Assembly: GCA_019635485.1 (NCBI GenBank)
Contig: JAHBZL010000010.1
Span: 60,420-124,419 of the forward strand
Origin: Piscinibacter sp.
GTDB taxonomy: Bacteria > Pseudomonadota > Gammaproteobacteria > Burkholderiales > Burkholderiaceae_C
Reading direction: 5' to 3'
Length of the DNA stretch: 64,000 bases
Shown: positions 1 to 64,000 of the stretch, in pieces
How the letters are laid out: the number at the start of each line of letters is the position of its first letter
Position numbering within the stretch: position 1 is the stretch's first letter
Made by a program: the position numbers and the translations under genes
The notes under the pieces: model-generated
The model's input: the letters and a program-made list of their open reading frames with translations, nothing else
What the model was told of the DNA's origin: nothing
Databases searched by the model: none

Positions 1-88
1 TGGGCCGTCGCTAGAATCGGTTGAACGGTCGGAGTTACGAACCGGTTACGCCCGGCCTGCGCGACACCTCTTTCATCCGGAGACCACC
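1..88 (+). promoter_or_regulatory. Leader and probable promoter of fba
   Basis: No gene is visible here. A TAGAAT hexamer at 12-17 could be a -10 box; its -35 would lie before the window, so it cannot be judged. GGAGA at 79-83 is a suitable ribosome binding site for the ATG at 89. Confidence 0.4.
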
Positions 89-1153
89 ATGCCCCTCGTC
101 TCGATGCGCCAGCTGCTGGACCACGCCGCCGAAAACGGCTATGGCATCCCGGCCTTCAACGTCAACAACCTGGAGCAGGTGCAGGCGGTGATGACCGCCG
201 CCGCCGAGGTCGGCGCGCCGGTGATCCTGCAGGCCAGCGCCGGCGCCCGCAAGTACGCCGGCGAGCCCTTCGTCAAGCACCTGATCCAGGCCGCGCTCGA
301 GCAGTGGCCGAACATCCCGCTCGTGATGCACCAGGATCACGGACAGAGCCCGGACGTCTGCAAGGGCGCGATCAACCTCGGCTTCAGCTCCGTGATGATG
401 GACGGCTCGCTGCAGGCCGACGGCAAGACGATCGCCAGCTACGACTACAACGTCGACGTGACGAAGAAGGTCGTCGACATGGCGCACGCGCTGGGCGTGA
501 CGGTCGAAGGCGAACTGGGCTGCCTCGGCTCGCTGGAAACCATGCGTGGCGACAAGGAGGACGGTCACGGCACCGAGGCGACGATGACGATGGACCAGCT
601 GCTGACCGATCCGGAGCAGGCGGCCGACTTCGTCAAGCGCACGCAGCTCGATGCGCTGGCCATTGCGATCGGCACCAGCCACGGCGCCTACAAGTTCACC
701 CGCAAGCCCACCGGCGACATCCTGGCCATCGGCCGCATCAAGGAGATCCACCGGCGCATCCCGAACACGCACCTCGTCATGCACGGCAGCTCCAGCGTGC
801 CGCAGGATCTGCTGGCGCAGATCCGCCAGTACGGCGGCAACATGAAGGAGACCTACGGTGTGCCGGTCGAGGAGATCCAGGAAGCGATCAAGCATGGCGT
901 GCGCAAGATCAATATCGACACGGACATCCGGCTCGCGATGACCGGAGCGATCCGCAAGTACTTCGTCGAGAACCCCGAGAAGTTCGACCCGCGCGACTAC
1001 CTGAAGCCGGCCCGCGAGGCGGCCCGGCAGATCTGCCGCCAGCGCTACGAGCAGTTCGGCTGCGCGGGGCAGGCCGCGAAGATCAAGGCGCTGCCGCTCG
1101 GCGACGTGGCGAAGCGCTACGCGAGCGGCGAGCTGGCGCAAACGGTGGTCTGA
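89..1153 (+). CDS. fba: Class II fructose-bisphosphate aldolase
   Basis: This zinc-dependent aldolase interconverts fructose 1,6-bisphosphate with glyceraldehyde 3-phosphate and dihydroxyacetone phosphate in glycolysis, gluconeogenesis and the Calvin cycle. The 354-residue protein opens with the PAFNVNN signature of class II enzymes. It carries MHQDHG around residue 80 (D83/H84, catalytic Asp and zinc His) and a GTSHGAYKF phosphate-binding segment. Length fits the Calvin-cycle (CbbA-like) subtype usual in Burkholderiales. The start is fixed by GGAGA six bases upstream. A strong intrinsic terminator follows, so it is probably transcribed separately from purC. Confidence 0.95.
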
Positions 1154-1177
1154 CCCCGGCATCGAGTTCGTCGAACA

Positions 1178-1198
1178 CCCGGCCTCGGCCGGGTTTTT
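1178..1198 (+). terminator. Intrinsic terminator after fba
   Basis: A seven-base-pair perfect stem (CCCGGCC / GGCCGGG) with a two-base loop is followed directly by five T residues. It lies 24 bases after the fba stop and is the clearest factor-independent terminator in the window. Confidence 0.88.
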
Positions 1199-1211
1199 CA
1201 TGCCCGGCACC

Positions 1212-1217
1212 TAGAAT
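1212..1217 (+). promoter_or_regulatory. Putative -10 box of purC
   Basis: TAGAAT lies just after the fba terminator and 47 bases before the purC ATG. The same CTAGAAT string occurs upstream of fba. No convincing -35 is visible. Confidence 0.35.
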
Positions 1218-1264
1218 ATCGGGCCCACCTTGCTGCGTCCCCCGGGCGCCGCCCGAGGCCGACC

Positions 1265-2161
1265 ATGACCGACGACGCCCTGTACGACATCCAGATCTCC
1301 TCGCTGCCGCTGCTGTCCAAGGGCAAGGTGCGCCACAACTATGCGGTCGGCGAGGACCGCATCCTGATGGTCGCCAGCGACCGCATCAGCGCGTTCGACG
1401 TCATCATGAACGAGCCGATCCCGGGCAAGGGCCGCCTGCTGACGGAGATGGCGCTGTTCTGGTTCGACAAGCTCAAGCACGTCGTGCCGAACCACCTGAC
1501 CGGCGAGGACCCGGAGAGCGTGGTGACGCCCGAGGAGCGTGCGCAGGTGCGTGGCCGCTCGATGCTGGTCAAGCGCCTGAAGCCTCTGCCGATCGAGGCG
1601 GTCGTGCGTGGCTACCTGGCCGGCAGCGGCTGGAAGGAGTACCAGCAGACCCAATCGGTGTGCGGCGTCGCACTGCCGCCAGGCTTGAAGAACGCCAGCA
1701 AGCTGCCCACGCCGATCTTCACGCCGGCGACCAAGGCCGAAGCCGGCGAGCACGACGAGAACATCGACTTCGAGCGGACCAGCCAGATCATCGGCCGAGA
1801 CCTGGCCGAGCGCGTGCGCGATATTTCGATCCGCCTGTACGAGGAGGCCGCAGCCTTCGCCCTGACCAAGGGAATCATCATCGCCGACACGAAGTTCGAG
1901 TTCGGGCTGGACAAGGACGGCACGCTGACCCTGATGGACGAAGTGCTGACGCCGGACTCTTCGCGCTTCTGGCGTGTCGAGGGGTATCAGGAAGGTGTCG
2001 CTCCCGTAGGCTTGGACAAGCAGGTGCTGCGGGATTGGCTGGAGCAGGCGGTGGTGGATGGGAAGAGGTGGGATAAGAGGGGGAAGGCGCCAAGCCTGCC
2101 CCCGGGGATCTTGGAACGAACGCGAGAGTCTTACGAGGCGATTCGCCATTTGACGAGGTAG
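1265..2161 (+). CDS. purC: SAICAR synthetase (phosphoribosylaminoimidazole-succinocarboxamide synthase)
   Basis: The enzyme joins aspartate to CAIR with ATP in de novo purine synthesis. The 298-residue protein shows KGKVR (about 19-23), SDRISAFDV (about 38-46) and a [12 protein letters not shown] segment, all characteristic of PurC, and is of normal length for the eukaryote-like form in betaproteobacteria. purE and purK follow but are separated from it by an unrelated low-GC gene. From about 2040 to the stop the codons change (AGG, GGG, TTG, CGA, TCT appear), so the last 30 to 40 codons look acquired together with the inserted gene. Confidence 0.95.
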
Positions 2162-2164
2162 CGT

Positions 2165-3289
2165 ATGGAGGGGCGCTATCTCAGTCGGATTGACGCGACA
2201 ATTGCTGCGGCGTCGTCAAACGTTGAAAGACTTCAACTAATCGCGAGAAAGGCGAGCTATCTCGCGAGGATTGGCAAGTTCTCGGAGGCTTGGAAACTGG
2301 CCGAGAACCTGAGGAATAGCAAGGAGCGATACGCCTTCCCAGAGATATCTGTGAGCCTTGCGATACTGGATGGAGTCTCCGCCGTCTACCAAGACCATGC
2401 GGAAGAGGCACGCGATCGACTTGCGCGCGCGAGTGTGCTTGCTAAGGCACTCGGGCTATCAGATTTGTTGGCACTGTCGAGCGTTTGGCTCGCGCACCTT
2501 GCGTTTGGGCGCCTTGATGTTGGGTGCATGGGAACGGAACTGAAATCGGCGTTGCTGCATGCGGGCCAGGATGATCACGATTGCTTGACTCGAGCAAGCC
2601 TGGTTGTGGCGGTGGCGGTTCATCTCGCGGGAGATACTTCGGGCGCGGCAAAATGGTATGAGCGTGCTAGGAGCCACGCGCTATCGATTGGCGATGAGGC
2701 TACTATCAGTTCGCTCATGTACAACCGAACTGCAATGCAGATCGCCAACTTCCGTCAACAAGCGCTCCAGAATGGTGTCCCGTCGGGCGATGCTAGAGTG
2801 GTCGTGTCGGCCGCTGAGTCTACTGAAAGTTTTGATAGCCTAGTTGGGGTAGTTAGTCTCGGAGAATTCACGCCCTTACTGAAGGCGCAGACCTATTCTC
2901 TCGCTGGTCGATTCTCAGACGCAGATGACATTTACGACTACGCGCTCGGAGCCTCGCTAAGCAATGCTCAGGAAAGAAGTAGATGTTGGCTGCTTGCGGA
3001 CTGGGCTTCGTGTCAGGTTCATATTGGAAGAAGGGATCTTGCCGCGGCCACTGCAATGGAAGCGATGAAGTACCTTTCCCCTTCGGTGCAGCCCGATGAC
3101 CTAGCCGCCGCTCATGGTCGGCTGGCACAGGTCTTCGAATTGCTTGGCGATGGATTATCCGCCAGAGTGCAGGTTGAGCAGTCAGTGGATAAGTGGCGCG
3201 AGTTCTCCGTGATTCAACGCGCAATATTGGAGCAAGGAGTTGAGGTTGAAGGCGTATACCTTGAGTGCGTGGGTCGAAACTCCGAATGA
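2165..3289 (+). CDS. TPR-like alpha-helical protein of unknown function, low-GC insertion in the pur cluster
   Basis: I do not recognise a specific family. The 374-residue protein has no signal peptide or membrane segment and is almost entirely amphipathic helices of TPR character (repeats such as ARIGKFSEAWKLAENL, DTSGAAKWYERA, AGRFSDADDIYDYAL), so it may be a cytosolic protein-binding scaffold. It begins three bases after purC stops and ends 40 bases before purE. Base composition is foreign: 2221-2280 is 29/60 GC against 45/60 for 1021-1080 in fba, with AGA, AGG, ATA and TTG codons that neighbours avoid. It reads through without frameshifts, so it is probably intact. No integrase or repeat marks its ends. 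Confidence 0.7.
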   Translation: MEGRYLSRIDATIAAASSNVERLQLIARKASYLARIGKFSEAWKLAENLRNSKERYAFPEISVSLAILDGVSAVYQDHAEEARDRLARASVLAKALGLSDLLALSSVWLAHLAFGRLDVGCMGTELKSALLHAGQDDHDCLTRASLVVAVAVHLAGDTSGAAKWYERARSHALSIGDEATISSLMYNRTAMQIANFRQQALQNGVPSGDARVVVSAAESTESFDSLVGVVSLGEFTPLLKAQTYSLAGRFSDADDIYDYALGASLSNAQERSRCWLLADWASCQVHIGRRDLAAATAMEAMKYLSPSVQPDDLAAAHGRLAQVFELLGDGLSARVQVEQSVDKWREFSVIQRAILEQGVEVEGVYLECVGRNSE

Positions 3290-3329
3290 TTCATAACGAT
3301 CGCTGAACTTGCGGAACGAGCAGGACTTT

Positions 3330-3833
3330 ATGCAGGTGGTTGCAACAGTAGTAATGGGCTCTCGCAGCGACTGGGACACCATGCGCGCCGCCCGTGACGT
3401 CCTCGTTGAATTCGGCATTCCCCACGATTGCCAGGTCGTGTCCGCCCACCGCATGCCCGACGAGATGTTCGCCTTTGCGGAAGCGGCGGCGGGCCGAGGA
3501 CTGAAGGCCATCATCGCGGGCGCAGGCGGAGCCGCGCACCTGCCGGGCATGCTCGCAGCGAAGACGACCGTTCCGGTGCTCGGCGTGCCGGTCCCGAGCC
3601 GGCATCTGCAGGGCGTGGATTCGCTGCATTCGATCGTCCAGATGCCCAAGGGCATCCCCGTCGCCACGTTTGCGATCGGGGCGGCCGGCGCGGCCAACGC
3701 GGCGCTGTTCGTCGTCGCGATGCTGGCCAACGAGGATCCGGTCCTGCGCGCGCGGCTGGAAGACTATCGGGCGCGCCAGACCGCCGCGGCGCGCGCCATG
3801 ACGGCGGATCTGCAATCCGAACCCAGGGCATGA
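3330..3833 (+). CDS. purE: N5-carboxyaminoimidazole ribonucleotide mutase
   Basis: PurE converts N5-CAIR, made by PurK, to CAIR in purine synthesis. The 167-residue protein has the class I signatures GSRSDWDTM near the N terminus, VSAHRMPDEM and GAGGAAHLPGM. The ATG at 3330 is preferred over an in-frame TTG at 3309 because GAGCAGGA lies just before it. The first dozen codons are AT-richer than the rest, so the boundary of the foreign segment upstream may run slightly into this gene. Its stop overlaps the purK start (ATGA). Confidence 0.95.
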   Translation: MQVVATVVMGSRSDWDTMRAARDVLVEFGIPHDCQVVSAHRMPDEMFAFAEAAAGRGLKAIIAGAGGAAHLPGMLAAKTTVPVLGVPVPSRHLQGVDSLHSIVQMPKGIPVATFAIGAAGAANAALFVVAMLANEDPVLRARLEDYRARQTAAARAMTADLQSEPRA

Positions 3834-5005
3834 CGGCGCCGGCTCCCTTCATCGCGCCGGGCGCGACGCTCGGCGTCATGGGCGGCGGGCAGCTCGGGCG
3901 CATGTTCGTGCACGCGGCCCAGAGCATGGGTTACTTCACTGCAGTGCTGGACGCCGACCCGGCCAGCCCGGCCGGGCTGGTGGCGCACTACCACGTGCAG
4001 TCCGGCTACCTCGACGAGGCCGGGCTCGCTCAGCTGATGCAGCGCAGCGCGGCGATCACCACCGAATTCGAGAACGTGCCCGCCGCGGCGCTGCGCACGC
4101 TCGGTGCGCACCGGCCGGTCGCGCCCGGTGCGGACGCCGTGGCGGTCTGCCAGGATCGGGCGGCCGAGAAGGCTCGCTTCGTCGCGTGCGGGGTGCCGTG
4201 CGCGCCGCACGCGGTGATCGAGACAGCCGATCAGCTGGCGGCTGTGGACGACCGCCTGCTGCCCGGCATTCTGAAGACGGCCCGACTCGGCTACGACGGC
4301 AAGGGGCAAGTGCGGGTCGAGGACCGGCCAGCACTGGCGGCGGCCTGGCAGGCACTGAAGCAGGTGCCGTGTGTGCTCGAGCGGCGGCTCGACCTCGCTT
4401 TCGAGATCAGCGTCATCGTCGCGCGCGGCGCAGCCGGCGAGGTCGTCCACTTTCCGGCGCAACGGAACCTGCACCGCGACGGCATTCTGGCCGTCACCAC
4501 GGTGCCCGCTCCGGGGCTCGCGCCGGCGCTGGAGCAGCGGGCCGTCGACGCGGCTGGGCGCATCGCTGCGGCGCTGGGGTATGTGGGTGTCCTGTGCGTC
4601 GAGTTCTTCGTGCTGCGCGACGGCACGCTGGTGGCCAACGAGATGGCACCGCGCCCGCACAACTCGGGACACTACACGATCGACGCCTGCGACCTGTCGC
4701 AGTTCGACCTGCAGGTGCGGACGCTCACGGGGGCGCCGCTGCGCTCGCCGCGGCTGCATTCCTGCGCGGTGATGCTGAACCTGCTCGGTGACCTCTGGTT
4801 CAGCGCCGGCGACCCGGACTCGCCCCAAGAGCCGGACTGGGCCGCGTTGCTGGCCCTGCCCGGGGTGCACCTGCATCTGTACGGCAAGGCGCAGGCTCGC
4901 CCGGGACGCAAGATGGGCCACCTGACGGTGACCGCCGCCACGGCCGCACAGGCGCGCGACGTGGCGCTGCAGGCGGCGGCGTGCCTGGGCATCGAGGCGT
5001 TCTGA
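3830..5005 (+). CDS. purK: 5-(carboxyamino)imidazole ribonucleotide synthase
   Basis: This ATP-grasp enzyme carboxylates AIR with bicarbonate and ATP to N5-CAIR, the substrate of PurE. The 391-residue protein starts with the GVMGGGQLGRMF nucleotide-binding loop and contains KTARLGYDGKGQ, the ATP-grasp VLERRLDL segment and NEMAPRPHNSGHYT. The ATG overlaps the purE stop in ATGA, which fixes the start and implies translational coupling. tsaC begins three bases after its stop. Confidence 0.95.
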   Translation: MTAPAPFIAPGATLGVMGGGQLGRMFVHAAQSMGYFTAVLDADPASPAGLVAHYHVQSGYLDEAGLAQLMQRSAAITTEFENVPAAALRTLGAHRPVAPGADAVAVCQDRAAEKARFVACGVPCAPHAVIETADQLAAVDDRLLPGILKTARLGYDGKGQVRVEDRPALAAAWQALKQVPCVLERRLDLAFEISVIVARGAAGEVVHFPAQRNLHRDGILAVTTVPAPGLAPALEQRAVDAAGRIAAALGYVGVLCVEFFVLRDGTLVANEMAPRPHNSGHYTIDACDLSQFDLQVRTLTGAPLRSPRLHSCAVMLNLLGDLWFSAGDPDSPQEPDWAALLALPGVHLHLYGKAQARPGRKMGHLTVTAATAAQARDVALQAAACLGIEAF

Positions 5006-5008
5006 GCC

Positions 5009-5989
5009 GTGCTGCGCCCCGGTGACGATGCGGCGGCCGTCGCCGAGGCGGCCCGGGTACTGGCCGGCGGCGGGCTGGTCGGTCTGCCGACCGAAACCGT
5101 CTACGGCCTCGCAGCGCGGGCCGATCGCGACGAGGCCGTTGCGGCGGTCTTCGAACGCAAGGGCCGGCCCAGCGATCATCCGCTGATCGTGCATATCGCC
5201 GATCCCGCCGACGCCACCCACTTCACCGAGGCGCTGCCGGCCCTCGCGCGGCGCCTCGGCGAGGCCTTCTGGCCGGGGCCACTGACGGTCATCGTCCCGC
5301 GGCGCCCCGGCATGGCCGGCGCCGCAGCCGCGGGGCAGGCCACGATCGGCCTGCGCTGCCCCTCGCACCCGGTTGCCCAGGCGCTGCTGCGCGCCGCGCG
5401 CGAGCTCGGCGTCCCCGGGATCGCGGCGCCGAGTGCGAACCGCTTCGGCCGCATCAGCCCGACGCGGGCCGCCCATGTCGTCGAGGAGTTCGGCGACGAC
5501 CTGCTGGTGCTCGACGGCGGGGAATGCGCGGTCGGGATCGAATCCGCGATCGTCGACTGCTCGCGTTCCCACCCGGTGCTGCTGCGGCCGGGCCAGATCG
5601 GGCGCGACCGGCTGGAGGCGGCCGCCGGCGAGCGGTTGCGCGAGCCGGACGACGAGGCACCGCGTGCGCCCGGCACGCTGGAGGCGCACTATGCGCCACG
5701 GGCCCGGCTGCGACTGATGCCGGCGGGCATGCTGAACACGGCGTTGCAGCTGCTCGGGCCAGCCGAGATCAAGCTGGCGCTATATTCGCGCACGGTCCGC
5801 CTGCCGCCCGGGGCGCGGCTGCGGTTCAAGTCCATGCCCTCGCGCGCCGAGGATTGCGCGCACGAACTGTTTGCCGCCCTGCGCGAACTCGATGCCCAGG
5901 GTGTGGATCTGATCTGGGTCGAGGAGCCGCCGCCGGGTCCCGAATGGGATGGCGTGCGCGACCGGCTGCAGCGCGCCGCAGCGGCCTGA
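5009..5989 (+). CDS. tsaC: L-threonylcarbamoyladenylate synthase (Sua5 type)
   Basis: The enzyme makes threonylcarbamoyl-AMP from threonine, bicarbonate and ATP, the first step of the t6A tRNA modification. Residues 1-200 form the YrdC fold (GLPTETVYGLA, ERKGRPSDHPL, RCPSHPVA, APSANRFGRISPT). The extra C-terminal 110 residues after a GTLEAHYAPR linker make this the longer Sua5 form. The start is GTG, three bases after purK. TsaB of the same pathway is encoded at 8486. Confidence 0.9.
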   Translation: MLRPGDDAAAVAEAARVLAGGGLVGLPTETVYGLAARADRDEAVAAVFERKGRPSDHPLIVHIADPADATHFTEALPALARRLGEAFWPGPLTVIVPRRPGMAGAAAAGQATIGLRCPSHPVAQALLRAARELGVPGIAAPSANRFGRISPTRAAHVVEEFGDDLLVLDGGECAVGIESAIVDCSRSHPVLLRPGQIGRDRLEAAAGERLREPDDEAPRAPGTLEAHYAPRARLRLMPAGMLNTALQLLGPAEIKLALYSRTVRLPPGARLRFKSMPSRAEDCAHELFAALRELDAQGVDLIWVEEPPPGPEWDGVRDRLQRAAAA

Positions 5990-6027
5990 GGGCGTCGGCG
6001 TTGTTTCCCCCTGAATTTCGGAGCACC

Positions 6028-6999
6028 ATGAATCTGTCGGTCAATCTGCTGCGCCGCGGCGCGCTGGGCGCGGCCCTCGCCGCGGCGATGCTGCTCGCCT
6101 CCTGCGGCGGCGGCGACCCCGTGGTCGAGTTCGTTCCGACCCGCGTGCTCGCGTTCGGCGACGAGGACAGCGTCATCACGGCCGATGGGCGCAAGTACAC
6201 CGTCAACGCCTTCAAGGATGACGGCGCAGGCGGCAAGGTGCTGGACTGCTCGGCCAATTCGATCTGGGTGCAGCGCCTGGCCGCGAGCTACGGGCTCGTG
6301 TTCCCCGAGTGCAACAGCAACAGCACGACCGACCCGCGCAGCCGCATCTTCGCGACGCCGGACGCGAAGGTGGCGGATCTCGCGACGCAGATCGACCAGC
6401 ACCTGGCCACCGACACCTTCTCCGAGAAGGACCTGGTGACGCTGATGGTCGGCCAGCACGACGTGCTGGAGCAGTACGCCCGCTACCCCGACACGGGCAA
6501 GGCCGAGCTGTTGCAGGCCGTGTTCGATGCCGGCAAGGCGCTGGCGGTGCAGGTGTCGCGCGTGGCCGCGGCTGGCGGCAAGGTGCTGGTCTCGACGGTG
6601 CCTGACCTCGGCTTCACGCCGTTCGCGATCAACGAAAACACCAGCACCGGCGACAGCACCCGCGCCGCCTTCCTGGCGCAGCTGGTGGCCAAGTTCAACG
6701 AAGGGCTGCGCGTCGGCATCCAGAACGAGACCGGCGATCAGGTCGCGCTGATGCTCACGGACGAGCTGGTGCAATCGATGGCCAAGTTCCCGGGCAGCTA
6801 CGGCGGCATGACCAACGTGACCAGCGCCGTGTGCGACCCGGCCAAGGCGGCGACCGTCGACCAGTGCACCACCGACACGCTGGTCACCGACGGCAGCGCG
6901 CTGCTGTACCTGTGGGCCGACGACATCCACCTGAGCCCGAACGGCCATGCCTACGTGGGCTCGCTGGCCGGCTCGCGGGCGCGCGCGAACCCGTTCTGA
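6028..6999 (+). CDS. SGNH/GDSL-like lipoprotein esterase, putative
   Basis: The 323-residue protein has a lipoprotein signal peptide (ALAAAMLLASCGGG, lipobox cysteine about residue 23). FGDEDS near the N terminus resembles a modified GDSL block I, VLVSTVPDLGFTPF resembles block III, and WADDIHLSPNGHAYVG supplies a block V Asp-His pair. It may be an outer-membrane-attached or periplasmic lipase/esterase of the phospholipase/lecithinase type. Block I is not the canonical GDS, so catalysis is unproven. It is convergent with dacB, whose stop lies nine bases away inside a shared hairpin. Confidence 0.65.
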   Translation: MNLSVNLLRRGALGAALAAAMLLASCGGGDPVVEFVPTRVLAFGDEDSVITADGRKYTVNAFKDDGAGGKVLDCSANSIWVQRLAASYGLVFPECNSNSTTDPRSRIFATPDAKVADLATQIDQHLATDTFSEKDLVTLMVGQHDVLEQYARYPDTGKAELLQAVFDAGKALAVQVSRVAAAGGKVLVSTVPDLGFTPFAINENTSTGDSTRAAFLAQLVAKFNEGLRVGIQNETGDQVALMLTDELVQSMAKFPGSYGGMTNVTSAVCDPAKAATVDQCTTDTLVTDGSALLYLWADDIHLSPNGHAYVGSLAGSRARANPF

Positions 7000-7011
7000 G
7001 ACGGCGTCTCA
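6997..7011. terminator. Hairpin built from two facing stop codons
   Basis: TGAGAC-GGC-GTCTCA is a perfect six-base-pair palindrome. Its left arm begins with the stop codon of the plus-strand lipoprotein gene and its right arm ends with the stop codon of dacB on the minus strand. It may act as a short bidirectional terminator; there is no long T run on either side. Confidence 0.4.
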
Positions 7012-8445
7012 GTTCTGCGTGTCCGACGGCGCGATCGCGCCGGGATCGGTGATCGCCCATTGCACCAGCGCGTCCAAGGCCGGGCGCGCCGCATTGGCGT
7101 TCGGGTGGTTCAGCACCGCCACCAGCACGTAGCGGCGGCCGGTCGCGCTCAGCACGAAGCCGGCCACGCCGGCCACGTCGCGCAGCGAGCCGGTCTTCAG
7201 GTGCGCGCGCCCGGCCGGCGCCTTGGAGCGCATCAGCGTGCCGTCGGTGCCCGAGACCGGCAGCGAGGCGAGCAGTTCCGGCATCACCGGGCTGGCCCAG
7301 GCCGATTGCAGCAGGCGCGCCAACTGCAGCGCCGACAGCCGCGTCTCGCGCGACAGGCCCGACCCGTTGTCGAGCACGGCCCCGTCGGCCGCGCGCGCCC
7401 CGAGCCGCTCGGCGAGCCAGCGGCGCAGCACGTCGCGCGCCGCTTCCGGCGTGCCGCCCGTCCCGCGCACGAGGCCCAGCGTCAGGAAGAGCTGCTGGGC
7501 CATCACGTTGTTGCTGTACTTGTTGATCTCGCGCACCACGTCGGCCAGCGGCGGTGACACCAGCTCGAAGTTCGGGCGCGTGGCCGGCGCCGCGCCGTCA
7601 CGCACGCCGCCGCCGAGCTTGCCGCCCAGTTCGCGCCATAAGCCGACCAGTAATCGCTCGTTGTAGGACTTCGGGTCGGCATAGGCGAGCGACCATTGTT
7701 TCTCGCCACAGGCCAGCGGGTAACTGCCGGCCAGCCGGACGCGCTGCGCGTCGCTGAAGTCGGGCCGCAGGTCGCCGCGCCAGTCGCCGCACGGGGCCGC
7801 CGACAGCGGCACGCTGGCGTCCGTGCGCAGCCCGGACAGGGTCGGCTCGACCCCGACCAGCGCGACACCCCGCTGCGTGTCGGGGGTGAAGCTCAGCAGG
7901 ACCGACTTGTAGGCCAGCAGCAGCGCATCCGGACGCACGTTGTAGGGCCGCAGCGGCTCGCCGTCGAAATCCCCCGGGTTCTGCTCCGGCACCATGAACG
8001 CGCTGCGGTCGAGCACGATATCGCCGCGGATCTCCCGCACGCCGAGCGCCTGCACCCGGCGCAGCAGCAGCCAGAGCCGCTCGGGCACGAGCTTCGGGTC
8101 GCCGCTGCCCTTGATGACGAGGTCGCCCTCCAGCACGCCGTCCGTCACGCTGCCCTGCAGCCAGACCGGCGTCGTCCAGGCCCAGGCCGGCCCCAGCAGG
8201 TCCAGTGCGGCGTAGGTCGTCCAGAGCTTGGTCAGCGAGGCCGGGTTCTGCAGGGCCTGTTCCTGCCAGGCGAGCCGGGTCCGCGTGCTGCCCGCCTCCT
8301 GCACGACCACCGACAGCGCCTCGGGCGGCACCCGGGCGCGTTCCAGCGCCGCGTAGACCTCCGGCGGCAGTCGCGCCGCCGCGACCGAGCAGGCCAGCGC
8401 GGCCGCCAGGGCCGCCAGCATGCGAAGACGCAGGGGCAGATGCAT
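7009..8445 (-). CDS. dacB: D-alanyl-D-alanine carboxypeptidase/endopeptidase (PBP4 class)
   Basis: This periplasmic low-molecular-mass penicillin-binding protein trims peptidoglycan peptides. The 478-residue protein has a cleavable signal peptide (about residues 1-24, ending VAAA), the active-site SLTK tetrad at S70-K73, a YSNN (SxN) motif and HLKTGS (KTG box). Length and motif spacing fit the peptidase S13 family. The ATG at 8445 places the signal peptide at the N terminus; longer readings upstream run into tsaB. tsaB diverges 40 bp away. Confidence 0.9.
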   Translation of the reverse strand: MHLPLRLRMLAALAAALACSVAAARLPPEVYAALERARVPPEALSVVVQEAGSTRTRLAWQEQALQNPASLTKLWTTYAALDLLGPAWAWTTPVWLQGSVTDGVLEGDLVIKGSGDPKLVPERLWLLLRRVQALGVREIRGDIVLDRSAFMVPEQNPGDFDGEPLRPYNVRPDALLLAYKSVLLSFTPDTQRGVALVGVEPTLSGLRTDASVPLSAAPCGDWRGDLRPDFSDAQRVRLAGSYPLACGEKQWSLAYADPKSYNERLLVGLWRELGGKLGGGVRDGAAPATRPNFELVSPPLADVVREINKYSNNVMAQQLFLTLGLVRGTGGTPEAARDVLRRWLAERLGARAADGAVLDNGSGLSRETRLSALQLARLLQSAWASPVMPELLASLPVSGTDGTLMRSKAPAGRAHLKTGSLRDVAGVAGFVLSATGRRYVLVAVLNHPNANAARPALDALVQWAITDPGAIAPSDTQN

Positions 8446-8473
8446 GGGAGGAATGATCGCACGGGCCTTGCCA

Positions 8474-8479
8474 TAAACT
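8474..8479 (+). promoter_or_regulatory. -10 box giving a leaderless tsaB transcript
   Basis: TAAACT (within CCATAAACTT) ends seven bases before the tsaB ATG, so the predicted +1 is the A of the start codon. There is no Shine-Dalgarno sequence. Confidence 0.4.
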
Positions 8480-8485
8480 TGCCGG

Positions 8486-9187
8486 ATGAGTCGGCTGCTG
8501 GCCTTCGACACCTCCACCGAGGCCATGAGCATCGCGCTGTGCCAGCCCGGTTCGACGCTCGTCGTCGATGCCGTCGGCGGCGCCCAGGCGTCGGTGGCGC
8601 TGATCCCGCAGATCCTGGGGTTGCTGTCGCGCGGCGAGTGCACGCTGGCCGAACTGGATGCCATCGCCTTCGGGGCCGGACCCGGCGCCTTCACCGGCCT
8701 GCGCACGGCCTGCTCGGTGGCGCAGGGGTTGGCGCTCGGGGCGAACAAGCCGGTCCTGCCGATCGACAGCCTGCTGATCGTCGCGCAGGACGCCGAGGAG
8801 GGCGGGCGGTTCGACGGCTGGGTGGCGATGGACGCCCGCATGGACGAGGTCTATGCGGCGCAGTACTGGAACGACGGCGCTGGCTGGCAGGTGCTGACGC
8901 CGCCGGCGCTGTGGACGCTGCCGGCGCTCGCGGCCCGCTGGGCCGCCGAGCCGCCCCTGCGTGTGGCCGGCTCGGCGCTCGAGGCCTTCGGCGACCGGCT
9001 GCCCTGTGCAGGGGCGGTGTGTGTGCCGCAGGCGCGCTCGCGGGGTGCCGCACTCGCCGCGCTGGCACGCGACGCCTGGCAGCGCGGCGTGGCCGTCGAT
9101 GCCGCGCTGGCGCTGCCGGTCTACCTGCGCGACAAGGTGGCGCTGACCAGCGCCGAACGAGCGGCCGCCCGGGCCGCGGCCGCATGA
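8486..9187 (+). CDS. tsaB: tRNA threonylcarbamoyladenosine biosynthesis protein TsaB
   Basis: TsaB is the non-catalytic partner of TsaD in the TsaBDE complex that attaches threonylcarbamoyl to A37 of tRNA. The 233-residue protein has the ASKHA-fold start LLAFDTSTEAMSIAL and the FGAGPGAFTGLRTACSVAQGLA signature. The gene heads a chain tsaB-rimI-udg-GGDEF/EAL. Its stop overlaps the ATG of a 21-codon bridge ORF that leads to rimI. Confidence 0.93.
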   Translation: MSRLLAFDTSTEAMSIALCQPGSTLVVDAVGGAQASVALIPQILGLLSRGECTLAELDAIAFGAGPGAFTGLRTACSVAQGLALGANKPVLPIDSLLIVAQDAEEGGRFDGWVAMDARMDEVYAAQYWNDGAGWQVLTPPALWTLPALAARWAAEPPLRVAGSALEAFGDRLPCAGAVCVPQARSRGAALAALARDAWQRGVAVDAALALPVYLRDKVALTSAERAAARAAAA

Positions 9188-9249
9188 GCGCGCCGGGTCG
9201 TCCCCGGGCGCGAATCCCGGGGGGCGCCGCACCGAGGATGGACCCGTGA
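9184..9249 (+). CDS. 21-residue bridge ORF between tsaB and rimI
   Basis: The ATG at 9184 overlaps the tsaB stop (ATGA). The frame runs 21 codons, starting MSAPGRPRARIP, and its TGA at 9247-9249 overlaps the GTG of rimI (GTGA). It fills exactly the only gap in an otherwise overlapping chain. The peptide is Pro/Arg/Gly rich and probably has no function as a product; passage of ribosomes through it would couple tsaB to rimI. Confidence 0.4.
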   Translation: MSAPGRPRARIPGGAAPRMDP

Positions 9250-9743
9250 GCGCCGTGCTGAAGGACCAACGGCAACTGCTGCCGATGGGCGTTGGCCAGC
9301 TCGATGCGGTGATGGCGATCGAGACGGCCGCGTATGCGTTCCCGTGGAGCCGGGGCAACTTTGTCGACTCGCTGGCCTCCGGCTACCCGGCGCGGCTGCT
9401 CTACGGTGCGCAGGGCGAACTGCTGGGCTACTTCATCGCAATGGCCGGCGTCGACGAAATGCACCTGCTGAACATCACCACCGCGCCGGCGCACCAGCAC
9501 CGGGGCCATGGCCGCTTCATGCTGGAGGCGCTCGTCACGCTGTGCCGCGAGCGCGCGGCGCAGCGCCTGTGGCTGGAGGTGCGCCGCAGCAACCCGCGGG
9601 CGCAGGAGCTCTACCGGCGCTTCGGGTTCGTGCCGGTCGGCGTGCGCAAGGGCTACTACCCGGCGCCGCTGGGTCAGCGCGAGGACGCGCTGGTGATGAG
9701 CCTGGAGATCGACCGCGCCGGAGGTCCGCATGCGCTGGAGTGA
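9246..9743 (+). CDS. rimI: Ribosomal protein S18-alanine N-acetyltransferase
   Basis: This GNAT enzyme acetylates the N-terminal alanine of ribosomal protein S18. The 165-residue protein contains the acetyl-CoA loop HQHRGHGRFML, LWLEVRRSNPRAQELYRRFGF and the YYPAPLGQREDALVM tail seen in RimI. The start is GTG at 9246, overlapping the stop of the bridge ORF; no upstream in-frame ATG exists in the gap. Its 3' end overlaps the uracil-DNA glycosylase gene by 14 bases. Confidence 0.9.
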   Translation: MSAVLKDQRQLLPMGVGQLDAVMAIETAAYAFPWSRGNFVDSLASGYPARLLYGAQGELLGYFIAMAGVDEMHLLNITTAPAHQHRGHGRFMLEALVTLCRERAAQRLWLEVRRSNPRAQELYRRFGFVPVGVRKGYYPAPLGQREDALVMSLEIDRAGGPHALE

Positions 9744-10560
9744 ACGGCAGCGCAACATGCTGGCCGAGATGGGGATCCGCGTCTGGGCGTCCGAGCCCGA
9801 GGCGGTGCTCGCGGAGCCGGCGGACGAGGTGCGCGAGCCGGAGCCCGTCGTCGTTGCGACACGCCGTGCCGCGCCACCGGCGGCCTCGCCGGTGGGCGCC
9901 GCGCCGTCCATGCCGGCGCCGGTCGCCCGGCCCGTCGCGGGGAACGTCGCCGGCTCGCGCCCGGAAGGCGTCGCCGCGATGGACTGGGCCGCGCTGCGCG
10001 AGGCCGTGGCAGGCTGCACCGCCTGCAAGCTCTGCCAGGGCCGCCGCCAGACGGTGTTCGGCGTCGGCAATCCGAACGCCCAGTGGATGGTCGTCGGCGA
10101 GGCGCCCGGCGAGCAGGAGGACCGGCAGGGCGAGCCGTTCGTCGGCAAGTCAGGCCAACTGCTGGACAACATGCTGCGCGCCATCGGATTGACACGCGCG
10201 ACGGATGACCCGGCGCGGCAGGTCTACATCGCGAACACCATCAAGTGCCGCCCGCCGGGCAACCGCAACCCGGAGCCGGAGGAACTCGCGCAGTGCGAGC
10301 CGTTCCTGATCCGCCAAGTGGAGCTGGTGCAGCCGAGGATCATCCTCGCCATGGGGCGCTTCGCCGTGCAGAGCCTGCTGCGCAGCAACGAGGCGATCGG
10401 GCGGCTGCGTGGCCGCGTGCACCGCTACCAGGGCGTGCCGCTGATCGTCACCTACCACCCCGCCTACCTGCTGCGCAATCTGGAGGAAAAGGCCCGCGCC
10501 TGGGATGACCTCTGCCTCGCGCGGCAGACCTTCGAGACGCAGACGCCGGGCGCCGCATGA
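9730..10560 (+). CDS. Family 4 (4Fe-4S) uracil-DNA glycosylase
   Basis: The protein removes uracil from DNA in base excision repair. The 276 residues comprise a short N-terminal peptide (MRWSERQRNMLAEMG), an Ala/Pro-rich linker to about residue 80, and the catalytic domain. Cluster ligands are C96, C99, C173 and C189; the 16-residue spacing of the last two matches the family. GEAPGEQED (about 123-131) and HPAYLL (H243) are the active-site motifs. Position after tsaB-rimI is typical of Burkholderiales. Its stop overlaps the next ATG (ATGA). Confidence 0.92.
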   Translation: MRWSERQRNMLAEMGIRVWASEPEAVLAEPADEVREPEPVVVATRRAAPPAASPVGAAPSMPAPVARPVAGNVAGSRPEGVAAMDWAALREAVAGCTACKLCQGRRQTVFGVGNPNAQWMVVGEAPGEQEDRQGEPFVGKSGQLLDNMLRAIGLTRATDDPARQVYIANTIKCRPPGNRNPEPEELAQCEPFLIRQVELVQPRIILAMGRFAVQSLLRSNEAIGRLRGRVHRYQGVPLIVTYHPAYLLRNLEEKARAWDDLCLARQTFETQTPGAA

Positions 10561-13004
10561 AGGCCGCCGCCGGGGAACCGGTCCTGCACGACGAGGCGGC
10601 CTGGGACGCGCTGCCCGGCATGGTGGTCATGCTTGATGCGCGCGGCGCGCTGCGGCACGCGAATGCGGCGTTCACCCGCTTTGCCGGGCGGGATCTGGAC
10701 GGCCTGCTCGGCACGCTCTGGCAGGACCTGGTCGGCACGGAGGCGCTGGCGCACCTGCTGCAGGCGCTCGACGGCGGGGCCGAGTTCGCGCTGCAACTGC
10801 CGATGCGCTGCGCCCCCGCCGCGGCGCGGCCCGACGGCTGGGTCGAGTGGGCGGGCCGCTGGCAGGCCATCGCTGGACACTGGCTCTGCCTGCTGCACGA
10901 CATCAGCGCCGGCAAGGCGGCGGAGGGCGAGGCCCGAGCCCAGGCGGCGCTGTTCCGGCTGCTGGCCGACAACGTGCCGGTGCTGATCGCGTACTACCGG
11001 GCGAGCGACTTCACCTGCGGCTTCGCCAACAAGGCGTATGCCCGCACCTTCGGCACCGACGAGCAAGCCATCCTCGGGCGCACCTTCGCGGAAGTGATCG
11101 GGCAGGCCGCGGCCGAGCAGATCCAGCCCAGCGTCGATCTCGTATTGCGACGCCAGCAGGCGGCGTCGTACGAGCGCCAGCTTGCGCAGCCGGACGGCAG
11201 TCCGCGCTGGATCGAGGTCAACCTGCTGCCGCACGTCGGCGACGCGGGTACGACGGTCGGTTGCTTCGTGCTGATCTCGGACATCACCAAGCACCGCCTC
11301 GCCGAGCGCGCCGTGCGCGCCTCCGAGGAGCGCCTCGACAAGTTCATGCAGGCCAGCGCGGAAGGCATCGTGTTCCACCAGGACGGGCTGATCACCGACG
11401 CGAATCCGGCCCTCTGCGCGCTGACCGGCTACCGGCTCGACGAACTGCTCGGCCGGCCCACGCTGGAGTTCGTCGCGCCGGAGCAGATCGCCAAGGTGAC
11501 GGCGATGGTCGCCAACGCGGACGAGACGCCCTACGAGAGCGTGCTGATCGGCAAGTCGGGCGAGCGCATCGCGGTCGAGTTCATCGGCCGCACGCTGGTG
11601 CACCAGGGCCAGAGCGTGCGCATGTCGATCGTGCGCGACATCCGCGACCGGCAGGCGGCGCAGGCGCGCATCCACCACCTCGCGCACCACGACGCGCTGA
11701 CCGGCCTGCCGAACCGCATGGCCTTCATGGAGCAGCTGGGCCACGAGATGGCAGCGGCCGATGCCGGCGGGGCGCGGCTCGCGCTGCTGTTCATCGACCT
11801 GGACCACTTCAAGCGCGTCAACGACTCGCTCGGCCACCTGGTGGGCGACACGCTGCTGCGCACCGTGTCCGAGCGCATCCTCGGCTGCCTGCGCGCGACC
11901 GACCGCGTCGCCCGCTTCGGCGGCGACGAGTTCATGGTGCTGCTGCTGGGCATCGGCTCGCCGGAGCAGCAGCGCGCCGACGTCGACGAGGTGGCGCGCA
12001 AGCTGCTCACCGCGATCGAGGCGCCGCTGATCGCCGAAGGCCGGCCGATCACCGTGACGCCGTCGATCGGCGTGGCGTTCTACCCCGACGATGCGCGCAG
12101 TCCCGACGAACTCGTGCAGCATGCCGACAACGCGATGTACCAGGCGAAGGCGCGCGGGCGGGCGCACCACCGGTTCTTCGACCCGGACATGGCCGACACC
12201 GCCTACGCGGCGCTGGTGCTCGAAGGGCAGCTCGCGCATGCGCTGGAGCGTGGCGAGTTCGAGCTGTACTTCCAGCCGCAGCAGCGCGCACGCGACGGCA
12301 CGCTGGCCGGGGCGGAGGCGCTGCTGCGCTGGAACCATCCCGAGCGCGGCCTGCTGATGCCCGACGAATTCATCCCGGTGGCCGAGCGCCAGCGCCTGAT
12401 GCTGCCGATCGGGCAGTGGGCGCTGCGCGAGGCGGCACGCTGCGTGTCGTCCTGGCAGGCACAGGGGCTGGCGGTCGCGCCAGTCGCGGTCAACCTGTCG
12501 ACGGTGCAATTTCAGTCCGTCGGTTTCGTCGAGGTGGTCGCGCAGGTGCTGAAGGACGAAGGCGGCCATGTCGCCGGGGCCGGTCTGCTCGAGCTCGAGC
12601 TGACCGAGCGCATGCTGATGGACGATCTCGAGGAGGTGAAGCACCGCCTCGAGCGGCTGAAGGCGATGGGCCTGGGCATCGCGGTGGACGATTTCGGCAC
12701 CGGCTATTCGTCGCTCGGCCACCTGAAGGAACTGCCGATCGACAAGATCAAGATCGACCGGTCGTTCGTGCACGACCTGCCGGAAAACCGCGACTCGGCC
12801 GCCATCACGCGGGCCATCATCCAGCTCGGCCTGAACCTCGGGCTGACCGTGATCGCCGAGGGGGTGGAAACCGAGGCCCAGCGCGCCTTCCTCGCCGACC
12901 ACGGCTGCGACCAGCTGCAGGGCATGCTGATCGGCCCGGCGCTCCCGGCGCAGGCCTTCGAAGCCTTCGCGCGCGAGCGGCGCGCCGCCGAGCGGCAACG
13001 CTGA
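10557..13004 (+). CDS. PAS-PAS-PAS-GGDEF-EAL cyclic di-GMP protein
   Basis: This 815-residue soluble protein is likely to make or degrade c-di-GMP in response to PAS-sensed signals. Three PAS-like regions lie at about 15-115, 130-250 and 255-365. GGDEF is intact at 455-459 with an RATD inhibitory site at 446-449. The EAL domain retains EALLRW (587), ELTER, DDFGTG (711-716), KIKID and EGVE, so both activities look possible. There is no membrane segment. The ATG overlaps the UDG stop (ATGA). Confidence 0.9.
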   Translation: MKAAAGEPVLHDEAAWDALPGMVVMLDARGALRHANAAFTRFAGRDLDGLLGTLWQDLVGTEALAHLLQALDGGAEFALQLPMRCAPAAARPDGWVEWAGRWQAIAGHWLCLLHDISAGKAAEGEARAQAALFRLLADNVPVLIAYYRASDFTCGFANKAYARTFGTDEQAILGRTFAEVIGQAAAEQIQPSVDLVLRRQQAASYERQLAQPDGSPRWIEVNLLPHVGDAGTTVGCFVLISDITKHRLAERAVRASEERLDKFMQASAEGIVFHQDGLITDANPALCALTGYRLDELLGRPTLEFVAPEQIAKVTAMVANADETPYESVLIGKSGERIAVEFIGRTLVHQGQSVRMSIVRDIRDRQAAQARIHHLAHHDALTGLPNRMAFMEQLGHEMAAADAGGARLALLFIDLDHFKRVNDSLGHLVGDTLLRTVSERILGCLRATDRVARFGGDEFMVLLLGIGSPEQQRADVDEVARKLLTAIEAPLIAEGRPITVTPSIGVAFYPDDARSPDELVQHADNAMYQAKARGRAHHRFFDPDMADTAYAALVLEGQLAHALERGEFELYFQPQQRARDGTLAGAEALLRWNHPERGLLMPDEFIPVAERQRLMLPIGQWALREAARCVSSWQAQGLAVAPVAVNLSTVQFQSVGFVEVVAQVLKDEGGHVAGAGLLELELTERMLMDDLEEVKHRLERLKAMGLGIAVDDFGTGYSSLGHLKELPIDKIKIDRSFVHDLPENRDSAAITRAIIQLGLNLGLTVIAEGVETEAQRAFLADHGCDQLQGMLIGPALPAQAFEAFARERRAAERQR

Positions 13005-13023
13005 GCGCCGCGGGTCGCGCGTC

Positions 13024-14410
<1,387 letters not shown>

Positions 14411-14412
<2 letters not shown>

Positions 14413-15301
14413 GTCGTCGTCTCGTTCGGGCGTTTCGGGCGGATTGCTGCGCGGGATTATCGCGGCGCTGCTGATCCTCGCTCTGGGGGGGTGCAGCGCG
14501 GTGCGCTTCGGTTACAGCCAGGCGCCCGACCTCGTCTACTGGTGGCTGGACGGCTACGTCGATTTCGACGAGGCGCAGACGCTGCGCACGCGCGAAGGCA
14601 TCCGGCACTGGTTCGAGTGGCATCGGCGCACGCAGCTGCCCGACTACGCCCGCCTGCTGGCGCAGGCCCGTGCCGAGGCCCCGGCCGACGGGACACCGGA
14701 GCAGGCCTGCCGCTGGTGGCAGCAGCTGCGCGAGCGGGCCGACGTGGCGCTCGCCGAGGCGCTGCCGGTCGCTGCCGAGGTGGTCCCGCTGCTGACGCCG
14801 GCGCAGTTGCAGCACATCGAGCGCCGGCAGGCCAAGTCGAACGACGAGTTCCGCGCCGAGTACCTGGCGGCGCGGCCCGAGCGGCGCCTCGAGGACAGCG
14901 TCGAGCGGGCCATCGACCGCGCCGAGTTCCTCTACGGCACCCTGGACGAACGCCAGCGCGAGCGGGTCGCGAAGCTGGTGGCCGCGTCGCCGTTCGACGC
15001 CGAGCTGTGGTTCGCCGAACGCCGCCAGCGCCAGCAGGATGCGCTCGCGCTGCTGCGCCGCGTGGTGGCGGAGAAGCCGGACCGCGAGGCGACGCTCGCG
15101 ATGCTGCGCGCCTATGCCGATCGCCTGACGCGCTCGCCGCGCGAGGAGTACCGCCGCTACGCGCAGCGGCTGACCACCTTCAACTGCAGCTTCGCCGCCG
15201 CGCTGCACAACGACACCACGCCGGTCCAGCGCAAGGCGCTCGCCGAACGCCTGCGGGGCTGGGAGAACGACCTGCGGGCGCTCGCGTCCGAGGCCCAGTG
15301 A
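14411..15301 (+). CDS. DUF6279-type lipoprotein
   Basis: This 296-residue predicted lipoprotein has a hydrophobic signal ([20 protein letters not shown], lipobox cysteine near residue 28) and an [21 protein letters not shown] motif typical of the family, followed by a helical domain rich in Arg and Glu. Function is unknown. The ATG at 14411 overlaps the glmU start in CATG; an alternative TTG at 14444 would begin at the signal peptide. Either way its upstream signals lie within glmU coding sequence. Confidence 0.75.
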
Positions 15302-15319
15302 ACGCGCGTCGGCCCCGCG

Positions 15320-15931
15320 CTACTTCGGGTTGATCTCGGTGGTCACGCGGCGCGGGTTCACGCCGCCGGTCGGGAAGTCCTTCAGCGCCGCCTCGAACAT
15401 CGCCGGCAGCAGCGACTGGATCGACGGCGAACTGCCGTCGTTGCTGGCGCGGGCCTCGAACAGCGGCTGCGAACTCTTCCGGTCGCGGATCAGCACGGCG
15501 ACTTCGCGTTCGTAGTAGGGGCCCGGCGGGCCGTACACGAAGCCGAAGCCGGGACGCAGATAAGGGCGACCCCAGTGGCTGTAGTACAGGCCGCCGCGCC
15601 ACCACAGGGGGTCGTCGTAGTAGTAGTAGCGGTCGTTGGCGTCGACGCGCGCGCCGAGCTGCACGACGTACTCCGAGGTCTTCTCGTCGCCGGCCGGCGT
15701 GAAGCCCGCCAGCTCGAGTGCACGGCGCGCCGAGTCCTCGAGCAACTGCTGCTGTTCGGGGCGCGCCTGCTGCGAGGGCAGCCGCTCGAACGCGTAGGTG
15801 CCGGGCTTGCGATCGGCCGGCCACTGGCTGAAGCTGGAGACGTTGCTGCTCAGGTTGTTCAGCGCCGCGCAGCCGCTCAGCGTCAGCGCGGCAGCGAACA
15901 GGGCCAGGGTCGGGATCAGGGGTCGGTGCAT
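15320..15931 (-). CDS. DUF4136 family lipoprotein
   Basis: The 203-residue protein has a lipoprotein signal peptide (LALFAAALTLSGCAAL) and the fold of DUF4136 proteins, including the unusual YYYYDDPLWWRGGLYY run and a VYGPPGPYYEREV segment. The start at 15931 is supported by GGAGG eight bases upstream; an in-frame ATG 15 bases earlier lacks this. It is probably an envelope protein of unknown role. It is convergent with the DUF6279 gene, 18 bases away. Confidence 0.8.
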   Translation of the reverse strand: MHRPLIPTLALFAAALTLSGCAALNNLSSNVSSFSQWPADRKPGTYAFERLPSQQARPEQQQLLEDSARRALELAGFTPAGDEKTSEYVVQLGARVDANDRYYYYDDPLWWRGGLYYSHWGRPYLRPGFGFVYGPPGPYYEREVAVLIRDRKSSQPLFEARASNDGSSPSIQSLLPAMFEAALKDFPTGGVNPRRVTTEINPK

Positions 15932-15958
15932 GGTGGAGTCCTCCACGGCACTTACGGG

Positions 15959-16864
15959 TCAGTCGTCGCGGTGGATGCGCACCGGCATCGCGGCTGGCGC
16001 ACAGTCCTCTTCCTCGTCGAACGCGCGGTCGCCGGCCGGGTTGACGACGCCGGTCGTTTGGAGCGTCGTGAACGGGTAGAGTTTCCTGTCCATCAGGTGC
16101 GACGGCACGATGTTGCCCATGGCGGTGAAGATGTTGTCCAGCCGACCGGGGAACTGGCGGTCCCACTCGCGCAGCATCTTCTTCATCTGCACCCGCTGCA
16201 GGTTGTCCTGGCTGCCGCACAGCGTGCACGGGATGATCGGGAAGCGGCGGTGCGCCGCCCAGCGCTCCAGGTCCGGCTCCGCGACGTAGGCGAGCGGGCG
16301 GATCACGATGTTCCTGCCGTCGTCGCTGACGAGCTTGGGCGGCATGCCCTTGAGCCGGCTGCCGAAGAACATGTTCATGAACAGCGTCTGCAGCATGTCG
16401 TCGCGGTGGTGGCCGAGCGCGATCTTGGTCGCCCCCAGTTCGCCGGCGACGCGGTACAGGATGCCGCGCCGCAGCCGCGAGCACAGGCTGCACATCGTCT
16501 TGCCCTCGGGCACCAGGCGCTTCACGATCGAGTAGGTGTCCTGGTTCTCGATGTGGAACGGGATCGCGCGGCTCGCCAGGTACTCCGGCAGCACGTGCTC
16601 GGGGAAGCCCGGTTGCTTCTGGTCGAGGTTGACCGCGATCAGGTCGAAGCGCACCGGCGCGCGCTGGCGCAGGTTGATCAGGATGTCCAGCAGCGCATAG
16701 CTGTCCTTGCCGCCGGAGACGCACACCATCACCTTGTCGCCGTCCTCGATCATGTTGAAGTCGGCGATCGCCTGTCCCACCAGGCGGTGCAGCCGCTTCG
16801 AGAGCTTGTTCAGCTCGTGCGCCTCGCGTGCGGAGGCCTGGCCGTCGTCGAGCACTGCGCTCAT
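15959..16864 (-). CDS. ttcA: tRNA 2-thiocytidine(32) synthetase TtcA
   Basis: TtcA adds sulphur to cytidine 32 of tRNA using ATP and an iron-sulphur cluster. The 301-residue protein has the PP-loop [10 protein letters not shown] and the two CxxC motifs MCSLC and PCTLC of the TtcA group. The ATG at 16864 overlaps the folB stop (ATGA), so it is translated after folB in the chain SDR-folB-ttcA. Confidence 0.93.
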
Positions 16865-17259
16865 GTCGTTTCCTTCATGCCGAACACCTCGCAGCCGACT
16901 CCGGCGCTGTCGGCGTACACATCGGTCTTCTCGGTGGAGACGCGCGCCGCGCGCACGTCGGGATGAGCGAGCATCGCCGCCAGCAGGTCGTCGCACAGCG
17001 TCTCCTGCAGGTGGATGTGGCCGCGGCGGACGCGGCCCTCGATGCTGGCGCGGATGAAATCGTAGTCGACCACCTCGTGCAGCTCGTCGCGCGCCGGCGT
17101 CGAGACCGCGAGCGGCACGAACAGCTCGACGTTGATCAGCACGCGCTGCGCGCCGCGCTTCTCGAAGTCGTGCACGCCGATGTCGATGCGCACCTCGTGG
17201 TCGCGCAGGAACAGGCGCCGGCAGTCCGCCAGCCGCGGGTCGAGCGGCCAGCCGCTCAT
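16861..17259 (-). CDS. folB: Dihydroneopterin aldolase
   Basis: FolB cleaves 7,8-dihydroneopterin in folate synthesis. The 132-residue protein has [20 protein letters not shown] at the start of the domain, a VVDYDFIR segment and [13 protein letters not shown]. Its start overlaps the stop of the upstream SDR gene and its stop overlaps ttcA, giving a three-gene coupled chain. Confidence 0.88.
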
Positions 17260-18032
17260 GAGGCCTGCGCCCGCACGAGGTGGACCACGTCGCGCGGCTG
17301 CCTGGCCAGGTGCTGGCCGCCATCGACCAGCAGCGTGGTGCCGGTCACCGCCCCGGCCTGCAACAGGTAGCGCACGGCCTGCGCGATGTCCTGCGGTGTC
17401 GACGCGCGCTGCAGCGGCGTCATGCAGTGCGCCGCGTCGAACTCGGCCGCGCTCATGTCGCCGGACGGCAGCGTGACGCCAGGCGCCACGCCGCAGACGC
17501 GCAACCGCGGCGCGAGCGCCTGGGCCAGCAACTCGGTGGCGGCCTGCAGCGCCGCCTTGGACAGCGTGTACGAGAGGAAGTCCGGGTTCGGGTTCCACAG
17601 CTTCTGGTCGAGCAGGTTGACCACGCAGCCCTGGCCACCGCGCGCCGCAACGTGATCGTGCAACGCCCGCGCCAGCAGGATCGGCGCAGCAGTGTTGACG
17701 CGCCAGTGCGCCTCCATCGCCGCGTGGCCGAAGCCGGCGACGTCGTCGGGCTCGAACAGCGAGGCGTTGTTGACCACCGCGTCGACCTGCCCGAGGCACC
17801 GCAGCGCGGCCGGCAGCAGGGCGCGGCTGGCGGCCTCGTCGGCCAGGTCGGCGGTGAACTCCTCGGCGCGTGCGCCGGCGGCGCGCAGCTCGGCCAGCGT
17901 CGCCGCCGCCTCGTCGGCATGGCCGCGGTGGTGCAGCGCGATGTCGAAGCCGTGCGCCGCGAGGTCGAGCGCGATGGCGCGGCCGATGCGACGGGCCGCG
18001 CCGGTCACCAGCACGACAGGACGATGCGCCAT
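17256..18032 (-). CDS. SDR oxidoreductase, candidate FolM-like pteridine reductase
   Basis: The 258-residue short-chain dehydrogenase has a [12 protein letters not shown] cofactor loop, NNAS, and the catalytic YTLSK. The Arg-containing TGxxxRxG loop is the signature of pteridine reductases (PTR1/FolM) rather than ordinary SDRs, and the downstream gene is folB. A role in reducing dihydrofolate or dihydromonapterin is therefore inferred. The ATG at 18032 is 18 bases from the divergent MidA-like gene. Confidence 0.7.
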
Positions 18033-18038
18033 GGTTCC

Positions 18039-18044
18039 TACAAT
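18039..18044 (+). promoter_or_regulatory. -10 box giving a leaderless midA-like transcript
   Basis: TACAAT is one base from consensus and ends exactly seven bases before the ATG at 18051, so the predicted first transcribed base is the A of the start codon. No ribosome binding site is present. Confidence 0.5.
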
Positions 18045-18050
18045 GGTGCG

Positions 18051-19148
18051 ATGCAACGAGACGAGGCCGACAGTGTATCGGCGGCCCTGCAGGCGCAGAT
18101 CCGCGGGGCCATCGAGGCGGCGGGCGGCTGGCTGGGCTTCGACCGCTTCATGGCGCTGGCGCTGTACGCGCCGGGTCTGGGCTACTACAGCCGCGACGCG
18201 CGCCAGTTCGGCCACGGCCCGGCCTCGGGCAGCGACTTCGTCACCGCGCCGGAACTCTCGCCGCTGTTCGGTCGCGCGCTGGCGCGCCAGGTGGCCCAGG
18301 CGCTCGACGCCGCCGGCGCTGCCGAGGTGGTCGAGTTCGGCGCCGGTTCGGGAGCGCTGGCCGCGCAGCTGCTCGACGCGCTGGGCGAACGCGTGCAGCG
18401 CTACACCATCGTCGACCTGTCGGGTGCGCTGCGCGAGCGCCAGCGCGAACGCCTCGCGGCGCACGCCGCGAAGCTGCGCTGGCTGGACCGCTGGCCCGAG
18501 GCGATCGAGGGCGTCGTGGTCGGCAACGAGGTGCTCGACGCGATGCCGGTGCAGCTGCTGCAGTTCGACGGCCGCGACTGGCACGAACGCGGCGTCGCGC
18601 TGGCCGAGAGCGCGTTCGTGTTCGCCGACCGGCCGACGGCGCTGCGCCCGCCGGTGGCGGGCTTCGAGGTGCCGGGAGCCGTCACGGAGATCCACCCGCA
18701 GGCCGAGGCCTTCGTCGCGACGCTCGCGCAGCGGCTCGTGCGCGGTGCGGCGTTTTTCATCGACTACGGCTTTCCGGAAGCGGAGTACTACCATCCGCAG
18801 CGCCATGGCGGCACGCTGATGTGCCACCGCGGGCACCGGGCCGACGGCGACCCGCTCGCGGCGGTCGGCGAGAAGGACATCACCGCGCATGTCAATTTCA
18901 CCGGCATCGCGCTGGCCGGGCAGGACGCCGGGCTGGACGTGCTGGGCTACACCAGCCAGGCGCATTTCCTGATGAACTGCGGCCTGCTCGAGCTGCTGCA
19001 GGGCGCCGATTTGCGCAGCGTCGCCAACGCGCAGAAGCTGCTGACCGAGCACGAGATGGGCGAGTTGTTCAAGGTGATCGCGTTCGGCCGCGGGATCGAG
19101 CTGGCGCCGCTGGGCTTCGCGCGCGGCGACCGGACCCACACCCTCTGA
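18051..19148 (+). CDS. MidA/NDUFAF7-like class I SAM-dependent methyltransferase
   Basis: The 365-residue protein belongs to the COG1565 family whose mitochondrial members methylate an arginine of complex I. It contains LGYYSRDARQFG, the SAM-binding VEFGAGSGALAAQLL, VGNEVLDAMPV and FIDYGFPEAEYYHP. In bacteria the substrate is not established. The gene is divergent from the SDR-folB-ttcA chain and followed by a small membrane protein gene. Confidence 0.85.
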   Translation: MQRDEADSVSAALQAQIRGAIEAAGGWLGFDRFMALALYAPGLGYYSRDARQFGHGPASGSDFVTAPELSPLFGRALARQVAQALDAAGAAEVVEFGAGSGALAAQLLDALGERVQRYTIVDLSGALRERQRERLAAHAAKLRWLDRWPEAIEGVVVGNEVLDAMPVQLLQFDGRDWHERGVALAESAFVFADRPTALRPPVAGFEVPGAVTEIHPQAEAFVATLAQRLVRGAAFFIDYGFPEAEYYHPQRHGGTLMCHRGHRADGDPLAAVGEKDITAHVNFTGIALAGQDAGLDVLGYTSQAHFLMNCGLLELLQGADLRSVANAQKLLTEHEMGELFKVIAFGRGIELAPLGFARGDRTHTL

Positions 19149-19159
19149 GGCACACAACG

Positions 19160-19351
19160 ATGCGCTGGCTGCTCGTGTTCCTGCTCGCGTTCCTGGTGTT
19201 CCAGGGGCTGGCCGGCTGGCTGCAGCGCATCGGCCTGGGCCGGCTGCCGGGGGACTTCAGCTTCCGCTGGCGCGGGCGGGTCTGGCACCTGCCAGTGGCC
19301 AGCAGCCTGCTGCTCAGCCTGATCGCGATGCTGATCGGCGCGCTGATCTAG
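19160..19351 (+). CDS. DUF2905 small membrane protein
   Basis: This 63-residue protein has two hydrophobic helices (about residues 3-17 and 44-62) joined by GRLPGDFSFRWRGRVWHLP, the conserved centre of DUF2905 proteins. Function is unknown. It starts 11 bases after the MidA-like gene and is probably co-transcribed. Confidence 0.8.
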   Translation: MRWLLVFLLAFLVFQGLAGWLQRIGLGRLPGDFSFRWRGRVWHLPVASSLLLSLIAMLIGALI

Positions 19352-19370
19352 GGTCGATCCAGGCCGCGGC

Positions 19371-19751
19371 TCAGCTCTCGATCGTCCACTGATGTGCGCA
19401 CTGGCGGCAGCGCACCGAGACGGTCTGCCCGTCGTGCTCGGCGTGCACGAGCTGGAAGCGCGCGTAGGTGTCGCAAGACGGGCAGTCGGCCTGGTTGGCC
19501 ACCGACTCGGCGTGCGACAGCAGGTAGAGGTAGCGGCGCAGCGACCACAGGCCGACCGCGGCGCACAGCAGCAGCGTGGTCAGGTCCTGCAGGCGGTCGG
19601 CGAGCGAGTGGTAGCGCGACGAACCCTCGATGGCCGCGAACACGCCGATCGTGCACATGAAGGTCAGGGCCAGGCAGGCATGGCTCTGCAGCAGTTCACG
19701 CTCGTACCACTTGCGGAACCCGTGCTTGCGGATGCCGTCGGCCAGCCTCAT
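19371..19751 (-). CDS. Small membrane protein with C-terminal zinc-ribbon-like motif
   Basis: The 126-residue protein has two predicted membrane helices (about 27-44 and 57-75) followed by a soluble tail with CPSC and CRQC pairs about 26 residues apart, which could bind one zinc ion. I do not recognise a named family. The ATG at 19751 is preceded by GGGGAG. It is convergent with the DUF2905 gene and downstream of cca. Confidence 0.65.
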   Translation of the reverse strand: MRLADGIRKHGFRKWYERELLQSHACLALTFMCTIGVFAAIEGSSRYHSLADRLQDLTTLLLCAAVGLWSLRRYLYLLSHAESVANQADCPSCDTYARFQLVHAEHDGQTVSVRCRQCAHQWTIES

Positions 19752-19804
19752 CTGCTCCCCTTGACCCGACTCGCGGCCATGGTCGCACAAACCCCGGGCC
19801 GGCG

Positions 19805-21037
19805 TCAGGCGTCGGCGGGCAATCCCTGCGCAATCGCTCGGATGCGCGCGGCATGGATCCGGTCGCCCACCACCGGGCCGGACAAGCCCCGCTGGGCCGC
19901 CTCGGCGGCCACCGCGGCCGTGTCGACGCCGCGCGCCAGCGCCAGCGCGGCGCCGAGCCGTTCCCGCGGCGGGTAGGGGTCGTCCGCGTGGCCGGTGCGG
20001 CCGCGCGCGTCGCACTCGCAGGCCAGCAGCAGCTCGTCGAAGCGGTCCGGGCGGCGCAGCGCGTCGCAGCGCTCCAGCAGGCGCAGCAGGGCGGCCGCGC
20101 CGAGGTCCTGGCTGCGGTGCACGTGGCCGTGTTCACGTGCCACCACCTCGGCCAGTTCACGGCAGGCGGCCGGCACGCGCCAGCGTTCGGACAGTGCCTG
20201 CACCAGCGCGACGCTGCGCTCCTCGTGCCCGCGGTGGCGCGGCAGCTCCGCGGCCGGCGTCTCGCCCTTGCCGAGGTCGTGTCCCAGGCAGGCGAAGCGC
20301 ACGGCCAGACTCGCCTGCAGCCGCGCCGCCATGTCCAGCACCATCATCAGGTGCACGCCGGTGTCCACCTCCGGGTGGTGCTCGCTCGGCTGCGGCACGC
20401 CCCACAGCCGGTCGACCTCGGGCAGCAGCCGCGCCAGCGCGCCGCCCTCGCGCAGCACCTCGAACATGCGGCTGGGCCGCTCCTCCATCAGCCCGCGCGA
20501 CAGTTCCTGCCAGACGCGCTCGGCCACCAGAGCGTCGACCTCGCCGGCCGCCACCATGCGCCGCACCAGCGCCATCGTCTCCGGCGCGACGCTGAAATCG
20601 GGCCAGCGCGCGGCGAAACGGGCCAGGCGCAGGATGCGCACCGGATCCTCGGCGAAGGCGTCGGAGACGTGGCGCAGCACACGCGCCGCGAGGTCGGCGG
20701 CGCCGCCGAACGGGTCGATCAGCCGGCCCTCCTCGTCCTGCGCCATCGCGTTGACGGTCAGGTCGCGCCGGGCCAGGTCCTCCTCCAGCGTGACCTCCGG
20801 CGCGGCGTGGAACACGAAGCCGTGGTAGCCGGGCGCCGTCTTGCGTTCGGTGCGCGCCAGCGCATGCTCCTCGTGGGTCTCCGGGTGCAGGAAGACCGGG
20901 AAGTCGCGCCCGACCGGCGCGAAGCCGCATTCGAGCATCTCGGCCGGCGTCGCGCCGACCACGACCCAGTCGCGGTCGCCGGCGGGCCGGCCGAGCAGGC
21001 GGTCGCGCACCGCGCCGCCGACGAGAAAGCGCTGCAT
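19805..21037 (-). CDS. cca: CCA tRNA nucleotidyltransferase with HD domain
   Basis: The enzyme adds or repairs the 3' CCA end of tRNAs without a template. The 410-residue protein starts LVGGAVRDRLLGRPAGDRDWVVVG (metal ligands D21 and D23), contains RRDLTVNAMA and RILRLARFAARW, and carries a C-terminal HD phosphohydrolase domain (GHDLGKG), as in the bifunctional gammaproteobacterial/betaproteobacterial form. A -10 box lies immediately upstream, predicting a leader of about one base. Confidence 0.93.
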   Translation of the reverse strand: MQRFLVGGAVRDRLLGRPAGDRDWVVVGATPAEMLECGFAPVGRDFPVFLHPETHEEHALARTERKTAPGYHGFVFHAAPEVTLEEDLARRDLTVNAMAQDEEGRLIDPFGGAADLAARVLRHVSDAFAEDPVRILRLARFAARWPDFSVAPETMALVRRMVAAGEVDALVAERVWQELSRGLMEERPSRMFEVLREGGALARLLPEVDRLWGVPQPSEHHPEVDTGVHLMMVLDMAARLQASLAVRFACLGHDLGKGETPAAELPRHRGHEERSVALVQALSERWRVPAACRELAEVVAREHGHVHRSQDLGAAALLRLLERCDALRRPDRFDELLLACECDARGRTGHADDPYPPRERLGAALALARGVDTAAVAAEAAQRGLSGPVVGDRIHAARIRAIAQGLPADA

Positions 21038-21044
21038 GCGGCGC

Positions 21045-21050
21045 AGTGTA
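21045..21050 (-). promoter_or_regulatory. -10 box giving a near-leaderless cca transcript
   Basis: Read on the minus strand the hexamer is TACACT. It ends eight bases before the cca ATG, so transcription would start one base upstream of translation. No -35 or Shine-Dalgarno sequence is evident. Confidence 0.4.
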
Positions 21051-21070
21051 GGCGCCGCCCGCCCCGCTCC

Positions 21071-21751
21071 TCAGCGGTGCGTGCGGTAGGGCTCCTCGAA
21101 GTCGAGGAAATCCTGCTCGGCCAGTGCGTCGGCGATCCAGGCGGCCACGCCGGGCAGCGCACGCACCCGCTCCATGTAGGCGGCGACGGCCGGCGGCACC
21201 GGCACGCCGTAGGTGTGCAGGCGCATGACCACCGGCGCGAAGTAGGCGTCGGCGATGCTGAAGGTCCCGAACAGCAGCGGGCCGCCGGAGGCCTCGAGCA
21301 GCCCGGTCCACATCTGCACCAGGCGCTCGACGTCGGCGCGCACCGCCGGCTGCTCGGCCAGCACGCGCTGCCCGACCTCCGGCAGCCGCGCCTCGATGTT
21401 CATCGGGAAGTGGCTGCGCAGCGCCATGAAGCCCGAGTGCATCTCGGCGCAGACGCTGCGCGCGCGCGCCCGCGCCTTCGTATCGGCCGGCCAGAGCTGC
21501 AGCGCCGGGTACTTCTCGGCGAGGTACTCGGCGATCGCCAGCGTGTCCCAGACGGTCAGGTCGCCATCCAGCAACGCCGGAACCCGGCCGGTCGGCGTGA
21601 CGCGCGCCAGCTCGGTCTTGAAGTTGGACTCCGGCGTGAACGCGTCGAAGCGGATCTTGCGCTCCTCGAACGCGATGCCGGCCTGCTTCATCAGCACCCA
21701 GGGGCGCATCGACCAGGACGAGTAGTTCTTGTTGCCGAACACGAGCTGCAT
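21071..21751 (-). CDS. Glutathione S-transferase family protein
   Basis: The 226-residue protein has an N-terminal thioredoxin-fold domain (LVFGNKNYSSWSMRPWVLMKQ, GRVPALLDGDLTVWDTLAIAEYLAE) and an all-helical C-terminal domain. NYSSWSMRPW points to the maleylacetoacetate-isomerase/GstA-like bacterial group; substrate unknown. The start at 21751 is fixed by AAGGAGG five bases upstream. Confidence 0.85.
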   Translation of the reverse strand: MQLVFGNKNYSSWSMRPWVLMKQAGIAFEERKIRFDAFTPESNFKTELARVTPTGRVPALLDGDLTVWDTLAIAEYLAEKYPALQLWPADTKARARARSVCAEMHSGFMALRSHFPMNIEARLPEVGQRVLAEQPAVRADVERLVQMWTGLLEASGGPLLFGTFSIADAYFAPVVMRLHTYGVPVPPAVAAYMERVRALPGVAAWIADALAEQDFLDFEEPYRTHR

Positions 21752-21853
21752 CAGGTCCTCCTTGTGAGCAGCCATGCTATCGAGCCGCCCGGCGTGCGGC
21801 GTGACCGATTTGCATCGCAGCGATGCGCGGCGCGCATCGGCGCCGCGCTGCCG

Positions 21854-22819
21854 TCAGCTGCGGCGCGCGCGGGAGCGCCAGGGGTCCAGCCGCGCCGGCC
21901 CGCGGCCGGGAGCGAGGTACTCCGGTGCGACGGCGTCGAGCGTGGCGGCGCGGATGCCGAGCCGGTCCAGCCCCGGCAGCTGGCCGCCGGCGACACTGGG
22001 CACCGTCATCGAGTCCAGGTTGTCGGGCGACAGCAGCGGCTCGCCGGGCAGCAGCGTCATCAGGCGGGCCTGCAGGCGGGCGAGCGCGTCCGGCAGCGGC
22101 CAGACCGGCCGCGGGTGGCCGGACCAGCGGCCCGCCGCCTCGACGAGCTGCCGCAGCGTCACCACCTCGGGACCGGCGCATTCGATCACCTGGCCGACGG
22201 TCGAGGGGTCGTCCAGGCAGCGCACGACGGCCTCCGCCACGTCCTCGACCCAGACCGGCTGGTAACGGGATTCCGCGCCGGCCAGCGGCAGCACCGGTGC
22301 CAGGGCCTGCAGCCGCGCGAACAGGTTGAGCAGCCGGTCGTGCCGGCCGTACATCAGCGAGGGGCGCAGCACCGTCAGCTCCAGGCCGGCGGATTGCCAC
22401 GCCGCCTCGCCGGCGGCCTTCGAGCGCAGGTAGCGGCTCGGCGCCGCCGCGCCGACACCGAGGGCGCTGACATGGATCACACGCCGCACGCCGGCCGCGA
22501 CGCAGGCCGCAGCCAGGCGCTTCGGCAACTCGACGTGGACCTGCCGGAAGCGCTCCTCGCTGCCGTGCAGCACCGCGACGAGGTGGATCAGCGCGTCCGC
22601 GCCGCGCAGCAGGCCGGGCAGCTGCGCATCGTCGTGCAGGTCCGCCTCGACCGGCTGCACCGTCGGCAGCATCTGCACCTCGCGGGCATGCATGATGCGC
22701 CGCGTCGGCACGACGATGCGGCCGCCGGCCCCGCCGGAGCGTTCCACGAGGCGCTCGCAGACGCTGCGGCCGAGGAATCCGGTGCCGCCGGTGACGACGA
22801 TGTGGCGCGGTCGGGCCAT
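21854..22819 (-). CDS. NDUFA9-like NAD(P)-binding epimerase/dehydratase family protein
   Basis: The 321-residue Rossmann protein starts HIVVTGGTGFLGRSVCERL and contains LIHLVAVLHG and YLRSKAAGE in place of the usual YxxxK, as in the atypical SDRs related to complex I subunit NDUFA9. It may be a structural or redox-sensing protein rather than an epimerase. The gene begins one base after the lytic transglycosylase stop, so the two are coupled. Confidence 0.75.
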   Translation of the reverse strand: MARPRHIVVTGGTGFLGRSVCERLVERSGGAGGRIVVPTRRIMHAREVQMLPTVQPVEADLHDDAQLPGLLRGADALIHLVAVLHGSEERFRQVHVELPKRLAAACVAAGVRRVIHVSALGVGAAAPSRYLRSKAAGEAAWQSAGLELTVLRPSLMYGRHDRLLNLFARLQALAPVLPLAGAESRYQPVWVEDVAEAVVRCLDDPSTVGQVIECAGPEVVTLRQLVEAAGRWSGHPRPVWPLPDALARLQARLMTLLPGEPLLSPDNLDSMTVPSVAGGQLPGLDRLGIRAATLDAVAPEYLAPGRGPARLDPWRSRARRS

Positions 22820-22820
22820 G

Positions 22821-24863
22821 TCAGGGGAGGTCCTTGTCCTCCGCCGGCGCACCCGTGTCGCGTGGGCCGATCGGGCTGCCCAGGCGCGCCTTCAGCGCAG
22901 GCGCCGACGCGTGGCCCAGCAGCACGGTGTACACGGCGGCATTGCTCAGCACCTTCTTGACGTAGTCGCGCGTCTCGTTGAAGGGGATGTTCTCGGCCCA
23001 GGCCGCTGGCTCCAGCAGTGGGCCTTCCCGCCAGCGCCGCGAGCGGCTCGGGCCGGCGTTGTACGCCGCGGCGGCGAGCGCCTGCGAACCGCCGAAGTCG
23101 TCCAGCACCAGCTTCAGGTAGCTGGTGCCCAGGCGCAGGTTGGTGTCGCGGTCGGTGATCTGGTCGGCGCTGTAAGCCAGCCCGATCTTGCGCGCCGTCC
23201 AGCGTGCCGTGGCGGGCATGATCTGCATCAGCCCCGAGGCGCCGACGCCGGAGCGGGCCTCGAGCACGAAGCGCGACTCCTGGCGGATCAGCCCGAACAC
23301 GTAGGCCGGGTCGAGCCCGATCTCCTTCGCGCGCGCTTCCAGTTCGCGCCGGAACGGCGTGGGGAAGCGCTGCTGCAGGTCGACCTCGACGCGGGTGCGG
23401 TCGCTGGTGTTGATGCAGCGGTCCCACACCTCGCGGTCGCAGGCCCTCTGCGCGGCGGCCAGCAGCGCGCGGTCGTCCATGCCGCGCAGCGAGTAGTTCC
23501 ACTCGCGCACGCCTTCGCTGCGCAGCCCCAGCGCGATCAGCTGCAGCCCGCGGGTCAGCCCCGGGTGCTGGGCGGCTGCGGCCACCTCGTCGTCCGTCAG
23601 CGGTGCGGGCTGCGGCGGCAGTGCCGGGGCCTCGCCCAGTTCCTCGGCGGCCAGCTTGCCGTAGAAGCTCAGCGGCCCGGCAATGCCGGCCAGCAGCTCG
23701 CGGGCCAGCGCCTGCATGCCGTCGCCATCCTGCGACCCGGCCGACAGGGCCAGCAGGCCGCGCGCCTTCCAGTACACCCAGGCCGGGTCGCGCTGCTCCG
23801 ACGGGCTCATCGCGTTGACCGCCTGCAGCACCTGCTGCCAGCGGGCCTTGCCGCCGTCGGCGCGCAATGCGGCGCGGGCCTTCCAGGCCAGCAGCTCGTC
23901 GGGCCAGTCGGACTCCGCACCCCCGCGGCTGGCGCGCAACTCGGCGCGCCGGAAGTGGTCCGACGCGTTCGGCAGCAGCTTCTGCGCCGCCTGCCGGCCG
24001 GCGCTCGCCCAGGCCCAGGCGGCCAGGTCCGGCGGGAGGGATTTCTCCCAGCGCCCGTCGAGCTGGGTGGCGGCCGCATCCGGATCGTTCGCCGCCATGC
24101 GCATCAGCGCGAGCGTGGTCAGCTCGGCGGCCGTGCGCTGGCTGGCCGAGGCGCTGCGCGCCAGGTAACGCGCGGGGTTGTCGCTGATCTCGGCGAGCGC
24201 CGCGGCCGCGCCGGGCAGCAACTCGACCGCCTGGCGCACGGTGCGCAGCCGGCCGGCGTCCATCGCGACACGCGCCTTGCGCCAGACATCGCTGGCGGTG
24301 AACCGGCGCGCCTCCAGCAGCGACGTCGCCATCAGCGCGCAGCCGTCGTCCGGCTCGCGCTGGGCCAGCCAGGCGGCCAGCGCCGCATCGCGCACGTCCT
24401 TGCCGCCCTGGTGGTCGACCAGCAGCGCATAGCAGGTGACCTCGCGGTCGTCGTTCATGCGGAAGCGCGGGTAGTCGACGGCGAAGTTCGCCCAGTCGCG
24501 CCGCTTGCCCAGCTCGAGCAGCCAGTCGTTGCGCAGCCGGTCCTCGACGTAGGTGCCGCGCCAGCGCGCATAGAAGGCGTTCAGCTCCGGTTGCTGCGCC
24601 TCGGCGAGGCGGTTGCCGAGCTCGAAGTACTCGACCCACATCGCCAGCGGATGCTGCATCGCCAGCGCCGCGCTGCGCGCGCTGACGAGCTTGGGGCCGT
24701 CCTTGCGGCGCAGCGCCTCGCGCGCGTCGATGACCAGGTTGTCACCCTCGGAAGCCGCGCAGGCCGGGAACCCCCCGGTCAACGCAGCGACGGCGAGGGC
24801 GGCGGCGGCCGCCCGGCGCCACCCGTGGCGCCCATATACTGACCTCGCACTCCTTCGGTTCAA
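22821..24863 (-). CDS. Soluble lytic murein transglycosylase
   Basis: This periplasmic enzyme cleaves peptidoglycan glycan strands with formation of 1,6-anhydromuramic acid. It has a signal peptide (AAAAALAVAALTGGFPACAAS), a long alpha-superhelical U-domain and a C-terminal SLT domain with RQESRFVLEARSGVGASGLMQIMPATA (catalytic Glu in RQES) and AAYNAGP. No in-frame ATG precedes the signal peptide outside the divergent gene. TTG at 24863 is the best start, giving 680 residues; this is uncertain. Confidence 0.85.
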   Translation of the reverse strand: MNRRSARSVYGRHGWRRAAAAALAVAALTGGFPACAASEGDNLVIDAREALRRKDGPKLVSARSAALAMQHPLAMWVEYFELGNRLAEAQQPELNAFYARWRGTYVEDRLRNDWLLELGKRRDWANFAVDYPRFRMNDDREVTCYALLVDHQGGKDVRDAALAAWLAQREPDDGCALMATSLLEARRFTASDVWRKARVAMDAGRLRTVRQAVELLPGAAAALAEISDNPARYLARSASASQRTAAELTTLALMRMAANDPDAAATQLDGRWEKSLPPDLAAWAWASAGRQAAQKLLPNASDHFRRAELRASRGGAESDWPDELLAWKARAALRADGGKARWQQVLQAVNAMSPSEQRDPAWVYWKARGLLALSAGSQDGDGMQALARELLAGIAGPLSFYGKLAAEELGEAPALPPQPAPLTDDEVAAAAQHPGLTRGLQLIALGLRSEGVREWNYSLRGMDDRALLAAAQRACDREVWDRCINTSDRTRVEVDLQQRFPTPFRRELEARAKEIGLDPAYVFGLIRQESRFVLEARSGVGASGLMQIMPATARWTARKIGLAYSADQITDRDTNLRLGTSYLKLVLDDFGGSQALAAAAYNAGPSRSRRWREGPLLEPAAWAENIPFNETRDYVKKVLSNAAVYTVLLGHASAPALKARLGSPIGPRDTGAPAEDKDLP
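24835..24840 (+). promoter_or_regulatory. Putative -10 box of the first cyclo-ligase gene
   Basis: TATACT lies 39 bases upstream of the proposed TTG start at 24880 and is within coding sequence of the divergent transglycosylase gene. It is one of the best -10 matches in this stretch; no -35 was identified. Confidence 0.3.
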
Positions 24864-24879
24864 CGCCGTTCCATTCGTC

Positions 24880-25458
24880 TTGTCTGCCGCGCCGCCTGCC
24901 TCCCGCCGCCAGGCTCTGCGCCTGCAACTGCGGGCCGAGCGCGAGCGATTCGCGGCCGGTGCCACCTTCGCCGCCGCGCACGAGGCGCTCGCGGCCCGAT
25001 TGGCTGCGGTGCTCGCCCGACTCGAGCCGCAATGCCTTGGCCTCTACGCGGCCATACGATCCGAATTTAACGCAGCAGTTGCATTGCGCGACGACGCGAT
25101 GACGATCGGCCTGCCCTGGGCATTGCCATTCACGCGGCGCGAACCGCGCGAGATGCACTACCGGCGCTGGGACCGCACGCCGGCGACGCTGCTCGACGAG
25201 TGCGGCATTCCCGCCTGCGAGGGGGCCCCCGTCGTGCCCGACGTGGTGCTGGTGCCCTGCGTGGGCTTCACGCGCGAAGGGTACCGGCTCGGCTACGGCG
25301 GCGGCTATTTCGACCGCTACCTCGCCGCCCATCCGCACGTGACGGCCGTCGGCGTGGCTTGGTCGGGGGCGGAGATCGCGGCCGACGAATTCGACGTGCA
25401 ACCGCACGACCGGCCGCTGATGCTGGTGGTGACCGAGCAGGCCGTGTTCGGCGGCTGA
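24880..25458 (+). CDS. 5-formyltetrahydrofolate cyclo-ligase family protein (copy 1)
   Basis: The family converts 5-formyl-THF to 5,10-methenyl-THF with ATP. The 192-residue protein has RRQALRLQLRAERE at the N terminus and the signature LVPCVGFTREGYRLGYGGGYFDRYL. The substrate loop reads YAAIRSEFN instead of the usual Y-P-x-x-G-E-x-D pattern, so it departs more from consensus than copy 2. The start is inferred to be TTG at 24880, 16 bases from the transglycosylase start. It is convergent with the LysR gene. Confidence 0.8.
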   Translation: MSAAPPASRRQALRLQLRAERERFAAGATFAAAHEALAARLAAVLARLEPQCLGLYAAIRSEFNAAVALRDDAMTIGLPWALPFTRREPREMHYRRWDRTPATLLDECGIPACEGAPVVPDVVLVPCVGFTREGYRLGYGGGYFDRYLAAHPHVTAVGVAWSGAEIAADEFDVQPHDRPLMLVVTEQAVFGG

Positions 25459-25465
25459 AGAATCC

Positions 25466-26455
25466 TCAGTCGCCCTCGCCGGGGCCGATGGCGTCGTCGC
25501 CGGTTTCGCCGATCGCCGCGCGGGTCAGCGCCGCCTGGGCCTCGACCCACTCGCAGAACTGGCGCACCTCGGGCCGGCTGCGGCCGCCGGTGCCCTCGAT
25601 CAGCCAGTAGGTGTAGGGGCTGGTGGTGCGGCCGGACAGCCCGAACGGCTCGACCAGCTCGCCGCGCGCGAGCGCCTCGTAGACGAGTGCGACGCGGGCC
25701 AGCGCCACGCCCTGGCCGGCCAGCGCCGCCTGCACCTGCTGGTAGGTGAAGTTCAGGTACAGCCAGCGGCGCGGCTGCAGCGCCGCGACGCCCTGCTGGG
25801 CCAGCCAGTGGCGCCAGCTCAGGTACTCGGTGCTGGCCTTGTTGTCGTCCTCCTCGGCCAGGGTGTGCTGCGCCAGGTCGGCCGGGCGCGCCAGCGGCGG
25901 GGCGCTGCCGTGGCTGATCTGTTCCATCAGCTGGCGGCTCACCGCCGGGGTCAGCGTCTCGCCGAACAGGCGCACCGCGCCCGGCGGCGCCTGGGCCGGG
26001 CTGCAGTAGCGCAGGACCAGGTCCAGCTCGGGGTCGTCGAGGTCGGCCAGCGAGTCGTGCGCCGAGACGCGGATGTCGATGTCCGGGTGCTGACGCTGGA
26101 AGGCCTCGATGCGCGGCAGCAGCCACAGCGACGCGAACGACGCGAAGGTCGACACGCTGACGCGTTGCCGGCTGCGCTTCTCGCGGATCTGCCGCACGCT
26201 GGCGTCGAGCCGGGCCAGGAAGGGCTCGACGCTGCGCAGCAGCTGGGTGCCGTCCTGCGTCAGCTCGACGTGGCGGGTGCCGCGCACGAACAGCGGCGCG
26301 CCGAGTTCGTCCTCCAGGCCCTTGATCTGGCGGCTCATCGCCGACTGGGTGACGAACAGTTCCTCGGCCGCGTCGCTGAAGGACAGCCGCCGGGCGACCG
26401 CCTCGAAGGCGCGCAGGTAACCGAGGGAGAGTGGTCGGCGGCGCGGGTTATTCAT
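25466..26455 (-). CDS. LysR-family transcriptional regulator (GcvA-like)
   Basis: The 329-residue protein has an N-terminal winged helix (LGYLRAFEAVARRLSFSDAAEELFVTQSAMSRQIKGLE) and a substrate-binding-protein-like effector domain with SVSTFASFASLWLLPRIEAFQ, typical of the GcvA subgroup. The likely target is the divergent DUF2917 gene and itself. Its effector is unknown. Confidence 0.88.
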   Translation of the reverse strand: MNNPRRRPLSLGYLRAFEAVARRLSFSDAAEELFVTQSAMSRQIKGLEDELGAPLFVRGTRHVELTQDGTQLLRSVEPFLARLDASVRQIREKRSRQRVSVSTFASFASLWLLPRIEAFQRQHPDIDIRVSAHDSLADLDDPELDLVLRYCSPAQAPPGAVRLFGETLTPAVSRQLMEQISHGSAPPLARPADLAQHTLAEEDDNKASTEYLSWRHWLAQQGVAALQPRRWLYLNFTYQQVQAALAGQGVALARVALVYEALARGELVEPFGLSGRTTSPYTYWLIEGTGGRSRPEVRQFCEWVEAQAALTRAAIGETGDDAIGPGEGD

Positions 26456-26469
26456 GTATCCGGCGCATC

Positions 26470-26491
26470 AATGCATGGCTGGGATTTCATT
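26470..26491. promoter_or_regulatory. Possible LysR operator
   Basis: An inverted repeat AATG-N14-CATT, extended on the outside by ATC and GGAT, lies in the AT-richer 91-bp gap between the LysR gene and the DUF2917 gene. Position suits a LysR recognition site, but the dyad is imperfect. Confidence 0.3.
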
Positions 26492-26546
26492 GGATCGCAG
26501 AGGGAATAGCACCGATGATCCTACCGTCCGAGCAAGGAGATTAATG

Positions 26547-26888
26547 ATGAATACGCAAACGATGTCGCCCTCTACCTGGTCCCTGCCGGCGGGCCGCGCG
26601 CAGCGCCTGGGCGCCGGCATCGGCGAGTTGACGGTGTTGGAAGGCCGGGTCTGGGTGACCGGTCGGGACGGTGAGGACCATGTGCTGTCGCGCGGCGAGC
26701 GGATGCGCATCGCCGATGCCGGCCAGGTCGTCGTCGAGTCCTGGGAGCGCAGCCGCGGCGCCGTGCTGCGCTGGCAGCCGCGCCGTCAAGGCCTGCCCTT
26801 CGTGCTGCGCGGCTTGCTGGGGGGCTTCTTCGCCGCCTTCGCGCGCAGGGCCGCCTCCAGTGCCAGCCGGCCCCAGGGCTGCATGTAG
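26547..26888 (+). CDS. DUF2917 domain protein
   Basis: This 113-residue protein has a small beta-rich domain (RLGAGIGELTVLEGRVWVTGRDGEDHVLSRGERMRI...VVVESW) characteristic of DUF2917, a cupin-like fold of unknown function often next to LysR genes in betaproteobacteria. AAGGAG at 26534-26539 favours the second of two adjacent ATGs. The last 103 bases overlap the convergent TfoX-like gene, so its LPFVLRGLLGGFFAAF tail shares DNA with that gene's Lys-rich tail. Confidence 0.7.
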   Translation: MNTQTMSPSTWSLPAGRAQRLGAGIGELTVLEGRVWVTGRDGEDHVLSRGERMRIADAGQVVVESWERSRGAVLRWQPRRQGLPFVLRGLLGGFFAAFARRAASSASRPQGCM

Positions 26889-27163
26889 GCAGGCGACTCC
26901 ATCGCGTCGTCCGGCGCGGTGAAGTAGCCGAGCGTGACGGCCTGGCCCTTGCCGTCGTAGACGAAGGGTTCGCAGCCGGCCGCCTCGAAGCGCGCGCGGG
27001 TCTGCGCGTCGGCCTTCAGGTACAGGCGGTCGTAGGCGATCAGCGCGACGAACAGGTCGTCGACGTACAGGCCGTGCCCGCCGAACATCCGCCGGGCGCG
27101 CGGGGCGCCGAGTGGCGCGAGCAGTTCCAGGCAGTGCGCGACGAGTTCGCTGGGCGGGGCCAT
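26786..27163 (-). CDS. TfoX/Sxy family protein
   Basis: The 125-residue protein is a single TfoX N-terminal-type domain (RARRMFGGHGLYVDDLFVALIAYDRLYLKAD, FVYDGKGQAVTLGYFTAPDDAME). Stand-alone versions are common; a role in competence is not implied. The C-terminal KAAKKPPSKPRSTKGRP tail is basic and lies in the overlap with the DUF2917 gene. It is divergent from the second cyclo-ligase gene, with 44 bp between. Confidence 0.8.
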   Translation of the reverse strand: MAPPSELVAHCLELLAPLGAPRARRMFGGHGLYVDDLFVALIAYDRLYLKADAQTRARFEAAGCEPFVYDGKGQAVTLGYFTAPDDAMESPAYMQPWGRLALEAALRAKAAKKPPSKPRSTKGRP

Positions 27164-27207
27164 GCGTCAGTCTTGCACAATCCCGGTCACTGCCGCCCGG
27201 AGCCTGC

Positions 27208-27786
27208 ATGGACCTGACCGACCGCGATGCGCTGCGCCAGCGCCTGATTGCCGCCCGCCAGGCCCTGCCCGACCGGCTCGAACGGGCCGTGCACCTGCAG
27301 AGCGTGCTGCGGGTGTGGCTGGTCAGCCGAAGCGAGCGCACGATCGGCGCCTACCAGCCGATCAAGGGCGAGTTCGACCCGTTGCCGGCGCTGTTCCGGT
27401 GGACCGAGGGGGCGCCCGAGGGCGTGACGCGGCGCATCGGCCTGCCGGTGGCCGACCGGGCGACCGGCTCGCTGCGCTTTCACGTCTGGTACCCGGGCTG
27501 CCCGATGGAACTGGACGCCTTCGACATTCCCAAGCCGAAGGACACCGAGGAGTTCCAGCCCGAACTGCTGGTGGTGCCCTGCCTGGGTTACGGCCCGGCC
27601 GGCGTGCGGCTGGGTTACGGCGGCGGCTTCTTCGACCGGACGCTGAAATCGCTCTCGCCGCGGCCGACGACCGTCGGGGTCTGCTACACGCAGGGTTTTC
27701 TGCCGCTCCTGTTGCCCAGCGAGCGCGACTTCCGCCTGGACGCCATGCTCACCGAAGACGGCGTGATGTGGCAGCGGCCGGACTGA
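27208..27786 (+). CDS. 5-formyltetrahydrofolate cyclo-ligase (copy 2)
   Basis: This 192-residue protein carries the full family pattern: DRDALRQRLIAARQALP for ATP binding, YQPIKGEFDPLP in the substrate loop, and VVPCLGYGPAGVRLGYGGGFFDRTL. It therefore looks like the regular methenyl-THF synthetase, linking 5-formyl-THF to the folate pool that feeds MetF at 30216. A CACAAT hexamer at 27176-27181 is a possible -10. A shorter, more divergent paralogue lies 1.7 kb upstream. Confidence 0.88.
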   Translation: MDLTDRDALRQRLIAARQALPDRLERAVHLQSVLRVWLVSRSERTIGAYQPIKGEFDPLPALFRWTEGAPEGVTRRIGLPVADRATGSLRFHVWYPGCPMELDAFDIPKPKDTEEFQPELLVVPCLGYGPAGVRLGYGGGFFDRTLKSLSPRPTTVGVCYTQGFLPLLLPSERDFRLDAMLTEDGVMWQRPD

Positions 27787-27816
27787 GCCGGCCGGCGCTC
27801 CCGCTCGCCAGGACGG

Positions 27817-29337
27817 TCAGCGGCGCAGCGAGATGCGGGTCGGCGCGAACGCTTGCGGGGCGGTCGGGGCCTCGTAGGGCTGGGTGTCCTTGAACATCGA
27901 GGGCCGGAAGGTCTGCGCCAGGTTGCGGTTGGCGTCGATCGCCCACAACGCCACGGCGCGCGCGCTCATCGGCTTGGCGAACAGGTAGCCCTGCAGTTCG
28001 TCGCAGCCGAAGCGCACCACCTGGTCGCGCTGCGTCTCGTTCTCGACGCCCTCGGCCACCACGCGCAGGCCGCGGGCGTGCGCCGCGGCCACCACCTGCT
28101 CGACCGCGCGGCGCGCGTCGCCGTCGTTCGACAGGCCCGCCACCAGCGCGCGGCCGAGCTTGACCTCCTGCGCGGGCAGGGTGCCGAGCGCCGCCAGGCC
28201 GGCCGGATGGCCGGCGAAGTCGCCGACCGCGATGCGCACGCCGAGCCGCTGCAGCTTGGCGAACGCTGCCCGGGTGGCCTCGGTGTCCTCGAGCGCCACC
28301 ACCTCGGCGATCTCGCAGGTCAGCGCACCGGGCGCCAGTTTGTGCGCCTTCAGGCTGCGTTCCAGCTTCGCCGCGAAGTCGTCGCGGCGGAACTGCGCGC
28401 CGGCGATGTTGACCGCCACCGGCAGCGGCAGGCCGGCCGCGCTCCAGGTGGCCGCCTGCTTGAGCGCGCTGTCCAGCACCCACTGCCCGAGCGGCTCGAT
28501 CAGGCCCTGCCGCTCGGCGATCGGGATGAATCGCGCCGGACTGACCAGCCCCATCGTCGGGTGGCGCCAGCGCAGCAGCGCCTCGACCGCGGCGACCTCG
28601 AGCTTGCGGGCGTCGATCTTGGGCTGGAAGAACAGCTCCAGCTGTCCCTTGGCAACCGCTGTCTGCAACTCGCGCGCGACGGACAGCTCGTCGTTGTGTT
28701 CGGCCTCGATGCGCGGATCGAACACGGCGTGCGCGCCGCCGCCGCTGCGCTGGACCGCACGCGTCGCCGCGGCGGCCTTGGCGATCAGGCGCGGGCTGCT
28801 GCCGTGTTCCGGCGCGATGGCCAGGCCCACGGAGGCGCCGGGTTCGAGCGCGCGGCCCTCCACGCTGAGGGGTTCGGCCAGGGCCTGGGTGATGCGCAGT
28901 GCCAGCTTCTCGCCGGCCTCGCGCGATGCATTCAGGCACAACACGAATTCGTCGCCGGCGCTGCGCGCGAGCGGGGTCGTGCTGCCGGCGAGCGCACGCA
29001 GCCGGCTGGCGACGGCGCGCAGCACCTGGTCGCCGAAAGCGGCGCCGGCGTCGTCCAGCATCAGCCGGAAGTTGTCCAGCCCGACGTGCAGCACGCAGCT
29101 GTCCGCCCCCTGCTTCTCGGCCAGCAGCAGCCGCTCCTGCAGCACCAGCTCGAAGCGCTGGCGGCTCAGCAGTCCGGTCACGGCGTCGATGTCGGCGTCC
29201 GGCGGGGCGCTGCCCGGACGGGCGGCCGCCTGCGCGCGCCGCCGACGCCAAGCCACGGCCAGCATGGCGGCCAGTCCGAGGGCCACGACCGCCGCGACCG
29301 CCACGCTGCCGAAAATGCCCGGCGCGACGACATTCAT
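27817..29337 (-). CDS. Membrane-anchored GGDEF/EAL protein with altered EAL site
   Basis: The 506-residue protein has one N-terminal membrane helix (about 10-30), a GGDEF domain with AGDEF at 127-131, and an EAL domain. EALLRW (252), the Asn of VNIAGAQF, K393, EGVE (429) and QGYLF are present, but the usual DDFGTG is GDFAGH at 372-377, losing an Asp that coordinates the catalytic metal. Phosphodiesterase activity is therefore doubtful and it may be a c-di-GMP-binding or scaffold protein. It is convergent with the cyclo-ligase gene. Confidence 0.85.
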   Translation of the reverse strand: MNVVAPGIFGSVAVAAVVALGLAAMLAVAWRRRRAQAAARPGSAPPDADIDAVTGLLSRQRFELVLQERLLLAEKQGADSCVLHVGLDNFRLMLDDAGAAFGDQVLRAVASRLRALAGSTTPLARSAGDEFVLCLNASREAGEKLALRITQALAEPLSVEGRALEPGASVGLAIAPEHGSSPRLIAKAAAATRAVQRSGGGAHAVFDPRIEAEHNDELSVARELQTAVAKGQLELFFQPKIDARKLEVAAVEALLRWRHPTMGLVSPARFIPIAERQGLIEPLGQWVLDSALKQAATWSAAGLPLPVAVNIAGAQFRRDDFAAKLERSLKAHKLAPGALTCEIAEVVALEDTEATRAAFAKLQRLGVRIAVGDFAGHPAGLAALGTLPAQEVKLGRALVAGLSNDGDARRAVEQVVAAAHARGLRVVAEGVENETQRDQVVRFGCDELQGYLFAKPMSARAVALWAIDANRNLAQTFRPSMFKDTQPYEAPTAPQAFAPTRISLRR

Positions 29338-29464
29338 CTTTCGATCCTCCGGCGCGATCCTGGGTCGGCCCGCCCAGCGCCCCGCACGCTGCGGGACGCG
29401 ACTTCAAGGGCTCATCGGCAGGATCGGCCGGGACTTGAGGATGGGGTCGCCCGGCGGGCAGGCG

Positions 29465-30073
29465 CTAGAAGCGCCAGCCGACCCCGACGCCCACCAGCAG
29501 CGGATCGACCTTGAACTGGCCGAGGTTCGTGCCGCCGACGCTGACGTCGGTGCGGATCTGCACCTTCTTGATGTCGACGTTGAAGACCATGCCCTTGCTG
29601 AACTCGTAGTCGAAGCCTGCGCCGACCGCCAGCCCGACGCTGTTCTTGTCGATCGTCGCTGCGCCGTCGAGGATGTTGACGCTCGAGAAGCGCGTGTAGT
29701 TGATGCCGGCGCCGACGTAGGGCTTGAAGGCGCCGAGGTCGGTGAAGTGGTACTGCGCCGACAGCGTGGGCGGCAGGTGCTTGAGCGTGCCGATCTGCGT
29801 GCCGCCGGACTTCACGTCGTGCTTCTGCGGATAGGTCAGCACCAGTTCGGCGGCGATGTTCGGCGTGAAGAAGTACGAGATGTCGACTTCGGGGAAGACC
29901 TTGTTGTTGACCGACAGGTCGTTGCCGGTCTCGTCCTTGTTCGCGCTGTCCAGGCTCAGGGCGTGCACACGCACCAGCCACGGGCCCGACTGGGCCTGGG
30001 CGAGGCACGGCGCGCCCAGCCCGGCCGCCAGCGCGACGACGAGGGCACTGCGACGGAAGGTCTTGCTTGTCAT
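29465..30073 (-). CDS. ompW: OmpW family outer-membrane protein
   Basis: OmpW proteins are eight-stranded outer-membrane barrels for small hydrophobic molecules. The 202-residue protein has a signal peptide (SALVVALAAGLGAPCLAQAQ), GPWLVRVHALSL at the mature start, PEVDISYFFTPNIAAEL, HLPPTLSAQYHF and a C-terminal aromatic VGVGWRF barrel signal. The ATG at 30073 is favoured by an AGGA nine bases upstream. An FNR-like box lies about 140 bp upstream. Confidence 0.88.
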   Translation of the reverse strand: MTSKTFRRSALVVALAAGLGAPCLAQAQSGPWLVRVHALSLDSANKDETGNDLSVNNKVFPEVDISYFFTPNIAAELVLTYPQKHDVKSGGTQIGTLKHLPPTLSAQYHFTDLGAFKPYVGAGINYTRFSSVNILDGAATIDKNSVGLAVGAGFDYEFSKGMVFNVDIKKVQIRTDVSVGGTNLGQFKVDPLLVGVGVGWRF

Positions 30074-30205
30074 GGTTTGCATTCCTGTCTGAAAGAGGGA
30101 GGTTCCTCGACAGGCATTGCATTCCCGCACTTGCGGCGCGGTGTTGTGGTGGGTCAAGCGTCCCCGGCGCGCGCAGTCCCCGTGCAACAGGCGCCGCGCG
30201 GACCG

Positions 30206-30219
30206 CTGACCCAGGTCAA
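30206..30219 (-). promoter_or_regulatory. Possible FNR/ANR box upstream of ompW
   Basis: On the minus strand the sequence is TTGACCTGGGTCAG, close to the TTGAT-N4-ATCAA consensus. It overlaps the metF stop and is about 133 bp before the ompW ATG. OmpW is controlled by FNR in E. coli, which makes the site plausible, but no good -10 is visible at the right distance. Confidence 0.35.
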
Positions 30220-31067
30220 CCGGCGCGCGTGCCCAGCCGCCGGCAGATCTCCAGCACCAGCGGCGACTGGTTCAGCGTGTAGAAGTGGATGCCCGGGGCG
30301 CCGCCGTCGATCAGCCGCTCGCACAGGCGTGTCACGACATCCAGGCCGAAGGCGCGGATCGAGGCGGTGTCGTCCATGAAGCCTTCCATCTTCAGCGCGA
30401 CCCAGCGCGGGATGTCGATGCCGTCGCGCGCCGCGAACTGCGCGATGCGGGCGAAGTTGTGGAACGGCATGATGCCCGGCACGATCGGCACGGTGACGCC
30501 GAGCGCGCGCACCTCGTCGACGAAGTGGAAGTAGGCCTCGGGGTTGAAGAAGAACTGCGTGATCGCGGCGTCCGCGCCGGCCTTCACCTTGTCGGCGAAA
30601 TGCTGCAGGTCGCGTTTCGCGTAGCGCTGCTGCGGGTGGTACTCCGGGTAGGCGGCCACCTCGATGCGCCAGTCGCGGCCCTGCGTCTCGCGGATGAAGG
30701 CGATCAGCTCGCTCGCGTAGCGGAACTCGCCGGCCGTCGCGGTGCCGCTGGGCAGGTCGCCGCGCAGCGCGACGATGCGCCGCACGTTCTGCGCGCGGTA
30801 GGTGGCCAGGATCTCGCCGATGCCCGCGCGCGTCGAGCCGATGCACGACAGGTGCGGCGCGGCCTCGTGGCCCATCGCGGCGATCGTGCCGACGGTGGCC
30901 AGCGTCTTCTCGCGCGTCGAGCCGCCGGCGCCGTAGGTGACGCTGAAGAACTCCGGCCCGACCGTCGCCAGCTCCTGCACGACGGTCTTCAGCTTCTCGG
31001 CGCCGACCGGCGTGTTCGGGGGAAAGAACTCGAAGCTCACCGGGACGGGCAGCTTGTCGTGACTCAT
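30216..31067 (-). CDS. metF: 5,10-methylenetetrahydrofolate reductase
   Basis: MetF is the flavoenzyme that makes 5-methyl-THF for methionine synthesis. The 283-residue protein has VSFEFFPPNTPVGAEKL at the N terminus, SVTYGAGGSTREKT, ALRGDLP and a QFFFNPEAYFHFVDE segment. The ATG overlaps the tlyA stop (ATGA). It is the last gene of ahcY-tlyA-metF, so it probably responds to S-adenosylhomocysteine through the riboswitch before ahcY. Confidence 0.95.
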   Translation of the reverse strand: MSHDKLPVPVSFEFFPPNTPVGAEKLKTVVQELATVGPEFFSVTYGAGGSTREKTLATVGTIAAMGHEAAPHLSCIGSTRAGIGEILATYRAQNVRRIVALRGDLPSGTATAGEFRYASELIAFIRETQGRDWRIEVAAYPEYHPQQRYAKRDLQHFADKVKAGADAAITQFFFNPEAYFHFVDEVRALGVTVPIVPGIMPFHNFARIAQFAARDGIDIPRWVALKMEGFMDDTASIRAFGLDVVTRLCERLIDGGAPGIHFYTLNQSPLVLEICRRLGTRAG

Positions 31068-31825
31068 GAGGGGGTCTCCTCGGGCCGGGCCCGGATGAAG
31101 AATTCGCGATTGCCGTCGCCGCCGGTGACCGGGCTGTCCAGCCAGGCCGCCACCCGCAGCCCGCAGTCCGCGCAGGCCGAGCGCAGACGGTGCTCGACGC
31201 GCGCGTAGCTCGCCGCGTCGCGCACCAGGCCGCCCTTGCCGATGTCGGCCGGCTGCAGCTCGAACTGTGGCTTGACCAGCATCAGCAGCTCCCCGCCGGC
31301 CGGCTCCAGCAGCGGCGCCAGGGCGGGCAGCACCAGCGTCAGCGAGATGAACGACAGGTCGCCGACGATCAGCCCGTAGCGCGGCTGCGGCAGCTGCGCC
31401 GCGGCCAGCGTGCGGGCGTTGAGGCCCTCGAGCGCGACGACCCGCGGGTCATCGCGCAGCCGCGGGTGCAGCTGGCCGTGGCCGACGTCCACGCCGACCA
31501 CACGCGCCGCGCCGCGCTGCAGCAGCACGTCGGTGAAGCCGCCGGTGCTCTGACCGACGTCCAGGCAGCTGCGGCCGCGCACGTCGAGGCCGGTCTGCGC
31601 CAGGGCGCCCTCCAGCTTCAGCCCGCCGCGTGACACCCAGCGCAGCTCGGCGTCGTCGGTGAGCTCCAGCTCGCAGGCCGCGGGCAGGTCGTCGCCGGCC
31701 TTGCGCGGTGCGGCCCAGCCCGCCGGGCCGCGCCAGCGCACCGCGCCCTGCGCGATCAGGCGCTGCGCGGCGGAGCGCGTCGGCGCGAGACCGCGCTGCA
31801 CGAGAAGCTGATCGACACGGGGCAT
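31064..31825 (-). CDS. tlyA: TlyA family rRNA (cytidine-2'-O)-methyltransferase
   Basis: The 253-residue protein joins an N-terminal S4 RNA-binding domain (MPRVDQLLVQRGLAPTRSAAQRLI) to an FtsJ-like methyltransferase domain (CLDVGQSTGGFTDVLLQRG, VGDLSFISL, VKPQFE). The family methylates 16S and/or 23S rRNA, releasing SAH that AhcY removes. An 80-bp repeat separates it from ahcY, and its stop overlaps metF. Confidence 0.88.
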   Translation of the reverse strand: MPRVDQLLVQRGLAPTRSAAQRLIAQGAVRWRGPAGWAAPRKAGDDLPAACELELTDDAELRWVSRGGLKLEGALAQTGLDVRGRSCLDVGQSTGGFTDVLLQRGAARVVGVDVGHGQLHPRLRDDPRVVALEGLNARTLAAAQLPQPRYGLIVGDLSFISLTLVLPALAPLLEPAGGELLMLVKPQFELQPADIGKGGLVRDAASYARVEHRLRSACADCGLRVAAWLDSPVTGGDGNREFFIRARPEETPS

Positions 31826-31834
31826 CGGTGATAC

Positions 31835-31917
31835 CAAGCAGTCGCCGCGGATCCGGCTCTGCCGGGCCGCCGGCGGCGCCCCCTCGAGGGGGCGGCCGTC
31901 AGGCCGTCGGGGGTGGG
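31835..31917 (-). repeat. Triple-hairpin intergenic repeat, copy A
   Basis: This element fills the gap between ahcY and tlyA. It begins (plus strand) CAAGCAGTCGCCGCGGA and contains a CCGGC-TCT-GCCGG hairpin, an 18-base perfect palindrome at 31877-31894 and a CGGCC-GTCA-GGCCG hairpin at 31893-31906, then a G-rich end. A second copy at 45565 matches 45 of the first 50 bases and keeps the same hairpin order. Confidence 0.85.
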
Positions 31918-33351
<1,434 letters not shown>

Positions 33352-33404
33352 GAGGGGCTCCGTCGATCATGGAACCCGCACGCCGCGCATCGAAGTCCTG
33401 CAGA

Positions 33405-33434
33405 CTCACCCACGCATCGGTCCGTGCGGGTGAG
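33405..33434 (-). promoter_or_regulatory. Candidate expression-platform hairpin of the SAH riboswitch
   Basis: CTCACCC at 33428-33434 can pair with GGGTGAG at 33405-33411 (read on the minus strand), with GCA/TGC pairing inside. The 5' arm shares bases with the 3' strand of the riboswitch P1 stem, so the two cannot form together. There is no T run, so control of translation or Rho access is more likely than intrinsic termination. Confidence 0.45.
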
Positions 33435-33496
33435 CGCCGTTGCAATTGAGGTTTCCGAGCCTGGGGCCGCGACGGCGACCTTGCAACGCTCCTCGG
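33431..33496 (-). promoter_or_regulatory. SAH riboswitch
   Basis: On the minus strand the element starts CCGAGGAGCGTTGCAAGG, has a GC-rich P2 hairpin, then CCAGGCTCGG, and closes with TTGCAACGGCGCTCA. GAGCG/CGCTC and TTGCAA/TTGCAA form P1, and 5' CCGAG pairs with CTCGG as the pseudoknot. This is the known SAH riboswitch architecture, located 80 to 145 bases upstream of ahcY. Such elements turn expression on when SAH accumulates. Confidence 0.93.
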
Positions 33497-33559
33497 AACA
33501 GCCGGCATTCTAGCAGTGCACCGCCGTGGCGCCGCCGGCGCAACTGGGGGGGACGCGTG

Positions 33560-33565
33560 CAGAAT
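33560..33565 (+). promoter_or_regulatory. -10 box giving a near-leaderless transcript of the gluconate-dehydrogenase-like gene
   Basis: CAGAAT ends eight bases before the predicted region of initiation; +1 falls at 33572, two bases before the ATG at 33574. No ribosome binding site precedes the ATG. Confidence 0.35.
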
Positions 33566-33573
33566 CTTGCGCT

Positions 33574-34344
33574 ATGCATGTGCTCGAAAGTTTCCGCCTC
33601 GACGGGCGCCTGGCCCTGGTCACCGGCTCGTCGGCAGGCATCGGCCTGGCGATCGCGCGCGCACTCGGCCAGGCCGGCGCGGCCGTGGTCCTCAACGGGC
33701 GCGACGCCGCCCGCCTGGCAGACGCCGCGCAGGCCTTGCGGGCCGAGGGCCTGACGGTGCACGAGCGAGGCTTCGACGTGACGCAGCGTGCCGCCGTCGA
33801 GGCGGGGGTCGAGGCCATCGAGCGCGAACTCGGCCCGCTGGCCATCCTCGTCAACAACGCCGGCATGCAGCGGCGCGCGCCGTTCCAGGATTTCGCGCCG
33901 GCCGACTGGGAGCAGCTGCTGCGCACCAACCTCGACAGCGCGTTCCACGTCGGGCAGGTCGTCGCGCGGTGCATGATCCCGCGCGGCCGCGGCCGGATCA
34001 TCAACATCTGCTCGGTGATGAGCGAGGTCGGGCGGCCCGGCATCGCGCCCTACACGGCGAGCAAGGGCGCGCTGAAGATGCTGACCAAGGGCATGGCCAT
34101 CGACCTCGGCCCGCTGGGCCTCACCGTCAACGGCATCGGCCCGGGGTATTTCAAGACCGAGCTGAACCGCGCGCTGGTCGACGATGCCGCGTTCAGCGGC
34201 TGGCTGGTCGGCCGCACGCCGAGCCGCCGCTGGGGCGAACTGGACGATCTCGCCGGGGCGGCGGTGTTCCTGGCCAGCGACGCGGCCGCCTTCGTCAACG
34301 GCCACATCCTGTACGTCGACGGCGGCGTGACGGCGTCGCTGTGA
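33574..34344 (+). CDS. SDR family oxidoreductase, gluconate 5-dehydrogenase-like
   Basis: The 256-residue protein has FRLDGRLALVTGSSAGIGLAIA, NNAGMQRRAPFQDF, SxxxYTASK and GYFKTELNRALVDDAAFSGWL. The last segment, with RTPSRRWGELDDL, is characteristic of gluconate 5-dehydrogenases (Gno/IdnO), which interconvert gluconate and 5-ketogluconate; a related sugar acid is equally possible. Its stop overlaps the GTG of a DMT permease gene, suggesting paired uptake and oxidation or export. Confidence 0.8.
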   Translation: MHVLESFRLDGRLALVTGSSAGIGLAIARALGQAGAAVVLNGRDAARLADAAQALRAEGLTVHERGFDVTQRAAVEAGVEAIERELGPLAILVNNAGMQRRAPFQDFAPADWEQLLRTNLDSAFHVGQVVARCMIPRGRGRIINICSVMSEVGRPGIAPYTASKGALKMLTKGMAIDLGPLGLTVNGIGPGYFKTELNRALVDDAAFSGWLVGRTPSRRWGELDDLAGAAVFLASDAAAFVNGHILYVDGGVTASL

Positions 34345-35267
34345 CGGCCGCACCGGCCCAGGGCGCCGCCGGCGCGCCGGCGCTGTCGCCCGCGGCATTC
34401 GCGACGCTGCTGCTGATCGCGCTGATGATGGGCTCGAACCACGTCGCCGCGCGCATCGCCTTCGACCACGGCACGGACGTCGCGACGGCGGTCGTGTTCC
34501 GCAGCGGCGTGACCGCGCTGGTGCTGGCCGTGCTGCTGTGGCCGCAACGCGCCGCGCTGCGCCTCGGCCCGCGCCATCGGCGCGCGCTGCCCGCGATCGG
34601 CGTGCTGATCGCCGTGCAGAGCCTGTGCCTCTATTCGTCGGTCGCGCGGCTGCCGGTGGCGCTCGCGCTGCTGGCGTTCAACACCTACCCGCTGTGGACG
34701 GCGCTCTGGGCGCGCCTGGTCTATCGCCATCGGGCCGAACGGCGCGTGCTGCTGGCGATGCCGGTGATGCTGGCCGGCCGCGCGCTGGCGCTGGACGTGT
34801 TCGGCGCGGCCTCGGGGCTGGGGGCGGCCGGCCAGTGGAGCCGCATCGGCGCCGGCGTGGCATTTGCGCTCGCCGCCGCCGCCACCTTCGGGCTCGCGCT
34901 GGTGCTGACCCAGCACGAAGCCGGCGACCTGGACGGCCGGCTGCGCACCGCCGCGACGATGGCCCAGGTGGCGCTGCTCGCGCTGCTCGGCGTGGCGTGG
35001 AACGGCGGCTTCCACCTGCCGGCGGCGGCGGCCGGCTGGTGGGGGCTGGCGGCGCTGACGCTGCTGTACGGCACCGCCTTCACGATCATGTTCACTGTGC
35101 TGCCGCGGCTCGGCGTGGTCGGCAACTCGGCCATCATGAACGTCGAGCCGATCTTCGCGCTGGTGCTGGCCTGGGCCGTGCTCGGCCAGGCGGTGCACGC
35201 GTCGCAGGTGGCCGGCGGCGTGGTGGTCGTCGCGACCGTGATGGCGCTCGGGCTGCGGCGCCGCTGA
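34341..35267 (+). CDS. EamA/DMT superfamily transporter
   Basis: The 308-residue inner-membrane protein has about ten hydrophobic helices in two EamA repeats (MMGSNHVAARIAF in the first; VVGNSAIMNVEPIFALVLAWAVLG in the second). The GTG start overlaps the SDR stop (GTGA), so translation is coupled. Substrate is unknown. It is convergent with the SMP-30 gene. Confidence 0.8.
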   Translation: MTAAPAQGAAGAPALSPAAFATLLLIALMMGSNHVAARIAFDHGTDVATAVVFRSGVTALVLAVLLWPQRAALRLGPRHRRALPAIGVLIAVQSLCLYSSVARLPVALALLAFNTYPLWTALWARLVYRHRAERRVLLAMPVMLAGRALALDVFGAASGLGAAGQWSRIGAGVAFALAAAATFGLALVLTQHEAGDLDGRLRTAATMAQVALLALLGVAWNGGFHLPAAAAGWWGLAALTLLYGTAFTIMFTVLPRLGVVGNSAIMNVEPIFALVLAWAVLGQAVHASQVAGGVVVVATVMALGLRRR

Positions 35268-35297
35268 GGCGGCGCTGGTGGGGCGATCAGGCGGCTG

Positions 35298-36227
35298 CTA
35301 CGCCGGCCGCGGCCGTGCGCCGCGCGTGTTCAGGTACACCGAGTACAGCGAGGTGGTGCCGCAGATGAACAGCCGGTTCAGCTTCGCGCCGCCGAAGCAG
35401 ACGTTGGACACCGTCTCCGGGATGCGGATCTTGCCCAGCAGCGTGCCGTCGCTCGCATGGCAGTGCACGCCGTCGCCGGCCGAGAGCCAGAGGTTCCCCT
35501 TCACGTCGACGCGGAAGCCGTCGTACAGGCCGACGCCGCAGGTCGCGAAGACCTCGCCGCCGGACAGCGTGCCGCCGGCCTCCACGCGGAACCGGCGCAC
35601 GTGGTGCGGGCCGTCGGGAAGGTGGGTGGCGCCGGTGTCGACGATGTAGAGCAGCGATTCGTCCGGCGAGAACGCCAGCCCGTTGGGTTGCACGAAGTCG
35701 CCCGCCACCGCGCTCAGCGCGCCGCTGGCGGGGTCGAAGCGGTAGACGCGCTGCGCCCCCTGCTCGTTCGGCGAAGCATCGCCCTCGTAGTCGCTGTCGA
35801 TGCCGTAGCTCGGATCGGTGAACCAGATCGTGCCGTCGCTCTTGACGACCAGGTCGTTCGGCGAATTGAGCCGCTTGCCCTCGTAGTGCGACACCAGCAC
35901 CGTGCGCGTCCCGTCGAACTCGGTGCGCGAGATGCAGCGGCCCCGGTGCTCGCAGCTGACCAGCCGCCCCTGCAGGTCGACGAAGTGGCCGTTGGTGTTC
36001 ATGGCCGGCTGCCGGAACACCGACACCGAGCCGTCGGTCTCGTCCCAGCGCAGCATGCGGTCGTTCGGGATGTCGCTCCAGACCAGGTAGCGCCCGGCGG
36101 CGAACCAGGCCGGCCCCTCGGCCCAGCGGCAGCCGGTCCACAGCTTCTCGGCATGCACGTTGCCGAAGACGAGCTTCTCGAAGCGGGCATCCCACACCTC
36201 GAAGCTGTCGGTCAGTCCGATGCCCAT
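35298..36227 (-). CDS. SMP-30/gluconolactonase family lactonase
   Basis: The family hydrolyses sugar lactones to acids with a divalent metal in a six-bladed propeller. The 309-residue protein has the metal-binding Glu in RWAEGPAWF (E37), NSPNDLVV, and QPNGLAFSPDESLLY with the downstream FRVDVKGNLWLS Asp. It is the last gene of the CUT2 transporter operon, so it may open a lactone made from the imported sugar. Confidence 0.87.
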   Translation of the reverse strand: MGIGLTDSFEVWDARFEKLVFGNVHAEKLWTGCRWAEGPAWFAAGRYLVWSDIPNDRMLRWDETDGSVSVFRQPAMNTNGHFVDLQGRLVSCEHRGRCISRTEFDGTRTVLVSHYEGKRLNSPNDLVVKSDGTIWFTDPSYGIDSDYEGDASPNEQGAQRVYRFDPASGALSAVAGDFVQPNGLAFSPDESLLYIVDTGATHLPDGPHHVRRFRVEAGGTLSGGEVFATCGVGLYDGFRVDVKGNLWLSAGDGVHCHASDGTLLGKIRIPETVSNVCFGGAKLNRLFICGTTSLYSVYLNTRGARPRPA

Positions 36228-36240
36228 GGCGCTTTCCTCC

Positions 36241-37236
36241 TCAGTCCGAATGCCGGCGGCCGCGGCCGTACACCAGCAGCATCACGACGATCACGGTGCC
36301 GTAGATCACGTGCCGGCCGTACTCCTCGATCTGCATCACCGACAGGATGGACTGCAGCAGCGTGATCAGGATGACGCCGGCGACCGTGCCCCAGTAGTTG
36401 CCGCGTCCGCCCAGGATCGAGGTGCCGCCCAGCACCACGGCGGCGATCGCCGGCAGCAGGTAGGGGTCCCCCATCGCCTGTGCCGCCTTGCTCGCGTAAC
36501 CCGCCAGCAGCACGCCGCCGAAGGCCGAAAGACCGCCCGCCAGCGCGAAGCTGGCCAGCACCACCGCCCGTGTGCGGGCGCCCGACAGATAGGCGGCGCG
36601 TTCGCGGTTGCCGATCGCGTAGACGACGCGGCCGAAGGTCGTGCGCGTCAGCAGGAACACGGCCCCGGCGGCGATGGCGGCCCAGACCAGCAGCGCGTTC
36701 GGGATGCCCGCGAGGCTGTGGCCCGTGGCCAGGAAGCGCATCGCCGGCGAGGATGCGTCCTGCGGCGAGAAGCCGCCGGTGTGCACCACCATCAGCCCCT
36801 GCGCGATCGCGTTGACGGCCAGGGTGACGATCATCGACGGCAGGCGCAGGTAGGCCACCCCGGCGCCGCTGACCAGGCCGAGTGCGACGCCGCAGCCCAC
36901 GCCGATGGGGATCGCCAGCGCCTGGCCGAGCGGCCCCCAGCCGGTGGCGGCGGTGGACATCATCCCGCCGACGGCCACCACCCAGGGCACCGACAGGTCG
37001 ATCTGCCCGAGCAGGATGACGATCATCATGCCGGTGGCGATCACGCCCAGGAAGGACGCGACCTTGAGCTGCTGCAGCAGGTACTCGGGGGACAGGAAGC
37101 TGCTCGAGTACAGGCTGCCCACCGCGAGCAGCAGCACGATGCAGCCGAAGGCCGACACGATGGCCGGGTCGAAGCGGCGCCGCGGCGCGCGACGCGGGGC
37201 TTCCGGCGGCGCGGCGGAGGTCGTGGTGTCAGCCAT
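36241..37236 (-). CDS. CUT2-type sugar ABC transporter permease (second)
   Basis: This 331-residue RbsC-like inner-membrane protein has the family segments ATGMMIVILLGQIDLSV, IVTLAVNAIAQGL and AVVLGGTSILGGRGNYWGT. It overlaps the preceding permease gene by eight bases and probably forms a heterodimer with it. Confidence 0.88.
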   Translation of the reverse strand: MADTTTSAAPPEAPRRAPRRRFDPAIVSAFGCIVLLLAVGSLYSSSFLSPEYLLQQLKVASFLGVIATGMMIVILLGQIDLSVPWVVAVGGMMSTAATGWGPLGQALAIPIGVGCGVALGLVSGAGVAYLRLPSMIVTLAVNAIAQGLMVVHTGGFSPQDASSPAMRFLATGHSLAGIPNALLVWAAIAAGAVFLLTRTTFGRVVYAIGNRERAAYLSGARTRAVVLASFALAGGLSAFGGVLLAGYASKAAQAMGDPYLLPAIAAVVLGGTSILGGRGNYWGTVAGVILITLLQSILSVMQIEEYGRHVIYGTVIVVMLLVYGRGRRHSD

Positions 37237-38212
37237 ACAGGTCCAGCCGGTTGCGTACCCGCAGCAGCCGAAGCGCGCCCAGGCATACCGCGGCGGCGAG
37301 CACCATGCCCTGGAACAGCGGTTGCCACAGCGGCTCGAGGTTGAACACGAACAGCAGGTCGCCGATGGTGCGGAACATCAGCGCGCCGAACACGGCGCCC
37401 ACTGCACTGCCCGAGCCGCCGAACAGCGACACGCCGCCCAGCACCACCGCGGCGATCGAGTACAGCGTGTAGGTGTTGCCGTTGGCCGCCGAGGCCTCGC
37501 CGGACCAGGTGATGCAGGTGATGAACAGCCCCGCGACCGATGCCAGCAGGCCCGACAGCGTGTAGGCGACGAACTTGGCGCGCCGGATCGGCACACCCGA
37601 CATGTAGGCCGCGACCTCGGCCGAGCCGATCGCGTAGGCGGCTCGGCCGACCTCGCTGCGCCGGTACGGTACCCAGACCAGCCCGAGCAGCGCGAGCAGT
37701 GCCACCAGACTGGCCGGGATGCCGCCGGGCAGCTGCCCGGTCAGCGCCTCGGCCAGCGAGCTGTTCACGTCGCCTCCCGGCACCGGACGCAGCGCCAGCG
37801 CGGCGCCGTAGTAGATCGCGCCGGTGGCGATCGTCGTGACGATCGGCTGCAGCCGGCCGACGATCACGATCAGCCCGTTGATCGCGCCGCAGACCGCACC
37901 GGTGGCCAGCACGCCGAGCACGCCGAGCGCCGTCTGCCCCGGCGAGCCGACCACGATGGTCGAGGCCAGGCAGTTGGCCAGCACCAGCACCATGCCGACC
38001 GACAGGTCGATGCCCGAGGTCAGCACCACCATCGTCTGCGCCATCGCGACGATCGCCAGCAGAACGCCCTTGTTGGCCGCCGTGGTCACGACGTTGGCAT
38101 TGAAGCCGGCCGGATGGTTGCTCACGTAGATCGTGAACATCACGACGAACGCCGCGAACGCCAGCAGCGTGCCGCGCTGCTCGCGCAACCGGTAGCTCCA
38201 GTCGCCGTTCAT
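37229..38212 (-). CDS. CUT2-type sugar ABC transporter permease (first)
   Basis: This 327-residue RbsC-like permease contains AIVAMAQTMVVLTSGIDLSVG and AVVLGGVSLFGGSGSAVGAVFGA. Its ATG overlaps the stop of the ATPase gene (ATGA). Two distinct permeases in one operon resemble the YtfT/YjfF arrangement. Confidence 0.88.
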   Translation of the reverse strand: MNGDWSYRLREQRGTLLAFAAFVVMFTIYVSNHPAGFNANVVTTAANKGVLLAIVAMAQTMVVLTSGIDLSVGMVLVLANCLASTIVVGSPGQTALGVLGVLATGAVCGAINGLIVIVGRLQPIVTTIATGAIYYGAALALRPVPGGDVNSSLAEALTGQLPGGIPASLVALLALLGLVWVPYRRSEVGRAAYAIGSAEVAAYMSGVPIRRAKFVAYTLSGLLASVAGLFITCITWSGEASAANGNTYTLYSIAAVVLGGVSLFGGSGSAVGAVFGALMFRTIGDLLFVFNLEPLWQPLFQGMVLAAAVCLGALRLLRVRNRLDLYG

Positions 38213-39768
38213 GCAGGGTCTCCCCGCGCGGTGCGCTCCTGGGCGGGGGCCTGCGCGATCGCCTCGTCCTCGCCGATGTTCAGCGCGCTGCGGATCAGCG
38301 CGTGCTCGGTGATCTCGGCGCCGACCAGTTCCCGCTTGACTGCGCCGTCATACATCACCAGCACGCGGTCGCAGCAGCCGATCAGCTCGTCGTAGTCGGT
38401 CGAGTAGAACAGGATCGCGGCGCCCTGGTCGGCCAGCTGGCGCAGCAGCTGGTAGATCTCCTGCTTGGTGCCGACGTCGATCCCGCGCGTCGGATCGTTC
38501 AGCAGGATGATGCGCGGGGACGTCATCAGCCACTTGCCGATCACCAGCTTCTGCTGGTTGCCGCCCGACAGCGATCCGGCCGCGGGCTCCGTGCCGTCGC
38601 TGCGCACCGCCAGCATCTGCATCACGCGCGCCACCGCGTCGCGCTCGGCGCCGCGGTCGACGACGCCCCAGCGCGAGAGACGGCCGAGCGCGGCGAACGA
38701 GAGGTTGTCGCCGACCGACATCGGCAGCATCAGCCCCTCGGTCTTGCGGTCCTCGGGGATCAGCGCCATGCCCACGTCGGCGCGCTTGGCGGCGCTGGGG
38801 CCGTCGATGCGCACGGGCCGGCCGTCGATCAGCAACTCGCCGTCGGTCCCGCGCAGCACGCCGAACAGCGCCAGCAGCAGCTCGCGCTGGCCCTGGCCGT
38901 CCAGCCCGCCGAGGCCGATCACCTCGCCGGCGTGCAGGCGCAGCGACACGTCGTCGAGCCGATCGCCCCAGCTCAGGTGGCGCAGCTCCAGTCTCGGGGT
39001 CGCAGACTCGGGTGGGCGTTCGGGCCTGGCCGGGAACACGCCGCTGTACTCGCGCCCGATCATCAGCTCGACCACCTCCTGGTCGGACTTCGTGCCGGCG
39101 GCGTAGCTGGCGACGCTGCGGCCGTTGCAGAACACCGTGCACTCGTCGGCCAGCTCGGCGATCTCGTGCATGCGGTGCGAGATGTAGACCAGCGCCAGCC
39201 CCTCGGCACGCAGGCGCTTCAGCACCGTGTAGATGCGCGTCACGTCGGCGGCGGTCAGCGCCGAGGTGGCCTCGTCGAGGATCAGGATGCGCGGCCGGCG
39301 TGCCAGGGCCTTGGCGATCTCGACCATCTGGCGGCGCGACAGCGGCAGATCCTTGACCAGCGCCAGCGGGTGGATGTCCGGCGCGCCGGCGCGCTCGAGG
39401 GATTCCTCGGCGATGCGGCGCTGGGCGCGCCGGTCGATCAGGCCGAAGCGGCGCGGCGGCCGGCTGATGGAGATGTTGTCGGCCACCGAGAGATCGGGGA
39501 TCAGCGACAGCTCCTGGAAGATGCAGACGATGCCGGCATCGTTGGCCTGCGCCGGCGACGCGAACGAAACCGCCTGCCCGTCCAGCAGCATGCGGCCCGC
39601 GTCGGGTGCGACCACGCCGGCCATGATCTTGATCAGGGTCGACTTGCCCGCGCCGTTCTCGCCCAGCACGGCGTGGATGCGGCCGGCCTCGATCACGAGG
39701 TCGGCCTTCTCCAGCGCCCGTACGCCGCCGTAGCGCTTGGAGATCCCTTCCATCACCAGCAGGCTCAT
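38209..39768 (-). CDS. CUT2-type sugar ABC transporter ATP-binding protein
   Basis: The 519-residue protein has two ABC domains, as in RbsA/MglA. The first has GENGAGKST (Walker A), a degenerate signature LPLSRRQMVEIAKAL and ILDEATSAL; the second has GLDGQGQRELL in place of Walker A and an intact LSGGNQQKLVIGKWL. This asymmetry is normal for the family. It follows the binding protein gene by 20 bases. Confidence 0.92.
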   Translation of the reverse strand: MSLLVMEGISKRYGGVRALEKADLVIEAGRIHAVLGENGAGKSTLIKIMAGVVAPDAGRMLLDGQAVSFASPAQANDAGIVCIFQELSLIPDLSVADNISISRPPRRFGLIDRRAQRRIAEESLERAGAPDIHPLALVKDLPLSRRQMVEIAKALARRPRILILDEATSALTAADVTRIYTVLKRLRAEGLALVYISHRMHEIAELADECTVFCNGRSVASYAAGTKSDQEVVELMIGREYSGVFPARPERPPESATPRLELRHLSWGDRLDDVSLRLHAGEVIGLGGLDGQGQRELLLALFGVLRGTDGELLIDGRPVRIDGPSAAKRADVGMALIPEDRKTEGLMLPMSVGDNLSFAALGRLSRWGVVDRGAERDAVARVMQMLAVRSDGTEPAAGSLSGGNQQKLVIGKWLMTSPRIILLNDPTRGIDVGTKQEIYQLLRQLADQGAAILFYSTDYDELIGCCDRVLVMYDGAVKRELVGAEITEHALIRSALNIGEDEAIAQAPAQERTARGDPA

Positions 39769-39788
39769 GACAGCCCCTGTCCGAGTCC

Positions 39789-40913
39789 CTACTTGTTCGC
39801 CTCGGTCTGCCCCATGATCTCCTGCGCCGAGAAGTTGATGCCGCAGGTCGGGAAGGAGTTGCCGACGAAGAAGTTGTCGGACTGCTTGTCGTAGAAGTCC
39901 GCGCCGTCCTTCATGTTCGGATCCTCGGCCTTGGCCAGCGGCAGCTTGATCGACTGGGGCAGCACCTTGCCTTCGAGCGCGGACAGCGCGACCTTGATCG
40001 CCACCGCCACCGCCACCTGCGCCGGCCCGGTGCCGGCCGAGGCGCACTTCAGCCCCTGGCCCGAGTACTTCGCGCAGAACTTGCGGAAGCCGTTCTCGGT
40101 CTCGCCGCCGAACGGCACGAACGGGTGCTTCGCGTCCATCATGGCCTGCACGACACCGGTGTCGCCGCCCTGCGCGGTGATGCCGTCGAACTTCTTGTGC
40201 ACGGCGATCGCATCGGCGGTGACCTTCTGCGCCGTCGGATCGTCCCACTTGCCGAGCACCTCGACGACCTCCCACTTCTTGCCGGACTTCTTGAACACCT
40301 CGTGGATGCCGTCGTGCCGGTCGCGGTCCACCGAGGTGCCGGAGACGCCGCGCACTTCCAGCACCTTGCCGCCGTTGGGCAGGTGCTTGACCAGCCAGTC
40401 GGCCCAGTACATGCCCAGGCCCTTCTGGTCGACGTTGACGTTGATCGCCTCCTCGGTGTCGAGGATGTTGTCGAACGCCACCAGCACCACGCCGGCGTCG
40501 TTGGCGCGCTTGATCACCGGCTTGAAGGCGGCCGGGTTCTGCGCGTTGACGACGATCGCGTCGTAGCCCGAATCGATGAAGTTGTTGATGGCCGCGATCT
40601 GCGCGGCCACGTCCTCGCCGGTGGAGACGACCTTGAACTCCTTCAGCTTGGCGGCCACCTCGGGCTGCGCGGCGTAGGCCTTGGCGGTCTTGATCATCTG
40701 GATGCGCCAGGTGTTGGCGATGTAGCCGTTGGCCAGCGCGACGCGGTACGGCCCCTTCTTGGCGGGGTACTGGAACAGCTTGGTGCTCGACGTCCAGGGT
40801 GCGAAGCACTGCGGGTCGGAATTGGGCGCGGACACCACCTTGGGCGGCGCGGCGAGCGCGAGGGACGAGGCCGCGAGCGCGATGGCGGCGGCGATGCGGG
40901 TGCGGAACAGCAT
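39789..40913 (-). CDS. CUT2-type sugar ABC transporter substrate-binding protein
   Basis: The 374-residue periplasmic protein has a signal peptide (RIAAAIALAASSLALAAP) and a type I periplasmic-binding fold with ALANGYIANTWRIQMIKTAKAYA and DAIVVNAQNPAAFKPVIKRANDAGV. It is the first gene of the CUT2 operon and has AGGAG before the ATG at 40913. The ligand cannot be told from sequence; lactonase and dehydrogenase neighbours suggest an aldose. Confidence 0.88.
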   Translation of the reverse strand: MLFRTRIAAAIALAASSLALAAPPKVVSAPNSDPQCFAPWTSSTKLFQYPAKKGPYRVALANGYIANTWRIQMIKTAKAYAAQPEVAAKLKEFKVVSTGEDVAAQIAAINNFIDSGYDAIVVNAQNPAAFKPVIKRANDAGVVLVAFDNILDTEEAINVNVDQKGLGMYWADWLVKHLPNGGKVLEVRGVSGTSVDRDRHDGIHEVFKKSGKKWEVVEVLGKWDDPTAQKVTADAIAVHKKFDGITAQGGDTGVVQAMMDAKHPFVPFGGETENGFRKFCAKYSGQGLKCASAGTGPAQVAVAVAIKVALSALEGKVLPQSIKLPLAKAEDPNMKDGADFYDKQSDNFFVGNSFPTCGINFSAQEIMGQTEANK

Positions 40914-41111
40914 GCGAGTCTCCTGTGTCTCGGTGTTTGGACAGCGGTGTCCCGTGCGGGCACCACCTACTGCAAGACGTCGTTTTCCCAACAAGCCCCG
41001 ACGCCTGGGCGGCTCTCTGTCTAGACCTTCCTCCTGCGGTGATCGTGACTGCGCTTCATGTCGCCGCGCGACACGAACCTGGGTTGCTGCCAGCGGGGCT
41101 GCACGGCCGCC
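40914..41111 (-). promoter_or_regulatory. Gap between the CUT1 and CUT2 operons, probable CUT2 promoter
   Basis: No gene is supported in these 198 bases. An AT-richer stretch at about 40970-41000 containing AACGACGTCTT is the likeliest promoter/operator zone for the binding protein gene. GTGCCCGCACGGGAC upstream of the Shine-Dalgarno forms a small palindrome. No repressor gene for this operon lies nearby. Confidence 0.3.
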
Positions 41112-42845
41112 TCAATGGTTGTCTCTCGGCACGAATGCGCCGCGCCGGCCGACCAGGAAATCGAGGTCGACGCCTTCGTCGGCCTGCAGCACGTGGTCGA
41201 CATACAGCTTCCAGTAGCCGCTGGCCAGCGGCGGCTCGGGCGCCTTCCAGTCGGCGCGGCGCCGGGCCAGTTCCTCGTCGCTGACATGCAGGTGCAGCCG
41301 GCGCTTCGGCACGTCGAGCTCGATGCGGTCGCCGTTGCGCACCAGCGCCAGCGGGCCGCCGGCGGCCGCCTCCGGTGCGGTGTGCAGCACCACCGTGCCG
41401 TACGCCGTGCCGCTCATGCGCGCGTCGCTGATGCGGACCATGTCGGTGATGCCCTTGCGCAGCACCTTGGGCGGCAGCGGCATGTTGCCGGTCTCGGCCA
41501 TGCCGGGGTAGCCCTTCGGGCCGCAGTTCTTCAGCACCAGCACGCAGGTTTCGTCGACGTCCAGGGCCTCGTCGTCGATGCGGGCGTGGAAATCCTCGAT
41601 GTTCTCGAACACGACCGCGCGCCCGGTGTGGACCATCAGCGCGGGCGTCGCCGCGCTCGGCTTGATGACCGCGCCGCGCGGCGCCAGGTTGCCGCGCAGC
41701 ACGGCGATGCCGGCCTTTTCCTTGAAGGGCTGGTCGAGGCTCTTGATCACCTGCGGGTTGAAGTTCTGCGCGTCGGCCACGTTCTCGGCCACGGTCTTCC
41801 CGCTGGCGGTGACGATGTTCGTGTGCAGCAGGCCGGAGATCTCCTTCATCACCGCGGGCAGGCCGCCGGCGTAACAGAAGTCCTCCATCAGGAACTGGCC
41901 CGAGGGCTGCAGGTTGACGAGGCAGGGCAGCTCGCTCGCGAGGCGGTCGAAGTCGTCGATCGTCAGCTCGACGCCGATGCGGCGCGCGATCGCGACGAGG
42001 TGGATCACCGCGTTGGTCGAGCCGCCGATCGCGGCCAGCGTGCGGATCGCGTTCTCGAAGGCTTCGCGGGTGAGGATGCTGGAGAGCTTCTGGTCCTCGT
42101 GGACCATCTCGACGATGCGCCGTCCGGCGCTGCGCGCCAGCACGTTGCGCCGGCCGTCGACGGCCGGGTAGGCGGCATTGCCGGGCAGGCCGACCCCCAG
42201 CGCCTCGACCATCGAGGCCATCGTCGAGGCCGTGCCCATGGTCATGCAATGGCCGTGGCTGCGGTGCATGCAGCTCTCGGCGTCGAGGAAGTCCTGCAGC
42301 TTCAGCGTGCCGGCACGCACCTGCTCGCTCATGCTCCACACGCCGGTGCCCGAGCCGAGCTCCTGGCCGCGCCACTTGCCGTTGAGCATCGGGCCGCCGG
42401 AGACGCCGATGGTCGGCAGGTCCACGCTTGACGCGCCCATGAGCAGCGAGGGGGTGGTCTTGTCGCAACCCATCAGCAGCACCACGCCGTCGACCGGGTT
42501 GCCGCGGATGCTCTCCTCGACGTCCATGCTCGCGAGGTTGCGGTAGAGCATCGCGGTCGGGCGCAGCAGCGTCTCGCCGAGCGACATCACCGGGAACTCG
42601 AGCGGGAAGCCGCCCGCCTCGTAGACGCCGATCTTCACCTGCTCCGCGAGCGTGCGGAAGTGCGAGTTGCAGGGCGTCAGCTCGCTGAAGGTGTTGCAGA
42701 TGCCGATCACCGGCCGGCCGTCGAACTGGTCGTGCGGCACGCCCTTGCCCTTGACCCAGCTGCGGTAGTTGAAGCCGTCGCGGTCCTGGCGGCCGAACCA
42801 CTGCTGGCTGCGCAGCTCGTGCGGCGCCTTCTTCCTGCTGCTCAT
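41112..42845 (-). CDS. IlvD/Edd family sugar-acid dehydratase
   Basis: These iron-sulphur enzymes dehydrate sugar acids to 2-keto-3-deoxy acids. The 577-residue protein has GICNTFSELTPCNSHFR, LLMGCDKTTPSLLMGAS, ESCMHRSHGHCMTMGTAST with the cluster cysteines, and GNLAPRGAVIKPSAA. Size and the RSQQWFGRQDRDGFNYRSW N terminus fit the arabinonate/xylonate/gluconate dehydratase branch rather than branched-chain amino-acid IlvD. Its ATG overlaps the stop of the dehydrogenase gene. It ends the CUT1 operon. Confidence 0.87.
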   Translation of the reverse strand: MSSRKKAPHELRSQQWFGRQDRDGFNYRSWVKGKGVPHDQFDGRPVIGICNTFSELTPCNSHFRTLAEQVKIGVYEAGGFPLEFPVMSLGETLLRPTAMLYRNLASMDVEESIRGNPVDGVVLLMGCDKTTPSLLMGASSVDLPTIGVSGGPMLNGKWRGQELGSGTGVWSMSEQVRAGTLKLQDFLDAESCMHRSHGHCMTMGTASTMASMVEALGVGLPGNAAYPAVDGRRNVLARSAGRRIVEMVHEDQKLSSILTREAFENAIRTLAAIGGSTNAVIHLVAIARRIGVELTIDDFDRLASELPCLVNLQPSGQFLMEDFCYAGGLPAVMKEISGLLHTNIVTASGKTVAENVADAQNFNPQVIKSLDQPFKEKAGIAVLRGNLAPRGAVIKPSAATPALMVHTGRAVVFENIEDFHARIDDEALDVDETCVLVLKNCGPKGYPGMAETGNMPLPPKVLRKGITDMVRISDARMSGTAYGTVVLHTAPEAAAGGPLALVRNGDRIELDVPKRRLHLHVSDEELARRRADWKAPEPPLASGYWKLYVDHVLQADEGVDLDFLVGRRGAFVPRDNH

Positions 42846-43771
42846 GTCTTGTGTTCCGTTTCGGCCTCGGCGGCCGGGGGCAGCGCGTTCAGCGCCGCGA
42901 TGAAGTCGGCCAGCATCGGCACGAAGCGCTCGCCCTGACCGGCGGCCTCCATCGCGGCGAAGCTGTTCTTGACCTGCGCCTGCAGCGGGTTGACCACGCC
43001 CAGTTCGTTGGCCATGCCGGCCAGGTAGCGCATGTCCTTGTGGGCGTTGCTGATCGTGAAGCGGTGCGCGTTCTCGTCGTGCGCCAGCGTCCACTGCATG
43101 AAGGTGTCGTAGAACGGGCTGCGCATGCGCCCGGAGCCGATCACCGAATGGAACTGCGCGATCGACAGGCCGGCCTTGCGCGCGATCGCCAGCGCCTCGG
43201 CGAACAGCGCCGCGTAACCCATCGCGATGAAGTTGTTGATCAGCTTCATCTTGTGCCCGAGCCCGACCGGCCCGAGGTGCACGATCTGCCCGGCCCAGCA
43301 GCGCAGCACCGGCTCGATGCGCGCGAACACCTCGGGTTCGGCGCCGACCATCGTGTCCAGCGTGCCGGCCTCGGCCTCCTTGGGCGTGCGCGACAGCGGC
43401 GCATCGGCGAAGTGCACGCCCTGCGCGCGAGCCTCCGCCGCCAGCGCGAGCGTCGACACCGGGTTGGACGTGGAGCAGTCGACGATCACCGTGCCCGGCC
43501 GCGCACCGGCCAGCAGGCCCTGCGGCCCGCGCACCAGCGCCTCCACCTGCGGCGAGCCGGTCACGCACAGGTGCACGATGTCGCAGGCCTGCGCCAGCGC
43601 ACGGGCGCTGTCCGCCTCGCGCGCGCCGAGCGACTTCAGGTGCTCGACCGGTTCGCGCTGGCGGTGCCCCAGCACCACCAGCGGCCAGCCCTTGGTGACG
43701 ATGTTCTTCGCCATCCCGTGGCCCATCAGGCCGAGGCCGATGAAGCCGATGGTGGGGCGGGCGTCGCTCAC
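42842..43771 (-). CDS. HIBADH-family NAD(P)-dependent oxidoreductase
   Basis: The 309-residue protein has the Rossmann start IGFIGLGLMGHGMAKNIV, DCSTSNPVSTL and the catalytic lysine in GLGHKMKLINNF. Where typical 3-hydroxyisobutyrate or tartronate semialdehyde reductases read D-A-P-V-S-G-G, this one reads DAPLSRTP, pointing to a different substrate. Lying between the CUT1 permeases and the dehydratase it probably acts on a sugar-acid intermediate. Confidence 0.83.
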   Translation of the reverse strand: MSDARPTIGFIGLGLMGHGMAKNIVTKGWPLVVLGHRQREPVEHLKSLGAREADSARALAQACDIVHLCVTGSPQVEALVRGPQGLLAGARPGTVIVDCSTSNPVSTLALAAEARAQGVHFADAPLSRTPKEAEAGTLDTMVGAEPEVFARIEPVLRCWAGQIVHLGPVGLGHKMKLINNFIAMGYAALFAEALAIARKAGLSIAQFHSVIGSGRMRSPFYDTFMQWTLAHDENAHRFTISNAHKDMRYLAGMANELGVVNPLQAQVKNSFAAMEAAGQGERFVPMLADFIAALNALPPAAEAETEHKT

Positions 43772-43775
43772 CGCG

Positions 43776-44648
43776 TCACTCCTTCACCGAACCGGTCATG
43801 CCCGAGACGTAGTGCTCGACGAAGAACGAGTAGACGAAGGCCACCGGCAGCGAGCCGAGCAGCGCACCGGCCATCAGCGGGCCCCAGTGGTAGACGTCGC
43901 CCTCGACCAGTTCGGTCACCACGCCCACCGGCACCGTCTTCACTTCCGACGAGGACACGAAGGTCAGCGCGTAGATGAACTCGTTCCAGGACAGCGTGAA
44001 GGCGAAGATGCCGGCCGAGATCAGCCCCGGCACGGCAAGCGGCAGCACGATCTTGACGAGGATCTGCCAGCGCGTCGCACCGTCGATCAGCGCGCACTCC
44101 TCCAGCTCGAACGGGATCGAGCGGAAGTAGCCCATCAGCAGCCAGGTGCAGAACGGGATCAGGAAGGTCGGGTAGGTGAGGATCAGGGCCCAGCGCGAGT
44201 CGAACAGCCCGAGCTTGACGACGATGGCCGCCAACGGGATGAACAGGATCGACGGCGGCACGAGGTAGGCCAGGAAGATCGCCCCGCCCGCCGGCTTGGC
44301 GCCCTGGAAGCGCAGCCGCTCGATCGCGTAGGCCGCCAGCACCGACGCCGCGAGCGACAGCCCGGTGGCCACCACCGACACCACCACCGTGTTCCAGAGC
44401 CAGGCCGGGTATTCGGTGCGGAACAGCAGCTTCTCGAAGTGCGCCAGCGTCGGCGCGACGATCCAGAACGGGTTGCCCTCGCGTGCCAGCAGCTCGGCAT
44501 CGGGCTTCAGCGAGGTGACCACCATCCAGTAGAACGGGAACAGCAGCACGAACACGAAGATGCCGATCGGGATGTACAGCGTCACCCAGCGCCGCGGCAC
44601 GGACTGCAGGTAGTCCATGCCGACGATGTCGTCGCTCGCGGCGCTCAC
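43776..44648 (-). CDS. CUT1-type carbohydrate ABC transporter permease (MalG/UgpE-like)
   Basis: The 290-residue protein has six predicted membrane helices and the EAA loop ELEECALIDGATRWQILVKIVLPLAVPG. The GTG at 44648 is preferred over the internal ATG because GGAGG lies just upstream and the codon overlaps the preceding gene's stop (GTGA). It pairs with the permease at 44645. Confidence 0.9.
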   Translation of the reverse strand: MSAASDDIVGMDYLQSVPRRWVTLYIPIGIFVFVLLFPFYWMVVTSLKPDAELLAREGNPFWIVAPTLAHFEKLLFRTEYPAWLWNTVVVSVVATGLSLAASVLAAYAIERLRFQGAKPAGGAIFLAYLVPPSILFIPLAAIVVKLGLFDSRWALILTYPTFLIPFCTWLLMGYFRSIPFELEECALIDGATRWQILVKIVLPLAVPGLISAGIFAFTLSWNEFIYALTFVSSSEVKTVPVGVVTELVEGDVYHWGPLMAGALLGSLPVAFVYSFFVEHYVSGMTGSVKE

Positions 44649-45550
44649 TTGTCGCCTCCTTGTTGCCAGGCGCGCCGCTGCAGCCCGAAGTAGCTGAACA
44701 TGATCGCCGCGAGCAGGAAGGGCACCATCAGCGTCGCGATTGCGGCGCCTTCGGCCAGTGCGCCGCCGGAGATGCCGCGCTGGAAGGCGAGCGTGGCCAT
44801 CAGGTGCGTCGCGTTCAGCGGACCGCCGCGCGTCAGCACGTAGATGAGCTGGAAGTCGGTGAAGGTGAACAGCACCGAAAAGGTCATCACCACCGCGATG
44901 ATCGGCGAGAGCAGCGGCAGCGTGACGTGGCGGAACTGCTGCCAGGGCGTGGCGCCGTCGATCGCGGAGGCCTCGTAGTAGGACGGCGAGATGGTCTGCA
45001 GGCCGGCCAGCAGCGAGATCGCGACGAACGGGATGCCGCGCCAGACGTTCGCGGCGATGGTCGAGAAGCGCGCGTTCCAGGGGTCGCCGAGGAAGTCGAT
45101 GTAGCGGTCGATCCAGCCGAACTGCGTGAGCACCCAGCTGATGACGGAGAACTGCGCGTCGTAGATCCACCAGAAGGCGATCGCCGACAACGCCGTCGGC
45201 ACGATCCACGGCAGCAGCACGATGGCGCGGAAGAAGCTCTTGAGCGGCAGGTTGCGGTTCAGCAGCAGTGCCAGCCACAGCCCGAGCACGAACTTCAGGA
45301 TGCTCGCCACCACCGTGTAGAAGAGCGTGTTGAACAGTGCCAGCTGCGTGACGCTGTCGCCCGCCAGGAAGGAGAAGTTCTCCAGGCCGATCCACTCGCC
45401 GTCCCGGCCCACCTTGGCATCGGTGAAACCGAGCCAGGTGCCGAGGCCGAGCGGGTAGGTGAGGAACAGCAGCAACAGCACCGCGGCCGGCAGCATGAAT
45501 GCCAGGCCGAGGGCGTTGCGGCTGTTCTGCAAACGGGACAACAAGGCCAT
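44645..45550 (-). CDS. CUT1-type carbohydrate ABC transporter permease (MalF/UgpA-like)
   Basis: The 301-residue inner-membrane protein has an EAA loop (YYEASAIDGATPWQQFRHVTLPLLSP) and six helices. It is separated from the binding protein gene by copy B of the triple-hairpin repeat, and overlaps the second permease. Confidence 0.9.
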   Translation of the reverse strand: MALLSRLQNSRNALGLAFMLPAAVLLLLFLTYPLGLGTWLGFTDAKVGRDGEWIGLENFSFLAGDSVTQLALFNTLFYTVVASILKFVLGLWLALLLNRNLPLKSFFRAIVLLPWIVPTALSAIAFWWIYDAQFSVISWVLTQFGWIDRYIDFLGDPWNARFSTIAANVWRGIPFVAISLLAGLQTISPSYYEASAIDGATPWQQFRHVTLPLLSPIIAVVMTFSVLFTFTDFQLIYVLTRGGPLNATHLMATLAFQRGISGGALAEGAAIATLMVPFLLAAIMFSYFGLQRRAWQQGGDK

Positions 45551-45564
45551 CGCTCAGGCCACCT

Positions 45565-45650
45565 CAAGCAGTCGCCGCGGAACCGGCTCTGCCGGTCCGC
45601 TGGCGACGCCCCCCTGGGGGGGAGCGCCGGAGGCGCTACGGGGGGGGGCC
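45565..45650 (-). repeat. Triple-hairpin intergenic repeat, copy B
   Basis: This copy lies between the CUT1 binding protein and first permease genes, in the same orientation relative to transcription as copy A at 31835. It has a GCGG-A-ACCGGC-TCT-GCCGGTCCGC hairpin, a CCCCCC/GGGGGG hairpin, an AGCGCC-GGA-GGCGCT hairpin at 45623-45637 and a run of nine G. The third hairpin differs in sequence from copy A but is still paired. Confidence 0.85.
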
Positions 45651-45654
45651 AAGT

Positions 45655-46974
45655 TCATACCTTGTAGTAGCGCTCGGCCCGCTTCTGCGCGCGTTCGGCG
45701 GCTTCCTTCGGCGTCTTCGAGCCGCTTGCCGCCTCGGCCACCATGTTGACGACGATGAAGTCCGCGCCGGCGCCGGCGGAGGCATAGCCGAGCTTGCCCG
45801 CATACCCGGCCGGCCGCATGTTCTTCACGCAATCGCGGTAGGGCGTGTGCTTCGGGTCCACCGTCCACACCGCGCTCTTCGAGTAGGCGTCCAGCGGGTG
45901 CGCGATGTAGCCCCCGGCGGCCTGCAGCCAGGGGTCGAACTGCTCCTGTTCCATCATGAAGCGCAGGAACTCCTTGGCCGCCTGCGGGTACTTGGTGTAC
46001 TTCATGATCATCTGGTTGAAGAACAGGTGCGACTCGGTCGGCACCCCGACCGGCCCGATCGGGTAGTTGGCGTGGTAGATGTCCTCCTTCATCGCCATGA
46101 TCTTCTCGTCCTTCGAGTTCTTGGCGGCGTAGTAGATCGAGATGCCGTTGTTGGTCAGGCTGACCTGGCCGTCCAGGAAGGCCTTGTTGTTGTTCGGGTC
46201 CAGCCACGAGAGCGTGCCAGGGGCGAAGGTCGCGTACATCTCCTTGGCGTACTCGAGCGCCTTGAGCGTCTCGGGGCTGTCGATCACGACCTTGTTGTTC
46301 TTGTCGACCAGCATGCCGCCGTGCGACCAGATCAGCCAGTTGCACCATAGCCCGTCACCGGTGGCGTTGCCCAGCGCCATGCCGGCGGGTGTGCCCTTCT
46401 CCTTCATGGCCTTGAGCAGCGCCAGGAAAGCGGTGGTGTCCTTCGGGAAGGTGTCGAAGCCCGCCGCCTTCACGTGACTCTGCCGGTACACCAGCATCGC
46501 GCCCGCGGCACCGAGCGCGACGCCGATCCATCGCTTGCCGTCCGGGCGCAGGTAGGCTTCGCAGGCGGGGTACCAGCCGCCGTACTTCTTGCCGAGGTAG
46601 TTGCACAGGTCGGTGACGTCGAGCAGCTTCTCGGGGTACAGGTTGGCGTCGTCGTTGGTCGAGAGGATGATGTCCGGGCCGGCGCCGGTGTTGGCGGCCA
46701 CCGCGGCCTTCGGCCGCACGTCCTCCCAGCCTTCGTTGTCGACCCGCACCTCCACGCCGGTCTTGGCGGTGAACGCGGCGACGTTCTTCATGTACTGGTC
46801 GATGTCGCCCTGCACGAAGCGGCTCCAGCGCAGCACGCGCAACTTGGCGCCCTTCTCGGGCTTGTAGGCCGGCGCGGCCTGGGCGTGCACCGCCGGCGCC
46901 CAGACCGAGGCGGCGCCGAGCGCGGTGGTGGCGGCCGCACCTTCGAGGAAGCGACGGCGATTGAAGTTGTCCAT
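45655..46974 (-). CDS. CUT1-type ABC transporter substrate-binding protein, Tat-exported
   Basis: The 439-residue protein has a twin-arginine signal (NRRRFLEGAAATTALGAASVWAPAVHAQA) and an extracellular solute-binding family 1 fold (VLRWSRFVQGDIDQYMKNVAAF, GPDIILSTNDDANLYPEKLLDV). Tat export suggests it folds before secretion. It precedes the permeases and follows the ATPase gene. Ligand unknown, probably a polyol or sugar acid. Confidence 0.88.
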   Translation of the reverse strand: MDNFNRRRFLEGAAATTALGAASVWAPAVHAQAAPAYKPEKGAKLRVLRWSRFVQGDIDQYMKNVAAFTAKTGVEVRVDNEGWEDVRPKAAVAANTGAGPDIILSTNDDANLYPEKLLDVTDLCNYLGKKYGGWYPACEAYLRPDGKRWIGVALGAAGAMLVYRQSHVKAAGFDTFPKDTTAFLALLKAMKEKGTPAGMALGNATGDGLWCNWLIWSHGGMLVDKNNKVVIDSPETLKALEYAKEMYATFAPGTLSWLDPNNNKAFLDGQVSLTNNGISIYYAAKNSKDEKIMAMKEDIYHANYPIGPVGVPTESHLFFNQMIMKYTKYPQAAKEFLRFMMEQEQFDPWLQAAGGYIAHPLDAYSKSAVWTVDPKHTPYRDCVKNMRPAGYAGKLGYASAGAGADFIVVNMVAEAASGSKTPKEAAERAQKRAERYYKV

Positions 46975-47009
46975 CGGGTGTCTCCTGGTCGTTGTGGGGG
47001 GGAGGGGAT

Positions 47010-48095
<1,086 letters not shown>

Positions 48096-48127
48096 GCGCA
48101 CCCGGGAAACCGTTGTGAGGAGCGCAA

Positions 48128-48141
48128 CTTGTATGATAACC
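48128..48141. promoter_or_regulatory. Putative FadR-type operator overlapping the GntR -10 box
   Basis: TTGTATGATAACC lies between the divergent ATPase and GntR genes. The GT-N6-AC core resembles FadR-subfamily operators. TATGAT within it (48132-48137) is a near-consensus -10 whose +1 is exactly the GntR ATG. A repressor bound here would block both directions. Confidence 0.45.
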
Positions 48142-48143
48142 TG

Positions 48144-48929
48144 ATGACCATGTCAATCGGCCTTGTCCCGAGCAGCGCGTCGGCGGCCGTGCCGGGCGCC
48201 GGCCGGCTCGTCGCTGAACGGCTGTCCGACCGGCTGGCGTCGCTGCTGGCGGCGCAGCTCGAAGGCGGCGCGCTGCGCCCCGGCGACCGGCTTCCGACCG
48301 AGGCGCAGCTCGCCGCGGCGCACGGCGTCTCGCGTACCGTGGTCCGGGAGGCCGTGCACCAGCTCAAGTCGCGCGGGCTGCTGCAGTCGCGCCAGGGTTC
48401 CGGGGTGTTCGTCACGCTGCCGGAGATCAACCGGCCGCTGGCCTTCGACCCGTCCGTGCTCGAGTCCGTCGAGGCGGTCGTGCACGTCGTCGAGGTGCGC
48501 CGCGTGATGGAGGGCGAGATCGCGGCACTCGCCGCGCAACGCGCGACGCGGGCGCAGGTTGCCGGGCTGAAGCGGGCGCTCACGGCGATCGACGCCGCGG
48601 TCGCACAGGGGCGCGACGGGGTCGCCGAGGACCTGGCCTTCCACCGCGCCATCGGCGAGGCCACCGGCAACCCGCAGTTCAGCCGCCTGCTCGGCTTTCT
48701 CGAACAGTACCTGCGCGAGGGCATGCGCATCACGCGCGGCAACGAGGCGCGCCGGCGCGACTTCATGGAACAGGTGCGCCGCGAGCACCGCGCGATCGTC
48801 GACGCGATCGCCGCGCACGATGCCGCCGCGGCGCGCCGTCGCGCCACCGAGCACATCCTGCAGGGCGAGCGCCGGCTGGAGGAGGGCGGCGTGCTGCATC
48901 GCGGCCGCACGCGGAGGCGGGCCGGGTGA
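48144..48929 (+). CDS. GntR-family (FadR subfamily) transcriptional regulator
   Basis: The 261-residue protein has an N-terminal winged helix (LPTEAQLAAAHGVSRTVVREAVHQLKSRGLLQSRQGSGVFV) and an all-helical FCD ligand domain with the metal-site pattern (D...H of LAFHRAIGEATGN and H of EHRAIVDAI). It probably represses its own operon with ltnD, otnI and denD and the divergent CUT1 operon, releasing them on binding a sugar acid. Its stop overlaps the ltnD GTG. Confidence 0.9.
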   Translation: MTMSIGLVPSSASAAVPGAGRLVAERLSDRLASLLAAQLEGGALRPGDRLPTEAQLAAAHGVSRTVVREAVHQLKSRGLLQSRQGSGVFVTLPEINRPLAFDPSVLESVEAVVHVVEVRRVMEGEIAALAAQRATRAQVAGLKRALTAIDAAVAQGRDGVAEDLAFHRAIGEATGNPQFSRLLGFLEQYLREGMRITRGNEARRRDFMEQVRREHRAIVDAIAAHDAAAARRRATEHILQGERRLEEGGVLHRGRTRRRAG

Positions 48930-49831
48930 GCGTTCTCGGCGTGGTCGGCCTCGGTTCGATGGGCTACGGCGCCGCGCTGTCGGCGCGTGCCCGCGGCCTC
49001 ACGGTGTTCGGCCTGGACGCGAGCGCCGCGGCGCGCGAGCGCTTCACGGCCGCCGGCGGCACCTTGGCCGAATCACTCGCGGACTTGGCCGCACGCTGCG
49101 ACGTCGTGCAGGTCCTGGTGGTCAACGCCGCGCAGACCGAAGCGGTGCTGTTCGGCGATGCGCAGGGCCCGGGCCTGGACGCGCTGCTGCCGCGCGGCGC
49201 CGCGGTGATCGCCTCGGCGACGGTCGATCCGGCGCTGCCGCCGCAGTGGGAGGCACGCCTGGCCGAGCGCGGCATCCACCTGATCGACGGCCCGGTGTCG
49301 GGCGGCGCCAAGAAGGCGGCCGCCGGCGAGATGACCGTCATGGCCTCCGGCCGCAGCGCCGCGTTCGAGGCCGCCGAGGAGGCCCTGGCGGCGGTGGCCG
49401 GCAAGGTCTACCGGCTCGGCGACCGGGCCGGCATCGGCTCGACCGTGAAGATGGTCAACCAGCATCTGGCGGGCGTGCACATCGCGGCGGCCTGCGAGGC
49501 GATGGCGCTCGGCCTGCGCGCCGGCGCCGACGCCGACCAGCTGTACGAGGTGATCTGCAACTCCGCCGGCATGAGCTGGATGTTCGCGAACCGCGTGCCG
49601 CACATCCTGGCCGGCGACTACACGCCGCTGTCCAGCGTGAACATCTTCGTCAAGGATCTGGGCATCGTGCTCGACGCGGCGCGCAAGCTGCAGTTCCCGC
49701 TGCCGCTGGCGGCGGCCGCGCACCAGCTCTACCTGGCCACGGCGGCGGCCGGCCACGGCGGCGAGGACGACGCGGCGGTGATCAAGTTCTACGCCGCGCT
49801 GGCCGGCCTCGAGCTGCCGAAGGCGGGCTGA
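48926..49831 (+). CDS. ltnD: L-threonate dehydrogenase, putative
   Basis: LtnD oxidises L-threonate to 2-oxo-tetronate with NAD. The 301-residue HIBADH-family protein has VLGVVGLGSMGYGAAL, VVQVLVVNAAQTEAVLFG, DGPVSGGAKKAA and the catalytic lysine in GSTVKMVNQHLAGVH, a pattern I associate with LtnD. The GTG start overlaps the regulator stop (GTGA). OtnI and DenD follow, supporting a role in tetronate catabolism. Confidence 0.8.
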   Translation: MSVLGVVGLGSMGYGAALSARARGLTVFGLDASAAARERFTAAGGTLAESLADLAARCDVVQVLVVNAAQTEAVLFGDAQGPGLDALLPRGAAVIASATVDPALPPQWEARLAERGIHLIDGPVSGGAKKAAAGEMTVMASGRSAAFEAAEEALAAVAGKVYRLGDRAGIGSTVKMVNQHLAGVHIAAACEAMALGLRAGADADQLYEVICNSAGMSWMFANRVPHILAGDYTPLSSVNIFVKDLGIVLDAARKLQFPLPLAAAAHQLYLATAAAGHGGEDDAAVIKFYAALAGLELPKAG

Positions 49832-49834
49832 ACC

Positions 49835-50620
49835 ATGCCGCGCTTCGCCGCCAATCTGTCGATGCTGTACGGCGAGCACGCCTTCCTCGACCGCTTCGGG
49901 GCCGCGGCGGCGGACGGCTTCGGCGCCGTCGAGTACCTGTTCCCCTACGAGCATCCGGCCGGCGAGCTGGCGGCGCGCCTGGAGGCGCACGGCCTGCGCC
50001 AGGTGCTGTTCAACGCGCCGCCCGGCGACTGGGCCGGCGGCGAGCGCGGGCTGGCCTGCCTGCCCGGGCGCGAGGAGGAGTTCCGGCGCGGCATCGGCCA
50101 GGCGATCGCGTACGCGCAGGCGCTGCGCTGCCCGCGCATCCACGTGATGGCCGGGCTGGTGCCGGCCGGGCAGGACCGGGCTGGCCTGCGTGCGACCTAC
50201 GTGCAGCGGCTCGCCTGGGCGGCAGCGCAGGCGCCGGAGTTGGATTTCCTGATCGAGCCGATCAACACGCGCGACATCCCCGGCTTCTTCCTGAACCGGC
50301 AGGACCATGCGCACGAGATCGTGCTGGAGGTCGGCGCGCCGAACCTGAAGGTGCAGATGGACCTGTACCACTGCCAGATCGTCGAGGGCGACCTGGCCAG
50401 CAAGCTGAAGCAGTACCTGCCGAGCGGCCGGGTCGGCCACCTGCAGATCGCCGGCGTGCCCGAGCGGCACGAGCCGGATGTCGGCGAAGTCAACTACGCC
50501 TACCTGTTCGCACAGATCGATGCACTCGGCTACCCCGGGCACATCGGCGCCGAGTACCGCCCGCGGGCCGGCACCACGGCTGGCCTCGGCTGGTTCCAAC
50601 CCTGGAAGAGGACGACATGA
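49835..50620 (+). CDS. otnI: 2-oxo-tetronate isomerase (hydroxypyruvate isomerase family)
   Basis: OtnI isomerises 2-oxo-tetronate to 3-oxo-tetronate (or acts on its phosphate product). The 261-residue TIM barrel shows [60 protein letters not shown] and HIGAEYRP, all typical of Hyi/OtnI. Adjacency to ltnD and denD favours OtnI over hydroxypyruvate isomerase. Its stop overlaps the denD ATG. Confidence 0.82.
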
Positions 50621-51618
50621 AGTTGCTGATCACCGGCGGGGCCGGGTTCGTCGGCGCCCGCCTGGCGCGCACCCTGCTCGCGCGCGGCACGCTGGCCGGG
50701 CGCCGGCTGGAGAGCGTGGTGCTGGCCGACCAGTTCGCGCCGCCGGCCGACCTGCTGGCCGATGCCCGCGTGCAGGCCCGCACCGGTGCGCTGCTGCAGC
50801 AGGCCGCCGCGCTCGGCGGCGAAGGCTTCGACGGCGTGTTCCACCTCGCCTCGGCCGTCTCCGGCGAATGCGAGGCCGACTTCGAGCTGGGCCTGCGCTC
50901 GAACCTGGACAGCACGCGCGCGCTGCTGGACGCCTTCCGTCTGTCCGGCCAGGTGCCGCGCTTCGTGTTCAGCAGTTCGGTGGCGGTGTTCGGGCCCGAC
51001 CCGGCCGTGCCGCTGCCGGAGATCGTCACCGACACCACGCTGCCGGCGCCGCAGACCTCGTACGGCACGCAGAAGCTGATCTGCGAGCACCTGGTGGCCG
51101 ACTACACGCGCAAGGGCTACCTGGACGGGCGCAGCGCGCGGCTGATGACCGTCACCGTGCGCCCGGGGCGGCCGAACGGCGCCGCCTCGTCGTTCTTCAG
51201 CGGCATCATCCGCGAGCCGCTTGCCGGCGAGGCGTCGGTCTGCCCGGTGTCGGCAGACGTGTCGCACCCGGTCGCGTCGCCTGCGCGCACGGTCGATGGG
51301 CTGATCAAGGTCTTCGAGGCGAGCCGCGAGGCCTTCGGCGGGCGCACCGCGCTGAACCTGCCGGCGCTGAACGTGCGGGTGGGCGACATGCTCGCCGCGC
51401 TCGAGCAGGTGGCCGGCCCGGCGGTGCGTGCGCGCGTGCGCTTCGAGCGCGACGAGCGCATCGCCGGCATCGTCGCCAACTGGCCGAAGGGTGCGACCGG
51501 CCAGCGCGCCGCGGCCCTCGGGCTGCGGCCGGACGAGAGCTTCGCGGACATCGTGCGCCAGTACGTCGACGATTGCGAGCGCGCCGGGAACGCGGCCGCG
51601 CTCGCCGGACTGAAATGA
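50617..51618 (+). CDS. denD: D-erythronate dehydrogenase
   Basis: DenD oxidises D-erythronate to 2-oxo-tetronate. The 333-residue extended SDR has [39 protein letters not shown], the catalytic YGTQK and [21 protein letters not shown], which matches the DenD group well. The ATG overlaps the otnI stop (ATGA). Its own stop overlaps the ATG of a 23-codon bridge ORF. Confidence 0.85.
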
Positions 51619-51686
51619 GGCCACCCGGCGCGGGACGCGTGGCGGGCCGGCGGCGGACGTCGATGGCCAGGCGCCGGCCGCGATGA
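51615..51686 (+). CDS. 23-residue bridge ORF between denD and the SDR gene
   Basis: The ATG overlaps the denD stop (ATGA at 51615-51618). The frame runs 23 Arg/Pro-rich codons and its TGA at 51684-51686 overlaps the ATG of the next gene (ATGA). This is the same geometry as at 9184-9249 and restores coupling across the only long gap in the regulator-ltnD-otnI-denD-SDR chain. Confidence 0.4.
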   Translation: MRPPGAGRVAGRRRTSMARRRPR

Positions 51687-52435
51687 ACAAGCTGGACCTC
51701 GAAGGCCGCGTCGCCGTGATCACCGGCGGCGCGCAGGGCATCGGCCTCGCGACCGCGGAGCGCCTGCTGCAGTCCGGCGCGGCGGTCGTGCTGTGGGACA
51801 TCGACGCGGCGCTGCTGGCCAGCGCGCGCGAGGCGCTGTCGGGCTTCGGCCGCGTCGACACGCATGTCGTCGAGCTGACCGACGAAGGCGCGGTCGAGGC
51901 CGCCACCGGCGCCGTGCTGCGCGGCCACGGGCGCGTCGACGTGCTGGTCAACAACGCCGGCATCACCGGCGGCAACGGCACCACCTGGGAGCTCGCGCCC
52001 GACGTGTGGCGGCGCGTGATCGAGGTGAACCTCGTCGCGCCCTACCTGACCTGCCGCGCCGTGGTGCCGCACATGCTGCAGCGCGGCTACGGGCGCATCG
52101 TCAACATCGCCTCGGTCGCCGCCAAGGAAGGCAACCCGAACGCCTCCCACTACAGCGCCAGCAAGGCCGGGCTGATCGCACTGACCAAGTCGCTCGCCAA
52201 GGAGACGGCGACCCGCGGCGTGCTGGTCAATGCCGTCACGCCGGCGGCGGCGAAGACGGCCATCTTCGACCAGATGTCGGCGCAGCACATCGCCTTCATG
52301 CTGTCGAAGATCCCGATGGGCCGCTTCGTGCAGGTGCAGGAGATCGCCGCGATGGTGGCCTGGCTCGCCTCGGAGGACTGCTCGTTCTCCACCGGCGCGG
52401 TGTTCGACATCTCCGGCGGTCGCGCGACGTACTGA
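51683..52435 (+). CDS. SDR family oxidoreductase
   Basis: This classical 250-residue SDR has LEGRVAVITGGAQGIGLATAERL, LVNNAGITGGNGTTW, SVAAKEGNPNASHYSASKAG and a C-terminal FDISGGRATY. NPNASHYSASKAG and the MSKIPMGRF-like segment recall sugar or keto-deoxy-acid dehydrogenases such as 2-keto-3-deoxy-L-fuconate dehydrogenase, but the substrate is not assigned. It is the last gene of the GntR-led chain. Confidence 0.8.
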   Translation: MNKLDLEGRVAVITGGAQGIGLATAERLLQSGAAVVLWDIDAALLASAREALSGFGRVDTHVVELTDEGAVEAATGAVLRGHGRVDVLVNNAGITGGNGTTWELAPDVWRRVIEVNLVAPYLTCRAVVPHMLQRGYGRIVNIASVAAKEGNPNASHYSASKAGLIALTKSLAKETATRGVLVNAVTPAAAKTAIFDQMSAQHIAFMLSKIPMGRFVQVQEIAAMVAWLASEDCSFSTGAVFDISGGRATY

Positions 52436-52470
52436 GTCAATCGGCGCGCGGTCGCCCTCCTCGCGGGGCG

Positions 52471-52962
52471 TCAGTCGCCCGCGGCCGGCTCGCGCAGCGC
52501 GTCGTAGCGCCGGGCCAGTTCCTGGCGCAGCTGGCGCCGCACCTCGGCGGCCGCGTGGCGGCGCTTCTCGTCCGGCGTGAACGGCCGCAGCGGCGGCACC
52601 GGCACCGGCTTGCCGGCGTCGTCGACGGCGACCATCGTGAAGAAGCAGCTGTTGACGTGCCGCACGACCTGGGTGCGGATCGCCTCCGCGATCACCTTGA
52701 TGCCGATCTCCATCGACGAGGTGCCGGTGTGGTTCACGCTGGCCAGGAAGGTGACCAGTTCGCCGACGTGGATCGGTTGGCGGAACATCACCTGGTCGAC
52801 GCTCAGCGTCACGACGTAGCGGCCGGCGTAGCGGCTCGCGCAGGCGTAGGCCGCCTGGTCCAGCAGCTTCAGGATCGTGCCGCCGTGCACGTTGCCGGCG
52901 AAGTTGGCCGTGTCCGGGGTCATCAGCACGGTCATCGTCAACTGGTGCGCGGGCAGGTCCAT
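52471..52962 (-). CDS. Acyl-CoA thioesterase (hotdog fold, YciA/BFIT type)
   Basis: The 163-residue protein has the thioesterase signature TANFAGNVHGGTILKLLDQAAY and VDQVMFRQPIHVGELVTFLASVNHTGTSSMEIGI. GAGGAG precedes the ATG at 52962. It hydrolyses acyl-CoA; chain length is not predictable. It is convergent with the catabolic island and divergent from the HAD gene. Confidence 0.87.
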   Translation of the reverse strand: MDLPAHQLTMTVLMTPDTANFAGNVHGGTILKLLDQAAYACASRYAGRYVVTLSVDQVMFRQPIHVGELVTFLASVNHTGTSSMEIGIKVIAEAIRTQVVRHVNSCFFTMVAVDDAGKPVPVPPLRPFTPDEKRRHAAAEVRRQLRQELARRYDALREPAAGD

Positions 52963-53003
52963 GGCGTCTCCTCGGGTCGCGGCCCGATTGTGATCGCGCG
53001 TGC

Positions 53004-53009
53004 GAGACT
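53004..53009 (+). promoter_or_regulatory. Weak -10-like hexamer at leaderless spacing
   Basis: GAGACT ends seven bases before the ATG at 53016, the same spacing seen at 8486, 18051 and 48144. As a -10 it is weak and is reported for its position. Confidence 0.25.
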
Positions 53010-53015
53010 CCGGGC

Positions 53016-53831
53016 ATGCCGCCGCGACCCCTGGCCGAGTGCCCGCCCGCGCAGCTCGGCCGCATCGACGGCGTGCTGACCGACATCGACGACACGCTGA
53101 CCCGCGACGGCGCCGCCGAGCCGGCGGCGCTGGACGCACTGGCGCGCCTCGCCGCCGCCGGGCTGCCGGTGATCGCGGTGACCGGCCGGCCGATGGGCTG
53201 GAGCGTGCCGTTCGCGCAGGCCTGGCCGGTGCGGGCGATCGTGGCCGAGAACGGCGCGGTGGCGCTGTTCCGCGACGCGGCCGGCACGCTGCGCACCGAG
53301 TACCTGCAGGACGAGCCGACCCGCACGCACAACACGCGGCGGCTGGCCGTCGCGGCGCAGCGGGTGCTGCGGGAGGTGCCCGGCGCGACGCTGGCGCGCG
53401 ACAGCGCGGGCCGCGTGACCGACATCGCGATCGACCATGCCGAGTTCGCGCGGCTCGATGCCGCCCGCATCGCCCGGGTGGTCGACGTGATGCGGGCCGA
53501 AGGCATGCACGCGACGGTCAGCTCGATCCACGTGAACGGTTGGTTCGGCACGCACGACAAGCTGGCCGGTGCCCGCTGGATCGTGCGGCGGCTGCTCGGG
53601 CGCGACGTGGATGCCGAGCGCGCGCGCTGGGCCTACGTCGGCGACTCGACCAACGACCAGGTGATGTTCGGCCACTTCCCGCTCGCGGTCGGGGTGGCCA
53701 ATCTGCGCGACTTCGCGGCGCAGCTGCGTGTCTGGCCGGCCTGGATCACCGCCGGCGAGCGCGGTGCCGGCTTTGCCGAGTTCGCGGCCGCGCTGCTCGA
53801 GGCGCGCCTCAGCGCTGCAGGAAGGTCCTGA
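53016..53831 (+). CDS. HAD superfamily (IIB) phosphatase
   Basis: The 271-residue protein has HAD motif I DIDDTLTRDG, motif II VTGRP, the motif III lysine in THDKLAGARW and motif IV GDSTNDQVMF. The cap resembles the sugar-phosphatase (IIB) class, related to mannosyl-phosphoglycerate or trehalose phosphatases. Substrate unknown. Its 3' end overlaps the convergent glycosylase gene by 23 bases. Confidence 0.82.
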   Translation: MPPRPLAECPPAQLGRIDGVLTDIDDTLTRDGAAEPAALDALARLAAAGLPVIAVTGRPMGWSVPFAQAWPVRAIVAENGAVALFRDAAGTLRTEYLQDEPTRTHNTRRLAVAAQRVLREVPGATLARDSAGRVTDIAIDHAEFARLDAARIARVVDVMRAEGMHATVSSIHVNGWFGTHDKLAGARWIVRRLLGRDVDAERARWAYVGDSTNDQVMFGHFPLAVGVANLRDFAAQLRVWPAWITAGERGAGFAEFAAALLEARLSAAGRS

Positions 53832-54882
53832 GGCGCTCCAGCTCTTCTTCCAGCGCGCGCCGGTACGCGGCATCGCGCGGCGCACGACCGGCGGTGTAGC
53901 CGAAGCGCGCGTCCAGGCCACGTGGCGTGGCCGACACGTTGGCCCAGCCGATCACCTGCTCGCGCCACAGCAGCGGCAGCGCGTAGTAGCCGAGCTGGCG
54001 CTTCGGTGCCGGCACGTAGGCCTCGAAGCGGTAGGGCCAGCCCCAGAACAGCTCGAAGCGGCGCCGGTCCCAGACCACGGGATCGAAGGGCGCGAGCAGG
54101 CGCACCACGTCGCCGGCCTCGCGGCGCACGAAGCGCTCGCCGTCCGGCCAGTACCAGACCACGCCGTCCAGCGTCGTCGACGCCAGGCGCCGCCTGGCGC
54201 GCGCCAGCGCGGCGCCGCGCTCGGTGCGCCACTGCGGCACCCCGACGCACACGCCGCTGAGCAGCCAGCCGAGTGTCGCGGCCGGCAGCGGTGCGTACTT
54301 GCGCACGGCCAGGTCGACCAGCGCGTCGAAGGCCGCGTCGCGCTCCGGCGGGGCCGGGGTCGGCTCGCGCGCCTCGTACAGGCGGATACCGCCTTCGCGG
54401 CGCGCCACGCGCAGCAGGCCGCGGTAGTGCATGCCGTCCAGCAGCTGCGTGCTGGCATTGGACGAACCGCCGAACCAGTTGACCGTCTTGCCGTGCGCGA
54501 ACTCGGCGTCGACCTCGCGCGGGTGCACCACGCCGCGTGCGCGCACGAACTCGAGCACCGCATGCGCCTGGGTCCAGCGCGCCTTGGGCCACGCCGCGCG
54601 TGGCGTGCGCGGGTGCATGAGCGCGTGCAGCGGGCGCGGCAGGAAGCCGTAGTTGACGAAGAAGTCCTCCTCGATCGCCAGGCGCGGGTAGCGGCGCTCC
54701 AGGTCGCCGGCGCGGTAGTCGCGCACGCGGTGGCGCAGCGTCAGGTCCTGGGCGCGCGCCGGCGCGCGGATCGGGTCGGCCTGCACGAAGCCGAGCCGGG
54801 CGATCGCCCGCGGCAGCGTGGTCGGCGCGAACAGGCTGCGGCCGATGGCGTGGCGGCGCAGCGCCTCGAGGGTGGACCGCAC
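53809..54882 (-). CDS. Winged-helix DNA glycosylase, AlkX/YcaQ-like
   Basis: The 357-residue HTH_42-family protein begins LRRHAIGRSLFAPTTLPRAIARLGFVQADPIRAPARAQDLTLRHRV. The Q-A-D within FVQADPI matches the QxD catalytic motif of E. coli AlkX (YcaQ), which unhooks interstrand crosslinks, rather than the QxQ of AlkZ. Further segments EEDFFVNYGFLPR and LFWGWPYRFEAYVP fit the family. Confidence 0.82.
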   Translation of the reverse strand: MRSTLEALRRHAIGRSLFAPTTLPRAIARLGFVQADPIRAPARAQDLTLRHRVRDYRAGDLERRYPRLAIEEDFFVNYGFLPRPLHALMHPRTPRAAWPKARWTQAHAVLEFVRARGVVHPREVDAEFAHGKTVNWFGGSSNASTQLLDGMHYRGLLRVARREGGIRLYEAREPTPAPPERDAAFDALVDLAVRKYAPLPAATLGWLLSGVCVGVPQWRTERGAALARARRRLASTTLDGVVWYWPDGERFVRREAGDVVRLLAPFDPVVWDRRRFELFWGWPYRFEAYVPAPKRQLGYYALPLLWREQVIGWANVSATPRGLDARFGYTAGRAPRDAAYRRALEEELERLRTFLQR

Positions 54883-54884
54883 GG

Positions 54885-55739
54885 TCAGCGCAGCGCGGCC
54901 AGTGCGTCGCGGGCGATCCCGACCAGCGGATCCAGCGCGCTCAGCGTTTCGGCGTCCAGCGGCCTCGGCGTGGAGTTGGGCGCGCTGATCGGGCGGCCCG
55001 GATCGGGGCGGAAGCTGTCCATCGCCGCGCGCACCGCCGCCACGTCGTCGGCCGGCAGGCCGGGCCGCGCCACGTACACCGGGCCCGGGATGCCGCCGAT
55101 CGTCGCCAGCACGCGATGCTGGCGCGGCGTGCTCGCCGGTAGGTCGCCGAGCTGCGTGCGCCCGGCGACCACCATCGCCACCTCGTCGCGGTCCAGCGCG
55201 TACAGCGCGCTGTTGATCGAGGGCTGGGCCAGCACCGTGACGTGGCCCGTCAGCCCCTGCTCGGCCAGCCAGCGGCGGCCGATCGTCGCCGTCAGCGACA
55301 GCGGGTCCAGCATGCCGGCCTGCCGCCCGCGCAGGTCGGCCGGTTCGCGCACGGGGCCGCCGTCCTTGACCACCACCAGCACGTCCAGCGCCTGCACCGT
55401 GCCGGCCACCTGCACGAACCCCCAGTCGAGCATCGCCAGCCGCGCCAGATGGGCCGGCAGCTGCACGATGTCGTGGTCGCCGCGACGCGTCTCCTCGATC
55501 AGGGTGCGGAAGTCCTTCGCGGTCACCATCTCGATCGGCCGCGCGAGGACCTGCTCCAGGTGTTCGCGCAGCCGCCGGTGAACCGCGAGCAGCACGGTCG
55601 GCGACAGGAACGGCGCCAGCGCGATGCGCAGCGGTGCGGCCGCCTGCGCCGGGCGGCCTGCGAGGAAGCTCAGCGCGGGCCCGCCCGCCAGCGCGGTCAC
55701 GGCGGCGAGCAGGGAGCGGCGGCGGTACGGGCGGTGCAT
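54885..55739 (-). CDS. PhnD-type periplasmic binding protein
   Basis: The 284-residue protein has a twin-arginine-like signal (YRRRSLLAAVTALAGGPALS...AQA) and the type II periplasmic fold of phosphate/phosphite/phosphonate binding proteins (RIALAPFLSPTVL, DHDIVQLPAHLARLAML, SLTATIGRRWLAEQGL). No permease or ATPase gene is nearby. It starts six bases after the hybrid kinase stop, so it more likely presents a ligand to the kinase than feeds a transporter. Confidence 0.8.
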   Translation of the reverse strand: MHRPYRRRSLLAAVTALAGGPALSFLAGRPAQAAAPLRIALAPFLSPTVLLAVHRRLREHLEQVLARPIEMVTAKDFRTLIEETRRGDHDIVQLPAHLARLAMLDWGFVQVAGTVQALDVLVVVKDGGPVREPADLRGRQAGMLDPLSLTATIGRRWLAEQGLTGHVTVLAQPSINSALYALDRDEVAMVVAGRTQLGDLPASTPRQHRVLATIGGIPGPVYVARPGLPADDVAAVRAAMDSFRPDPGRPISAPNSTPRPLDAETLSALDPLVGIARDALAALR

Positions 55740-55745
55740 CGCCGC

Positions 55746-58040
55746 TCAGGATAGCGGGGCCGGCGCCGTGGGGGCGAGCAGGCGGTCGGTCTCGGCCAGC
55801 AGCTGCGCCACGTCGACCGGCTTGGTCAGGTAGCGCTCGAAGCCGGCCTCGCGGGCGCGCTGGATGTCCTCGCGCATCGCGTTGGCGCTCAGCGCGATCA
55901 GCGGCAGGGTACGCGTCGCCGGATCGTCCTTCAGGCGGCGGCAGAGTTCGAGGCCGTCGATGCCGGGCAGGCCGATGTCGATGATCGCCAGGTCGAAGCG
56001 TTCACGCTGCGCCAGCGCCAGGCCCTCGAGGCCGTCGCGGGCCACCTGCACCTCGAGGCCCGGACGCAGCTCCAGCGCCTGACGCAGCAGCTCGACGTTG
56101 GACGGGTTGTCCTCCACGTAGAGCAGGCGTGCGCCGTGCGCAGAGTCGGCCATGGCGGCCGGCACGCGCGGCCGGGCGCCGAGCGTCGGGGCCTCGGCCA
56201 CCGGCAGCTCGACGTGGAAGGCCGAGCCGACGCCGGCACGCGACTCGACGGCCAGCGTCCCGCCCATCAGCTCGACGAGCCGGCGCGTGATCACGAGGCC
56301 GATGCCGGTGCCCTCGATCGCCTCGCCGGGCTGCTCGAAGCGCTGGAACGGCTGGTACAGGCGCTGCAGCTGCGACTCGGTGAATCCGCGCCCGGTGTCG
56401 TGCACCGAGACGACCGCGCGGCCGGCGGCGCCGGCGGCCAGGCGGACCTCGACCAGGCCCTCGCGCCGGTTGTACTTGACCGCGTTGGACAGCAGGTTGG
56501 CCAGCACCTGGCGCAGCCGCTTGCGATCGGCCAGCACCCAGACCGGGTCGCCCGGCGGCGGAGGCAGCAGCTGCACGGCGCGTTCGGTGGCCAGGGCCTG
56601 CACCATCGGCAGGCAGCCGGCCACCAGCTCGCGCAGCTCGACCGGTTCGGCCGAGGTGCTCATCGTGCCCGCCTCGATGCGCGACAGGTCCAGCACGTCG
56701 TTGATCAGTTCCAGCAGGTGCCAGCCGGCGGTCTCGATCTGGCGCACCTTGCGCAGCTCGCCCGGGGCATCCTTCTGCGACAGCGCGAGCAGCTGCGCGA
56801 ATCCGAGGATCGCGTTCAGCGGCGTGCGCAGCTCGTGGCTCATGCGCGAGAGGAAGTCGCTCTTGGCGTGGCTGGCCCGTTCGGCCACCTCCTTGGCGAG
56901 CTGCAGCTCGGCGGTGCGCTCGCCCACGCGGCGCTCCAGGGCCTCGTTGCTGTCACGCAGCTGCTGTTCGGCCAGCACGTGGCGCGTCACGTCGGTCACC
57001 GTCGCGACCACGGCGTAGGGCCGCGACTGCCCGGGGCGGAACAGCGGCGTCGCGTTGACGCTCACCCACACGGTGCTGCCGTCGGTGCGTTCGACCCGGC
57101 CGACCACGTCGCGCTGCGGCTCGCCCGTGGCCAGCGCCCGCGAGGTGGGGCGGTCCTCCAGCGCGGCCTCGCGTCCGTCGGCATGGAAGGAACGCGTGCC
57201 GCCGCGGCTCGTGCCGGAGGCGATGAACTCCTCGCGGGTCGTGCCGTACAGGCGCGCGAGCGCCTCGTTGCAGTCGAGCACGCGCAGGTCCGGCGCGATC
57301 ACCACCAGCCCTTCGGCCAGCGTGTCGATCACCAGCCGCAGATAGCGCTCGTTCTCCTGGCGCTGCGCGAGCTGGGCCTGCACCGCCTCGGCCATCAGGT
57401 TGAACGCGTTGGAGACGTCGTCCAGCTCGGTCACGCCGCTGGGCGGCAGGCGGGCCGACAGGTCGCCCGAGGCGACGCGGCGGCTCGCCTGCGCGAGCCG
57501 CGTGAAGCCGGCGGTCAGCCAGGCGGTGCCCAGCGCCAGCAGCAGCATGCCGGCGGCCAGCACGGCGGCGGCGATCGCGAGGCTGTTGCGCCAGAGGCGT
57601 TCGCGCGCGTCCAGCAGCGCGTCGGTCGGGATGCCGAAGCGCAGCTCGCCCAGCGGCTGGCCGGCCAGCACCACCGGCTGCGTGGTGCGCAGCAGCCGCG
57701 GCCGGGCGGCGTCGCCGGCGCTCGCGACGCGCTGCCCGCGGCTGTCGCTCACCTCCACGTACGCGAGGTGGCCGTCCTGCGTGTTGCCGGCCACCACTTC
57801 GGCGATCGTCGCGTAGTCGCGCGCGGCCAGCAGCGGGCCGATCGCGGCCACCAGCAGCGGGCCGTAGGCCTGCTGCTCGGCCTCGAAGCGTTCGTCGATC
57901 GCCTGCTGCATCAGGTGCTGGGCGTTCCACAGCAGCAGGCCCAGCATCGCGATGAAGACGGCGAAGCTGCCCAGGAAGTACTGGCCGCGCAGGGTTCGGA
58001 GCACAGGCGTCGAGGAGGGTCCGGCGCGATTGTCTGCCAT
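55746..58040 (-). CDS. Hybrid sensor histidine kinase (TM-HAMP-PAS-HisKA-HATPase-REC)
   Basis: This 764-residue inner-membrane kinase has helices at about 21-40 and 152-178 enclosing a 110-residue periplasmic sensor, a HAMP, a PAS domain (about 232-355), a coiled coil, HisKA with H402 in FLSRMSHELRTPLNAI, HATPase (N518 in LLSNAVKYN, DTGRGF, GTGIGL) and a receiver with D688 and K740. No phosphotransfer protein or DNA-binding response regulator follows. It is encoded with a PhnD-type protein and diverges from a SARP-like regulator. Confidence 0.92.
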   Translation of the reverse strand: MADNRAGPSSTPVLRTLRGQYFLGSFAVFIAMLGLLLWNAQHLMQQAIDERFEAEQQAYGPLLVAAIGPLLAARDYATIAEVVAGNTQDGHLAYVEVSDSRGQRVASAGDAARPRLLRTTQPVVLAGQPLGELRFGIPTDALLDARERLWRNSLAIAAAVLAAGMLLLALGTAWLTAGFTRLAQASRRVASGDLSARLPPSGVTELDDVSNAFNLMAEAVQAQLAQRQENERYLRLVIDTLAEGLVVIAPDLRVLDCNEALARLYGTTREEFIASGTSRGGTRSFHADGREAALEDRPTSRALATGEPQRDVVGRVERTDGSTVWVSVNATPLFRPGQSRPYAVVATVTDVTRHVLAEQQLRDSNEALERRVGERTAELQLAKEVAERASHAKSDFLSRMSHELRTPLNAILGFAQLLALSQKDAPGELRKVRQIETAGWHLLELINDVLDLSRIEAGTMSTSAEPVELRELVAGCLPMVQALATERAVQLLPPPPGDPVWVLADRKRLRQVLANLLSNAVKYNRREGLVEVRLAAGAAGRAVVSVHDTGRGFTESQLQRLYQPFQRFEQPGEAIEGTGIGLVITRRLVELMGGTLAVESRAGVGSAFHVELPVAEAPTLGARPRVPAAMADSAHGARLLYVEDNPSNVELLRQALELRPGLEVQVARDGLEGLALAQRERFDLAIIDIGLPGIDGLELCRRLKDDPATRTLPLIALSANAMREDIQRAREAGFERYLTKPVDVAQLLAETDRLLAPTAPAPLS

Positions 58041-58048
58041 CGGGCGTC

Positions 58049-58077
58049 GGCAGCGCGACGGCAGCGTCGCGGCAGCG
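58049..58077. repeat. Three GGCAGCG repeats at exact 11-bp spacing
   Basis: GGCAGCG occurs at 58049-58055, 58060-58066 and 58071-58077, each start 11 bp after the last, so all face one side of the helix. They sit 9 to 37 bp upstream of the hybrid kinase ATG and 57 bp from the SARP-box repeats, in the divergent promoter region. Confidence 0.6.
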
Positions 58078-58133
58078 TGCGGACTTGGCGATGCGCGCTC
58101 CGCCGGCGACCGTGGCGCCGGCCTGACGACGCG

Positions 58134-58168
58134 ATAACGCGCCGATAACGCGCCCGCCCGTACAACGG
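58134..58168 (+). promoter_or_regulatory. SARP-type promoter of the BTAD regulator gene
   Basis: A perfect tandem duplication of the 11-mer GATAACGCGCC (58134-58155) is followed by TACAACGG at 58161-58168. TAACGC starts at 58135 and 58146, and TACAAC is a plausible -10. Repeats one helical turn apart ending about nine bases before the -10 is the arrangement described for SARP activators. The same pattern recurs at 61496-61529. Confidence 0.7.
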
Positions 58169-58200
58169 CGCCACACCGTAGGATCCGGCATCTTCCTGCC

Positions 58201-61200
58201 ATGCAGCTGCGCCTCAGCCGATCGCCCGGGGGCTTCGATGCCGCCGGTCGCCCCGTGCCGCTCGGCATCCGCGATGCCGCGTTGCTGGCTTGGCTCGCGT
58301 TGGAGGGGCCGACCGCCCGCACGCGGCTGGCCGAGCTGCTGTGGCCCGGCAGCGGGCCGGAGGCGGCCCGCAATGCCCTGCGCCAGCGCCTGTTCCAGCT
58401 GAAGCGGCAGTTCGGGGCCGAGCTCGTGATCGGTGCGTCGGTGCTGTCGCTGGCCGACGGCGTGCGGCATGACCTGCACGAGGCCGACGAGGTGCTGGGC
58501 GACGGCGCCGACGGGCTGGATGGCGAACTGGCCGACTGGCTGGCGCGCCAGCGCGAGCGCCGCCGCGAGCGCATGCGCCTGTCGCTGGTCGACCTCGCCG
58601 AGGCCGCCGAGCGCGCCAGCGACTGGGCCGACGCGCTGACGCACGCGCGCGAACTGCTGGCGCTGGAGCCGGTCTCCGAGGAGGCCCACCGGCGGCTGAT
58701 CCGCCTGCACTACCTGGCCGGCGACCGCGCCGCGGCGCTGCTCGCCTTCGACCGCTGCGAGCAGGTGCTGAAGAACGAGGTCGGCACCCGGCCCGGCGCG
58801 GCGACGCTCGAGCTGCTGCGCACACTCGAGTCGGCCGCCGCGCCGAACCTTCCGGCCGCGGCCATGCCGGTGCCGGCCGCGATGCTGCGCCCGCCGCGCG
58901 TCGTCGGCCGCGGCGCCGAGATCGAACGCGCACTGCGCGCCTGGCGCGACGGCCGTGCCGTGCTCGTCGAGGGCGAGGCCGGCATGGGCAAGAGCCGGTT
59001 GCTGCAGGAGCTCGCCGCGCGGCGCGGCGACGCGGTCGGCGTGCAGGCGCGGCCGGGCGACGCGGTGGTGCCCTACGCCACGCTGGCGCGCCTGCTGCGG
59101 GCCCTGCTGGCGTCGGCCATCCCGGACGCCGCGGCCCGGCGGGCGCTCGCACCGCTGCTGCCGGAACTGGGGCTGCCCGGCGTCGCGAGCCCGCCGGGCA
59201 TGCTGGCGCCGGCGGTGGCCGCCGTGCTCGCCGGCGCGGCCCGCGCCGGCACCGGCATCGTGCTGGTGGACGACCTGCACTTCGCCGACGAGGCCAGCCT
59301 CGAGTTGCTGCTGCAGCTGGCGCGCGTCGACGCGCCCGACGCGCCGGGCTGGGGTTTCGCACGCCGGCCGGCCGAGGGCAGCGGCGCGCTGGCGCAACTG
59401 CACGACGCGCTGCTCGAGGAACAGCGCCTGGAGCCGGTCGTGCTGCAGCCGCTCGGCCCGGCGCAGCTGGCCGAACTGCTGCGCGGCCTGGACCTGCCGG
59501 CGGCGCAGATCGAACCGCTCGCGGCGCTGCTGCACCGCCACACTGGCGGCAATCCGCTCTACGCGCTGGAGACGCTGCGCCAGGCCTGGCACGAGACCGG
59601 GCTGGACGGCGTGCGCCTGCCGAGCCCGGCCAGCGTCACGCGCCTGATCGAGCGCCGCCTGCAGCGACTCTCGCCGGCCGCGATGCGGCTGGCGCGTTGC
59701 GCGGCGTTGGCCGGCGGCGATTTCGACATCGAGCTGGCCGCCGCGGTGCTGGCCGTGCCGGCGATCGACCTCGCCGACGCCTGGCGCGAACTGGAGCAGG
59801 CGCAGGTGTTCGCCGACGGCCTGTTTGCGCACGACCTGATCCACGAGGTGCTGCGCGCCGGCGTACCGCGCCCGATCGCGGCCCACCTGCACGGCGAGGT
59901 CGCACGCCACCTGGAAGCGCGCGCCGCGGCGCCGGCGGCGGTGGCCGACCATTGGCTGGCGGCCGGGCAGGCGGCGCGGGCGCTGCCGTTCCTGCGCCTG
60001 GCCGGCGAAGGGGCGCTGCGGCAGCGCCGCTTCGGCGAGGCGACCACGACCTTCGAGCAGGAGTGCCGGCTGCGTCTCGCCGAGGACGATGCCGGCGAGG
60101 CGTTCGAGGCGGCGCTGCGGATGCGCCAGGCCAGCTTCGAACTCGACCTCGCGGCCCGCACCGACGTTGCGCTCGATCTGCTCGAGCGCGCCGCGCGCAG
60201 CCCGGCGCAGCGGGCGCAGGCGCATGCCGAGCGCGCCATCGTCTCCGTGCACCGCGGGGCGATGGCGGACGCCGAGCGGGCGGCCGAGGCCGGCCTGGCC
60301 GCGCTCGGCGACGCGGACGAGCCGCTGCTGCGCGCGGACCTGCACCAGCATCTCGCGGCGGTCCGGCTGTGGCAGCTGCGCGCCGCCGAGGCGGGGGCGC
60401 TGCTGCGGTCGGTCGAGCAGGACGTGGAGACGCACGGCAGCGCGGCGCGGCGCTTCGAATTCGCGCAGGCGGCGGGCGTGGTGCACGAACACCTCGATCG
60501 GCCCACCGAGGCGGCCCAGTGGCAGCGGCGCGCCGTCGACCACGCGCTCGCGGCCGGTCTGCTGCCGGGGGCCGCGCAGGCCCTGCTCAACCTGGCGCTC
60601 GGCTGGCGCGACGCCGGCCGGCTGGACGAGGCGCTGGCCACGCTGATCGAGGCGCAGGCCCTGCTCGCCGGCCTGCCGGAAGGGGCGATCCCGTACTCCA
60701 GCCTGGATACCAACTTCGGCATCGTGCTGCGCGACCTCGGCCGCTACGACGAGGCGCTGCGCTGGCTGGACCAGTCGGTCGAGCGCGGCCGCGTGCACAT
60801 GCCGGGCTGGGTCGCGAACTTCCTCTGCCACCGCGCGCAGGCCTGGCTGGTGCTGGGTCAGCCGGCGCGCGCGCAGCAGGACCTGGACGCCGGGGCCGAC
60901 CCGGCCGCGCCGGCGCTGGCGCGCACGCGGCGCCAGCTGCTGCTGGCCCAGCTGCACATCCAGCTCCGGCAGGATGCGCACCCGGCGCTGGAGCGCGCCG
61001 CCGAGGCCCTCGGCACGCACGCACGAGCCCTGCTTCGCCAGCGCTACGTGCTGGCGCGCTGCCTGGTGCTCGATCCGGCCGACGCGCTGGCCGCCGCGGG
61101 CGGCGTGCTCGACGAGGCGCTCGCCGCGCAGCGCGACGGTCTGGCGGTGGCGGCCCGAACGCGCATCTGCCAGGCGCTCCTGGCCCTCGGCCACGAGGCC

Positions 61201-61476
61201 GAGGCCGCGCGCCAGGCGCGCCACCTGGCCGGAGTGCCGGCGACCGGCGGCTGCGACGAGCTGTACCGGGGCGAGGTCTGGCACACCGCCTGGCGCGCGC
61301 TGGAGCCGGTCGACCCGGCGGCGGCCGGGCAGCTGCTGGCACGCGCCGTCGCCTGGCTGCACACGACGCTGCAGCAGCACGTGCCGGAGCCGTTCCGCGC
61401 CGGCTTCGTCGAGCGCAATCCGAGCAATCGCGAACTGCTGGCCTGTGCGGCGCGGAGCGGCCTGACCGTAGCCTGA
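58201..61476 (+). CDS. SARP-like regulator: wHTH-BTAD-AAA ATPase-TPR
   Basis: The 1091-residue protein has an OmpR-like winged helix (about 15-95, with RTRLAELLWPGSGPEAARNALRQRLFQLK), a BTAD domain (about 120-210), a STAND/AAA domain with Walker A GEAGMGKS (258-265) and Walker B IVLVDDLH (353-360), and TPR-like repeats to the C terminus. It lacks a LuxR C-terminal helix-turn-helix, so DNA binding is by the N-terminal domain. Large SARPs of this kind are activators. It diverges from the kinase gene and carries candidate binding sites in its own promoter and that of the next gene. Confidence 0.87.
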   Translation: MQLRLSRSPGGFDAAGRPVPLGIRDAALLAWLALEGPTARTRLAELLWPGSGPEAARNALRQRLFQLKRQFGAELVIGASVLSLADGVRHDLHEADEVLGDGADGLDGELADWLARQRERRRERMRLSLVDLAEAAERASDWADALTHARELLALEPVSEEAHRRLIRLHYLAGDRAAALLAFDRCEQVLKNEVGTRPGAATLELLRTLESAAAPNLPAAAMPVPAAMLRPPRVVGRGAEIERALRAWRDGRAVLVEGEAGMGKSRLLQELAARRGDAVGVQARPGDAVVPYATLARLLRALLASAIPDAAARRALAPLLPELGLPGVASPPGMLAPAVAAVLAGAARAGTGIVLVDDLHFADEASLELLLQLARVDAPDAPGWGFARRPAEGSGALAQLHDALLEEQRLEPVVLQPLGPAQLAELLRGLDLPAAQIEPLAALLHRHTGGNPLYALETLRQAWHETGLDGVRLPSPASVTRLIERRLQRLSPAAMRLARCAALAGGDFDIELAAAVLAVPAIDLADAWRELEQAQVFADGLFAHDLIHEVLRAGVPRPIAAHLHGEVARHLEARAAAPAAVADHWLAAGQAARALPFLRLAGEGALRQRRFGEATTTFEQECRLRLAEDDAGEAFEAALRMRQASFELDLAARTDVALDLLERAARSPAQRAQAHAERAIVSVHRGAMADAERAAEAGLAALGDADEPLLRADLHQHLAAVRLWQLRAAEAGALLRSVEQDVETHGSAARRFEFAQAAGVVHEHLDRPTEAAQWQRRAVDHALAAGLLPGAAQALLNLALGWRDAGRLDEALATLIEAQALLAGLPEGAIPYSSLDTNFGIVLRDLGRYDEALRWLDQSVERGRVHMPGWVANFLCHRAQAWLVLGQPARAQQDLDAGADPAAPALARTRRQLLLAQLHIQLRQDAHPALERAAEALGTHARALLRQRYVLARCLVLDPADALAAAGGVLDEALAAQRDGLAVAARTRICQALLALGHEAEAARQARHLAGVPATGGCDELYRGEVWHTAWRALEPVDPAAAGQLLARAVAWLHTTLQQHVPEPFRAGFVERNPSNRELLACAARSGLTVA

Positions 61477-61495
61477 ATGCGGCGCGAAGGTGGCG

Positions 61496-61529
61496 TAACG
61501 CCCACCTAACGCCCCCGGGCCTACAACGG
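61496..61529 (+). promoter_or_regulatory. Second SARP-type promoter, before the 55-residue membrane peptide
   Basis: TAACGC at 61496-61501 and 61507-61512 (11 bp apart) is followed by TACAACGG at 61522-61529. Spacers of 5 and 9 bases equal those of the 58134 promoter, and spacer sequences differ, so conservation is confined to the motifs. It starts 20 bases after the regulator stop. Confidence 0.7.
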
Positions 61530-61581
61530 TGAGGCACGCAGGCTGGCATTTCCGCCGCGCCTGCCGAGAGAGGAGCCTGCC

Positions 61582-61749
61582 ATGCCGACCTCGCACCACC
61601 GCCACCGGCGACCGGCCTGGGAAGGCGACCTGCTGTTCCTGCGCTGGCTGGTGGCCATCGTCGCGGCCACGGCGGTGCTGGCGTTCGGCTGGCCGGACGC
61701 ACCGGCCACGGGCGCTGCGCCGGCGAAGGCCGCCGGCGGCAAGCGCTGA
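61582..61749 (+). CDS. 55-residue single-pass membrane peptide
   Basis: The frame starts ATG at 61582 with GAGGAG at 61570-61575. The peptide has a basic, His-rich N terminus (MPTSHHRHRRPAWEGD), one membrane helix (LLFLRWLVAIVAATAVLAFGW) and an Ala/Gly/Lys tail. I know of no family. Its promoter copies that of the SARP-like regulator, so it is likely to be a direct target. It might be a regulator of a membrane complex or a sensor partner; this is speculation. Confidence 0.65.
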   Translation: MPTSHHRHRRPAWEGDLLFLRWLVAIVAATAVLAFGWPDAPATGAAPAKAAGGKR

Positions 61750-61759
61750 GCGGCCGGCC

Positions 61760-62443
61760 TCAGGGCGCCGGCGGGCGCACGAAGATCTCGACGCGGCGGT
61801 TCTGCGCGCGGCCGGATTCGGTGCTGTTGTCGGCGATCGGCTCGTTCGGCCCGCGCCCGTCCTGCGACAGGCGCGACGGGTCGATGCCCTTGGAGGCCAG
61901 GTAGTTCGCCACCGAGCGCGCGCGATCCTGCGACAGGCGCTGGTTCAGCGCCGCCGAACCGGTGCTGTCGGTGTGGCCGATGATGGTGCCGGTCACGCCG
62001 CAGTATTCCTTGATCGTGCCGCCGACCGAGTCGAGCGTCGACGCGAACTCGGGGCTGATCTCGGCGCTGCCGGTCTTGAACATCACCGAGCCCGGGATGT
62101 TCAGCTTGACGGAGCCGTCCTGCTGCTCGGTCATGCCGATCATGGAGTTGTACTTCGAGCCGACCAGGGCCCCCGTCAGCGCCCCCAGCAGGATGCCGTT
62201 GCGCGCGCCGACGGAAGACTTCTTGGCCGCCGAACTGCCGATCAGGCCGCCGAGCACGGCGCCCGCCGCCGCACCGATCGCCGCGTTCTTGGTGTTCGAG
62301 TTGCCGCCGCCGCTGCCGCCCAGCGGCTTGCAGCCGCCGGAGGTGGACGAGATCTGCTGCGGCTGCTGCTGTTGCGGCATGGTCTGGCAGGCGGCCAGTG
62401 CCACGGTGGACAGGGTGATGACGGCGATTCGGCGCACGGACAT
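61760..62443 (-). CDS. OmpA-family outer-membrane lipoprotein
   Basis: The 227-residue protein has a lipoprotein signal (IAVITLSTVALAACQTM), a Gly-rich membrane-inserting segment (NAAIGAAAGAVLGGLIGSSAA, glycine-zipper like) and a C-terminal OmpA peptidoglycan-binding domain (IIGHTDSTGSAALNQRLSQDRARSV, NRRVEIFV). It anchors the outer membrane to the wall. GGGAGG precedes the ATG at 62443. It is convergent with the small peptide gene. Confidence 0.9.
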   Translation of the reverse strand: MSVRRIAVITLSTVALAACQTMPQQQQPQQISSTSGGCKPLGGSGGGNSNTKNAAIGAAAGAVLGGLIGSSAAKKSSVGARNGILLGALTGALVGSKYNSMIGMTEQQDGSVKLNIPGSVMFKTGSAEISPEFASTLDSVGGTIKEYCGVTGTIIGHTDSTGSAALNQRLSQDRARSVANYLASKGIDPSRLSQDGRGPNEPIADNSTESGRAQNRRVEIFVRPPAP

Positions 62444-62582
62444 GGAAGGGCCTCCCGGGAATGTTCGGCCGGCGCGGTGGGGCCGGCCGAACGCAGTATA
62501 GGCAGGGCCGCCGTCGAAAGACACCGCGGCGCCGGCCCCGCCGTGTGAAAAGCGGCGCGGGCGGCGCGACGGTTGTGAAGCC

Positions 62583-63740
62583 TTACAGCCCGGCGGCGGC
62601 GCGCAGCGCCGCGGCCTTGTCGGCCTTTTCCCACGAGAACTCCGGCTCCTCGCGGCCGAAGTGGCCGTAGGCGGCGGTCTTCTCGAAGATCGGGCGCTGC
62701 AGGTCCAGCATCTGGATGATGCCCTTCGGGCGCAGGTCGAAATGCTCGTTGACGAGCGCGGCGATCTTCGCGTCCGGGATCTTGCCGGTGCCCTCGGTGT
62801 AGACGGTCACGTTCATCGGCCGCGCGACGCCGATCGCGTAGGCGACCTGGATCTGGCACTGGCGCGCCAGCCCGGCGGCGACGATGTTCTTCGCCACGTA
62901 GCGGGCTGCATAGGCGGCGGAGCGGTCGACCTTGGTCGGGTCCTTGCCGGAGAACGCACCGCCACCGTGCGGGCAGGCGCCGCCGTAGGTGTCGACGATG
63001 ATCTTGCGCCCGGTCAGGCCGCAGTCGCCCTGCGGGCCGCCGACGACGAAACGGCCGGTCGGGTTGATCAGGTATTCGGTCTCCTTGATCCACTCGCTGG
63101 GCAGCACCGGCTTGATGATCTCCTCGATGATGGCTTCGGTGAACGATGCCTTCATCTTGGTGGCCGATTCGCTCTGGTCCGGATGGTGCTGGGTCGACAA
63201 CACGACGGTGGCGATGCTGTGCGGCTTGCCGTCGACGTAGCGCATCGTGACCTGGCTCTTGGCGTCGGGCCGCAGGAACGGCAGCCGGCCGTCCTTGCGC
63301 AACTGGGCCTGGCGCTCGACCAGCCGGTGGGCGTAGTAGATCGGCGCGGGCATCAACTCGGGGGTTTCGTCGCAGGCATAACCGAACATCAGGCCCTGGT
63401 CGCCTGCTCCATCCCGATCAACACCCTGAGCGATGTCACGACTCTGACTGTGCAGCGCCTGAAAAATGCGACAGCTGTCGGCATTGAAGCCGATGTCGTC
63501 TGACGTATATCCGATTTCCCGAATCACTTTCCGAGCCACCGAAACGTAATCGACATCGGCACTTGTCGTGATTTCTCCTGCCAGAACCACCAGATCTGTC
63601 GTACACAGAGTTTCACAGGCGACTCGGGACATCGGATCCTGCGTCAGCAGTGCGTCCAGGATGCCGTCTGATACCTGATCCGACACTTTGTCCGGATGTC
63701 CCATGCTGACTGATTCGCTCGTGAAGAAAAAATTTGCCAT
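62583..63740 (-). CDS. metK: S-adenosylmethionine synthetase with a chimeric-looking 5' end
   Basis: MetK makes SAM from methionine and ATP. The 385-residue protein is complete ([58 protein letters not shown]). From GAGDQG onward it reads as ordinary Burkholderiales MetK in high-GC codons. The first 125 residues differ: SVSMGHPDK for SVSEGHPDK, a shortened loop before GAGDQG, and AT-richer codons (63481-63540 is 31/60 GC; 63001-63060 is 45/60). The change lies near 63350-63420. The reading frame is intact across it. Confidence 0.93.
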
Positions 63741-64000
63741 CTTGATCACACTTCCGGGGACATGCAAAACCATCATACGGACGTCACCTGCCCGAACCCG
63801 CCGTTCGGACGTGGCGGCGAAGTTTAAAGGACCTGCACACCCTACACAACGGATTCCCCGGGATTGACAACGTGTGACAGAAAACTGCAATTCCCGCCCC
63901 GCACAACACCACTTCGATATCCGGCCTGCTCACTGCGATCCGTTCAGACGCCCGTCGGCCTGCAAGATGCTTCCAGTGGCGTGAGTGGAGGACGCAAACC
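63741..64000 (-). other. Upstream region of metK, no gene seen
   Basis: These 260 bases are AT-richer than most of the window and hold no supported ORF on either strand. TTGTCA at about 63866 (minus strand) could be a -35, but no good -10 follows. The lpxL-type gene commonly divergent from metK in Burkholderiales is not visible. A GGAGGA near 63986 could serve a plus-strand gene beyond the window end. Confidence 0.4.

Follow-up and report, generated by a model that had tools for sequence, protein, structure and literature searches.

The small gene afsS adjoins afsR in Streptomyces coelicolor. According to PMC10936776, the product of the latter, AfsR, a protein of SARP-NOD-TPR order, switches on afsS; in its targets a weak -10 element is preceded by two direct repeats of 11 bp, its 22-bp box is centred at -29.5, the SARP dimer contacts the polymerase, residues T88 and R92 are reported as base-contacting, and the 3' repeat in SARP operators lies as a rule 8 bp from the -10. 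Large regulators of the PimR/SARP-LAL type combine a SARP domain with an ATP-binding part, and their heptamer repeats with 4-bp spacers again give a period of 11 bp (PMC5930380). A SARP-type domain is also present in EmbR of Mycobacterium tuberculosis, and OmpR/PhoB-type regulators share the winged helix, but have a receiver domain of their own. Among the open-access matches listed in our literature search, none, judged by title or the start of the abstract, dealt with SARP operators in Betaproteobacteria.

Here, we describe a 64,000-nucleotide window (the whole stretch of DNA that was analysed) in which, judged from sequence, the ORF 58201-61476 encodes a large AfsR-type SARP with a predicted SARP-type operator, in a member of the Burkholderiales. 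Our best explanation, to which we give a probability of roughly 0.85, is that this regulator acts on paired boxes to activate its own gene, the gene of a 55-aa peptide and, itself or through a paralogue, three remote genes. Domain order is that of AfsR. Unlike AfsR, the window's system uses the word TAACGC and has a box ahead of the regulator's own gene, its small neighbour is a predicted membrane peptide, and exported proteins are common among the other targets predicted for it. EmbR, unlike the window's regulator, has a C-terminal FHA domain (PMC10936776), and PimR differs in its word CGGCAAG, in the three repeats of its main operator and in serving polyene antibiotic genes (PMC5930380).

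The regulator and its paired boxes

The features under discussion are as follows.

58135..58151, + strand: predicted SARP-type operator 1, TAACGC-N5-TAACGC, repeats at 58135-58140 and 58146-58151 (pattern scan, geometry scan)
58161..58166, + strand: -10-like TACAAC of the regulator's own promoter (pattern scan)
58201..61476, + strand: large SARP regulator of 1091 aa, with SARP domain (wHTH + BTAD) at about 1-212, AAA/NOD-type ATPase at 233-377 and a C-terminal TPR-like region (ORF list, Pfam, profiles, AlphaFold model)
61496..61512, + strand: predicted SARP-type operator 2, TAACGC-N5-TAACGC, repeats at 61496-61501 and 61507-61512 (pattern scan, geometry scan)
61522..61527, + strand: -10-like TACAAC of the small gene (pattern scan)
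61570..61575, + strand: Shine-Dalgarno-like GAGGAG, 6 nt ahead of the small gene's ATG (by eye)
61582..61749, + strand: ORF of 55 aa with one hydrophobic stretch (LLFLRWLVAIVAATAVLAF, mean KD 2.35) (ORF list, family scans)

An earlier note on this DNA had claimed a large BTAD-AAA-TPR regulator of SARP type, and its SARP domain is borne out by Pfam, profile and structure comparison, its ATPase by Pfam. Pfam matched BTAD (2.7e-10) and AAA_16 (3.5e-16, residues 233-377), the latter being the NOD/AAA ATPase behind the SARP domain that is a trait of large SARPs. Trans_reg_C gave no Pfam match at E<=1, no receiver domain as found in OmpR-type response regulators was matched in the Pfam scan, and nothing exceeded the cut-off in the NCBIfam scan. 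A profile built from 30 N-terminal domains, with the window's regulator as lead sequence, spanned the whole SARP domain in AfsR chains (8hvr, 8k60, 8jke; E 1.9e-26 to 4.6e-25) and in EmbR (2fez; E 1.9e-26); designed TPR proteins also matched this profile, three of them scoring higher than AfsR and EmbR, but through the BTAD part only. For the C-terminal region, where TPR models scored under the Pfam cut-off, family profile A1 matched the TPR region of AfsR (8k60 700-989, E 6.9e-15) but also many other TPR proteins. The AlphaFold (AF2) model of the N-terminus (226 aa, pLDDT 93.8) returned six PDB matches at E < 0.001 in Foldseek, all of them AfsR or EmbR (the latter at E 5.2e-06), although the alignments, at 19-21% identity and TM 0.59-0.65, mark the distance from AfsR. 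Pfam, profile and Foldseek thus place an OmpR-like winged helix and a BTA(D) domain at the N-terminus, the arrangement that defines the SARP family. By profile alignment and hand count, T88 and R92 of AfsR align with Q62 and Q66 of the window's regulator, whose nearest named relatives are Rubrivivax, Aquabacterium and Aquincola records.

The earlier note had further reported two promoter-like boxes of identical geometry, one of them upstream of the regulator's own gene, and this held in silico. Scanning the window with the pattern TAACGCNNNNNTAACGCNNNNNNNNNTACAACGG at <=3 mismatches, with 100 shuffles as control, gave exactly two matches to TAACGC-N5-TAACGC-N9-TACAACGG; they occupy 58135-58168 and 61496-61529 of the + strand and have 0 mismatches, whereas the shuffled windows (n=100) averaged 0.00 matches even at <=3 mismatches. 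The boxes agree at each of the 20 fixed positions and in the length of both spacers, as the note had said in arguing against simple duplication; since identity is 26/34 inside the box and 19/60 in each flank, plain duplication of one promoter was ruled out. The TACAAC of box 1 ends 34 bp ahead of the ATG of the 1091-aa ORF and that of box 2 ends 54 bp ahead of the 55-aa ORF. The proposed 11-bp period and SARP-like distance to the -10 were likewise recovered: the second repeat lies 9 bp from the -10 if counted as the hexamer TAACGC and 8 bp if counted as a heptamer, in keeping with the spacing of SARP operators. Direct repeats 11 or 22 bp apart are typical of SARP targets, which these boxes would then be for the adjacent regulator.

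Recurrence of the box and its geometry

The same box recurs elsewhere in the genome (assembly of 5.0 Mb in 81 contigs, 84% complete, so that sites may be missing). At <=3 mismatches the 34-mer occurs four times, against 0 for its reversed control. Pairs of TAACG separated by 2 to 30 bases number six, five at N6 and one at N17; the reversed word GCAAT gave 28 in the same search, and because GCAAT is commoner than TAACG, spacing is a better control than the reversed word. None of the five N6 sites falls within a called gene, and each has a start on the same strand 51-72 bp further on (measured from the end of the second TAACG, with starts from an in-house gene caller). The remote three are as follows.

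Contig C13: N6 site 54 bp before the gene of a 1240-aa exported RCC1/Ig protein; a second SARP paralogue comes next
Contig C14: N6 site 72 bp before the gene of a 398-aa exported RCC1-repeat protein
Contig C21: N6 site 56 bp before the gene of a 385-aa protein without Pfam match

The genome holds three paralogues of the regulator, and at the one on contig C4 (L054) no such box was found, which counts against our explanation.

Across the family, the regulator was found at E<=1e-40 in 18 of 150 genomes (five candidates scored per genome). An 18-base motif with <=1 mismatch occurred in five of the 150, all five among these 18 (hypergeometric 1.4e-5), and its reversed control matched once in the 150. 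Exact TAACG-N6-TAACG was present at 36 sites in 15 of the 18 regulator genomes versus 68 sites in 43 of the 132 others (Fisher 5e-5, ignoring genome size); the pairs in those 43 genomes, which have no regulator at E<=1e-40, again speak against our explanation. In the 18 regulator genomes, 16 of the 36 N6 sites lie <10 kb from a regulator, where about 0.4 would be expected (hand count). As a yardstick for N6 counts in the family genomes GCAAT was dropped, being commoner than TAACG in most of them. A search of 40 chosen loci (620 kb) for exact pairs of TAACG spaced by 3-19 bases gave 17, every one at N6 and outside called genes. The earlier note had proposed a scan of this genome and related Burkholderiales for boxes clustering ahead of genes, and they do recur there, with five of five N6 sites outside called genes in the own genome. 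A genome of the same genus carries a relative of the regulator, 43% identical, with a box ahead of its gene (L018), and at a same-genus RCC1 gene (L113 compared with L019) box and TAGATT are kept and spacer bases changed.

Beyond the family, the regulator was matched eight times in one genome (G527), in some cases over part of its length. The C8 regulator of this genome is preceded by a box at its own gene, and the C4 locus (L237, G527:C4:214000-233900) holds four exact TAAC boxes, one with a mismatch and one TCAC box (4987); most genes behind these boxes start, by eye, with signal-peptide-like sequence, and the locus is perhaps a mini-regulon island. An order-wide scan of 399 genomes placed the box plus TANNNY in 22, and by itself shows nothing because the reversed control matched many of the same genomes. 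Of the 20 box-positive genomes from other families, two (G527 and G181) contained the regulator at E<=1e-20; the boxes of the remaining 18 are background or belong to different binders. Around distant relatives outside the Burkholderiales (70 loci, 933 kb) there was no excess of TAACG at N6 (three at N6, three at N7). A separate observation concerns two genomes of one genus in which TAACG-N6-TAACG with TAGAAT or TAAACT (L243 2631 and L244 2839) precedes a 79-codon gene (stop included) that looks Flp-type pilin-like by eye; no SARP was found there at E<=1e-20.

The geometry is more constant than the word. When 344 upstream regions were scanned for any repeated 5-mer, the counts without a -10 requirement were 240 at period 11, 224 at 12 and 253 at 18, which counts against our explanation, whereas with TA at the -10 place period 11 had 56, period 18 had 16 and no other period between 7 and 23 had more than 8 (range 0-8); the 56 represent fewer boxes, because 5-mers overlap. 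When a T-x-A-C core was required along with the -10, 30 matches fell at period 11 and 0-1 at periods 7-10 and 12-17. A further count covered 48 loci of related regulators, some chosen for holding a site, and took GTxACG repeats outside genes with two mismatches allowed and TA required at the -10: 40 boxes stood at period 11 and 2, 0, 0 and 0 at periods 9, 10, 12 and 13. By word these 40 were TAAC (29), TGAC (7) and TCAC (4), with constant geometry across loci. For the 36 loci fetched for the regulator alone (two overlap), there were 20 boxes in 19 loci, and 17 loci had none, a further point against our explanation. Two loci of genome G140 (L060, L061) with three SARP paralogues bearing LRQQ helices had no nearby box in the 48-locus scan.

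The reader of the repeat word and rival explanations

To our reading, the repeat word is very probably recognised by the SARP domain, because the word tracks the tree of that domain and not the tree built from the remaining protein. Among 28 labelled regulators (2000 shuffles), the word needed five changes on the SARP-domain tree (shuffle mean 9.21, 0/2000 as few), six on the full-length tree (13/2000) and eight once the SARP domain had been removed from the tree (shuffle mean 9.19, 378/2000). With other label sets the shuffles as extreme were 0/1000 for full length (29 labels), and 288/1000 (27 labels) and 439/1000 (21 labels) with the domain removed, so that the outcome varies with label set and protein part. 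The test is support and not proof, since its rows share ancestry and its labels rest on neighbourhood. A strict one-residue code pairing the LRQQ helix with TGAC was dropped because L058, L071 and L072 carry LRQR with TGAC.

Tandem repeats with a spacing of about 11 bp are also bound by the OmpR-type winged helix, and the main rival to our explanation is that an OmpR-type response regulator reads the box while the SARP gene is its neighbour by coincidence. In regulator-free genomes, OmpR-type genes do follow some N6 TAACG pairs (L086, L087, L245; by eye), with TTAACG as second repeat, and these pairs are possibly autoregulatory sites of an OmpR-type family. Signalling genes also lie near the boxes: a hybrid sensor histidine kinase/response regulator (55746-58040, - strand) is divergent from the SARP gene beside box 1, and about 6.5 kb separate a receiver-like gene from the C14 box (L019). 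We nevertheless hold this reading to be quite improbable, given that the word tracks the SARP-domain tree, that SARP loci also have boxes with the word TGAC or TCAC, and that, in the stretches inspected by eye, no OmpR-type (DNA-binding) response-regulator gene adjoins any of the five N6 sites of the own genome.

The function of the bound regulator is a further point on which readings differ. Overlap of the box with the -35 place could block polymerase and make the regulator an autorepressor, which we consider unlikely: the -10 elements TACAAC and TAGAAC are without a -35 partner, which suits activation, and AfsR, of similar geometry, is an activator (PMC10936776). By eye, no TTGACA-like -35 is present at the regulator's promoter, the TAACGC repeats occupying that place, and this also bears on the possibility that the boxes are housekeeping promoters, constitutively active, whose repeat is fortuitous. 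Such promoters would share the near sigma-70 type -10, and gene order alone is compatible with them, but period 11 stands alone once the -10 is required and different words keep the same geometry, making this a very remote prospect.

In the activation model that we prefer, by analogy with AfsR, two SARP domains would sit side by side, one on each TAACGC repeat, and the bound pair would stand in for the -35 element and bring RNA polymerase to TACAAC. This would activate the regulator's own gene and the adjacent gene for the 55-aa membrane peptide, and the regulator or a paralogue reading the same word may also activate the C14 RCC1-repeat gene, the C21 385-aa gene and the C13 RCC1/Ig gene. The ATPase and TPR parts would gate activation in response to a signal.

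Predicted targets and neighbouring genes

The earlier note was right in its main points, but the predicted regulon is wider than it saw. Often the genes behind boxes encode putative exported proteins with RCC1, Ig or ZU5 domains; others code for small membrane peptides or for the regulators, and many of the proteins start, by eye, with a signal or lipoprotein sequence. In ten box-associated proteins chosen from more for a Pfam scan, seven had a match: RCC1 in three (two with Ig), ZU5 in three (one being an RCC1/Ig protein), and NHL, PD40 and RHS in one each; the three without include two small peptides of genome G143. This suggests that a SARP switch known from antibiotic-making bacteria serves surface proteins here. 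More tentatively, and at somewhat less than even odds, we propose a much-duplicated AfsR-like family in the Burkholderiales whose paralogues run small sets of surface proteins through private words at one promoter geometry, the SARP domain and its word evolving partly apart from the ATPase and TPR parts, as if reading heads had been exchanged. Such exchange, if true, would lead to a decodable SARP recognition code. Varied words at one geometry offer natural variation for working out how SARPs choose their DNA. If our explanation is right, it supplies an operator rule for deducing from sequence the regulons of many AfsR-like regulators that are still unstudied, and it means that SARP promoter geometry crosses phyla and is linked to surface proteins.

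The small membrane peptide that the earlier note placed behind box 2 stands in part: the 55-aa ORF and its hydrophobic stretch are there, but no convincing relative was found in the 149 other family genomes, the same-genus genome included. Neither Pfam nor NCBIfam gave a match, and only the own genome matched well; matches in 11 other genomes (E 0.001-0.0094), mostly within longer frames, were judged chance, and conservation of the peptide was rejected. In G143 (locus L015), two small genes with one hydrophobic stretch each lie behind boxes and look analogous to the 55-aa gene. As for the other neighbours, the ORF at 54885-55739, next after the hybrid kinase gene, is substrate-binding-protein-like by eye, and 61760-62443 (- strand), convergent with the 55-aa gene, encodes what looks by eye like an OmpA-family lipoprotein with a glycine-zipper-like stretch.
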